From a virus: a DNA stretch of 33,535 bases. The notes under the pieces are model-generated. The model was not told the DNA's origin and did no database searches. It saw nothing but the letters and a program-made list of their open reading frames with translations. The first letter of the stretch is position 1; every line of letters starts with the position of its first letter. The position numbers were made by a program, and so were the translations under genes. Below are positions 1-33,535 of the stretch, one piece after another. The DNA lies in the IMG/VR virus record IMGVR_UViG_3300025669_000128, positions 1-33,535 of that record. One strand, written 5' to 3'.

Positions 1-607
1 AATCAGAAACATACTTAATCCTACTCTCGTCTATATTTATCCCACCTGTTCCCCATCTTAATACATTCTTGGCTATTGTCTTCTCACTTAAAGGCTTGCG
101 AGCTAGTACGATAGGTTCATTCGCTGGTTTAAGAGCTGTACCCCATCCTTCCCACTTGGAGTTTCCTTTGGTATTATCAAACTCAGTTTTATTTGCGTGT
201 TTATTCCAACCACTATCTTGACCAAGTGCATTTTTACCAGCTCGGTTAGTTCCTGTTACCTCTCTCTCATTCCCCTCTAACTTATCTACTGCCTTACCTA
301 TATTATGTGATTTGGGGAACCCTGAACCATATATCCATTGTATCTGGTCTCTAATCTCAAAGCCTGCGTCCTCTATTGCACAAGCCATACGGTGATAGGT
401 TCTCGTTCCACCGAATGATAGTAAATGTCCACCTGGTTTAAGGACTCTTAATACTTCCTTCCACATATCTTTGTTGTTTGCGATACCTGTACTATCCCAA
501 CTCTTACCCATAAAGCCTAACTCATAAGGAGGGTCAGTAACAACGCTATCTACACTATTCTCTTTCAGTTTCTTTAGTTCTTCTAGACAATCACCGTTTA
601 TTATCAT
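1..607 (-). CDS. DNA methyltransferase, 5' part (runs off window)
   Basis: The first roughly 202 codons of a DNA amino-methyltransferase that continues past the left edge of the window. The family transfers a methyl group from S-adenosylmethionine to the exocyclic amine of adenine or cytosine. The start ATG (605-607) overlaps the TGA of the upstream gene as ATGA, so translation is coupled. The protein begins MIINGDCLEELKKL, carries the catalytic motif DPPY at residues 25-28, and has LKPGG followed by SFGGTRT at about 57-70. DPPY near the N-terminus fits the beta-type order, with the SAM-binding motif expected in the missing part. No restriction enzyme is adjacent, so protection of phage DNA from host restriction is the likely role (inference). 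The target sequence cannot be read from this fragment. Confidence 0.85.
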   Translation of the reverse strand, partial: MIINGDCLEELKKLKENSVDSVVTDPPYELGFMGKSWDSTGIANNKDMWKEVLRVLKPGGHLLSFGGTRTYHRMACAIEDAGFEIRDQIQWIYGSGFPKSHNIGKAVDKLEGNEREVTGTNRAGKNALGQDSGWNKHANKTEFDNTKGNSKWEGWGTALKPANEPIVLARKPLSEKTIAKNVLRWGTGGINIDESRIKYVSD

Positions 608-1398
608 TTAATCATTTCAAAATTTTCTTCTAATGTATCTTCCTGTTTCAATTTACCAGCAACAAACTCTGGCATCTTCTTTTGCACAGTCCACAACGTC
701 CAAGTCTTCACCCATACCAATTCAGGATTTTCTTGGTTATCACTTAACCATTTCATAAAATCTAAAATTTCTTTAACCCTCCTACCTGCCTTAAACATTG
801 TTTTGATAGCCCTTCTTGCTTGGCCCTGTTCTGGACCCGCCACCCTCACCCCTTTATATTTCATATAGCCATCTATGACAATTTTGTAGTCTTCTGCTGG
901 GTATCTAGTGTTAGCCCCCACTGTACTAGGTGTACTAGTATTAGGTGTATCAGTATTAGGTATAGTAGTAGTATATATAGCGTGAGATAACAGGTTTTGT
1001 TGTCGGTTTTCACCTTTTACCCTCAACGATTTCCTTGTGTCATCAATATATTTTAACAGTTTTCGTGTTTCCTTCGGGGGGTAAAAATTCTTTACCCTGG
1101 TAAAATTTTTTAACCTCAAGACCATACCCCTTCCACTATCCTCTATCTCTATTAAACCGAGCTTTTTTAACGAATTTTTATATTTTATGAATGTTGGTTT
1201 ACTAATGCCCAACAATTCTGCAACTTTCTTCTGGGTCAAAAACCCATCCAACCCTATCTGGTACATCCAAATTAGACTTATATAAAATCCCAACAATTTT
1301 GGGTCTGACATCAGACTTAAAATCGCTTCAAACTGAACCGAAACATCTCCTCCTAAATTTTTATACTGTATGCTAGAAAAAAAGTTCTCTTTTGTCAT
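604..1398 (-). CDS. Winged-helix replication-initiation-type protein
   Basis: A 264-residue DNA-binding protein. Residues about 25-105 form a predicted winged helix-turn-helix (GFLTQKKVAELLGISKPTF is the helix-turn-helix core, followed by a wing with GLIEIEDSGRG). A low-complexity Thr/Pro/Asn linker follows (about 148-165, NTDTPNTSTPSTVG), then a C-terminal helical domain rich in Lys, Arg and Trp. This order resembles phage replisome organiser or DnaD-like proteins that bind the origin and recruit a helicase (family knowledge). Its place directly after a DinG-type helicase and before a methyltransferase fits a replication module. It could instead be a transcription regulator. No clear Shine-Dalgarno site precedes the ATG. 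Confidence 0.6.
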   Translation of the reverse strand: MTKENFFSSIQYKNLGGDVSVQFEAILSLMSDPKLLGFYISLIWMYQIGLDGFLTQKKVAELLGISKPTFIKYKNSLKKLGLIEIEDSGRGMVLRLKNFTRVKNFYPPKETRKLLKYIDDTRKSLRVKGENRQQNLLSHAIYTTTIPNTDTPNTSTPSTVGANTRYPAEDYKIVIDGYMKYKGVRVAGPEQGQARRAIKTMFKAGRRVKEILDFMKWLSDNQENPELVWVKTWTLWTVQKKMPEFVAGKLKQEDTLEENFEMIK

Positions 1399-1422
1399 TT
1401 TTCTTGACTTTATACTATTATT

Positions 1423-4320
1423 TTAATGTTTACAATTACCATTTTTCTCAAAAAATTCTTTAACATTTTCTAATTTTTGCGTTCTAGGTGCTGGGGGCAA
1501 AGATGCTAGTACCTGAGTCTTGTAAGACCTGTAGTTTAATCTTTCATCCAGTATGGCTATTACACCATAATCAGTTTTGCTTCTTATGAGTCTGCCTACG
1601 CCTTGTTTAATTTTTAAACAGGCATCTGGTATCGTGTATCTGTTCCAATGAGACCCTTTTCCGTACCGCTTTTCTATTCTCTCCGCCTTACTAGTATAGA
1701 CCAAATCGCTCGGATTGCCAAATGGAACTTTGTGGATTACGACTAATACTAATCCATTGTCTTTTATATCTACTCCTTCCCAAAAACTTCTAGTTCCAAA
1801 CAGCACAGCATTTTCCGTTTCCTCAAAATCATCCAACAACTTCTTTCTTGACACACCCTTGGATTGAACCAACTTCGGATATTTAGTTTCCGTATATTCA
1901 TAAAAATGATTCATGTCTCTATACGAAGTGAATAACACAAAAGCTTTGCCCTCCGAATACTCTAGCAACTTCTCCAACTCATATGTCCTTTCCTTATCCC
2001 CATTCGTTATATAAATCATGGCATTGGTCTTGTAATCAAATGGAGAACCCACTATCAATTCTTCTACATCTTCCAACTCAAACTGGTCTTTAAAAAATCT
2101 AAAGCTTCCTCCACTAGCCAATGTGGCAGAGGTGCATATTACAGCCCCATCTTCAAATAAGGTTTGTTTCAGAAGAGGTCCAATGTTTAGAGGCACAGAC
2201 TTTAAGGTTACAGTCGGTTTGAAAGTATTGTTCTTTGGGTCATACGCTTCTGCCCACCTCAAAGTATTTTCATTATCCCCACCCAGTTCTTTTAACCTAC
2301 TAATTAAATTGTTTCCCTCACGAACCGCAGCATTAATTTTTAATTGGGTCGCCTCATCCTTCAAAAGCTTAGGGCTTTCTCCAATTTGTTCCACCATTCT
2401 CTCTAACTTATCTATCATGCTACCCGCCAATACAAACTTTTTCATTTTCTTTTGAACAAAATACCCATTTTTCTTTTCAGGAGTATATTTCTGCAATGCT
2501 GTTCTAAATTCATTCTCCAACAAATGTCTAGCGTGTTTAGGAATAGCGGTCTTGGTTATCGCTTTATTTAAAAAATGTCTTAAAGAAAATATGTTTATCT
2601 CATCACTAAACGCCATAGACGCATATTTCTCAAATGCGTGAGCCTCATCCAACACAACCAAATCGGCTTCAGGGAGTATTCTCTTCTCTCCATCCGTTTT
2701 TAGTCTTAGAGACGCGTCTAGGGCTAACAGGGTGTGATTGACAAGTATTATCTGCGCCTTCTTAGTTCGTTCTTTTGCTAAATTAGCATAACAAGTCGCT
2801 GAAGCATCTTTCTTGTGAATTATGTCTGACGAGCATACTAACAATTCTTTTACGGCAGGGTCTAGGTGTTCAGGATAATAACTAATATCACCCACCCCAT
2901 CCTTCTTCACCCAATCAACAATGCTCTTTAGTTCACCTTCTGAAGTCAACTCTAACAACTCATCTTCATTAATCTTAAAGTTCTCTTCACAAAAATAATT
3001 ATTCTTCCCCTTCAATACGGCCCAAGTAAAATCCTCATCAAATATTTTTTTCAAAGCTGGTAGGTCTTTATCTCCCAACTGGTCTTGTAAACTTTTATTA
3101 GAAGTAGAAACAATTACTTTCTTTCCAGATAATATAGCAGGAATTAAATACGCAAAACTATTATGAGAAACAATAAAATTAGCCAATAAATATCTATAGT
3201 TTCCATTTAAAGAAAATCCATAATATTTTCCAACCCCAACACTTTTTATAGAAAAGCCAAAATTCAACACATTCTTAATCTGTTTTCTTTTGGGGCTTTG
3301 TTTCCTTTTTATTCTAGTTGGAATTATTGAACAATCTCCAGATATGCCGACCACAAAAGAAAGAAACTTTTTATTGTTGCACCATGTATATTTTTTTCTT
3401 TTTGTTGCTCTCAACCCCAACGACCTGACAATAAACACCACACTATCTATAATTCTTTCATTGGTATTATAAAAATCAAACCCCCCATGTCTATAACTCC
3501 CATCTGAATCTAACAAGCCCGCCAATAATTTTAATTGTATATTTTTATGATTAATTGTGTAGTTATTTGGTATGTGTTTGTTATTAATTACCCCAATATC
3601 GCAAAGTTGTTTATGTAATTCATTTTTAGTCTTTCCATAACCACCAATATTTCCACGAGTAATTTTATAAGTGGCACATTTTTTCTTCTTCCCCTTAACA
3701 GAAATATAATAACCATTCATGTCCTTAACCATGTTTTTCAAATAATCAACAACTTCCTTATCTTCGGTGGTTATTCCTGTATCGTGTTTGTTTCCATCTC
3801 CAAGCCAAAGCCCTAAAAAATAAGGGTCTATAAGAACTGGTTTTTTGGGAAATGCGACTTCCACAGTAAATAATTTATGTAAATGTTTAAATTTGTCACT
3901 TTTTTGAATATACTCCCCTACAGAAATTTCAGTAACCACTTCTGTTCCCGTTTTTCTTAAAACAAGTATGTGGTCTTTATTCACTGTAAATGGTGTGCTC
4001 CTTATTGGTTTTATCTTAAACATCTTTTGTTTACCAGACACAACATTCATTACTTTTCTGTGTTTAGAATTATCTCCCATCACCAAATCACCAATTATTA
4101 TATCTTCTACTTTTTTTAAATCACCATTAAACATCAATATCTTTGTGCCTTTTTTATGACACTTACCAATTCCAGTTCCACCCTCTATCAACGCAACACT
4201 TTCATCCAGCATTGCTTTCTCAACCATCTCCGCCATCTTCACCTGTTCTGGGCGAAACTCATACTTATCAAAATGTTTGCTTAAAATTCCTTTTTCTTCA
4301 AAAATCTTTTTTAATGTCAT
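1423..4320 (-). CDS. DinG/XPD-type superfamily 2 helicase, intein-containing precursor
   Basis: A 965-residue precursor encoding an ATP-dependent DNA helicase split by an intein. Walker A reads GGTGIGK at residues 47-53, is broken by the intein (54-387), and resumes with S388 (SFAYLIPAIL). Further helicase motifs: DEAH at 558-561 (LVVLDEAHAF), GTRSFWEGVD at 842-851 and QGVGRLIR at 906-913. The spliced protein would be 631 residues. DinG/XPD proteins usually carry a four-cysteine iron-sulfur cluster between motifs I and II; only three candidate cysteines are visible (444, 496, 510), so the cluster may be degenerate. The start overlaps the upstream TGA as ATGA. The likely role is unwinding DNA during phage replication or repair. 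Splicing is required for activity because the intein disrupts the nucleotide-binding loop. Confidence 0.92.
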   Translation of the reverse strand: MTLKKIFEEKGILSKHFDKYEFRPEQVKMAEMVEKAMLDESVALIEGGTGIGKCHKKGTKILMFNGDLKKVEDIIIGDLVMGDNSKHRKVMNVVSGKQKMFKIKPIRSTPFTVNKDHILVLRKTGTEVVTEISVGEYIQKSDKFKHLHKLFTVEVAFPKKPVLIDPYFLGLWLGDGNKHDTGITTEDKEVVDYLKNMVKDMNGYYISVKGKKKKCATYKITRGNIGGYGKTKNELHKQLCDIGVINNKHIPNNYTINHKNIQLKLLAGLLDSDGSYRHGGFDFYNTNERIIDSVVFIVRSLGLRATKRKKYTWCNNKKFLSFVVGISGDCSIIPTRIKRKQSPKRKQIKNVLNFGFSIKSVGVGKYYGFSLNGNYRYLLANFIVSHNSFAYLIPAILSGKKVIVSTSNKSLQDQLGDKDLPALKKIFDEDFTWAVLKGKNNYFCEENFKINEDELLELTSEGELKSIVDWVKKDGVGDISYYPEHLDPAVKELLVCSSDIIHKKDASATCYANLAKERTKKAQIILVNHTLLALDASLRLKTDGEKRILPEADLVVLDEAHAFEKYASMAFSDEINIFSLRHFLNKAITKTAIPKHARHLLENEFRTALQKYTPEKKNGYFVQKKMKKFVLAGSMIDKLERMVEQIGESPKLLKDEATQLKINAAVREGNNLISRLKELGGDNENTLRWAEAYDPKNNTFKPTVTLKSVPLNIGPLLKQTLFEDGAVICTSATLASGGSFRFFKDQFELEDVEELIVGSPFDYKTNAMIYITNGDKERTYELEKLLEYSEGKAFVLFTSYRDMNHFYEYTETKYPKLVQSKGVSRKKLLDDFEETENAVLFGTRSFWEGVDIKDNGLVLVVIHKVPFGNPSDLVYTSKAERIEKRYGKGSHWNRYTIPDACLKIKQGVGRLIRSKTDYGVIAILDERLNYRSYKTQVLASLPPAPRTQKLENVKEFFEKNGNCKH
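3160..4161 (-). mobile_element. Intein with LAGLIDADG homing endonuclease inside the helicase P-loop
   Basis: A 334-residue in-frame intein, residues C54 to N387 of the helicase. It starts with the nucleophile Cys (CHKKGTKILMFNGDLKKVED, block A), has a block B with TPFTVNKDHILV including the conserved Thr and His, and ends with the C-terminal splice motif IVSHN followed by extein Ser. Two LAGLIDADG-type helices are visible, FLGLWLGDG (about 168-176) and LLAGLLDSDG (265-274), so it is a full-size homing intein rather than a mini-intein. Walker A loops are a favoured insertion site because the target DNA is conserved (established). The catalytic Asp residues of both endonuclease helices are present, so the nuclease may be active. 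Confidence 0.95.
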
Positions 4321-4595
4321 TGGTACAAAACTAATAAAATAAATCCATAATAAACGTTGGCTTGCTTTAACGCTTTATCAAAAGTATCAAAACTACTTTC
4401 TCTCAAAACTTCGGTGTGCTTATTACACAAACACGTTGTCCAAATTTCATGTGTTTCATCTAAACACAATTCAAACGGTCCTTCCCAAAATGAATAATAT
4501 CCAATTTCAGGTATGGATGGTCTGACTTGTATCCACTCAAAGTCCTTCAAAACCAACATTTTATTTTCAAGCTGCTTAGCAGGATTTTCGGGCAT
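4317..4595 (-). CDS. Hypothetical protein upstream of the helicase
   Basis: A 92-residue protein of unknown function. It has a strong ribosome binding site, GGAGGAGGTGA, about ten bases before the ATG at 4593-4595, which fixes the start. The sequence is mixed acidic and aromatic (FEWIQVRPSIPEIGYYSFWE) with three cysteines (FELCLDE and TTCLCNKH) that could bind a metal weakly. Its TGA overlaps the ATG of the helicase gene as ATGA, so helicase synthesis is probably coupled to this reading frame. No family is recognised. Confidence 0.75.
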   Translation of the reverse strand: MPENPAKQLENKMLVLKDFEWIQVRPSIPEIGYYSFWEGPFELCLDETHEIWTTCLCNKHTEVLRESSFDTFDKALKQANVYYGFILLVLYQ

Positions 4596-4628
4596 TACGC
4601 TCTCACCTCCTCCTAATTTCTTTTAATT

Positions 4629-4656
4629 TTAACATACGCTTTAGATAGATTCTATC
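4629..4656 (-). promoter_or_regulatory. Candidate extended -10 promoter with a 13-bp dyad
   Basis: On the minus strand the leader of the 4595 gene contains TG-T-TAAAAT, an extended -10 box, about 35 bases before the ATG. No good -35 box is present. In its place sits the perfect dyad GATAGA-T-TCTATC (4644-4656 on the plus strand), positioned where a regulator could act. Promoter strength and regulator are inferred only. Confidence 0.4.
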
Positions 4657-4668
4657 GTTAATTTTTAA

Positions 4669-5586
4669 CTATTTCTTTTTCCTCTCCACCCCTCCCAATG
4701 CTGTCACAATTTCCTTTGCTGCAAAGTAGTTCTTACAACACTCCATATGAAATTTATTAGGCCATAACAATAAAGTTATCCCTGGGTCGCCTGGGTGACT
4801 CCCTAAGCCAATTGAAGAAGCCCATGGGTCGGTAGCTTTATATGTACCACTCACGACAGCTAAAAATGACTTACTTCCTTTGTCATAATATTCAAAAGAA
4901 GATTGGTGAGTGTGTCCAACCCAACCAACATCAGCTGTGCCGCCAGTTTCATATTCAATCATTCTTTTAGCAGGATTGGTTATGTTTATTTTAGACCTAC
5001 CCCAAAAAGTATGATTAATAACTATTGTATAGCTGACTCCAGACTCAAATTCAATAGTCAAAACGCCACCAGTAGTAAATATAGGACATTTAAAATCACT
5101 CATAAACGAGTCATAAAAATCTTGTCCTCCCTGTTTACCAAAATTGTCGTGGTTACCCTGAGACAAAACTGCCACCTTTCCCTTATCATCTAACTGCTTG
5201 AATCTTCCCATTATCGTTCTGGCTTGCATCTGAGGCGAGATTGGGTTTTCATACATCCCAGTTGGGTGTTTGTCCGCATTAAAAAAGTCAACATGGTCAC
5301 CATTCGTTCCAAGATACATATTTGGAGTGTGCTCTATATCTTTCAAGTGTTGGTTTAACACAGGATAATCTATCAATATACTGCCAAAATGGAGGTCTGA
5401 CATCATAGTAAACCCAATGGGTACATTCTCCATTTCTGGTTTTACCTTCCATGTCGCTTTCCTCTGACCGATGCTGAACGCTTCTGCTATCTTCCTCCCC
5501 TCTTCTAAATGATTAACAACTCTCTGATAATCTAGCTTTCGCTCTTTCTTATCAGGAAAACTGCACCAAACATTTTTAGGGGGCAT
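4669..5586 (-). CDS. Calcineurin-like metallophosphoesterase, copy A
   Basis: A 305-residue dinuclear-metal phosphoesterase. The classic motifs are in order: SDLHFG (D64, H66), TNGDHVD (94-100), GNHD (144-147), INHTFW (H192) and GHTH (224-227). Members hydrolyse phosphomonoesters or diesters; phage versions may act on nucleic acid or nucleotides, but the substrate cannot be read here. A well-spaced AAAGGA precedes the ATG, and a consensus-like promoter lies at 5632-5660. It is a paralogue of the gene at 5940-6971: both open with a PDKKERKL block and share FSIGQ, GMYENP and the metal motifs. The two copies are separated by a structured-looking intergenic region instead of lying back to back. 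Confidence 0.88.
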   Translation of the reverse strand: MPPKNVWCSFPDKKERKLDYQRVVNHLEEGRKIAEAFSIGQRKATWKVKPEMENVPIGFTMMSDLHFGSILIDYPVLNQHLKDIEHTPNMYLGTNGDHVDFFNADKHPTGMYENPISPQMQARTIMGRFKQLDDKGKVAVLSQGNHDNFGKQGGQDFYDSFMSDFKCPIFTTGGVLTIEFESGVSYTIVINHTFWGRSKINITNPAKRMIEYETGGTADVGWVGHTHQSSFEYYDKGSKSFLAVVSGTYKATDPWASSIGLGSHPGDPGITLLLWPNKFHMECCKNYFAAKEIVTALGGVERKKK

Positions 5587-5631
5587 ATAATCCTTTCTAA
5601 TTTAATTATAATTATATAGGATTATCTACCG

Positions 5632-5660
5632 ATATTAGCAGTTGTTAAATTATTCGTCAA
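5632..5660 (-). promoter_or_regulatory. Sigma70-type promoter for metallophosphoesterase A
   Basis: Minus strand: -35 TTGACG (5655-5660), 17-bp spacer, -10 TAATAT (5632-5637). It lies 46 bases upstream of the ATG at 5586, with a ribosome binding site in between. It starts immediately after the structured region at 5672-5932, so that region is outside this transcript. Confidence 0.75.
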
Positions 5661-5671
5661 GACTCAAATTA

Positions 5672-5932
5672 CTAATTATTGGAAGCTCCCGAAGGAGCAA
5701 CCAGCAATTAGCAAATGGGCTACGCCGCACTCAAAGGCCTGGACTATTAATTGCCGTTACTGGTCAATAGCACATCCATTTTAAGACCTTCAATGACTAA
5801 TCGTCTTGGGTCTATTATATCAAGCAAAGTTGTTTTTAGATACTTAGCCACCCCCTAACAGCGGTCTTACGGGTGTTTCGAGGTTACTGGTTTGAGGTGG
5901 GGTACTGTTAACCTTTGTTCCCTTGACTAAGT
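5672..5932 (-). ncRNA. Candidate structured noncoding RNA between the two metallophosphoesterases
   Basis: A 353-base gap with no gene, but with several strong stem-loops when read as minus-strand RNA. (1) 5672-5711: an 11-pair outer stem with one mismatch, a symmetric TT/TT internal loop, and GCTCC-TTCG-GGAGC, a five-pair stem capped by the very stable C(UUCG)G tetraloop. The tetraloop form exists only in the minus-strand reading, the direction of all genes. (2) 5784-5813: stacked helices AGACC/GGTCT, CAA/TTG and GAC/GTC with a five-base loop. (3) About 5743-5769: a bulged hairpin, CTA/TAG, TTG/CAA, CC/GG, with loop AGTAAC. (4) The 5' end GAGTTACT can pair with AGTAACCTC near 5879-5887. A TATAAT box just upstream (5939-5944) and an extended -10 box inside (5814-5822) could start it. 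No T-run terminator is seen. It may be a trans-acting RNA, a leader or a DNA-level structure. Confidence 0.55.
5814..5822 (-). promoter_or_regulatory. Extended -10 box inside the structured region
   Basis: The minus strand reads TG-A-TATAAT, a perfect extended -10 element. No -35 box lies 17 bp upstream. A transcript from here would begin near the AAGAC/GTCTT hairpin at about 5805 and contain the UUCG stem-loop at 5672-5711. Confidence 0.4.
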
Positions 5933-5938
5933 AACTCT

Positions 5939-5944
5939 ATTATA
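5939..5944 (-). promoter_or_regulatory. TATAAT box at the 5' edge of the structured region
   Basis: A perfect TATAAT on the minus strand overlaps the stop codon of metallophosphoesterase B. No matching -35 box is visible, so promoter activity is uncertain. A start about seven bases downstream would place the RNA 5' end at the GAGTTACT strand that pairs with AGTAACCTC. Confidence 0.3.
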
Positions 5945-6971
5945 TATCTTCTTGTTGTTTAGCTATTTCGTTATACGCTGGTTGCCAATCATCTGACTTT
6001 TCTAAAGCAAATATAGAGTTAAGCATGGCATCTCTCGCCAATCTAACATCCTTGAACAACTGCATCTTTCTTCCATCTCCCCATAACGCCACAACCCATC
6101 CTGGACTACCTGGACGGCCCCCTATACCTTTCGTTCTTGCCCAATCATCTTCTTGTTTAAAGGTTCCTCCTATGACAGCCACTCGGTCTTTGCCACCTCT
6201 TTCAAAATGCAGCCCTTCTGACTGATGCGTGTGCCCTAAGAATATTACATCCGCCTCTGGATATTCATGTTCCATAAATCTCTTACAAGCATTGGTTGGG
6301 TTTAGCTTACTTGTTCCCCAATATCTGTGGGTCATAGCTAAATCATATTTTTGTCCACCATTCACTTCAATTCTCAATAAGCCTCCTGTATTAAATATGG
6401 GACAATCCATTTGACCTAAAAATGTGTCATACCAATCTTGTCCAGCGCCTTTACAAAAATCATTATGATTTCCAAAACTCATTACACCAACTTTTCCTTT
6501 TCTTTCTAACTTACTTATTCTTTGTACCAACGACCTTCCCTGAATCTGAGGCGGTAAAGGGTTCTCATACATTCCAGAAGCCATCCTGCCAAGCGTGGCG
6601 TTGAAATTGTCTACGTCATCTCCATTACCCACTACAAAAAAGTTAGGAGTGTTTTCAACAATATCCATATGTTCTTTAAATCTAGCCACATCCGAATTAA
6701 AAGAGCCATAATGCACATCAGTCATTAAATAAATCATGATTGGTAGCTGTGGATACTCTCCATATGACCTCCACTTAGCTTCTTTTTGACCAATAGAGAA
6801 GCCTTCCATTATCTCTCTCCCCTTCATCAAATAGTCTGATACTTCCTCAAATTCCAGCTTTCGTTCTTTCTTGTCTGGAAAAACTTGTATCCTGCCCTTG
6901 TCCTCCAATTCTTCTTTACTAATAAAATCCTTTTCATTAGGACCCGCATAAAATCCATTCTCTTTAATCAT
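5940..6971 (-). CDS. Calcineurin-like metallophosphoesterase, copy B
   Basis: A 343-residue paralogue of the 4669-5586 gene with an N-terminal extension of about 23 residues. Motifs: TDVHYG (D85, H87), GNGDDVD (115-121), GNHN at 167-170 where the family usually has GNHD, MTHRYWG (H215) and GHTH (246-249). The Asp-to-Asn change after GNH is at a position that is usually well conserved, so activity may differ from copy A. It has its own promoter (6978-7006) whose -10 box ends exactly six bases before the ATG, so the mRNA should start at or next to the start codon; no Shine-Dalgarno site is present. The substrate is unknown. Confidence 0.87.
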   Translation of the reverse strand: MIKENGFYAGPNEKDFISKEELEDKGRIQVFPDKKERKLEFEEVSDYLMKGREIMEGFSIGQKEAKWRSYGEYPQLPIMIYLMTDVHYGSFNSDVARFKEHMDIVENTPNFFVVGNGDDVDNFNATLGRMASGMYENPLPPQIQGRSLVQRISKLERKGKVGVMSFGNHNDFCKGAGQDWYDTFLGQMDCPIFNTGGLLRIEVNGGQKYDLAMTHRYWGTSKLNPTNACKRFMEHEYPEADVIFLGHTHQSEGLHFERGGKDRVAVIGGTFKQEDDWARTKGIGGRPGSPGWVVALWGDGRKMQLFKDVRLARDAMLNSIFALEKSDDWQPAYNEIAKQQEDI

Positions 6972-6977
6972 GTCTCA

Positions 6978-7006
6978 ATTATTGATTTTTTTTGGAGCTA
7001 AGTCAA
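6978..7006 (-). promoter_or_regulatory. Promoter with six-base gap to the ATG (leaderless type)
   Basis: Minus strand: -35 TTGACT (7001-7006), 17-bp spacer, -10 AATAAT (6978-6983), then TGAGAC and the ATG at 6971. The usual start point, about seven bases after the -10 box, falls on the A of the ATG. The -35 box overlaps the last codons of the upstream gene. Confidence 0.75.
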
Positions 7007-7384
7007 ACTAAAACCGTCATCACTTTCTGCATCAAAATTACCCTCGTCAAAATAGGGGTTCTCATCGTTATATTCATGTGCTTCACCATCCCCATCATAA
7101 TAAACCCAAGTGCTTCTATAATCTTCTTGCTTCTCTTCATTAGGATATTTCCTTCTCATCTCCTCCTCATCTTCAGGAGTCATCCTGTAAAGTCTGTCAT
7201 ACTCCTTTAGATAATCTTTTTTCCTCACCTCCGCCACTTTCCTATCATCATCATCACCACTCATCTCAGCTCTCCTTCTAGCAACGACAGCCTCCTTCTC
7301 TAAGGCTTGTAGGCTATGCTCCTCCTTTTTAAAAATCTTGCCTACAAAAATCTCATAAGGTTTTAAATCTTTTTCCATTAACAT
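6998..7384 (-). CDS. Hypothetical acidic, highly charged protein
   Basis: A 128-residue protein of unknown function. The middle is a charged helical stretch (KEAVVARRRAEMSGDDDDRK) and the C-terminal third is very acidic (YYDGDGEAHEYNDENPYFDE), ending in DDGFSLT. No family is recognised. Two in-frame starts are possible, ATG at 7382-7384 and ATG at 7376-7378 (MEKDL); neither has a good ribosome binding site. It follows the 7400 gene closely, and its 3' end overlaps the -35 box of the next promoter. Confidence 0.65.
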   Translation of the reverse strand: MLMEKDLKPYEIFVGKIFKKEEHSLQALEKEAVVARRRAEMSGDDDDRKVAEVRKKDYLKEYDRLYRMTPEDEEEMRRKYPNEEKQEDYRSTWVYYDGDGEAHEYNDENPYFDEGNFDAESDDGFSLT

Positions 7385-7399
7385 AAGTATAATATTTTT

Positions 7400-7699
7400 C
7401 TAATCAAAACCATAACTTTCACTCACCTTCTGCATCAACTCAGTTAAGGTGTTAGAAAATATGGAAGTAGAGGGTGCGCCCAGTTTCCACACTTCACATA
7501 TCCATAAGTTTCTTTTTTTAGACCATCTTACATATCCTTCAAATTCCATTCCTGCATATAGAGCATACTTTCCAGTACGCTTTAATTTTTTAGCCAACTC
7601 AGAATTATAGGTGTGGTCTAAGTTGGTTGCCAATAGTTCCACTTGTTTATTGGTATTAGGAACCAACTGCGGTTTAACAAATCCTTTAAATACATTCAT
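7400..7699 (-). CDS. Hypothetical protein
   Basis: A 99-residue basic protein without a recognised family. The central part, AGMEFEGYVRWSKKRNLW, looks like beta-strand-rich sequence, and the C-terminus is helical. The start is coupled to the upstream membrane-protein gene by an ATGA overlap. It belongs to the continuous chain of small genes that runs from about 10409 down to 7400. Confidence 0.65.
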   Translation of the reverse strand: MNVFKGFVKPQLVPNTNKQVELLATNLDHTYNSELAKKLKRTGKYALYAGMEFEGYVRWSKKRNLWICEVWKLGAPSTSIFSNTLTELMQKVSESYGFD

Positions 7700-7995
7700 T
7701 TTAAATAAATAGCTATTAATATTGCGGCAATATTCCCAATCACTATTATCCCATTCAGAATTATGAACAACAAGAATGCCACTCTAATTGCCCTTATCCT
7801 AAGGTTCTTTCCTACACAATACCCAACCACAATTGACACCACCACATTTACAAAGACAAAATGCCACAACCCAACACCCAATAAAATTCTCATAAATGGA
7901 TTACTTTCCCAACAACCCAAAAAGCTCACTCCAATTACTGTTGTTAGAATATCGAGCATTCTAAACATGGAGTAAGCTATTAGGTATTTCTTCAT
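7696..7995 (-). CDS. Small multi-pass membrane protein, DUF5658-like
   Basis: A 99-residue hydrophobic protein with about three predicted transmembrane helices. The N-terminal helix has MLDILTTVIGVSFLGCWESN followed by PFM, which matches the pattern D..TT...........E.NP.M of the DUF5658-type membrane family (from memory of the motif; function unknown). It is flanked on both sides by four-base ATGA overlaps, so it is translated as part of a coupled chain. A role in altering the host membrane during infection is conjecture. Confidence 0.65.
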   Translation of the reverse strand: MKKYLIAYSMFRMLDILTTVIGVSFLGCWESNPFMRILLGVGLWHFVFVNVVVSIVVGYCVGKNLRIRAIRVAFLLFIILNGIIVIGNIAAILIAIYLK

Positions 7996-8117
7996 TGCAT
8001 TTCACTCATCGCTTTTTTAACCACTATCTTATAAAGATATAATACTCCAAAAGTTAATACGTTAAAAATGTAATATAAAAGTAATTCAAAAACTTCCATC
8101 TCTTTTTGCTTTTTCAT
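7992..8117 (-). CDS. 41-residue single-pass membrane peptide
   Basis: A very small gene starting MKKQKEMEVF and containing one strongly hydrophobic segment (ELLLYYIFNVLTFGVLYLYK, residues 11-30) followed by a basic stretch. It has a good ribosome binding site, GGAGGTGA, located inside the preceding 24-codon gene, and it overlaps both neighbours as ATGA. The charge pattern suggests a membrane-anchored peptide. Function unknown. Confidence 0.6.
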   Translation of the reverse strand: MKKQKEMEVFELLLYYIFNVLTFGVLYLYKIVVKKAMSEMQ

Positions 8118-8188
8118 TCTGTTTCACCTCCATTCATTTTTTTAAATAATAATTTGTTGTTGTCTTCACATCTTACTCTAGCTTTCAT
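8114..8188 (-). CDS. 24-residue coupled micro-gene
   Basis: The frame encodes MKARVRCEDNNKLLFKKMNG plus four residues and overlaps both neighbours by ATGA. Its main visible role may be to carry the GGAGGTGA ribosome binding site for the next gene and to pass ribosomes along the chain. Whether the peptide itself matters is unknown. Confidence 0.4.
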   Translation of the reverse strand: MKARVRCEDNNKLLFKKMNGGETE

Positions 8189-8322
8189 TTCTTCTTTAGA
8201 TAATAATTGACTAAGGGAATGTCTTTTTGTTCACAAACCGCCTTATAGGCAAGACCAACATCTACCGCATTTATCACATAAGTTTCGTTTGTTTTTAAGT
8301 TCTTAAAATAAAAGATTTTCAT
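8185..8322 (-). CDS. 45-residue hypothetical protein
   Basis: A small gene beginning MKIFYFKNLKTNETYVINAV and ending YYLKKK. The alternating hydrophobic strand, turn, strand and helix look like a small folded domain. ATGA overlaps join it to both neighbours. The codons and lysine-rich end resemble the adjacent small genes, which supports it being real. Function unknown. Confidence 0.55.
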   Translation of the reverse strand: MKIFYFKNLKTNETYVINAVDVGLAYKAVCEQKDIPLVNYYLKKK

Positions 8323-8492
8323 TTCTTCTTTAGTTTGTTAATAAATATCTTCAAAGTTCTTCCCTCATCTTGAATATCTATCGCCACATCTAACTCATCT
8401 TCCCATTTAACATAAGCTCTACCACCACCATCCTCAACACTCTTGGTGTGGTCAATTACTTCAACACGATTTACTTTCTTCATCTTCTTCAT
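8319..8492 (-). CDS. 57-residue hypothetical protein
   Basis: A small gene beginning MKKMKKVNRVEVIDHTKSVE and ending FINKLKKK. It could also start three codons later at the second Met. The pattern VEVIDHTKSVEDGGGRAYVK suggests beta strands separated by a glycine turn. It overlaps the 8489-8860 gene and the next gene as ATGA. Function unknown. Confidence 0.55.
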   Translation of the reverse strand: MKKMKKVNRVEVIDHTKSVEDGGGRAYVKWEDELDVAIDIQDEGRTLKIFINKLKKK

Positions 8493-8860
8493 ATCTTCTT
8501 TAGTTTGTTAATTTTATCGTTAAAGTATTTAACTGCTCTATTCCATGTTTCTAATTCACTTCCGACTAGAGGCTCTGCCCACACCATTTCTTCCATCTTC
8601 ATCTCCCCAATCACCCTCTCCTCTGTGTCCTTAATGGTGTCTTGTAGGGCTTTGGTTAAACCTTTTTTCATGGGTGTAAAGTCTATGTAACAGCTTCCCT
8701 CTCCACCATTAAACTTAACCCACATCTCCCTCTTCTCTAATAATTCTAAGGTTAACTCCTCCACCCTAGCCTCTATCTTGCATAGATTTATAGCTTTCTG
8801 CATAGATTCAGTGGTATGTTGGGATTTCCTACTATCCTCTATTGTCTTTTTGTGTTTCAT
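8489..8860 (-). CDS. Helical hypothetical protein with shared TKALQDTIKDT module
   Basis: A 123-residue, mostly helical, charged protein. It carries the segment TKALQDTIKDTEERVIGE, which is almost the same as one in the next gene upstream (8857-9246); the underlying 34 bases are identical (8625-8658 and 9089-9122). The two genes therefore share a duplicated or recombined module on otherwise unrelated flanks. Coupled to both neighbours by ATGA overlaps. Function unknown. Confidence 0.65.
   Translation of the reverse strand: MKHKKTIEDSRKSQHTTESMQKAINLCKIEARVEELTLELLEKREMWVKFNGGEGSCYIDFTPMKKGLTKALQDTIKDTEERVIGEMKMEEMVWAEPLVGSELETWNRAVKYFNDKINKLKKI
8625..8658 (-). repeat. 34-bp exact direct repeat, copy 1
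   Basis: Identical to 9089-9122. It encodes the LTKALQDTIKDT module in the same frame in two neighbouring genes. Confidence 0.85.
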
Positions 8861-9246
8861 TTGTTCTTGGTTAGTAATGAGTCTAGTAATTTTCTTCGGT
8901 ATTCATTCCATCCTCTAGCTTGTTCAAATTCCTCATCTGACAATTTCGGATTTTTTATCCTAATGTCTGCTCCATCTTCAAGTGAGGAGTAATTGCCTGC
9001 ACCCAAGTTTCTCGTTACTCTTTGTATAACAGTAGCCTTTTTAGCTTTAGGTAGTTTCTTCTCTATCTCCCCTATCACTTCCTTCTTAGTGTCCTTAATG
9101 GTGTCTTGTAGGGCTTTGGTTATTAGTGTTAAGTTCTTATCTCCAACTAAGTCTCGATAGTGTACTTTATCTTTTACTTTATAGTGTACTTCTAATTTTT
9201 TAAGAAGTTCTCTTGCCCTCTCCTTAATAGTCTTTTGTTTAGTCAT
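8857..9246 (-). CDS. Helical hypothetical protein, module-sharing paralogue
   Basis: A 129-residue charged helical protein starting MTKQKTIKERARELLKKLEV. It shares the module ITKALQDTIKDTKKEVIGEI with the gene at 8489-8860, while its C-terminal half (KATVIQRVTRNLGAGNYSSL) is different. It overlaps the downstream gene by ATGA and the upstream gene by eight bases. Function unknown. Confidence 0.65.
   Translation of the reverse strand: MTKQKTIKERARELLKKLEVHYKVKDKVHYRDLVGDKNLTLITKALQDTIKDTKKEVIGEIEKKLPKAKKATVIQRVTRNLGAGNYSSLEDGADIRIKNPKLSDEEFEQARGWNEYRRKLLDSLLTKNK
9089..9122 (-). repeat. 34-bp exact direct repeat, copy 2
   Basis: Identical to 8625-8658; both copies encode the TKALQDTIKDT segment in frame. 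Confidence 0.85.
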
Positions 9247-9454
9247 TTTGTGTTATATCCAATCCTTTGTAATACCAATGTCCACAACCAAAACAACATA
9301 TTGGATAAGTTGCCTTTTTTAGGTGTTCGTGGGCAGAGTTACACTTCCAACAACTTCGGAGAGAGTAACCAGCATTATCCTTTTTAAGTATCTTCAATGC
9401 TTCCTTTCTGGCTTTTTTAATTGCTTCTGGTATAGTCTTCTCTTGTTGTTTCAT
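9239..9454 (-). CDS. Small zinc-ribbon-like protein
   Basis: A 71-residue protein with a helical, lysine-rich N-terminus and two cysteine pairs, SCWKCNSAHEH and ICCFGCGHWYY, which could form a zinc ribbon. It starts MKQQEKTIPEAIKKA, nearly the same first six residues as the upstream gene (MKQQEKETLKAIED), because the junction DNA is part of a 153-bp direct repeat. Coupled by overlaps on both sides. Function unknown. Confidence 0.65.
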   Translation of the reverse strand: MKQQEKTIPEAIKKARKEALKILKKDNAGYSLRSCWKCNSAHEHLKKATYPICCFGCGHWYYKGLDITQND

Positions 9455-9590
9455 TTTATATACTCATCATATAACTTCCACTCGTCACATGTAGGGCAAC
9501 CCTCCTCATACTCCTTACATCTCTTGCCATACATCTTGGTTATAAAGCCTTTTATTGCCCTCTCCCTCTCACCCTCTATTGTTTTGGTTA
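9438..9590 (-). repeat. 153-bp direct repeat, copy 1
   Basis: About 88 percent identical by eye to 9971-10123, with no gaps. It spans the end of one gene (shared C-terminal module), the intergenic overlap and the first codons of the following gene (MKQQEK). Confidence 0.85.
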
Positions 9591-9987
9591 GATGTTCTGC
9601 AGCAATCTCTATTGCTCGTGAGGCTTTTAAGACAAATTCATTTCCTTCGTGTTGATTAGCAAAATAAGAGTTACTTTTAATCTCCTTCTCAAACTCCTCA
9701 ATATACTTAGGTGTAGTTTCAGTTGTCCGGGATTTCCGGATAACTGGATTGGGTATACGCTTAACATCTGGAAAAATCTCATTAAACTTATCCATTACTT
9801 TATCCCTCTCTGGTTTAGTGTTCATAGTTTCAACTGCATAGCCTGCTTTATAGGCTTTGATTATTAGTACCCTTAACTGTTCTACTTTATCTGTACTAAG
9901 AATATATCTTCCAGTTTTCCAAGAGCTATCAATTATATTCTTGAAATCCTCAATAGCTTTAAGTGTCTCCTTCTCTTGTTGTTTCAT
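9451..9987 (-). CDS. Hypothetical protein with shared Cys-containing C-terminal module
   Basis: A 178-residue, largely helical protein. Its last 39 residues, including TKMYGKRCKEYEEGCPTCDE, are almost identical to the end of the upstream gene (9984-10409), while the rest is unrelated. The module has a C..........C..C pattern (RCKEYEEGCPTC) that could bind a metal. Start and stop overlap neighbours as ATGA. The arrangement suggests repeated recombination of modules within this operon. Function unknown. Confidence 0.65.
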   Translation of the reverse strand: MKQQEKETLKAIEDFKNIIDSSWKTGRYILSTDKVEQLRVLIIKAYKAGYAVETMNTKPERDKVMDKFNEIFPDVKRIPNPVIRKSRTTETTPKYIEEFEKEIKSNSYFANQHEGNEFVLKASRAIEIAAEHLTKTIEGERERAIKGFITKMYGKRCKEYEEGCPTCDEWKLYDEYIK

Positions 9988-10123
9988 TTTATATACTCAT
10001 CAAATAACTTCCACTCATCGCAAGTAGGGCAACCCTCCTCGTACTCCTTACATCTCTTGCCATACATCTTGGTTATGAAGTCTTCTACTGCCTTCTCCTT
10101 CTCACTCTCTATTGTTTTGGTTA
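9971..10123 (-). repeat. 153-bp direct repeat, copy 2
   Basis: Partner of 9438-9590; it covers the C-terminal module of the 9984-10409 gene and the start of the 9451-9987 gene. Confidence 0.85.
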
Positions 10124-10409
10124 TCCAGTTGATTATTTCGGCTTCCTTTATTTGTATAAGTGTCTTATCTCCTTCAAAAAATCCGATATTTTCATCAAGT
10201 ATTAACTTTAACTCCTCTATATACGGTGTGTTCTTCTTAGTCCCTCCACACTTACCACAAAGAGATTTAATGGTCTTGGTCATACAGTTACAGTGAGGGC
10301 AGAGGCTGGGAAGCTTATCGATATTCTTCCAAGCATCATCAGCCTCTTTAATAAAGGTTGGGTCGTTTACCAGTTCGTCAAATACATCTTTCTTCTTATC
10401 CTTACTCAT
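9984..10409 (-). CDS. Zinc-ribbon hypothetical protein with shared C-terminal module
   Basis: A 141-residue protein. An N-terminal zinc ribbon is visible (LCPHCNCMTKTIKSLCGKCG, two CxxC pairs), and the C-terminus carries the TKMYGKRCKEYEEGCPTCDE module also found in the next gene. The first 23 bases of its leader, reading AAATAGAAGACT before the ATG, are identical to those of the 12421-12618 gene, with a weak AGAAGA ribosome binding site. It begins the run of overlapping small genes. Function unknown. Confidence 0.65.
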   Translation of the reverse strand: MSKDKKKDVFDELVNDPTFIKEADDAWKNIDKLPSLCPHCNCMTKTIKSLCGKCGGTKKNTPYIEELKLILDENIGFFEGDKTLIQIKEAEIINWITKTIESEKEKAVEDFITKMYGKRCKEYEEGCPTCDEWKLFDEYIK

Positions 10410-10429
10410 AGTCTTCTATTTAATTTTTA
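10407..10429 (-). repeat. 23-bp repeated gene leader, copy 1
   Basis: Start codon plus 20 leader bases identical to 12616-12638. Both lie directly before a gene, so they may be a duplicated translation-start cassette. Confidence 0.7.
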
Positions 10430-11174
10430 ATTCTTTAGCTTGTTTTACTAATTCATCAACTTGTTCAAGTGGGTTGTCAAACTTCTCATCCCAAACTTTT
10501 TTAACATATTCTTCTTCTGCTTTATCTGCGAGTGCCTTCTCATTATCTTCCATATCTTCCTTACACATCTCCTCATGCTCTACATCTTTAAACATTTTTC
10601 TTGACAAAGATGCTTTTCTTTTTTTCCTGTCTGCTGGAGTTGTCAATGCCATCAGGTCAGACGTCCCCCTTTTAACTCTAGAATAGAATGTGTCTCTACT
10701 GATATTATATTCAAGTAACCAATCTGTTAATATTTTTGTTTTACCATTAACGGTTATTTTTCTATTTCTTCTGCTATTTCTAGATTGTTCTCTTTGAGTG
10801 GTCCATCTACAATTCGACTTACAATAATCACCATCATTGTCAATTCTATCTATGCTTAAATTTTGTAAATATGTATCTTTCTTATCTTCCCAAAAACCCT
10901 CAAAATTTCTCCATTTATAACAATATCCAATTCCACGACCTCCATAATTTTTATAACCAATATGGCTGGGATTATCACATCTGTTTTTCATCGCTGACCA
11001 TATACCATATTCTCTACTAGTAGATTTGTCATGCGTTGTGTGTGTTTCCTTGTGAACTTTTCTCCAAAGAGGGCTGTGCATATTATCAGTTTTTTCTTCA
11101 CAACAAGCCTCGTGAGAGGCATTAAAATCAGAGTCATAAAGTTCGTCACAGTGTGGGCACATCATTATGCTCAT
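10416..11174 (-). CDS. HNH homing-endonuclease domain inserted in a zinc-finger protein
   Basis: A 252-residue protein that looks composite. Residues 1-28 form a zinc-finger-like element (MMCPHC then HEACC). Residues about 55-165 are the HNH-type homing endonuclease found in many phages (YKNYGGRGIGYCYKWRNF, LSIDRIDNDGDYCKSNCRWT), followed by a helix-turn-helix-like segment (WLLEYNISRDTFYSRVKRG). The last 70 residues are acidic and helical and begin with HEEMCKEDMEDN, a near-repeat of HEACCEEKTDN at the N-terminal edge of the insert. The simplest reading is that an endonuclease entered a small C2HC zinc protein in frame and that the target half-finger was duplicated. Its start overlaps the upstream gene as ATGA. 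Confidence 0.8.
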   Translation of the reverse strand: MSIMMCPHCDELYDSDFNASHEACCEEKTDNMHSPLWRKVHKETHTTHDKSTSREYGIWSAMKNRCDNPSHIGYKNYGGRGIGYCYKWRNFEGFWEDKKDTYLQNLSIDRIDNDGDYCKSNCRWTTQREQSRNSRRNRKITVNGKTKILTDWLLEYNISRDTFYSRVKRGTSDLMALTTPADRKKRKASLSRKMFKDVEHEEMCKEDMEDNEKALADKAEEEYVKKVWDEKFDNPLEQVDELVKQAKELKIK

Positions 11175-11413
11175 TTTATTTGTAGTCTAATTACTCCATC
11201 ACTTGAGTTTTGAATCTGTTTAAAACAACTCTCATCCATCTCCCATACCATAATGTTTTGGCTTTCAACCAAATCCTCAGCATAGGTTTTCCACTTCTTT
11301 GTTGTTTTGGTAGATAAATAAACACTAACAACAGCAACAACAACTAACAAAATAGAAAACATGTTTAACTTCTTTACCTGTGTGTATTTGTACTTATATG
11401 CTTTCTTACCCAT
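11171..11413 (-). CDS. Small membrane-anchored protein
   Basis: An 80-residue protein: basic N-terminus (MGKKAYKYKYTQVKKLN), one transmembrane helix (MFSILLVVVAVVSVYLS, residues 18-34) and a short C-terminal domain. By the positive-inside rule the N-terminus should face the cytoplasm. It has its own promoter with only a few bases between the predicted start point and the ATG. Function unknown. Confidence 0.65.
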   Translation of the reverse strand: MGKKAYKYKYTQVKKLNMFSILLVVVAVVSVYLSTKTTKKWKTYAEDLVESQNIMVWEMDESCFKQIQNSSDGVIRLQIK

Positions 11414-11424
11414 TTTAATTATTT

Positions 11425-11453
11425 AATTTAATTTTTAATAAAGGATAAGTCAA
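11425..11453 (-). promoter_or_regulatory. Promoter with short leader before the 11171-11413 gene
   Basis: Minus strand: -35 TTGACT (11448-11453), 17-bp spacer, -10 TAAATT (11425-11430). The ATG at 11413 is 11 bases after the -10 box, so the leader would be about four to five bases. Confidence 0.6.
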
Positions 11454-11515
11454 GTAAGGAGCGTGGGCGGTATTTTACGTCACTTGAGCTACAAACTTAA
11501 CTTATCTTTTACTCC

Positions 11516-11546
11516 CCCTAAACCCACCGACTGCTGGGGTCTAAGG
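11516..11546 (-). other. Stem-loop in the 11414-11570 intergenic region
   Basis: Minus strand: CCTTAGACCC pairs with GGGTTTAGGG (ten pairs, two of them G-T) around an 11-base loop. No T-run follows, so it is not an ordinary terminator. It lies 25 bases after the stop of the 11571 gene and could be a 3' stabilising structure or processing site. Confidence 0.45.
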
Positions 11547-11570
11547 AATAACTATGTCAATGTGTCATAC

Positions 11571-11825
11571 TTAATAATCAACCAAATTTTCTGGTTTATT
11601 CTCTTTATCTCTACACCTAAAACAAGTGCTAAATTTAGGGTCGTGTAGACTCCCACAATGCTTACACTCCACATATCCTTTTTCAATCAACTCATCCCTC
11701 TTCCCATCTTTGCTATCCTTGTTTACACCATCCCCATCATCACCTCTTCTGGCTAAATTCTCTTCATACGCTGTTTCTGCTGGAATAAAATCTTTGGCCG
11801 AATTTCCTTGTAAAAAATCTGTCAT
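11571..11825 (-). CDS. Zinc-ribbon protein under the operator-bearing promoter P2
   Basis: An 84-residue protein. The N-terminal half is acidic and probably flexible (RRGDDGDGVNKDSKDGKRDE). The C-terminal half has a four-cysteine zinc ribbon, CKHCGSLHDPKFSTCFRC. Such proteins often bind nucleic acid or protein partners, but no family is recognised. It is transcribed from a promoter that contains the same operator as the promoter of the ribbon-helix-helix gene just upstream, so it is probably a regulated target of that protein. Confidence 0.7.
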   Translation of the reverse strand: MTDFLQGNSAKDFIPAETAYEENLARRGDDGDGVNKDSKDGKRDELIEKGYVECKHCGSLHDPKFSTCFRCRDKENKPENLVDY

Positions 11826-11849
11826 GTGTTTATATATTTAATTGACTTG

Positions 11850-11878
11850 ATAGTAACACAATTGTAATTGTTTGTCAA
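11850..11878 (-). promoter_or_regulatory. Promoter P2 with operator palindrome
   Basis: Minus strand: -35 TTGACA (11873-11878, exact consensus), 17-bp spacer, -10 TACTAT (11850-11855). The spacer is filled by the palindrome acaatt-gt-aattgt (11858-11871). A 22-bp stretch is identical to promoter P1 (12097-12118). The TGA inside TTGACA is also the stop of the 13-codon frame at 11875-11916. Confidence 0.8.
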
Positions 11879-11916
11879 GCTAAATCACTTATATCATCCT
11901 CATCACTTTTATTCAT
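11875..11916 (-). CDS. Possible 13-residue acidic micro-gene
   Basis: A short frame, MNKSDEDDISDLA, coupled to the end of the ribbon-helix-helix gene by an ATGA overlap. Its stop codon lies in the -35 box of P2. It may be a real acidic peptide or a chance frame; only the overlap style, shared with its neighbours, supports it. Confidence 0.25.
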   Translation of the reverse strand: MNKSDEDDISDLA

Positions 11917-12083
11917 TGTTTAAGCTGGTCTATTGCTAATTGTTCTAAGGCGTTTGCTAATAGTTTTCTAACAGCTTGACTCTTATTACCCTCATACTCT
12001 TTGACCGCTATCTCCACAATCTTCTTGTGTATATCCTCTGGTAACTTAGTCTGTATTCTGGCTGTCTTTATTGTCTTACTCAT
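11913..12083 (-). CDS. Ribbon-helix-helix transcription regulator (Arc/CopG-like)
   Basis: A 56-residue DNA-binding protein. It has a beta strand with TARIQTKLP, helix A (EDIHKKIVEIAVKEYEG), the turn NKSQA and helix B (VRKLLANALEQL), the standard ribbon-helix-helix layout in which a dimer inserts the strand pair into the major groove. The ATG at 12083 is chosen over an in-frame ATG at 12101 because the latter lies inside promoter P1. P1 ends six bases before this ATG and no Shine-Dalgarno site exists, so the mRNA is probably leaderless. The operator palindrome occurs in its own promoter and in the next one downstream, which suggests negative autoregulation and control of the 11571 gene. Confidence 0.85.
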   Translation of the reverse strand: MSKTIKTARIQTKLPEDIHKKIVEIAVKEYEGNKSQAVRKLLANALEQLAIDQLKQ

Positions 12084-12089
12084 GGTTCT

Positions 12090-12118
12090 ATAATACCACA
12101 ATTGTAATTGTTTGTCAA
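12090..12118 (-). promoter_or_regulatory. Promoter P1 with operator palindrome, six-base gap to ATG
   Basis: Minus strand: -35 TTGACA (12113-12118), 17-bp spacer, -10 TATTAT (12090-12095), then AGAACC and the ATG at 12083. The spacer holds the operator acaatt-gt-aattgt (12098-12111), identical to that in P2. The -35 box overlaps the stop codon TGA of the 12115 gene. Confidence 0.85.
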
Positions 12119-12342
12119 TTTATCCCATCTATGTCATCCACATCTATAATCCCCTCTGGTTTAGATGGTGCAATCATCTTCTCTACCAACTCAATGGTGT
12201 CTAACGCGCCCATACTGTAATCAAAACTGGTCATTTCTGAATTGTTTTCAATGGCGTTACGCATTGTCTTTAAATTCTTCTTTAATACCGACAAAGGTGC
12301 CTCCCTTGTTCTTCCTAGCTCTATATATTTTTCTTTACTCAT
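12115..12342 (-). CDS. Hypothetical acidic protein
   Basis: A 75-residue protein with a helical middle (SVLKKNLKTMRNAIENNSEM) and an acidic end (IIDVDDIDGIN). The start MSKEKYIEL at 12340-12342 is preferred over an upstream in-frame ATG (12378), because the upstream part would lie antiphase inside the real 29-codon membrane gene. The start overlaps the end of that gene by eight bases. Its stop forms part of the P1 -35 box. Function unknown. Confidence 0.6.
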   Translation of the reverse strand: MSKEKYIELGRTREAPLSVLKKNLKTMRNAIENNSEMTSFDYSMGALDTIELVEKMIAPSKPEGIIDVDDIDGIN

Positions 12343-12424
12343 GGCCAAATAAAATAAATAGTAATGCGATAATAGCAAAACCTAATAGTGTTCCTGCTAG
12401 TAATACATGAAAGAAGTATGTCAT
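12335..12424 (-). CDS. 29-residue membrane peptide
   Basis: A micro-gene encoding MTYFFHVLLAGTLLGFAIIA followed by LLFILFGHE: almost entirely one transmembrane helix. It overlaps the upstream gene as ATGA and the downstream gene by eight bases. Hydrophobicity over the whole frame and the tight overlaps make it likely to be real. Function unknown. Confidence 0.55.
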   Translation of the reverse strand: MTYFFHVLLAGTLLGFAIIALLFILFGHE

Positions 12425-12618
12425 TTAATCAATTTCTTTAATGCTTTCTTAGTAAACATTGCCTCTTCAAACATGACATCTATTTTACCATACACAATAG
12501 CCTTAAAAGCAACTACAAACCTTTGTATAAGCGGTTTATGAACTGGAACTTCCAGCTTAATAAACTTGCTGTAAACCATCTGAAACACCATCTCTTCTTT
12601 ATTCTTATCCTTTTTCAT
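12421..12618 (-). CDS. Small basic hypothetical protein
   Basis: A 65-residue lysine-rich protein (MKKDKNKEEMVFQMVYSKFI at the start, FTKKALKKLIK at the end), mostly helical by inspection. Its leader is a 23-base exact copy of that of the 9984-10409 gene. Coupled to the next gene by ATGA. No family is recognised. Confidence 0.6.
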   Translation of the reverse strand: MKKDKNKEEMVFQMVYSKFIKLEVPVHKPLIQRFVVAFKAIVYGKIDVMFEEAMFTKKALKKLIK

Positions 12619-12638
12619 AGTCTTCTATTTAATTTTTA
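12616..12638 (-). repeat. 23-bp repeated gene leader, copy 2
   Basis: Identical to 10407-10429; in both places the sequence is a start codon plus leader with AGAAGA as the only possible ribosome binding site. Confidence 0.7.
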
Positions 12639-12766
12639 GTTCTTCCCTTCTTCCATTCACCATGTTTCCACCTCATGTGCAGGTTTAAAGCACACTTAGG
12701 GTGTAGCCTTCCTGCTGGAGTAGTGTAGTCACAGTAACGACATTTTAATCTTTTGGGTATTTTCAC
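12629..12766 (-). CDS. 45-residue C2H2-type zinc-finger protein, GTG start
   Basis: A small gene with a GTG start that overlaps the upstream stop as GTGA, preceded by AAAGGAGG. It encodes KIPKRLKCRYCDYTTPAGRL then HPKCALNLHMRWKHGEW. The CxxC (CRYC) and HxxxxH (HMRWKH) pairs, spaced like a classical zinc finger with a hydrophobic L before the first His, indicate a single C2H2-like finger flanked by basic residues. It probably binds nucleic acid. Lack of an ATG makes it easy to miss. Confidence 0.65.
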   Translation of the reverse strand: MKIPKRLKCRYCDYTTPAGRLHPKCALNLHMRWKHGEWKKGRTKN

Positions 12767-13188
12767 TTTACCTCCTTTAATTTTTTAACTCTGTCTATTA
12801 CATCTTCCTTACGATACTTCTTTCCTTCTATTTCTATTGTGTCGCCATTAAAGATTTTGAAGCCACCTCTCTCTAGTTCTCCTATGTTAAAGTGGTCATC
12901 CTTTTCTGTCTGGTCATCATAGCAGGACATTATATATCCACTTTCTTTCTTCAATACAGTTTTTTTATTGCCAGCATCATTTATGAGAACATCACCCACT
13001 TCTAGGTTGTCTAGGGTTTTCTCTACGAGTTCTAGTTCTTCTTCAAACCATACACCACCTTCTTCCATCCGACAATACTCATTATCAACTATTTCTTTTA
13101 TCGTACATACCTTGCCACGATTTTCAGGATAAAGCCCAACAATAGCATCTTTTTTAATCCTAACCCTATCTCCTACTTTATATTTCAT
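12763..13188 (-). CDS. SH3/KOW-like beta-barrel protein
   Basis: A 141-residue protein. The first 55 residues have the KOW/SH3 pattern KVGDRVRIKKDAI, NRGKVCTIKEIVDNEYC, FEEELELVE, in which small barrels bind RNA, DNA or protein. A second strand-rich unit (LDNLEVGDVLINDAGNKKTV) follows, then a basic helix. It lies next to the SSB-like gene, so a role in nucleic-acid metabolism is plausible but unproven. No Shine-Dalgarno site is evident. Confidence 0.65.
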   Translation of the reverse strand: MKYKVGDRVRIKKDAIVGLYPENRGKVCTIKEIVDNEYCRMEEGGVWFEEELELVEKTLDNLEVGDVLINDAGNKKTVLKKESGYIMSCYDDQTEKDDHFNIGELERGGFKIFNGDTIEIEGKKYRKEDVIDRVKKLKEVK

Positions 13189-13209
13189 CTTATTAATTTA
13201 ATTTCTAAT

Positions 13210-13227
13210 GTGCGTGAGCATGCGCAC
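13210..13227 (-). other. GC-rich hairpin in the leader of the 12763-13188 gene
   Basis: gtgcg pairs with cgcac (plus two G-T pairs) in an otherwise AT-rich leader, about 20-40 bases before the ATG. No T-run follows. It may be a regulatory or processing element. Confidence 0.4.
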
Positions 13228-13233
13228 CCCGCC

Positions 13234-13249
13234 CCATTCCTTAGAATGG
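13234..13249 (-). other. Hairpin across the SSB stop codon
   Basis: Minus strand: CCATTC-TAAG-GAATGG, six pairs with the stop codon TAA in the loop, followed by GGGCGGGG. Not terminator-like, because no T-run follows. Confidence 0.4.
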
Positions 13250-13879
13250 AATATCATCAACAGGAACTTCAGCTTTCACTTCTTTTCCTTTTGGTGTATC
13301 TTTTTCTGAAACAGTTTCTAAATCTTCATAGTTACCTATGTTTTCACTTTTCTTACTACCGCCCATTTCATCTTTAAGATTAAATTTAGCTTCTTTAACA
13401 GCCTTATCTTCATCTTTAGTGATTGGTGTTCCCATTCCTTTTGGAACTGGTACAGTTTTGTAATAAGCTCCTGCCTCTTCGGTTCTTGTAACTTTAATAT
13501 CATAAAGCATGGGGTTGCCCCAATCCTTGTCTTCTGACAAAGCCTTTATGTCTTTAGCTATCATGAAAGCACCTTTAAAAATCTTAGGTGTTCCATCATC
13601 TCTATCAATTACAATCCAACCGAATGTGACTCTCTTGTCAATTTTCTCTTTCAAAGGCACATCATCTCCACAGTAAGAACAATCTTTTCCAGTACATTTT
13701 ATTGGTCTGCTCTTTCCGTCTTCACCTATAACCCAATGCTGTGTTACGAACTCTGGTTTACTGACTAAACGAAATGTTATTGTCCTTCCTTTGTCGCCTT
13801 TACCGAACTGAAGAAATCTTCCTCCTCCAACGGCTTTCTGTGCTTCATCTACGATGCCATATCCGAAATCATTACTCAT
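13241..13879 (-). CDS. Single-stranded DNA-binding-type protein
   Basis: A 212-residue protein with a strand-rich N-terminal two thirds consistent with an OB fold (GRTITFRLVSKPEFVTQHWV, KRVTFGWIVIDRDDGTPKIF), a small zinc-like site in a loop (CTGKDCSYCGDD), a flexible acidic linker and the C-terminal tip VDDIPF. The tip matches the conserved DDIPF tail with which bacterial SSB recruits replication and repair proteins (established). It probably coats single-stranded DNA in phage replication. A GGTGGTGA ribosome binding site precedes the ATG. It lies within the replication cluster with a Cas4-like nuclease and a helicase. Confidence 0.75.
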   Translation of the reverse strand: MSNDFGYGIVDEAQKAVGGGRFLQFGKGDKGRTITFRLVSKPEFVTQHWVIGEDGKSRPIKCTGKDCSYCGDDVPLKEKIDKRVTFGWIVIDRDDGTPKIFKGAFMIAKDIKALSEDKDWGNPMLYDIKVTRTEEAGAYYKTVPVPKGMGTPITKDEDKAVKEAKFNLKDEMGGSKKSENIGNYEDLETVSEKDTPKGKEVKAEVPVDDIPF

Positions 13880-13881
13880 TT

Positions 13882-14130
13882 TTATTCACCACCTTTCTGT
13901 TTGCTTTTTTTATAATAAGGTTCAAATTGCTTTTTAAATTCTTCTTTAATTGTCTTCCTCGCATCAGCAAAAGCCTGTTTAGCTTCTTCTCCTTCTATAT
14001 CAACTGGTTTCTCAAATTGAATTTCTACTCCAGCCGATAGTTTTACTGAATTAAAGTCACCGAGATTTACTGTCCTCGCAGGAGTAAGCATTATTTTGCT
14101 TATCATTGTTTTTGGTTTTATTTTTGCCAT
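13882..14130 (-). CDS. Conserved small phage protein next to SSB
   Basis: An 82-residue protein beginning MAKIKPKTMISKIMLTPART, with NLGDFNSVKLSAGVEIQF as a strand pair and a lysine-rich helical tail. I recall similar proteins of unknown function near SSB genes in other phages, which suggests a replication accessory role; this is recall, not a search. It has a strong promoter at 14155-14183 and an AAAGG ribosome binding site. Confidence 0.65.
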   Translation of the reverse strand: MAKIKPKTMISKIMLTPARTVNLGDFNSVKLSAGVEIQFEKPVDIEGEEAKQAFADARKTIKEEFKKQFEPYYKKSKQKGGE

Positions 14131-14154
14131 TTCTTATTACCTTTCTTTTAATTT

Positions 14155-14183
14155 ATTATAATTCACTAGCCTCAAAATATCAA
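14155..14183 (-). promoter_or_regulatory. Strong sigma70-type promoter for the SSB pair
   Basis: Minus strand: -35 TTGATA (14178-14183), 17-bp spacer, -10 TATAAT (14155-14160, exact consensus). It lies 24 bases upstream of the ATG at 14130, leaving room for the AAAGG ribosome binding site, so this transcript has a normal leader. Confidence 0.85.
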
Positions 14184-14186
14184 CCA

Positions 14187-14963
14187 CTAAAGTAACTTCT
14201 TTTTCTTTCCCTCCTCTTGTATTCCCCATACTTCTGTTTTGGTAGACATAATGGATTTATATTTATCCCTCTCATCTAAAATCTTCTGTATTTTCTTATC
14301 TTCTGCCTTACAAAATGGTAAATAATTGTTGTAGTTTTTCATCCAACCTGCACAAGTACAAGGAGGTATCTCATCCTTTTTCCAATACTCCACCATCTCT
14401 GCCATCTCTTTCCTCAACTTATCTTCTCTCCACTTACTTAAATAGATGTGCTTTTCTTTAAACGCGGTAGGCACCTTATCATTTGGCTCTTTGTTCATAT
14501 AGAGCAACATGGCCTTTTTAATATCTCTTTCATCCTGCTCACGCATAATCATCAAATAGGTTAGAACCTGTGCTATATTATCCTCATCCTCTTGCCCACT
14601 TAATATTTTCTCCATCTTCCACTTCCCTGCTGACTTAATATCTAAAATAGCCAACCCTTCTGAATCTTTTACCAATCCATCGTATCTACCTCTAAAATGT
14701 TCTGTTTCTATTGTCTGCTCTGCATCTATCAATTTCCCTTGTGCCTCTAAAGCCTTATAAGCAAAATCGTGATACAAGTCTCCTATCTTTAATATCCATT
14801 GAACATGAGGAGCAAACTCTGAGGTTATCCCTTTTCTTTTTAAAAACCGCACACGCTGACACTTGCCCATATCAGAGATATAAAACTTCTTATCCTTAGA
14901 CGGCTTGTAGCTTCCCCTACTAATTTTAATATAGTTCTCTAACGCTTCTGCTATTTCACTCAT
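14187..14963 (-). CDS. PD-(D/E)XK nuclease, Cas4/RecB-like
   Basis: A 258-residue nuclease. The catalytic core shows H65, D95 (RGRYDGLV), D108 and K110 (AILDIKSAG) and the QxxxY motif at 132-136 (QVLTY), as in RecB-family nucleases. Cysteines flank the core in Cas4 fashion, one before (C35 in GKCQR) and three after (C202, C204, C218), so an iron-sulfur cluster is likely. Phage Cas4-like enzymes resect DNA ends in recombination or replication; no CRISPR genes are present, so a recombination role fits better. Its start overlaps the upstream gene as ATGA. Confidence 0.82.
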   Translation of the reverse strand: MSEIAEALENYIKISRGSYKPSKDKKFYISDMGKCQRVRFLKRKGITSEFAPHVQWILKIGDLYHDFAYKALEAQGKLIDAEQTIETEHFRGRYDGLVKDSEGLAILDIKSAGKWKMEKILSGQEDEDNIAQVLTYLMIMREQDERDIKKAMLLYMNKEPNDKVPTAFKEKHIYLSKWREDKLRKEMAEMVEYWKKDEIPPCTCAGWMKNYNNYLPFCKAEDKKIQKILDERDKYKSIMSTKTEVWGIQEEGKKKKLL

Positions 14964-15688
14964 ATTTTTGTATTTTTATAAATTTTAGGTATGGCATTAA
15001 ATCCGTCAGCTACAAACTCAAATCCTCTACTCTCAAGAAAGTGATGAAATTTTCGTGTATAAGCTTTGGATGCTACGCCATTGTACACCGAAAAATGCCC
15101 TATATTCACATCAGTAAATGGAGAACTATGAACCAAATACTTCCCAACCCTTTGCTCTATTTTCTCAATAAAAAACGCCTCTGGATTTTCATAATGTTCA
15201 AAAACCTCGCTAAGTAAAACCACATCATATTTCTTTTTTTCCATTGATTCTACTTGAGCTCCAATACGGTATCGTTTGTTGTAGTCTTCCATAAACTTAA
15301 CTTGTGCCTTTACATCATTAAAATACGCTATTTCTTTATTTGGAAATAGTGTTTTTAAATAAATAGTAGAAAGCCCAATCCCATTATAATAATCAAGGAC
15401 AGAATCAACCCTCTCCATATCAATCAACCTAATCATTGATTGAATAGTGGGTCTGGAGCGTGTTTTATAACATTTAGCCATGTCCCAAATGTAATCCTTA
15501 TGCTGGTACACAGAAAAATCTTTACACCCACTATCAAGCCATATTTTTTTAAGCATGTTGCTTTTAGTTTGTACCATCTCTTCATACTCAGCCGTAGGTA
15601 CACCTAAAAGTTCGTAAAAATAATATCTCAGATATTTCGGTTGTGTATAATCTTGTGTTTTCATCTTTTCAACCACATCCACACTCAT
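14960..15688 (-). CDS. Class I SAM-dependent methyltransferase
   Basis: A 242-residue protein with a Rossmann-type methyltransferase core. Motif I is VLDYYNGIGLST (about residues 96-107), an unusual version of the common D.G.G.G loop. The acidic strand end FNDVK follows, and YDVVLLSEVFEHYENPEAFF is the post-II/IV block that is typical of small-molecule or carbohydrate methyltransferases. The N-terminal 85 residues are helical and unrelated. No DPPY motif, so it probably does not methylate bases in DNA. The substrate is unknown. Start and upstream stop share a base (TAATG). Confidence 0.7.
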   Translation of the reverse strand: MSVDVVEKMKTQDYTQPKYLRYYFYELLGVPTAEYEEMVQTKSNMLKKIWLDSGCKDFSVYQHKDYIWDMAKCYKTRSRPTIQSMIRLIDMERVDSVLDYYNGIGLSTIYLKTLFPNKEIAYFNDVKAQVKFMEDYNKRYRIGAQVESMEKKKYDVVLLSEVFEHYENPEAFFIEKIEQRVGKYLVHSSPFTDVNIGHFSVYNGVASKAYTRKFHHFLESRGFEFVADGFNAIPKIYKNTKI

Positions 15689-16158
15689 TACTTATCTACT
15701 TTTTTTGGATTTGGTTTCTTGCTTGTAAAAAAACCTTGCTTTCTCTTTCTGTCGTAATAACACTTTAAAGAGCAATACTTGCCACTTCCTCCAGTATGGG
15801 TCCAATTTCTGTTTCTTAAAAACATTTTGCCACATTGTTTGCATCTTGCTGGTTTCCAATCATATTTTTCATACAATTTTCTGCATCTGGTAGAACAATA
15901 TTTACTGCCTTTCTGTATTCTATATCTAGACAGGGGCTCTCCACATACAACACAACACATCTTCTCACCGTGCTCTTGCTTTAATGATTTTCTAATTAAT
16001 ACAGGACTCTGATGCAATCTTTTGTTAAAAATTTGTCTAACTCGTTCTCTACTTATGCCATACATCTTCCCTACGCTATCTAAAGTAGCCACAGGTGCTA
16101 ACACATCTTCAACAATCTTCCAATGTCTTTCTTTTATTTCTTCGTTCATTCTTTCCAT
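15688..16158 (-). CDS. Sigma-region-4-like helix-turn-helix with two zinc fingers
   Basis: A 156-residue protein. Residues about 25-50 (DSVGKMYGISRERVRQIFNK) match the sigma70 region 4 helix-turn-helix signature. Two treble-clef-like fingers follow: CCVVCGEPLSR with YCSTRCRKLYEKY, and CKQCGKMFLRN with YCSLKCYYDRKR. The fingers resemble those at the N-terminus of the HNH protein at 28160-28945, but no nuclease domain is present. It may be a transcription regulator, or a homing-endonuclease relative that lost its nuclease. It has a dedicated consensus promoter. A second ATG at 16149 with GGAAAG in front could be the real start. Confidence 0.75.
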   Translation of the reverse strand: MERMNEEIKERHWKIVEDVLAPVATLDSVGKMYGISRERVRQIFNKRLHQSPVLIRKSLKQEHGEKMCCVVCGEPLSRYRIQKGSKYCSTRCRKLYEKYDWKPARCKQCGKMFLRNRNWTHTGGSGKYCSLKCYYDRKRKQGFFTSKKPNPKKVDK

Positions 16159-16187
16159 TTTATTTAATTAAATTTGTAACCTCACCT

Positions 16188-16216
16188 ATATTACCACTTT
16201 TCCATCCCAATGTCAA
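16188..16216 (-). promoter_or_regulatory. Consensus promoter for the 15688-16158 gene
   Basis: Minus strand: -35 TTGACA (16211-16216, exact), 17-bp spacer, -10 TAATAT (16188-16193). The ATG is 29 bases after the -10 box. It probably drives the regulator, methyltransferase and Cas4-like nuclease as one operon. Confidence 0.85.
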
Positions 16217-16260
16217 GAAATGTTACTAATTACTAACACTTCTTTTCCCTTTGTACCTAG

Positions 16261-16325
16261 GGGGGCGAGTGAGATTCGAACTCACACCCAGTCCTAGACT
16301 GCTCCTCCACTTGAGCTACCGCCCC
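16261..16325 (-). tRNA. tRNA-like gene with a truncated anticodon arm
   Basis: Minus strand, 65 bases against the usual 73 or more. Acceptor GGGGCGG pairs with TCGCCCC (one G-T pair). TA at positions 8-9, D-stem GCTC/GAGC with loop AAGTGGAG, and a perfect T-arm GTGAG-TTCGAAT-CTCAC follow. Between the D-arm and T-arm only 15 bases remain instead of about 23. They fold as AGTC-TAG-GACT plus GGGT, that is, a four-pair stem with a three-base loop and no seven-base anticodon loop. It cannot decode normally. It could be a decayed tRNA, a tRNA mimic processed by RNase P, or part of a phage attachment site. No CCA is encoded and no integrase is in the window. Confidence 0.6.
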
Positions 16326-16478
16326 CATAGTTTTCAGATTTAATTTCTAACATTACCTTGTCATTAGTTTAAATTTATTACATCTGCTATATATTTTACA
16401 TCATTGCATGTTTTAATATCATTCCCAATTACTTCTTCTCATATTTTATATCCTTTTCTTATGGTTAACAAATCGCAA

Positions 16479-16507
16479 AATAGGAACCGTATGTACCGAT
16501 TCCTATT
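16479..16507 (-). terminator. Hairpin at the end of the lysis operon
   Basis: Minus strand: AATAGGAA pairs with TTCCTATT, extended by T-G, C-G and G-C pairs to eleven, with a seven-base loop, then TTGCG. The T-run is only about four bases, so it would be a weak terminator or an mRNA-stabilising 3' stem. It starts seven bases after the stop of the 29-codon frame at 16514. Confidence 0.45.
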
Positions 16508-16513
16508 GCCTAT

Positions 16514-16603
16514 TTATTTCTTTTTCTTCTTTCCCTTTAAACAAACTCCTATCTTCTTAAAAAAATCAACAATCTTCTTGGTTGTTTTATTCAATATTCT
16601 CAC
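16514..16603 (-). CDS. 29-residue cationic amphipathic peptide in the lysis cassette
   Basis: A micro-gene five bases after the endolysin stop. GTG start at 16601-16603 next to a run of G residues that can serve as ribosome binding site; an in-frame TTG nine bases later is an alternative. It encodes MRILNKTTKKIVDFFKKIGV followed by CLKGKKKKK. The KKIVDFFKKIGVCL part is an amphipathic helix and the end is pure lysine, a composition typical of membrane-active peptides. A hairpin follows directly. A role in lysis (membrane permeabilisation) is inference from position and charge. The lack of an ATG makes it uncertain. Confidence 0.45.
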   Translation of the reverse strand: MRILNKTTKKIVDFFKKIGVCLKGKKKKK

Positions 16604-16608
16604 CCCCC

Positions 16609-17571
16609 CTATTTTTCTCTGGTGATGAAATTAAACATGTTCTTTAAGTAAAGAAACATGCTCTTTACCCAGTTGTCGCCTTTTACTGGTCTATTGTCTT
16701 CTATGTTTTCTAACTTGTCTTCTTTAAATATCAACTTATCTAATTCTGCTAGTATCTCAACATCTTTAGATACGGGGTCACCATTCTGAGTTAAGCCCAA
16801 TTTCTTACACAACTCTCCCACTAAATCCTCCACCCTCTCTTTTAGCTTTGTATACTTTCTTTCACTTACTATAATCTCATTTTTATATTCCTCTTTCATC
16901 TTCTCATGCTTTGTGGCCAGTTCATGAAACGCAATTAGCTCACTCCTTATTCTTTGAACCTCCATTACGCCAAACTTCACTTGCTCTCCACCAATCTCTA
17001 CTGTGCCAAAATCAATTTTTGTCTGGTCGTTTATTTCCATATCTTCCCCATTTTGGGGAGTGTCATTAGAATTATACCACGTTTCAATAAAATCCAGGGG
17101 GTCCTCCCACCAATCATTCAACTCTACTATGTTTCTTGCTATTGTGTCTATACCATTTCTTAATGTTTTTGGGTCAACTTTAAAGATTGAAAAGTGAGAA
17201 TGCGCCCAAACAGTACCGCTCTTACCTATCTTAGCTATCATCTCTCCCTCAGAGACCTCCTTCACTTGAGATAAAAAGCCGTCTGGGTGGTTATGTGCAT
17301 AATGTACCCACCTCTCCCCCCAAGGGCCCTCTATATGTATTACGTTGTGCCTACCATACGCTCTGGTTGGATGAGAAGCATAGTGGTAATAGACCAATTT
17401 CCCTTTCGCTATTGCATACAAGGGTAAACCCAAGTCTGTATCTCCTCCCGTTTTGATATTTATGTCGTAACCATTGTGTAAATATGTGCCTCTGTCACTT
17501 CCAAAATAATCAGCTACATACCAATCCTTCTCAAACTCTTCTTTAGAACCATCCCCTACAGGATAACGCAT
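16609..17571 (-). CDS. M23 family metallopeptidase (endolysin or virion lysin)
   Basis: A 320-residue protein with an N-terminal M23 (LytM-like) peptidase domain: HxxxD at H32/D36 (LHNGYDINIK), the AxGxV-like strand AIAKGKLVYY, H90 (WVHYAHNHP) and HxH at 124-126 (VWAHSHFSIF). These zinc ligands cleave peptide cross-links in peptidoglycan. Residues about 180-320 are coiled-coil, an unusual tail for an endolysin that may mediate oligomerisation or attachment. No signal peptide is visible, so export would need the holin-like protein upstream. The neighbours (membrane protein, holin-like protein, cationic peptide) support a lysis role. It could alternatively be virion-associated. Confidence 0.85.
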   Translation of the reverse strand: MRYPVGDGSKEEFEKDWYVADYFGSDRGTYLHNGYDINIKTGGDTDLGLPLYAIAKGKLVYYHYASHPTRAYGRHNVIHIEGPWGERWVHYAHNHPDGFLSQVKEVSEGEMIAKIGKSGTVWAHSHFSIFKVDPKTLRNGIDTIARNIVELNDWWEDPLDFIETWYNSNDTPQNGEDMEINDQTKIDFGTVEIGGEQVKFGVMEVQRIRSELIAFHELATKHEKMKEEYKNEIIVSERKYTKLKERVEDLVGELCKKLGLTQNGDPVSKDVEILAELDKLIFKEDKLENIEDNRPVKGDNWVKSMFLYLKNMFNFITREK

Positions 17572-17574
17572 TTT

Positions 17575-18006
17575 TTAGCGATTGCTGTTAATAATAAATA
17601 TCTCACTATCATAATCTACACAAACTGTCCTAATAGGGTTCATCTCATAACAAGCACTTGTCGTTAGGTAATACTCACCAGTTGGTAGGTTTGGGATAGT
17701 TAAATTAGTAATAACCTGTTTATGGTCACCAGCTTTGTTCATAGGGGTAATTGAGGGTAGGGTGTAAACAACTCCATTAATTAACTGTCTGTGAATTATA
17801 GGGAACTTGTCAGTATTTTTAGTAAATACCGTTTTATAAATCAAAGGTTCTCCTACCTCTACTGTCTTGTTCTCATTCATTATCTTTAAGGGTTGTTCTA
17901 TTACTAAAGGATTGTAAGGATAAAGCCACCAAACAAAAACAGTTATTACTGCAACAGTAGAAAATAATAATGTGAGCATAGCAATTATATATTCAAATTT
18001 TTTCAT
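17575..18006 (-). CDS. Membrane-anchored protein with extracytoplasmic beta domain
   Basis: A 143-residue protein with a basic start (MKKFEYII), one long transmembrane segment (AMLTLLFSTVAVITVFVWWL, about residues 9-28) and an external strand-rich domain ending YYLTTSACYEMNPIRTVCVD, whose two cysteines could form a disulfide. In the lysis cassette between the holin-like protein and the M23 peptidase it may be a spanin-like or lysis-regulating protein; the fold looks immunoglobulin-like by strand spacing, but no family is recognised. The start overlaps the upstream stop as ATGA. Confidence 0.65.
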   Translation of the reverse strand: MKKFEYIIAMLTLLFSTVAVITVFVWWLYPYNPLVIEQPLKIMNENKTVEVGEPLIYKTVFTKNTDKFPIIHRQLINGVVYTLPSITPMNKAGDHKQVITNLTIPNLPTGEYYLTTSACYEMNPIRTVCVDYDSEIFIINSNR

Positions 18007-18179
18007 CTTATTACTAAAGCTATTAACGCACCTATAAAGGCTACTAAAACTAAACTGACAAAACTGTAAACGATATTTTTAACAGGGGTAAACTCCTTAC
18101 AAGTAACAAGAGTATCAACCTTTTTAAACAAGTTTATTATATCTTTCTTAATTAGGGCTATTGATGTTGCTATGGTCAT
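18003..18179 (-). CDS. 58-residue holin-like membrane protein
   Basis: A small gene beginning MTIATSIALIKKDIINLFKK and ending with one transmembrane helix (VYSFVSLVLVAFIGALIALV, residues 37-56) plus Arg. An amphipathic N-terminal helix followed by a single C-terminal membrane helix is the layout of XhlA-type haemolysin/holin proteins. Its position before a membrane protein and an M23 peptidase supports a holin role, forming the pore that releases or activates the lysin. It has its own promoter and an AGAGAGA ribosome binding site. Coupled to the next gene by ATGA. Confidence 0.6.
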   Translation of the reverse strand: MTIATSIALIKKDIINLFKKVDTLVTCKEFTPVKNIVYSFVSLVLVAFIGALIALVIR

Positions 18180-18199
18180 AGAAATCTCTCTATGTATGT

Positions 18200-18228
18200 A
18201 TTATGATTTAAAAATTATAAATTAGCAA
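18200..18228 (-). promoter_or_regulatory. Promoter for the lysis cassette
   Basis: Minus strand: -35 TTGCTA (18223-18228, four of six), 17-bp spacer, -10 CATAAT (18200-18205). It sits between the adhesin gene and the holin-like gene, with a 20-base leader containing AGAGAGA. Confidence 0.6.
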
Positions 18229-18229
18229 A

Positions 18230-19348
18230 TTATTCTAATATAGAAGCCGCCCCTCCACAATAATTCTGCCCCCCAATAACACTTGATAAAGACGGAGATG
18301 TTGTTCCAGTTAATGAACAAGCCTCACATCTAATTCTTCCAGTTCCACCAGTTCCACCACCACCACTACCAGTTGCGCCCGTAGCTGTAATCTTACCAGA
18401 ACCAAGAATTGCTGTTTTAGCTTTAATTAAAACCGAACCACCTGCTCCAGCACCACCATTTCTTCCTAAAGAACCAGCACCATTACTACCAAGTCCTCCA
18501 TTTGACCTTATCAATCCAGAAATAGTTATTGTTTTAGCAAAAATTGCAACGATTCCGCCCCCAGCTCCTCCACCACCACCATCATCACTAGCTGCTGAAC
18601 ATCCGCCTCCACCCGCACCACCGAATACCATTGTCGATAAAGCTACTACACCAGCAGTTCCTCCACCAGTTCCTGCCGTTGGTCCATTACCAATAGTAGT
18701 TCCAGTTGCTCCAGCAGTACCATTGCCTCCACCACCTCCACCAGAACCTCCGCCACCAATTTCAGTACCGCCTCCACCACCATTACCATTCGCTGCATTA
18801 CTTGCACTTCCAGCACCTCCGGTACCTTCACCTTGATTTGCTGTGTTGTGTTGTTCTCCTCCAGCTCCTCGGAAACCACCACCAGTTCCACCAGTAAACC
18901 TATCTGGAGACGCACCTCCATTAGCACTAATCGTTCCATTTACATCACACAAGCCACTACTCATTAAAGCCACAATACCACCCACAGTTCCATTCCAAGC
19001 TTTGGCTGTTAAAGTTTTACCAGAGTCAATCGTGATACCAGAATGTTGTTCTATAACTAACACCTGAGCTCCCGAAGTATAGGTATAAGTTAGCGGACTC
19101 ACTGTTGTAATAGTACCCGCTACATAAGATGAAATTTTATTAAGTTCCCACTGCCCCGCGCTCGTGCCTCGTGTTTGATGAATCATTATTAACTGCCCCG
19201 CTACAAAAGAAGCATTGGTTGCTGATATGGAAGTTGTGCCAGAAGTGGCGGTACTTGCCGAATCAATTGGAGCATCTGTTGTGTTTGCTGATATAGATAA
19301 CAGCCCATCGCTTCCATTACTGAAAGGGGGGGCGAGTAATTGTGGCAT
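18230..19348 (-). CDS. Glycine-rich putative receptor-binding adhesin
   Basis: A 372-residue protein. Residues 1-140 are Ser/Thr-rich with short strands, typical of tail tip proteins. Residues about 145-340 contain many poly-glycine runs (GGGGGTEIGGGGSGGGGGGN) separated by short variable segments and hydrophobic strands such as GGIVAIFAKTITISG. Glycine-rich segments of this type form a polyglycine-II sandwich in the T-even phage adhesin gp38, where the loops bind the host receptor (established for that family). Location at the end of the tail module supports host recognition. The Gly codons are mostly GGT/GGA, and the many near-identical short runs would favour recombination in the receptor-binding part. 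Confidence 0.65.
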   Translation of the reverse strand: MPQLLAPPFSNGSDGLLSISANTTDAPIDSASTATSGTTSISATNASFVAGQLIMIHQTRGTSAGQWELNKISSYVAGTITTVSPLTYTYTSGAQVLVIEQHSGITIDSGKTLTAKAWNGTVGGIVALMSSGLCDVNGTISANGGASPDRFTGGTGGGFRGAGGEQHNTANQGEGTGGAGSASNAANGNGGGGGTEIGGGGSGGGGGGNGTAGATGTTIGNGPTAGTGGGTAGVVALSTMVFGGAGGGGCSAASDDGGGGGAGGGIVAIFAKTITISGLIRSNGGLGSNGAGSLGRNGGAGAGGSVLIKAKTAILGSGKITATGATGSGGGGTGGTGRIRCEACSLTGTTSPSLSSVIGGQNYCGGAASILE

Positions 19349-19941
19349 TATTCTGACTTTAATTGAATGGTTATGTCTGTTCCTGCTATCGTACTTCCTA
19401 TTTGGTCTATGTCAGGTGTAAGTATGTCTCCTTCTGCCAAAGCTGTTGTATCAAAAGAAGTGGTATTACCAGAAGTAGCTCCAGCAAGTATTTTTGGTCT
19501 ATCAGCAGGAGTGGTTGCCCATATAGAAGTTCCGTTCTTATTTATATCTACAATTACATCCGCACCAGTCGGAGCAGTCTTTACATATAAATATGCCTTA
19601 ATCGCAGTTAACGTTCTTGGAACTCCTATAATTGGCGATACTGATGTGCCAGTTGTAAGAGTACCCACAACAGACCAAGTAAATGTTGGTTTTGAAGACG
19701 CTAATTCATAAATTGTTCCTGCGTCATTTATAACATATAAGGTTGGAATTCCTGCTTTGTCTTTTGCAAAAATATGCAACTTATTAGCTGCTGGGGTTGA
19801 TGGGTCTGCTCTCTCAGTTAACTCTATTCCATCTGCCATAGCATCCACGGCCCTATCATTAGCCACCATGTTATCCATTTTTGCTTCTGTTATTATGTCT
19901 CCCGCTGTCCATGTGACTGCCGCGTAAACTGTTTCAGCCAT
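19348..19941 (-). CDS. Tail fibre or tail-tip structural protein
   Basis: A 197-residue protein rich in Thr, Ala and Ile. The N-terminal part (TAGDIITEAKMDNMVANDRA) resembles phage fibre proteins in which AGDIITAAKMN.. precedes a trimeric shaft (pattern recognised from memory). The C-terminal half has repeated strands such as TGADVIVDINKNGTSIW and DILTPDIDQIGSTIAG, consistent with a jelly-roll or fibre head. It overlaps the adhesin gene by one base (TAATG), so the two are probably made together and may form one tip complex. Confidence 0.65.
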   Translation of the reverse strand: MAETVYAAVTWTAGDIITEAKMDNMVANDRAVDAMADGIELTERADPSTPAANKLHIFAKDKAGIPTLYVINDAGTIYELASSKPTFTWSVVGTLTTGTSVSPIIGVPRTLTAIKAYLYVKTAPTGADVIVDINKNGTSIWATTPADRPKILAGATSGNTTSFDTTALAEGDILTPDIDQIGSTIAGTDITIQLKSE

Positions 19942-20518
19942 TTTTCAAATAGTTAATTGATATCTTTGTATTACTTCTCACTTTTTCTACTTTAAATTTA
20001 GAATTAATCTTTCCAAATTCTCTCCCTACTTTGTTGCTTGATTCTTTTTCTGAAGCGACAATACTAGGTAAGGTCATGTTAGCACGAAAATCTCTTGTAT
20101 CCAAACCACAAGCACATTCTAAACATAATGATTCATCAATAGGAGAAATCTGAGGCGTAAGACACCCCTTCCATTCTTTTCCATTCGTCCATTGAACATA
20201 ATGAAAATCACACCAATCAGTTAAAGTTTCGTCACTAGCCCAACAATACCCCTGCACTTCACCACAACTACCACAAGTTATCTCATATCTATTTAAACCA
20301 GCCTTATCTCTAGGACAAGTTATATATTCCTGTTTCGCTATTTCTTGTGATATTTCTTCTTTTGGCATTAAAGCCAACTTATCTCTCCATTCCTTTATAA
20401 CCTCCTGACATTCACAATCAGCCCTATCAACAGGAAAGAACGAATAAACATCAATTCGTTTTTGTTTGTGTAAACTCATCTGAGTTGCCATATCTCTGGA
20501 TGTATATATTTTTCTCAT
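19934..20518 (-). CDS. Cysteine-rich virion-region protein
   Basis: A 194-residue protein with about thirteen cysteines arranged as zinc-like pairs: DCECQ, TCPRDK, TCGSCGEVQGYC, WCDFHY, LCLECACGL. This suggests two or more structural zinc sites. The N-terminus (SRDMATQMSLHKQKRIDVYS) and the C-terminus are basic. Located among tail genes, it may be a minor tail or assembly protein. No family is recognised with confidence. Confidence 0.6.
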   Translation of the reverse strand: MRKIYTSRDMATQMSLHKQKRIDVYSFFPVDRADCECQEVIKEWRDKLALMPKEEISQEIAKQEYITCPRDKAGLNRYEITCGSCGEVQGYCWASDETLTDWCDFHYVQWTNGKEWKGCLTPQISPIDESLCLECACGLDTRDFRANMTLPSIVASEKESSNKVGREFGKINSKFKVEKVRSNTKISINYLKNG

Positions 20519-20533
20519 ATTGTTCTTTCTAGG

Positions 20534-20764
20534 CTATGGACCCACAGTTGACCAATTATTAACGCTATCATCAAAAATGTAAAGTTGGTCCACACCTGCG
20601 TCTTTTATTAACACAAACACTTCTCCAGACAACGCGGTACCCACAGCGGGGAGTGTAGTTCCTCTTGGAAGTACCAACCGCTTACCACTCCAGTCTTTAA
20701 TCTGTTTCCGTTCTATTTGTCTATCTACTGCATCACCTCTGATGCTTTCTGTTGTTGCTGACAT
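20534..20764 (-). CDS. Small tail-region protein
   Basis: A 76-residue protein starting MSATTESIRGDAVDRQIERK, with a strand-rich second half (RLVLPRGTTLPAVGTALSGE, VFVLIKDAG). The region from LPAVGT to NNWSTVGP reads like a short fibre-head or adaptor domain. It lies between the hub-like protein and the Cys-rich protein with small gaps. Probably a minor virion protein; no family is recognised. Confidence 0.55.
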   Translation of the reverse strand: MSATTESIRGDAVDRQIERKQIKDWSGKRLVLPRGTTLPAVGTALSGEVFVLIKDAGVDQLYIFDDSVNNWSTVGP

Positions 20765-20772
20765 ATTCTATA

Positions 20773-22293
20773 TTATAACGCTTCGTTAGAAGTTATTTTT
20801 CTTAATGTTAAATTCTGGGTAAACTTTCCTGCTTCATACACTCCTTGTATGCGTATAACTCTGTAATTAGTATAGGTGTCTAAATCTTGGTCTTTCACCT
20901 TAACTTGGTCACGCAATTGCAATTGAGGTATTCCTCTAATGCTTAATCTTAATTCTGATTGTGGGTCTTTGTGCCTCTTAACTAAATTTTCTGCCATGGT
21001 TGCCGCAAAACTCCTATCATCTATATACGGATTAGTTATCTCTTTCTGTTGCTCATTATAGTCATTCACCGAACTAGTGTCTTCATAAATTTCCTTAAAT
21101 TCATAATCAACAGTAGCTGGTGTACCTCGTATCTTTAATAGATTTACAAACCCAGTAGCCACATTATCATTTTTCACTTCCAATTTAACAGTCTTAGTAA
21201 AAGATGTTGCAGTAATCGTTACATCACTAGTTATGTTTGAGCCAGTACCACCCGCACCAGTAAACACCGTGTAGTCTGTATTCGCAACTGGACTTGTTAT
21301 GCCAGACGCGGGGTCTTCAAATTGAGCCCAAATTTCTGTTGTAACACCACCACCTACTATTTCTTCCTCAATACCATTTCTCCAAACTTCCGCTTCTCCC
21401 TTTACACTTCTGGGTGCTCCTGACACTATTACCCTATTAATAATCTTAGACGAATCTCCTTGACTCCATGTAATAATATCATCTGCCTCTATTGTCCAAG
21501 CCACCGCATTGTAAGGTGCTTCTGAATATTTGTTCCTATTCTCAAAACGTAGCTTCCCACTTTCATCTTGATAAAACACAGCCTCTTCTGCTTCACAAAT
21601 TTGCTTAATTCTATTCCCCGCTGTTTGACCTTTTTCAAACCAAGCAAACTTAATTGTGTTTAAACCTGTATCCAAACTATAATTTTGCGTACCAATACCT
21701 GCCCTAGCCAAAATATCAGCAATAATTTCATCTGACCTTTTGTCTACGTATATTGTCGTCTCCTGTGGTTTTTCATTTAAACCCTGTATAAAATCATACA
21801 CCGCAATTCTTACTTGCCTTTTTGCTTTGTCTTCTTTTGGTTGAGTAGTTAACCCCTCAATAATAGGTATCAATTTTTCTTGTCCTTCCACTTCAAACCC
21901 TATAAATATCTTAATGGGTCTATTTGGTTTTAATGCAGTACCGATAGAAGCATCATAATCTGGAGTAAATCTTTTGTCTGTGTTATCCAAAACAATATCT
22001 CCCATAGCCTTCGCCATGCCACCCAAAGGTTCTATTAATACTCTTTCATATTCTAGTCTTATCGTATTATCTGTTTCATCTACATAAATAAACGAATCCG
22101 CCTCATTAATAGCAGACCCACTTTGCCCCTGTAATATATCCGTACTCCCCACTAGCGAACTGCCAATAGTGGCAAAGTTCTCAGTATTCGTATTTCTCGA
22201 CCACGATACATACAATTTCGCCCTAACTGGCCTCACGCTAGCTGTTGTAATGGCGTCAAAATGGGGTCCAAATAGATAAAGAAGAATTTCCAC
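20773..22293 (-). CDS. Tail hub/baseplate-like protein, GTG start
   Basis: A 506-residue structural protein. The N-terminal part has strands typical of tail-tip proteins (GDIVLDNTDKRFTPDY). The middle, SDEIIADILARAGI, FEKGQTAGNRIKQICEAEEA and FYQDESGKLRFENRNKY, resembles tail-hub proteins of the gp27/gpD type, and the end (LSIRGIPQLQLRDQVKV) is again strand-rich. The start is GTG at 22291-22293 because the frame is closed 27 bases upstream; the GTG overlaps the TAG of the HNH gene. The insertion of that HNH gene may have replaced the original translation start. It would sit at the tail tip, joining the tube to the adhesin proteins. Confidence 0.65.
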   Translation of the reverse strand: MEILLYLFGPHFDAITTASVRPVRAKLYVSWSRNTNTENFATIGSSLVGSTDILQGQSGSAINEADSFIYVDETDNTIRLEYERVLIEPLGGMAKAMGDIVLDNTDKRFTPDYDASIGTALKPNRPIKIFIGFEVEGQEKLIPIIEGLTTQPKEDKAKRQVRIAVYDFIQGLNEKPQETTIYVDKRSDEIIADILARAGIGTQNYSLDTGLNTIKFAWFEKGQTAGNRIKQICEAEEAVFYQDESGKLRFENRNKYSEAPYNAVAWTIEADDIITWSQGDSSKIINRVIVSGAPRSVKGEAEVWRNGIEEEIVGGGVTTEIWAQFEDPASGITSPVANTDYTVFTGAGGTGSNITSDVTITATSFTKTVKLEVKNDNVATGFVNLLKIRGTPATVDYEFKEIYEDTSSVNDYNEQQKEITNPYIDDRSFAATMAENLVKRHKDPQSELRLSIRGIPQLQLRDQVKVKDQDLDTYTNYRVIRIQGVYEAGKFTQNLTLRKITSNEAL

Positions 22294-22937
22294 TAGCTTG
22301 CACCCATACCACCCCCTTTAAATGTAACTTGTTTGTGACAAGCAACACACAATGTTCGACCATTTGATAATTCCCAAAGCTCCGAACAAGCTAAGGCTTT
22401 TTGTAAATTGTCTATTTTGTTCTCCTCCACAATAATCGAAAAACGTTTTTTGTGGTCAACATTAAATTCCGCTCCTCGAACCCCACACAATTGGCAAGTG
22501 TAATCATCCCTCTTAAGAATTGTCTTTGTCCATTGTTTATATTTTCTACATCTTCTTATTTGAACCATTAAAGGGGTTATGCCGCCCTTCCAATTAGGAT
22601 TTTTACTCCCCATAGTTTGTGTCATAACTTTCCCACTATTCCACGCAGGACTACCACCACTTGTTGGGTTGTTCTTATGTTTCCCTGATTTCCACGCCAA
22701 TTTTGCTGCGATACTTAATTTTCTTCTGTGCTCTTTAGACATGGTTTTCCCCTTGTTCCACGACTCCCTTCCTCTCATACCCCTAGAAAACAATTCTTTT
22801 CTACATTTTTCCGAACAGGTCTTTCTCCTTTGGTGCCACTTATTATCAGTTGGATAAAACTCATTTCCACATACCACACATAAATCCTTAACTCTTCTGT
22901 CTTTGTTCCATGGTGTGTGTCCTTTTTTAAATGCCAT
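22293..22937 (-). CDS. Free-standing HNH homing endonuclease with NUMOD3-like motifs
   Basis: A 214-residue protein. An N-terminal zinc finger (CVVCGNEF with CSEKCRKE) is followed by four NUMOD3-like DNA-binding motifs (GRESWNKGKTMSKEHRRKLS, SPAWNSGKV, SKNPNWKGGI and the opening GHTPWNKD). The C-terminal HNH nuclease has YTCQLCG, FNVDHKKRF and NGRTLCVACHKQ. Such enzymes nick or cut intron-less alleles and spread into co-infecting phages. It lies between two tail genes and its stop overlaps the GTG start of the hub gene. A promoter with a perfect TATAAT (22948-22976) precedes it. Confidence 0.88.
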   Translation of the reverse strand: MAFKKGHTPWNKDRRVKDLCVVCGNEFYPTDNKWHQRRKTCSEKCRKELFSRGMRGRESWNKGKTMSKEHRRKLSIAAKLAWKSGKHKNNPTSGGSPAWNSGKVMTQTMGSKNPNWKGGITPLMVQIRRCRKYKQWTKTILKRDDYTCQLCGVRGAEFNVDHKKRFSIIVEENKIDNLQKALACSELWELSNGRTLCVACHKQVTFKGGGMGAS

Positions 22938-22947
22938 TCTATATAAA

Positions 22948-22976
22948 ATTATATTACTTTCCTAACATTATTTCAC
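22948..22976 (-). promoter_or_regulatory. Candidate promoter for the HNH gene at 22293-22937
   Basis: Minus strand: -35 GTGAAA (22971-22976, four of six), 17-bp spacer, -10 TATAAT (22948-22953). The ATG is ten bases after the -10 box, so the leader would be very short. The -35 box overlaps the end of the upstream tail gene. Confidence 0.5.
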
Positions 22977-23312
22977 TTCCGTTAGTATTAACTTTAAATT
23001 TTCTCTATAATCCCTACCAGACATGGGGTAATCTCTTGCACCAATATCAATAAACACATCAGTAGGGCCTACAGATAAATTATCTTCATCTATGGTAAAA
23101 GACCTAACTTTATTAAGGTTATATTCAGATAGTATTGCTCCCACCTGTGCTAAAGATAAATACTGATAAGTTAAAACATAATTCTCTTTTCTGTTAATAG
23201 TGTCTTTCGTTGTTTTCCCTTTCATGGTTATATTCTCTGAGGATTTTTCTAAAAAACTCCGCACTAAACTTTTTGGTCTTGGTAAAGTCACATCTCCTAA
23301 AGTATAAGGCAT
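22968..23312 (-). CDS. Distal-tail-like small protein
   Basis: A 114-residue strand-rich protein directly after the tape measure gene, the usual place of a distal tail or tail-tip component. It contains TLPRPKSLVRSFLEK, YVLTYQYLSLAQVGAIL and PTDVFIDIGARDYPMSGRDY, ending LILTEVK. It is a clear paralogue of the C-terminal domain of the protein at 32919-33535, with TLPRPKS, YVLS/T, PTDV.VDI, DYR and LTEV in the same order. One base separates it from the tape measure stop. Confidence 0.65.
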   Translation of the reverse strand: MPYTLGDVTLPRPKSLVRSFLEKSSENITMKGKTTKDTINRKENYVLTYQYLSLAQVGAILSEYNLNKVRSFTIDEDNLSVGPTDVFIDIGARDYPMSGRDYRENLKLILTEVK

Positions 23313-23313
23313 T

Positions 23314-25647
23314 TTAAGTTTCCATTAATTCAAATACAGTTTTGTTTTGTGCTTGTGCTGTTTGTACTAAAGCCGCATATAAATTCTTAGCTATGTTTCT
23401 CTTCTCTGTTTCAGTTCCAGCATATAAACCTATGTTGACCTGTAAATTAACTCCTCCACCGCTTCCACTACCGCCAGTTGCTACTCCTGCAGATATAACT
23501 CGTTCTCCCCCATGAGCAAGAATTGGTACCGCTGCTCCAATTGGTCCTGGGACAATTCCTCCAGTTTGTTCGCTCCTCAAACCCTGCTCTCTACCAGCAG
23601 TAAATGCTTCTCTTGCTTTTGTAAGAGCCTCTCCAGCTTTATCTATTATACTTCCAAAAAATCCAATTATCTTATCAAACCATTCTTTCACCCCTTCATA
23701 TATTTCTTTAGCCTTAGATATTGCCGCATCTTTAACTTTATTCATAGCAACTTTAACCTTGCCTGGTAGCTCAAGCAAGCCATTATAGACATCTTTTACC
23801 AACTTCTTAATCCAATCCGTAAATCTAGTATACAATTCAACCACTTTAGCAATTGCCTCTTTTATAAATTCCAATATTACCCTTACACCCTCAGTCTTCA
23901 TCCACTCCCACCACTTCTTTACATTTTCCACCATTGTCTTAAACCATTGCACAAGCGCTCTTCCAAACGCGGGTATTGCTTCTGAAGCCCAATTAATAAA
24001 GCTTTTTATAGTTTCAGGTATCGTGACTGTAAAAAATTCTACCCATATATTATAAATAGCAACAATCCCAGCCACAAACATCTGCGCTAATGAAACTAAG
24101 AAAGCGGGAATGGTCTCAGTAAAGAAAGTAATCATTTGTCCAATAGCAAAAGGAATGTCCACAGTTACCAGCTTTTCAAATCTACCTACCAAAAACCCTA
24201 TGGCATATGGTATATCCTCAATAAAAAATTTAACAACAGCCACTTTTGCCGCCTCAAGAAACGCACTTAGTTTGCCTGGCAATTCTTGAAAGAAAGTTGT
24301 TATTCCATCAACCACAGAAGTAAAGGCATTACCTATTCCTTCTTTAATACCAGTTGCAAATTCTTTTATAGCATTGCGGGCATTTAAAATATTGGTAACT
24401 ATCGCACTATCTTCAAACACATTAAATAGCTTGCCAAACGAAGCCGTAAAATCACCCTTAAAAATTAATTTAAATACACCAATCAACCCCTTAAACGCAC
24501 TCTTAATGCCGTCCACAGCCTTCTTGGTTTTCCCTTGTATGTCTCCCCAATTTTTCTTCCACGCAACAACCAACAACGCAACCACGGCAATTATGCCCAT
24601 AATAATTAAAACAATTGGATTAGCTAACAATAATCCCGTAACAGACGCTATCGGTCCTTTAAGTAACAAAAACCCAATCTTCAGCGCTTTAAGTCCATAC
24701 TTTGCCAACACGAATGCTTTTTTCATCTGCCCCAGTATGCTTAAAACTGGTCCAATCACAGCAAGAAACAACACCATTGCTCCCACCGTCTTTTTAATCC
24801 AAGGAGCTAAATCGGTAAATTTTTTAATTAAATCTGCAATTCCAGCCGCTAATTTTGGTCCTTTGTCAACAATAATTGGTGTAAGTGACTCAACTAACTC
24901 CTGAACTGCGGGTATCAATGCCAAACCAATTGCATCTCCACTTTCTATCATGGCCACCTTAAACCTAGCCAATGTACTTGAAACACCACCAGCGCTCACC
25001 GCAACATCTTTATATACGCCCTCTGCCTTACGCAAATATTCGTTTGTAATGGCTATCTTCTTTTCAGACTCAGTAAGTTCACTAGCCGTCTTCCCAAGTT
25101 CTTCTCCATACTTTTTATACGCATCAGTAGCTGAAATAACAACACCCGTATTATCTAACCATTTTACCGAAGTACGACCAATACCATTGATGATAGACTC
25201 AAACATGAAATCGACATCTTGACCCGTAGCACGAGCAGCCTTTTTAGCTAGGGTAGCAAACCTGGTAAAATTCTCTCCTCCTTCTCCAAGCGCGTCCTTT
25301 CCAATAAGGGTGCTGGCCTTCAAAAATTGTTGCATGATGGTCATTTGGTCAACAGTTCCTGCTGTGGCCTTTTTTACATTTTCAATCAACTCCTGAGAAC
25401 CCACATCAAAACTTGCAACCATGCTTTTATAAGCATCCGTTACCGATTCAACTTTACCCGCCCTAGATGCTAAAGTAATTATTGCTGCACCCGCAGCCAA
25501 AATAGGGAGTGTAAAATTCTTAGTTAAAGTACCACCAAGCGCACTTAAATTCTTTCCCGCATCTGTTAAAGAACTATTAAGCCCTTTAACTACCTTTGAC
25601 GCGTTATCTTTTGCGTCAATAATTACCTGTACTCTTGTGGTTGCCAT
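23314..25647 (-). CDS. Tape measure protein
   Basis: A 777-residue tail-length ruler and channel protein. The N-terminus (VQVIIDAKDNASKVVKGLNS) matches phage tape measures, followed by a hydrophobic segment (NFTLPILAAGAAIITLA, about 44-60), two long hydrophobic stretches (GAMVLFLAVIGPVLSILG near 290-307 and VLIIMGIIAVVALLVVAW near 347-364), long amphipathic helical repeats rich in Trp and Lys, and a Gly-rich C-terminal region (GGERVISAGVATGGSGSGGG). Tape measures of this size correspond to tails of about 115-120 nm if the usual 0.15 nm per residue holds. No lysozyme or peptidase motif is seen. Confidence 0.9.
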   Translation of the reverse strand: MATTRVQVIIDAKDNASKVVKGLNSSLTDAGKNLSALGGTLTKNFTLPILAAGAAIITLASRAGKVESVTDAYKSMVASFDVGSQELIENVKKATAGTVDQMTIMQQFLKASTLIGKDALGEGGENFTRFATLAKKAARATGQDVDFMFESIINGIGRTSVKWLDNTGVVISATDAYKKYGEELGKTASELTESEKKIAITNEYLRKAEGVYKDVAVSAGGVSSTLARFKVAMIESGDAIGLALIPAVQELVESLTPIIVDKGPKLAAGIADLIKKFTDLAPWIKKTVGAMVLFLAVIGPVLSILGQMKKAFVLAKYGLKALKIGFLLLKGPIASVTGLLLANPIVLIIMGIIAVVALLVVAWKKNWGDIQGKTKKAVDGIKSAFKGLIGVFKLIFKGDFTASFGKLFNVFEDSAIVTNILNARNAIKEFATGIKEGIGNAFTSVVDGITTFFQELPGKLSAFLEAAKVAVVKFFIEDIPYAIGFLVGRFEKLVTVDIPFAIGQMITFFTETIPAFLVSLAQMFVAGIVAIYNIWVEFFTVTIPETIKSFINWASEAIPAFGRALVQWFKTMVENVKKWWEWMKTEGVRVILEFIKEAIAKVVELYTRFTDWIKKLVKDVYNGLLELPGKVKVAMNKVKDAAISKAKEIYEGVKEWFDKIIGFFGSIIDKAGEALTKAREAFTAGREQGLRSEQTGGIVPGPIGAAVPILAHGGERVISAGVATGGSGSGGGVNLQVNIGLYAGTETEKRNIAKNLYAALVQTAQAQNKTVFELMET

Positions 25648-25674
25648 TACTTTATCTTAGCAGATTATTATATC

Positions 25675-25937
25675 TTAGTCATTCCGCGCAGCCCGTTTGG
25701 ATTGTGCCCGCTCCATTTTAGCTTCTGATGACATAATTTCTAAATTTACCATCATCTCTTCTATCGGCTCATTCATTAATTGCCTGTAAGACAATCCGAA
25801 GCGTTCTCGATACCTAAATTCTTGAATTCTATTTAACGCCCACGCTACATTTCCTTTTGCATTACTAATTGGGCCTTTGGCCGACATAACATCACGAATA
25901 GCTGTTACTTGCTCTCGGCTTGGCCTTGGGATAAAAA
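25675..25937 (-). CDS. Tail assembly chaperone, frameshift extension (GT part)
   Basis: The -1 frame is open from the slippery site at 25932-25938 to the stop at 25675. After the shift it reads IPRPSREQVTAIRDV and then MSAKGPISNAKGNVAWALNR to the end (85 residues). The full fusion with the upstream frame would be 189 residues. In lambda and many siphophages the G and GT proteins coat the tape measure during tail assembly and GT recruits the tube protein (established). Position directly before the tape measure, sizes and slippery site all agree. An independent start at the internal ATG (25887) is possible, but there is no good ribosome binding site. Confidence 0.8.
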
Positions 25938-26243
25938 ACTTACAGCCTTATTAAGCACCTCAATAGGTAAATCGCCTATATCTTCTTTTCTTAGCTTAAC
26001 TATCTCACCATTCATATCCACAGCTTCTCCACTTACGAATTTTTCTTGTAAAATTATCACCATTTCATCCACGCCTTTTAAAGCCATCTCCATGTTCTTT
26101 TCATCCAGCCCAGAAAGCTTAGGTAACATTTTTTTAACATCGTTTGCAGTAAATGCATTAAAACTGATGAAAGACTTTTTTTCCTTCCACACTTCTCCAA
26201 CAAATCCCAAACTAAAACGTTTTTCTAACAAAAACTTAGACAT
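25905..26243 (-). CDS. Tail assembly chaperone (G-like)
   Basis: A 112-residue, mostly helical protein between the tail tube gene and the tape measure, the standard position of the tail assembly chaperone. It starts MSKFLLEKRFSLGFVGEVWK and includes FNAFTANDVKKMLPKLSG and DIGDLPIEVLNKAVSF. Codons 103-104 (TTT TTA) form the second part of the slippery heptamer T-TTT-TTA, after which ribosomes shifting by -1 make the longer GT form; non-shifting ribosomes stop at 25905. Confidence 0.82.
   Translation of the reverse strand: MSKFLLEKRFSLGFVGEVWKEKKSFISFNAFTANDVKKMLPKLSGLDEKNMEMALKGVDEMVIILQEKFVSGEAVDMNGEIVKLRKEDIGDLPIEVLNKAVSFLSQGQAESK
25932..25938 (-). promoter_or_regulatory. Programmed -1 frameshift site T-TTT-TTA
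   Basis: The minus-strand heptamer TTTTTTA is in the correct X-XXY-YYZ phase of the G-like gene. The -1 frame is open and joins the downstream chaperone frame with no stop. GCCGA downstream can pair with TCGGC about 40 bases later, a possible stimulatory stem. This is the same device that makes G/GT fusions in other siphophages. Confidence 0.82.
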
Positions 26244-26257
26244 ATAATTTTATTTTA

Positions 26258-27238
26258 TTAATAACTTACGACATCATTCACTAAAGAGCAGGTACTTACC
26301 ATATCTGCTGCGCCCGATACATCTCTTGATGCTTTAAATGAAATTGTTTGAGAAACAATCTCGTCTAAACTGTAATCTGGTTCCCATTCAAAGAAATCTA
26401 CTTTAGGCATTTGGATAGTGAGAGATGGATTTGTTAAGCCCGAACCCAATTTATCATCTGTGTTGGTAAGCTTAATCTCTATAGCTCTGTCAGTATTGTC
26501 TTTCATGTAATTCTTGAATGTTTCTGCTTCGTAATTCAAAGTCACAGAACCCTCAACTCCAAGCTGTCTATTCAAAATATCCTCTGGCTCTGCTGTGCCA
26601 AGCACATCGTCCAAAGCTACATTCTTATTAATAGTTAAATTTAAACTCTTTATTGAACTTGCGGTTGCTCCAGCCAATCCAGCAATGTTTTCAGCAATTT
26701 TAAAAGATAAATGCTTTTTAGTAAACTTATTTTCTGCAACTGCTGCGGGTACGGTTTCGCTAGTACCTACTGCTTGCTTGCCCATAAACGAAGCACTATA
26801 TCTTACAACCTCATCCAATTCTGCTGTTAATTCTAAAGACTCCAACATTACCAACTTATAAAGTTCGCTTGTGTTTGAATCTACAACAACAAAGGATAGA
26901 GATTGATGTTGGTTACTTTGATTAATTGTAAAAGTGTGCGTATAAGATTCATCTACCACAGCTGCAGAAGATACGGTTCCTAACATGGAATAAAGTAACA
27001 AGCCGAAACTCTTACTTCTTATTTCTCCCTCAAAATCTCCTTGTCCATATTTAGTTGTAACAAAAGCTTCTTCTGAATCTGCCAATTTGCCCAAAGCTCC
27101 AACTGAACGAGCTTGTACAATCTTGTCGTCAAAAGAAAATGAAGTGTTTGGCAACATATAAGTAGATGCTGCTCCAGCACCTCTTGTGCCTTCTTTTGCA
27201 ATTCCTAACTGTAACAATCTTCCAACAAATTTAGCCAT
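26258..27238 (-). CDS. Major tail (tube) protein
   Basis: A 326-residue strand-rich protein. The start, MAKFVGRLLQLGIAKEGTRG, and the region FSFDDKIVQARSVGALGKLA are typical of phage tail tube proteins. The middle has SLELTAELDEVVRYSASFMG, followed by a second tube-like domain (LGVEGSVTLNYEAETFKNYM), so it may be a duplicated-domain tube protein. It is followed by the chaperone pair and tape measure, as expected. It has its own promoter with a very short leader, in keeping with high expression. Confidence 0.82.
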   Translation of the reverse strand: MAKFVGRLLQLGIAKEGTRGAGAASTYMLPNTSFSFDDKIVQARSVGALGKLADSEEAFVTTKYGQGDFEGEIRSKSFGLLLYSMLGTVSSAAVVDESYTHTFTINQSNQHQSLSFVVVDSNTSELYKLVMLESLELTAELDEVVRYSASFMGKQAVGTSETVPAAVAENKFTKKHLSFKIAENIAGLAGATASSIKSLNLTINKNVALDDVLGTAEPEDILNRQLGVEGSVTLNYEAETFKNYMKDNTDRAIEIKLTNTDDKLGSGLTNPSLTIQMPKVDFFEWEPDYSLDEIVSQTISFKASRDVSGAADMVSTCSLVNDVVSY

Positions 27239-27248
27239 ATTAATTCAG

Positions 27249-27277
27249 ATTATGAACGCTAACCCGAGTAAAGTCAA
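27249..27277 (-). promoter_or_regulatory. Promoter for the tail tube gene
   Basis: Minus strand: -35 TTGACT (27272-27277), 17-bp spacer, -10 CATAAT (27249-27254). The ATG at 27238 is ten bases after the -10 box. The TGA in the -35 box is the stop codon of the upstream gene. Confidence 0.75.
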
Positions 27278-27720
27278 GTTACGTCCACACTAATTCTTAC
27301 TCCCACAGTTAATTCCGCCATTATCAATTCTTCTTGCACAACTTGACCCCATGCTCCAGGCGTAGCCCATATATTCAAATAGGTATATCCCGCAGGTAAG
27401 CCTATGCCAACTGTTCTTGTCGTACCTCCCTTTTGGTCCTCTTGGTCTAGTAAATCCAAAACACTATCCACAACCTCTTCCAATGCTTCCAAAGCACCTT
27501 CCACACCCGTATTTTTAGTTTCATAAAACAATCTCACCTTAAAAGCATAAGTTCTCACATTTTCCGTTGTTGTTTCATAATCTGCAGAATTTTCAGAAGG
27601 TATGACATGAGCCGCTGGATAACCGTCAAACTTTATTTTTGGGCTACTAGAAACCTCCTGTATCGTATCTACAGTTTCTAACAATGTTGCTATTTGTGGT
27701 CTAATTATTTTAAACGACAT
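27274..27720 (-). CDS. Tail terminator protein
   Basis: A 148-residue alpha/beta protein. The start (FKIIRPQIATLLETVDTIQE) and the central segment (YAFKVRLFYETKNTGVEGAL, EALEEVVDSVLDLLDQED) fit the tail terminator or minor tail U-like family that caps the tube at the head-proximal end. The order of connector, gp10-like protein, terminator and tube protein matches HK97-type genomes. Identification rests on position and fold pattern. Confidence 0.65.
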   Translation of the reverse strand: MSFKIIRPQIATLLETVDTIQEVSSSPKIKFDGYPAAHVIPSENSADYETTTENVRTYAFKVRLFYETKNTGVEGALEALEEVVDSVLDLLDQEDQKGGTTRTVGIGLPAGYTYLNIWATPGAWGQVVQEELIMAELTVGVRISVDVT

Positions 27721-27724
27721 ATTT

Positions 27725-28090
27725 TTACCTTATTTTCTTATTTATAAACAATTCTACATCTTTCTCAAATACGGGGTCAAATCTACTACTAGCCGAATCC
27801 GCACCCCAAAGCATAAAAGGTCTAGCTGCCATAAACCTAGTTCCCTCATGAACAAAATAATCATAATTTACATGTGGGGCAATAATAGCCGATAGGGGTT
27901 GTAACTCAACAGATATACTTGACCGCATCCTCCCAGTATCTACTGGTGCAACTCTCTTAGCTTCTCCCTCAACCATAAACGATAATTTCTTTACTTCTTC
28001 TCCCAAAAAACTAGTAAAATCAATAGAGGCAAACTTCTTACTTAATTCTTCAAAAGATGGATTTAGGGTAATTGTTATTAAACTAGACAT
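27725..28090 (-). CDS. HK97 gp10-like tail/neck protein
   Basis: A 121-residue protein with the family hallmark AKRVAPVDTGRMRSSI (about residues 44-59) and YDYFVHEGTRFMAARPFM (77-94). HK97 gp10 relatives act at the head-tail junction. The ATG (28088-28090) overlaps a remnant encoding REVILEEFNV and a stop, which shows that in the ancestor the head-closure gene ended by overlapping this start. The HNH gene at 28160-28945 now separates them. Confidence 0.85.
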   Translation of the reverse strand: MSSLITITLNPSFEELSKKFASIDFTSFLGEEVKKLSFMVEGEAKRVAPVDTGRMRSSISVELQPLSAIIAPHVNYDYFVHEGTRFMAARPFMLWGADSASSRFDPVFEKDVELFINKKIR

Positions 28091-28118
28091 TAAATTCCTC
28101 CAATATTACTTCTCTGTT
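28083..28118 (-). pseudogene. Remnant 3' end of the head-closure gene
   Basis: Minus strand in frame: N-REVILEEFNV-stop (TAG). The same ten residues and a stop end the intact head-closure gene at 28977-29012. The codons differ at many third positions (GAA/GAG, GTA/GTG, ATA/ATT, TTG/TTA, GAG/GAA, GTC/GTT). This copy overlaps the start of the gp10-like gene, so it is the original end; the intact gene uses a recoded end next to the HNH insertion. Confidence 0.88.
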
Positions 28119-28159
28119 TTTTATTCTTTTTAGCATAAAGTAATTATAGCACGACCAAC

Positions 28160-28945
28160 TCAATTCCCATATGGCCCGTGACCCTTGCCTCCATAATTAT
28201 CTGTCTTTTTATGACACCCTACACACAACGTTCTTCCATTATTTACATCCCACAATTCTGGAATAGCATAAGCCTCCCGCATACTCCTTGGATTAAATCT
28301 TTTTAACAATTTCGCAAAACCCGCTATATGGTCCGCATTTAAAATAACCCTTTTTCCTTCCCCATTTTTTGCACCACACGTCTGGCAAGTATACTTGTCT
28401 CTTTTAAAAACCGCCTCTCTCCATAATCTATATTTCATAGACCTTCTAAGATAAAGATTTCTACGCGAAAGGTATCTTTCTGAGCGCCCTTCTCTATCAA
28501 ATCTACTCATCTGTGACTCACTCATCTTCTGTCGTATTTCTTTGGTAAAGGGATTCTGACAATTCATAGGTTTTCCCCGCATACTTTTCCAATAACATTC
28601 CATAGAACAAAAAGAATTTTTTGCCCTCTTTTCCAAAGACTTAATTCTATAAAACTTTTTCTTACAAATCGGACATGCCATCTCCCTCTTTGTTGTTCTT
28701 CCTATTCTTGTACACTCCAAAGAACAATAATGAGCATTTGAATTGTCACTAGGATAAACCCTCACTTTCTTACCACAAACACCACACAAACAAAAAATAT
28801 ATTTATGCGTTTTACTATTCCTACCAGTTTTGTGTAAATAATAACATTCTCTAGAACAGAATTTTCTATTTTTAAACGCCCTCTTACTTTCGTTACACTT
28901 TTTAAAAAACTCTTCTCCACACTCTTCACAGAACTTACTATTCAT
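28160..28945 (-). CDS. HNH homing endonuclease with zinc-finger array
   Basis: A 261-residue protein. Residues 1-120 contain four zinc fingers (FCEECGEEF, FCSRECYYLH, CGVCGKKV with YCSLECTRIG, CPICKKKF with FCSMECYW). The C-terminal HNH nuclease has YTCQTCGAK, ILNADHIAGF and NNGRTLCVGCHKK. It sits between the head-closure gene and the gp10-like gene. It carries its own leaderless-type promoter, and the upstream gene keeps a recoded copy of its last codons, so the unit looks like a mobile element that repaired its target on entry. Same fold class as the 22293-22937 protein, but with a different DNA-binding part. Confidence 0.9.
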   Translation of the reverse strand: MNSKFCEECGEEFFKKCNESKRAFKNRKFCSRECYYLHKTGRNSKTHKYIFCLCGVCGKKVRVYPSDNSNAHYCSLECTRIGRTTKREMACPICKKKFYRIKSLEKRAKNSFCSMECYWKSMRGKPMNCQNPFTKEIRQKMSESQMSRFDREGRSERYLSRRNLYLRRSMKYRLWREAVFKRDKYTCQTCGAKNGEGKRVILNADHIAGFAKLLKRFNPRSMREAYAIPELWDVNNGRTLCVGCHKKTDNYGGKGHGPYGN

Positions 28946-28951
28946 AAGTTT

Positions 28952-28980
28952 ATTGTAATACTACATCAATATTAGGTCAA
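28952..28980 (-). promoter_or_regulatory. Leaderless-type promoter of the HNH gene
   Basis: Minus strand: -35 TTGACC (28975-28980), 17-bp spacer, -10 TACAAT (28952-28957), then AAACTT and the ATG at 28945. The gap of six bases is the same as for the ribbon-helix-helix and metallophosphoesterase B genes. The TGA in the -35 box is the stop codon of the head-closure gene. Confidence 0.75.
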
Positions 28981-29291
28981 ACATTAAATTCTTCTAAAAT
29001 CACCTCTCTGTGTTGATTAATGCCATATGCCTTAGTCACAATTTCTCTTATGCTGTATCTAACATCATTCTCATCAATTAACTGGTCGCCTTCCTGAATT
29101 GGTGCATCAACCGCAAACCAAGCCTTCCATGCCTTCTCTTCAATAATACCTAAAGTTTGTCTTGCGTCTACATCTAAACTTTGAATATGCCCAGCCACAG
29201 TTGCAGTAGTCTGTAAAGCTTTCTTGTTCCCACTCACAGTCCTCAACCTTTGTATTACTACATTCTGGTCAAAAAATCTTCTAATAGCCAT
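28977..29291 (-). CDS. Head closure / head-tail joining protein
   Basis: A 104-residue strand-rich protein (FDQNVVIQRLRTVSGNKKAL, DQLIDENDVRYSIREIVTKA) of the size and position of HK97 gp7 or SPP1 gp16-type head-closure proteins that seal the connector. The C-terminus REVILEEFNV is encoded by codons that differ from the remnant copy at 28083-28118, so the last ten codons probably arrived with the HNH element. Confidence 0.75.
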   Translation of the reverse strand: MAIRRFFDQNVVIQRLRTVSGNKKALQTTATVAGHIQSLDVDARQTLGIIEEKAWKAWFAVDAPIQEGDQLIDENDVRYSIREIVTKAYGINQHREVILEEFNV

Positions 29292-29294
29292 TTT

Positions 29295-29951
29295 TTAATT
29301 TTGTAAAGGAGTTAAAGCACTTCCAAATTCACTCACATCTGCGTGCTTATCTAATATATTTTTTACTGTTTCATTCTCTAACATAGACGGTCCATATTTG
29401 ACGCTATAATCTCCTATTGATTCTGATTCAATTCCAGCCCCTCCGCCACTTCTTCTGCTATAAACCTCATTAACCATCATCCAAATTGCCATTTCTAATT
29501 CTCCAGCTTCCGTGTCTGATAAAAATGTGGTTACATTATCAAAATCATATCCTGCTGTGTAAGTAACTCTATATCCTTTTACAGACCTAGAAAACATTAA
29601 TCCACTAGCACCTTTTATTATTCCTGTCGCATTATCAACATTGTAATATTTGCTTTCTACCACTCCCCAATTCTCCTCATTTAATCCTGACGCCCTGCTA
29701 TCTAATGTAAATGTTTCTCCTGATACTACTGGACAGTGCTTCAACACAAGTACATTTGACCTTTCCGAATCATATTCCTCATTAGTATAGGATGTCTTCT
29801 TAATTCTCTTGCCTATATAACTCTCACAATAATCTGTTAAGGCATTAATCAATCCTTCCATAACAGTTTCATTGGTTCCAGTTAATGTGCCCAAACCACC
29901 AAAATTAGCAGCTCTCTCCACGGTAGTCCAAGCGTAACTTTTAAGACTCAT
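29295..29951 (-). CDS. Head-tail adaptor (connector) protein
   Basis: A 218-residue protein of the HK97 gp6 / SPP1 gp15 adaptor type: an N-terminal helix-rich part (ETVMEGLINALTDYCESYIG KRI, broken here for length) and a strand segment with YDSERSNVLVLKHCPVVSGE, then GYRVTYTAGYDFDNV and EMAIWMMVNEVYSRRSGGGA, ending with the adaptor signature ESIGDYSVKYG. The ring of adaptors binds below the portal. Three bases separate it from the head-closure gene, as expected for a co-translated pair. Confidence 0.8.
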   Translation of the reverse strand: MSLKSYAWTTVERAANFGGLGTLTGTNETVMEGLINALTDYCESYIGKRIKKTSYTNEEYDSERSNVLVLKHCPVVSGETFTLDSRASGLNEENWGVVESKYYNVDNATGIIKGASGLMFSRSVKGYRVTYTAGYDFDNVTTFLSDTEAGELEMAIWMMVNEVYSRRSGGGAGIESESIGDYSVKYGPSMLENETVKNILDKHADVSEFGSALTPLQN

Positions 29952-29965
29952 ACTTCTATGTTACC

Positions 29966-30178
29966 TTATTTTCTCTTAATTGTGTATTTTCTTTTTTTCT
30001 TCTCAACCTCTTTTTTAGGTTTTGCGGGAGCAACTTCTCTAGAAGCGGTCATTTGCCTTGTGGCATAGGATTGCTTTTCTTTAAACAATTCTGCCTTTCC
30101 GCTTTCTATCAACGCATGAGCCTCATTAGGAGTTACCACTTTTATCTCACTAGAAAAAAACATTTTAACTTTAATCAT
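29966..30178 (-). CDS. Small basic head-region protein
   Basis: A 70-residue protein whose N-terminal half (EIKVVTPNEAHALIESGKAE) resembles the small proteins found after capsid genes in many siphophages, and whose C-terminal half is basic (PKKEVEKKKRKYTIKRK). It may help in head completion or bind DNA. It is the first gene after a strong terminator. A weak promoter-like TTGCCC with TATACA (15-bp spacer) is the only candidate start signal, so it may depend on read-through. Confidence 0.6.
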   Translation of the reverse strand: MIKVKMFFSSEIKVVTPNEAHALIESGKAELFKEKQSYATRQMTASREVAPAKPKKEVEKKKRKYTIKRK

Positions 30179-30206
30179 GTATACACTTTACCACAGTAGG
30201 GCAACA

Positions 30207-30235
30207 ATAAAAAAAACCCCTCGGTAAAGAGGGGT
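30207..30235 (-). terminator. Rho-independent terminator after the capsid gene
   Basis: Minus strand: ACCCCTC pairs with GAGGGGT around a six-base loop (TTTACC) and is followed by eight T residues. It is a textbook terminator 77 bases after the capsid stop. It would reduce expression of the connector and tail genes relative to the capsid protein. Confidence 0.93.
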
Positions 30236-30311
30236 CTTAGTGGTGTTTAGGTCACCATCCTTGTATTGAGTGCGAAACTGATACAATAGTTCCTTTTACT
30301 TCTAGCTAAAC

Positions 30312-31547
30312 TTAAATGTTAGTAATCTTAGCGAAAGGTGAAGTGATAACGGCAGTACCGTCAACACGTTCAACAGCTTTGATTTCCATAGCATTCCTAC
30401 GCCACGCGTCTCCGCCTTCGGTAGTAGTTCTCACGGATACAGTTTGTCTGTCTCCAATAATGTAGTTTGACCAGTCGCCAAAGTATAGTTCACTTTGACT
30501 TATGTCATTCTGCTCGTAGAAAGGATAACCATAAAGGGTGCTAGGTAGTAACCTGGACTCGTTTCCGGCTCCTGGTCCTGTTCCTGCATCTCTCCAAATA
30601 TAGTTGTTGTTTCCATCTTTAAGCGTTCTAAGTATTGATTTTACAGCTCTGTGTCCTACAAACGCGGTTTTCTTGGATTGAGTAACTCTTTGAGGAACTT
30701 TATCCATTAACTGGATAATGTTGTCAAAACTTACTGACCCACCTGCATCAACTTCGGAGATTGACTCCTGATTGATTCCGTTTGGTTGACCACTGCCTGA
30801 ACCTGTGAAAAATGCCTTGTCTTCTGCTACTCCAATAGCCTCTGCGAATAGTTCAATGATGAACGAAACGAGATTGATGTTAGCGTCAGCTAACAATTGG
30901 TCGGAAATAGGAAGCAAACATACTAAGTCATTAGGTGACAAAGTAACTTGGTCGAATTCCGCTGATGTAGTAGATTTTGAAGCATATTCCCCAGTCCAAT
31001 AAGCAACTGGTCTAGCCGCTAAGCTATTAAGTTTCAAAGTATCAGTACTCATAGGTATAACCCTAGCGATTTTACGCATGATGGTCATATCAGGGAGAAT
31101 TCTAAATACTTCTGCTCTTAACTCTTCTGGAACTAAGTAACCACCTTGGTCATCTGTACCTTCTACTAAAGCCCTTAACACCTGGTTAGATGCTGGGTCT
31201 GCCTTGGCGTAAACCAAAGCTTTGAAGAAGTTTACGATTTTCTCATCTTTGGATAAATCCGCTAGATTCGAAGGGTAGCTAATCTCTTTTATACCATGAA
31301 AGTTTGTGAAAACTTTGTTACGTATGTGAGTGTCTAAGCTTTTCTCGGTTTTTTTGTCATAATTTTTATTTTTGACAATAGCATCAGTCAATTTCTCGGT
31401 AATGCTGTCAACCAGATTGGCTACGACCTCAGATTCTGAAGCCTTAACTTTTTTAGTTTTGGAAGTTGGTTTTGTGGACTCGGAGTTATCCTCCGCCTTT
31501 TGCCCGTGTTTCTTTAGCAATTTTGCTAAATCTTTTTCTAAACTCAT
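30312..31547 (-). CDS. Major capsid protein, HK97 family
   Basis: A 411-residue capsid protein. Residues 1-110 form a charged helical delta-like scaffold (MSLEKDLAKLLKKHGQKAED, KASESEVVANLVDSITEKLT), expected to be removed by the prohead protease. The HK97-fold core follows with GTDDQGGYLVPEELRAEVFR, RPVAYWTGEYASKSTTSAEF, AFFTGSGSGQPNGI and WRRNAMEIKAVERVDG. The cleavage site cannot be fixed, but should lie near residue 105-120. A strong terminator follows the gene. No clear promoter directly precedes it; it is probably transcribed with the protease from the promoter at 32889-32917. Confidence 0.93.
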   Translation of the reverse strand: MSLEKDLAKLLKKHGQKAEDNSESTKPTSKTKKVKASESEVVANLVDSITEKLTDAIVKNKNYDKKTEKSLDTHIRNKVFTNFHGIKEISYPSNLADLSKDEKIVNFFKALVYAKADPASNQVLRALVEGTDDQGGYLVPEELRAEVFRILPDMTIMRKIARVIPMSTDTLKLNSLAARPVAYWTGEYASKSTTSAEFDQVTLSPNDLVCLLPISDQLLADANINLVSFIIELFAEAIGVAEDKAFFTGSGSGQPNGINQESISEVDAGGSVSFDNIIQLMDKVPQRVTQSKKTAFVGHRAVKSILRTLKDGNNNYIWRDAGTGPGAGNESRLLPSTLYGYPFYEQNDISQSELYFGDWSNYIIGDRQTVSVRTTTEGGDAWRRNAMEIKAVERVDGTAVITSPFAKITNI

Positions 31548-31595
31548 AAATTCTTGATTAATTTAATGACACATCCGTCATCGCTCTAGGGTTCA

Positions 31596-31617
31596 CCAAA
31601 GCACAAAAAGTGTTTGG
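31596..31617 (-). other. Stem-loop between protease and capsid genes
   Basis: Minus strand: CCAAA-CAC pairs with GTG-(C)-TTTGG around a TTTTT loop, eight pairs with one bulged base. No T-run follows the stem, so it may be an mRNA processing or stability element that favours the capsid message. Confidence 0.45.
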
Positions 31618-31643
31618 GGTCAACCTATATTTTCACCGCCTTT

Positions 31644-32876
31644 CTAATGAGTCTTAATTGTTAATACTGATGTAGCTTTTTCTAAAATCTTTAACGCATT
31701 TACTAATGCATCAGATTTATCTTCTTTAGTCTTTTTAGTTTCTTTGGTTTCTTGTAAAACTTTCTTTACAAGCCTTACTACATGCTTTTCTTCTCTATCT
31801 AAAACTAAGGCATGTATCTCTTCTTCATAGCCAGACAATACCTGCTCTTCAACAGCTTTAAATTCTGGTACTTTCTTTTCAAATTGAGCATAATGCTCTT
31901 TAAGATGGTTATAAACTTTCTTCTTATCTCCATCAGACAATTTAACACCACCCCTAGCCCCTAACAATGCAGCCATAGCCGCCGCCACGCCTCTCCAAAC
32001 TGCTTTTTTGTCGGTCTGCCTGTGATGAGGTAGCTTGTATGCACCCTTTTTATTTTCTCTTTCGAAATCATACCAAGTACACATCTTCTTTAAATCTTCT
32101 ACTTCTGCCTTAGCAATCTCTCCTGGCCCATCCCAACTCTCTGACTCTGGGGCAATTCCCAAATCTTTAAAAGATATAGCTCCCTTTATTTCCTTCTCTT
32201 CTTTCACCTTTTTTACCACCTTTTTCTTTTTAGCCACTTTCTTCTCCACTTTCTTTTCTTCTACTTCCTCTACTTTCTTTTTTATTTTCTTAACCTTAGA
32301 CTTCACTACTTTTTTTACCTTCTTTTCTTTAGTTTCCTTTTGTGGGTAAAGCTCTTCAATCTCTTTAGGTTCAACACCCATACCTCTTAAAGCTACTATT
32401 GCTTCTGGATTGGCTGGAACTGGTACAAACGATAATTCAAGCAACTCTTGTTTAAGATATCTCTTTCCTCCAAATGGTTCAGCCTCATCTATTGCCTTTG
32501 CCTCTTTAGGTGCAAAACCAACTGATACAGTATTAATAAATCCTTCTTCTATTTTTCTATAAACTTCAGCCGCAAATGTGTCTCGCAAATCAAACTTAAC
32601 ATTAAACATTAATTTTGCTTTCTTGCCAGCACCATCAACCCAAACCTTTACTGCCTTACCAATTGGTGGCTTTTCTTCTTTTACATTGTGCCCCCATAAT
32701 ATTACAGGGTTTTTTTTGTAATTTTTAATATCCCAACCATTTTGGTCAATAGAATCTCCCATTCTGTCAATAACGCTACTTGAACCGACTATAGGTCCAA
32801 CAATCCCTTTTTCTTTTGGTTCAGTCCCCTTTTTAATTACTAAAGCCGTTGTGTGAAATACATCTTTTTTCGCCAT
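31644..32876 (-). CDS. Prohead protease (S78-type) with extended C-terminus
   Basis: A 410-residue protein, about twice the usual size. Residues 1-165 are the HK97-type prohead protease: GSSSVIDRMGDSIDQNGWDI, catalytic His in ILWGHN (H63), catalytic Ser in INTVSVGF (S118) and the signature LSFVPVPANPEA. A lysine/glutamate-rich linker (about 185-245, KKVVKSKVKKIKKKVEEVEE) leads to a C-terminal domain with YKLPHHRQTDKKAVWRGVAA and YNHLKEHYAQFEKK, which also occurs in other phage head proteins (recognised from memory) and may serve as internal scaffold. The protease matures the capsid by cutting the delta domain. Its own promoter lies immediately upstream. Confidence 0.9.
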   Translation of the reverse strand: MAKKDVFHTTALVIKKGTEPKEKGIVGPIVGSSSVIDRMGDSIDQNGWDIKNYKKNPVILWGHNVKEEKPPIGKAVKVWVDGAGKKAKLMFNVKFDLRDTFAAEVYRKIEEGFINTVSVGFAPKEAKAIDEAEPFGGKRYLKQELLELSFVPVPANPEAIVALRGMGVEPKEIEELYPQKETKEKKVKKVVKSKVKKIKKKVEEVEEKKVEKKVAKKKKVVKKVKEEKEIKGAISFKDLGIAPESESWDGPGEIAKAEVEDLKKMCTWYDFERENKKGAYKLPHHRQTDKKAVWRGVAAAMAALLGARGGVKLSDGDKKKVYNHLKEHYAQFEKKVPEFKAVEEQVLSGYEEEIHALVLDREEKHVVRLVKKVLQETKETKKTKEDKSDALVNALKILEKATSVLTIKTH

Positions 32877-32888
32877 AAGTTACTTTAC

Positions 32889-32917
32889 ATTATGACTTTC
32901 TTACAATTCGTTGTCAA
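32889..32917 (-). promoter_or_regulatory. Promoter for the head genes
   Basis: Minus strand: -35 TTGACA (32912-32917, exact), 17-bp spacer, -10 CATAAT (32889-32894). The ATG at 32876 is 12 bases after the -10 box, so the leader is about five to six bases and lacks a Shine-Dalgarno site. It probably drives protease and capsid up to the terminator at 30207-30235. Confidence 0.85.
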
Positions 32918-32918
32918 G

Positions 32919-33535
32919 TTATTCTACCTCGGTTAGCTGTAAAGTCACATCTGCTCGATAATCTGAGCCTGGAGTTGAATAGCTTATATTACTTATATCT
33001 ACCATCACATCTGTGGGGTTTATAACTAAATTTCCATCACTTACTTCAAACTCAACCGCGCTGTTTTCTGCCACAACATCTAAAATCGTATGTAAATTCA
33101 TATAACTTAAATCTACCCAAGAAAGAACATACCTCTCTTTTCTTCCATACAAATCCATTCCCCTCTTACCGCTTATCGCTTCAACACTTTGTCCTGTAGT
33201 TATAAATTGTCGGCTGAATGACTTTGGTCTTGGTAAAGTTCTCTCATCTAAATAATAATATAAGGGCCCTATAATAATATCCATTGAGAAAGATTCTGTG
33301 AATGTATCTCTTACAAGTGCATCTGTCGTAATAGCTTCTGTAAAAGTGTCTCTTACAATTCCATCAACTGTAATTGATTCATTTTCAACTACCATAACTA
33401 TTCCGTCTACTGTAACTGTTTCAGGCAATCTTGCTGCTACAATCCCATCTACTGTAAATTCTTTTCCCGATTCAACCAATGAAGAATCTTCTGTATTACT
33501 AAATGTTGGTGTCGTTGTTCCTGTAACGGTTCCTG
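32919..33535 (-). CDS. Repeat-containing tail-like protein, 3' part (runs off window)
   Basis: The frame is open to the right edge, so the gene starts outside the window; the TTG at 33477-33479 is internal. The visible 205 residues have a Thr-rich lead (GTVTGTTTPTFSNTEDSS), five imperfect 14-15 residue repeats around the core TVDGIV (FTVDGIVAARLPET, VTVDGIVMVVENES, ITVDGIVRDTFTEA, ITTDALVRDTFTES, FSMDIII), and a C-terminal domain homologous to the small distal-tail-like protein at 22968-23312 (TLPRPKS, YVLS, PTDV.VDI, DYR, LTEV). A tail-type domain upstream of the prohead protease is an unusual place. It may be a head fibre or decoration, or a displaced tail component. Confidence 0.7.
   Translation of the reverse strand, partial: GTVTGTTTPTFSNTEDSSLVESGKEFTVDGIVAARLPETVTVDGIVMVVENESITVDGIVRDTFTEAITTDALVRDTFTESFSMDIIIGPLYYYLDERTLPRPKSFSRQFITTGQSVEAISGKRGMDLYGRKERYVLSWVDLSYMNLHTILDVVAENSAVEFEVSDGNLVINPTDVMVDISNISYSTPGSDYRADVTLQLTEVE

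Follow-up and report, generated by a model that had tools for sequence, protein, structure and literature searches.

How homing genes that reside in neither introns nor inteins enter densely packed, essential phage genes without killing the phage is an open question. Here a free-standing HNH endonuclease gene in the late operon of a bacterial virus is examined in this light. The window analyzed here is the whole of a 33,535-nucleotide stretch of viral DNA (IMG/VR record IMGVR_UViG_3300025669_000128), in which the end of a head-closure gene occurs on both sides of the HNH gene. We consider it likely that this gene belongs to a free-standing HNH homing element that travels in two parts, the nuclease gene and a replacement for the end of its target gene, and a unit provided with its own replacement gene end would answer the question of entry. 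The layout predicts, from sequence alone, the cut position of each enzyme, namely the edge of the leftover copy, making the target sites of uncharacterized phage endonucleases testable; it also accounts for the gene fragments and hybrid ends that occur in phage annotation, and connects the endonucleases of phages with a layout known until now from fungal mitochondria.

Genomic context of the HNH gene

The late operon lies on the minus strand and runs from a head-tail adaptor gene (29951-29295) through the head-closure, HNH and neck/HK97 gp10-like genes to the tail genes. The features relevant to the analysis are as follows.

28977..29291, minus strand: head-closure gene (P0001), complete, 104 aa, the last 10 codons forming one copy of the gene end
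28977..29012, minus strand: upstream copy, H-REVILEEFNV-stop, reading TTAGAAGAATTT, without the GGAGG of the downstream copy
28961..28984, minus strand: possible neck-gene-start fragment MFDLILM-stop, tentatively assigned by comparison with the neck starts of relatives
28160..28945, minus strand: free-standing HNH endonuclease gene (P0002), 261 aa, HNH core intact and CxxC motifs present
28143..28151, minus strand: extended -10-like motif TGCTATAAT, between the HNH stop and the downstream copy
28083..28136, minus strand: 17-codon open frame MLKRIKNREVILEEFNV-stop, seen in translation, holding the downstream copy
28083..28118, minus strand: downstream copy, N-REVILEEFNV-stop, at the position of the gene end in HNH-free relatives
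28097..28101, minus strand: GGAGG within the downstream copy, the ribosome-binding site for the neck gene, with the same ATATTGGAGGAA in HNH-free L004
27725..28090, minus strand: neck/HK97 gp10-like gene (P0003), 121 aa, assigned from matches and relatives

The product of the HNH gene matches PHROG HNH families (best E=1.2e-14). Its sequence contains the catalytic His/Asn/His and zinc Cys residues of an HNH nuclease domain, and H206, N236, H245, C187, C190, C241 and C244 are invariant in an alignment of HNH relatives. Searches of a phage reference collection returned zero DNA matches to the window and a single weak match to the HNH protein.

Two copies of the head-closure gene end

REVILEEFNV-stop closes the head-closure gene (stop at 28977) and recurs past the HNH gene at 28118-28083, exactly where an earlier note on this DNA, made from the sequence alone, had located the ten repeated residues and their stop. 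The upstream copy (29012-28977) is CAC AGA GAG GTG ATT TTA GAA GAA TTT AAT GTT TGA, and the downstream copy (28118-28083), which overlaps the neck-gene ATG at 28090, is AAC AGA GAA GTA ATA TTG GAG GAA TTT AAT GTC TAG. The earlier note described the two versions as differing at almost every third position, which overstates the contrast, as only 6 of the 10 codons differ, but every change is indeed a synonymous third-base change (0/0/6 by codon position). The stop codons are also unlike, TGA upstream and TAG downstream. When anchored at the stop, the match between the copies obtains a suffix score of 50, whereas the highest score among 28,940 mis-paired comparisons is 31; it is thus far beyond chance, the contribution of which is negligible. 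Because three more IMG/VR contigs (L002, L003 and L007) carry the same arrangement, the layout is not an assembly artefact. L003 is 99.35% identical to the window, and its 29 SNPs all fall outside the two-copy arrangement. Most of these SNPs fall within 27286-27499, suggesting a recent recombination patch.

In seven HNH-free relatives (L004, L005/L006, L012, L035-L038) the head-closure and neck genes are directly adjacent or overlapping, indicating that the HNH gene is an insertion between them, as had been proposed, its site being unoccupied in relatives as is expected of a homing gene. The earlier note expected such relatives to end the head-closure gene as in the downstream copy. The downstream copy does occupy the position of the gene end in HNH-free relatives, where the C-termini resemble HLEVILEEQSA. 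None of the seven, whose head-closure proteins are 57-65% identical to that of the window over nearly full length, carries the recoded version represented by the upstream copy; a close HNH-free relative of the window phage was not found in the collections searched. No gene-end duplication was detected at the HNH gene of L005. A relative of the window phage, L012, has an HNH gene at the start of its tape-measure gene (L012:3950-4660), with a possible leftover start (NTNIEVII vs NTNVKVII).

Comparison of both flanks revealed no extended homology between the copies outside the shared ~10-12 codons, with perhaps ~20 bp more. Directly 3' of the upstream copy, the sequence ATG TTT GAC CTA ATA TTG ATG TAG encodes MFDLILM-stop. 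The shared stretch may therefore reach ~20 bp into the next gene, since this peptide is similar to neck-gene starts such as MFDIRLRFEPP in L005. Homology extending well past the gene end, which the earlier note regarded as the mark of a simple gene duplication, is absent, and tandem gene duplication was ruled against on this basis.

Two further types of element were considered. HNH genes are frequent in phage introns, and a group I intron or similar RNA element could restore the gene by being spliced out. We regard this as barely credible here: no match to any Rfam intron family was found in 27900-29300, and splicing is unneeded because both copies carry stop codons. RNA folding at the downstream copy was worse than that of shuffled sequences. 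The second type is an integrase-type element that restores the gene end. The prophages phage 21 and e14, which enter icd, rebuild the 3' end of that gene. They likewise carry a substitute gene end with mostly synonymous changes, but use an integrase and an attachment core, whereas the element described here has a nuclease gene. Only the HNH gene sits between the two copies, and an integrase-type element was rejected, there being no integrase gene within the element.

Composition and polarity of the inserted unit

The composition of the unit can be resolved most clearly at a second locus, L057, where an HNH gene adjoins an exonuclease gene for which 21 close relatives without an HNH gene at the site are available (L177-L197, 84-90% identity). 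The truncated copy of the exonuclease start preceding the HNH gene, MSQPTQERPIIIIDAFNNF, matches the HNH-free relatives together with the control region upstream of it, and is identical to HNH-free L197 at 52 of 57 bases (91%) from ATG to NNF. Conversely, the first ~60 bp of the live gene are only 50-67% identical on average to the HNH-free relatives, which in this same region are 97-98% identical to their own nearest neighbours. From AACAATTTT onwards the live gene is 90-97% identical to L197, and the leftover copy ends at the same AACAATTTT. These matches therefore define an inserted unit in which the HNH gene is combined with a recoded start, and whose boundary can be placed to within about ten bases. 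Judged by sequence comparison, the truncated copy is demonstrably native, and the foreign part of the live gene is confined to its initial ~60 bp. At L057 the leftover is thus closer than the live copy to element-free relatives, as expected for a gene-end replacement of the fungal mitochondrial mobile-ORF type. A related pattern is seen in the methylase genes of L052 and L053, which, beyond a single conserved motif block, share little similarity upstream; their 3' ends and the HNH gene are 77-100% identical, with similarity ending at the HNH stop. The extent of identity in this pair shows a nuclease and a gene end moving as a unit.

The earlier note suggested that the mobile unit brings in the recoded end that restores the interrupted gene. 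L057 bears this out with a sharp junction; in the window, however, a mosaic in the neck gene points the other way. The 5' half of that gene is 63-75% identical to L009, the nearest relative, the contig of which starts inside the neck gene, versus 80-97% beyond about 27900, and the window-L009 pair is an outlier among 36 pairs for the contrast between N-half and C-half divergence. It is accordingly possible, if doubtful, that the same kind of element entered the window with opposite polarity, the upstream copy being native, the HNH gene, downstream copy and 5' half of the neck gene being imported, and a native MFDLILM-stop being left behind. The presence of this possible neck-start fragment before the HNH gene fits such an arrangement, as does the equal frequency of start-of-gene and end-of-gene cases in the survey reported below. 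On the other hand, the downstream copy is in the ancestral position, with the ribosome site seen in HNH-free L004; the MFDLILM match spans just seven residues, and the mosaic could lie in L009 instead. Since the neck-gene mosaic and MFDLILM-stop fit an imported downstream copy, the polarity originally put forward for the window receives moderate weight at most.

Recurrence of the layout at other loci

HNH relatives were collected from viral contigs, and the DNA before and after each HNH gene was compared in translation at 89 loci. Six of these loci score at least 40 (L020, L041, which is the window locus, L053, L057, L108 and L110), against an expectation of 0.3 loci from mis-paired flanks, a conservative null because its scores include some homologous loci; the weak candidates L012, L018 and L077 were left out of the count. 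Over 90% of HNH loci are without detectable duplication, a scarcity that counts against the favoured reading unless leftover fragments decay or entry often takes place by other routes. The gene-end form is observed at the window locus, at L053 (DNA methylase) and at L110. L020, L057 and L108 present the mirror image, in which a truncated start precedes the HNH gene and a complete recoded start follows it. Base differences between the copies fall mainly at third codon positions.

Non-HNH genes in the same loci, 272 in all, served as controls. Four of them reach a score of 44, namely a GIY-YIG nuclease gene that shares the layout, a gene next to an HNH gene, and two that appear to be low-complexity. 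At a threshold of at least 40, the layout is enriched at HNH genes (6/89 vs 4/272, Fisher p=0.017). This enrichment bears on a reading without any role for the endonuclease, in which homeologous recombination between related phages, with overlapping breakpoints, placed two diverged copies around an accessory gene. Phage genomes are mosaic, and the copies do look like alleles of related phages, but the preference for nuclease genes over controls and the precise short units of L057 and L052/L053 make this account unlikely.

A local duplication kept for expression also seems improbable to us. The downstream copy would here supply the ribosome site of the neck gene and translational coupling, the two copies having drifted later. 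Its GGAGG is well spaced, the 17-codon frame could couple translation because its stop overlaps the neck start, and L053 has a similar coupled frame. In L057, however, the mismatch between the live gene start and the relatives implies that divergence predates entry, and such a duplication would not readily yield the diverged residues included in the copies of L020, L053 and L108.

In L110, the GIY-YIG endonuclease accompanies a live end IARGGQILNP-stop and a leftover IARGGQVLNP-stop fused to the nuclease's own 3' end. The region L110:2665-4612 contains a RuvC-like gene flanked by an HNH gene before it and the GIY-YIG gene after it, each with a leftover gene end, and L171 is a strain of this locus in which the GIY-YIG gene has lost about 510 bp. 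An independent set, consisting of cellular genome contigs, added L126, an HNH locus at the end of an amidase gene (GHRNFSNTSCPGKNLYSWL / GHRDFSSTSCPGRNVYNFI). No further relative was found for the host gene of L020, neither the L057 nor the L110 region had a DNA match in the phage reference collection, and for L053 only terminase matches were present among the matches listed. In L119, the HNH gene follows a structural gene, and an HNH-N-terminus-like fragment, KRVAANRKSGAYD, occurs ahead of the latter (near 2000-2180 and 2823). Among the free-standing nucleases in the first 50 kb of T4 there was no clear case of duplication. T4 mobC and the following nrdG (L175:42906-43538) both start with MNYDRIY, with two synonymous differences; the case is ambiguous because T4 MobB also starts with MNYxxIY, so that the match may be either a duplicated gene start or a coincidence with the usual start of the HNH family.

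An extended -10-like motif, TGNTATAAT, is found just before 13 of 89 HNH genes versus 6 of 487 control genes (p=1.6e-7). In the window, the corresponding motif stands after the HNH gene, ahead of the 17-codon frame, where it may have remained from the start of another HNH gene or may serve the neck gene as a promoter.

Proposed mechanism

For the favoured reading, a homing element combining a nuclease gene with a substitute gene end, we propose that the HNH enzyme would cut an element-free phage near the gene boundary, at the edge of the leftover copy. Repair of the break, as the junctions suggest, would copy the HNH gene and the diverged flanking gene end of the donor into the recipient. The interrupted gene would thereby be restored, encoding the same protein in different DNA, as the sequences of the copies show, and the recipient's own end would remain beyond the HNH gene. 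One side would join via a short shared sequence, seven bases in the window (ACAGAGA) and nine in L057 (AACAATTTT). In the window, the leftover would persist as a short open frame with the ribosome site of the next gene. The new carrier probably escapes further cutting because its restored end is diverged, and the recoding may be selected or may simply reflect the divergence of the donor from the recipient. The layout is found both at the ends of preceding genes and at the starts of following genes.

As the layout recurs in unrelated viruses, these freeloader nucleases appear to repair the gene they enter. A broader proposition, on which we are close to evenly divided but lean towards doubt, is that free-standing HNH and GIY-YIG genes of phages are widespread as precise units of a nuclease and a recoded target end or start, the recoding being selected for carrier immunity while the target protein is kept.

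Relation to known systems

The closest anatomy is that of the mobile ORF (mORF) hybrids of fungal mitochondria, described for Glomus atp6, atp9, cox2 and nad3 and for Allomyces macrogynus atp6, in which a foreign C-terminal end in phase is followed by an ORF, the native end being left downstream (PMC3630166). The similarities comprise an endonuclease ORF placed where an essential gene ends, flanked by two diverged copies of the gene end, one of them in phase and the native one probably downstream, and nucleotide divergence with little change in protein. The mORFs are mitochondrial and encode LAGLIDADG or GIY-YIG enzymes, whereas the nuclease here is of the HNH type and has short copies beside it, of about 10-30 codons; the same report treats gene ends only, whereas the phage cases replace gene starts too (PMC3630166).

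T4-type intronless homing is the phage parent class of the window element. Like T4 Seg and Mob, as presented in a review (PMC2988022), the element has a free-standing nuclease gene, of the HNH or GIY-YIG type, next to a phage gene that is conserved, with flanks that would be co-converted. The T4 enzymes are described there as cutting at a distance of hundreds to thousands of bp from the genes that encode them, which counts against our preferred explanation, and no leftover or recoded gene end was found in that review. It also documents, for T4, one-sided homing with illegitimate junctions at microhomology (PMC2988022). That process similarly combines homology on one side with a microhomology junction on the other, but it is a laboratory assay with an intron and without restoration of a gene end. 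The layout had initially been regarded as little described. This holds for phages as far as the open-access papers searched can tell, including PMC2988022, PMC10448857 and PMC12724721, but the anatomy itself is known from fungal mitochondria (PMC3630166).

Other putative mobile elements in the window

A second HNH gene (22937-22293) lies between two tail genes and has an altered C-terminus, CHKQVTFKGGGMGAS; no gene-end duplication was found there (score 24). The central part of the gene at 10416-11174 looks like an AP2-type HNH homing endonuclease, and a helicase gene (1423-4320) is apparently interrupted by an intein at its P-loop (GTGIGK|CHKKGTK...VSHN|S).
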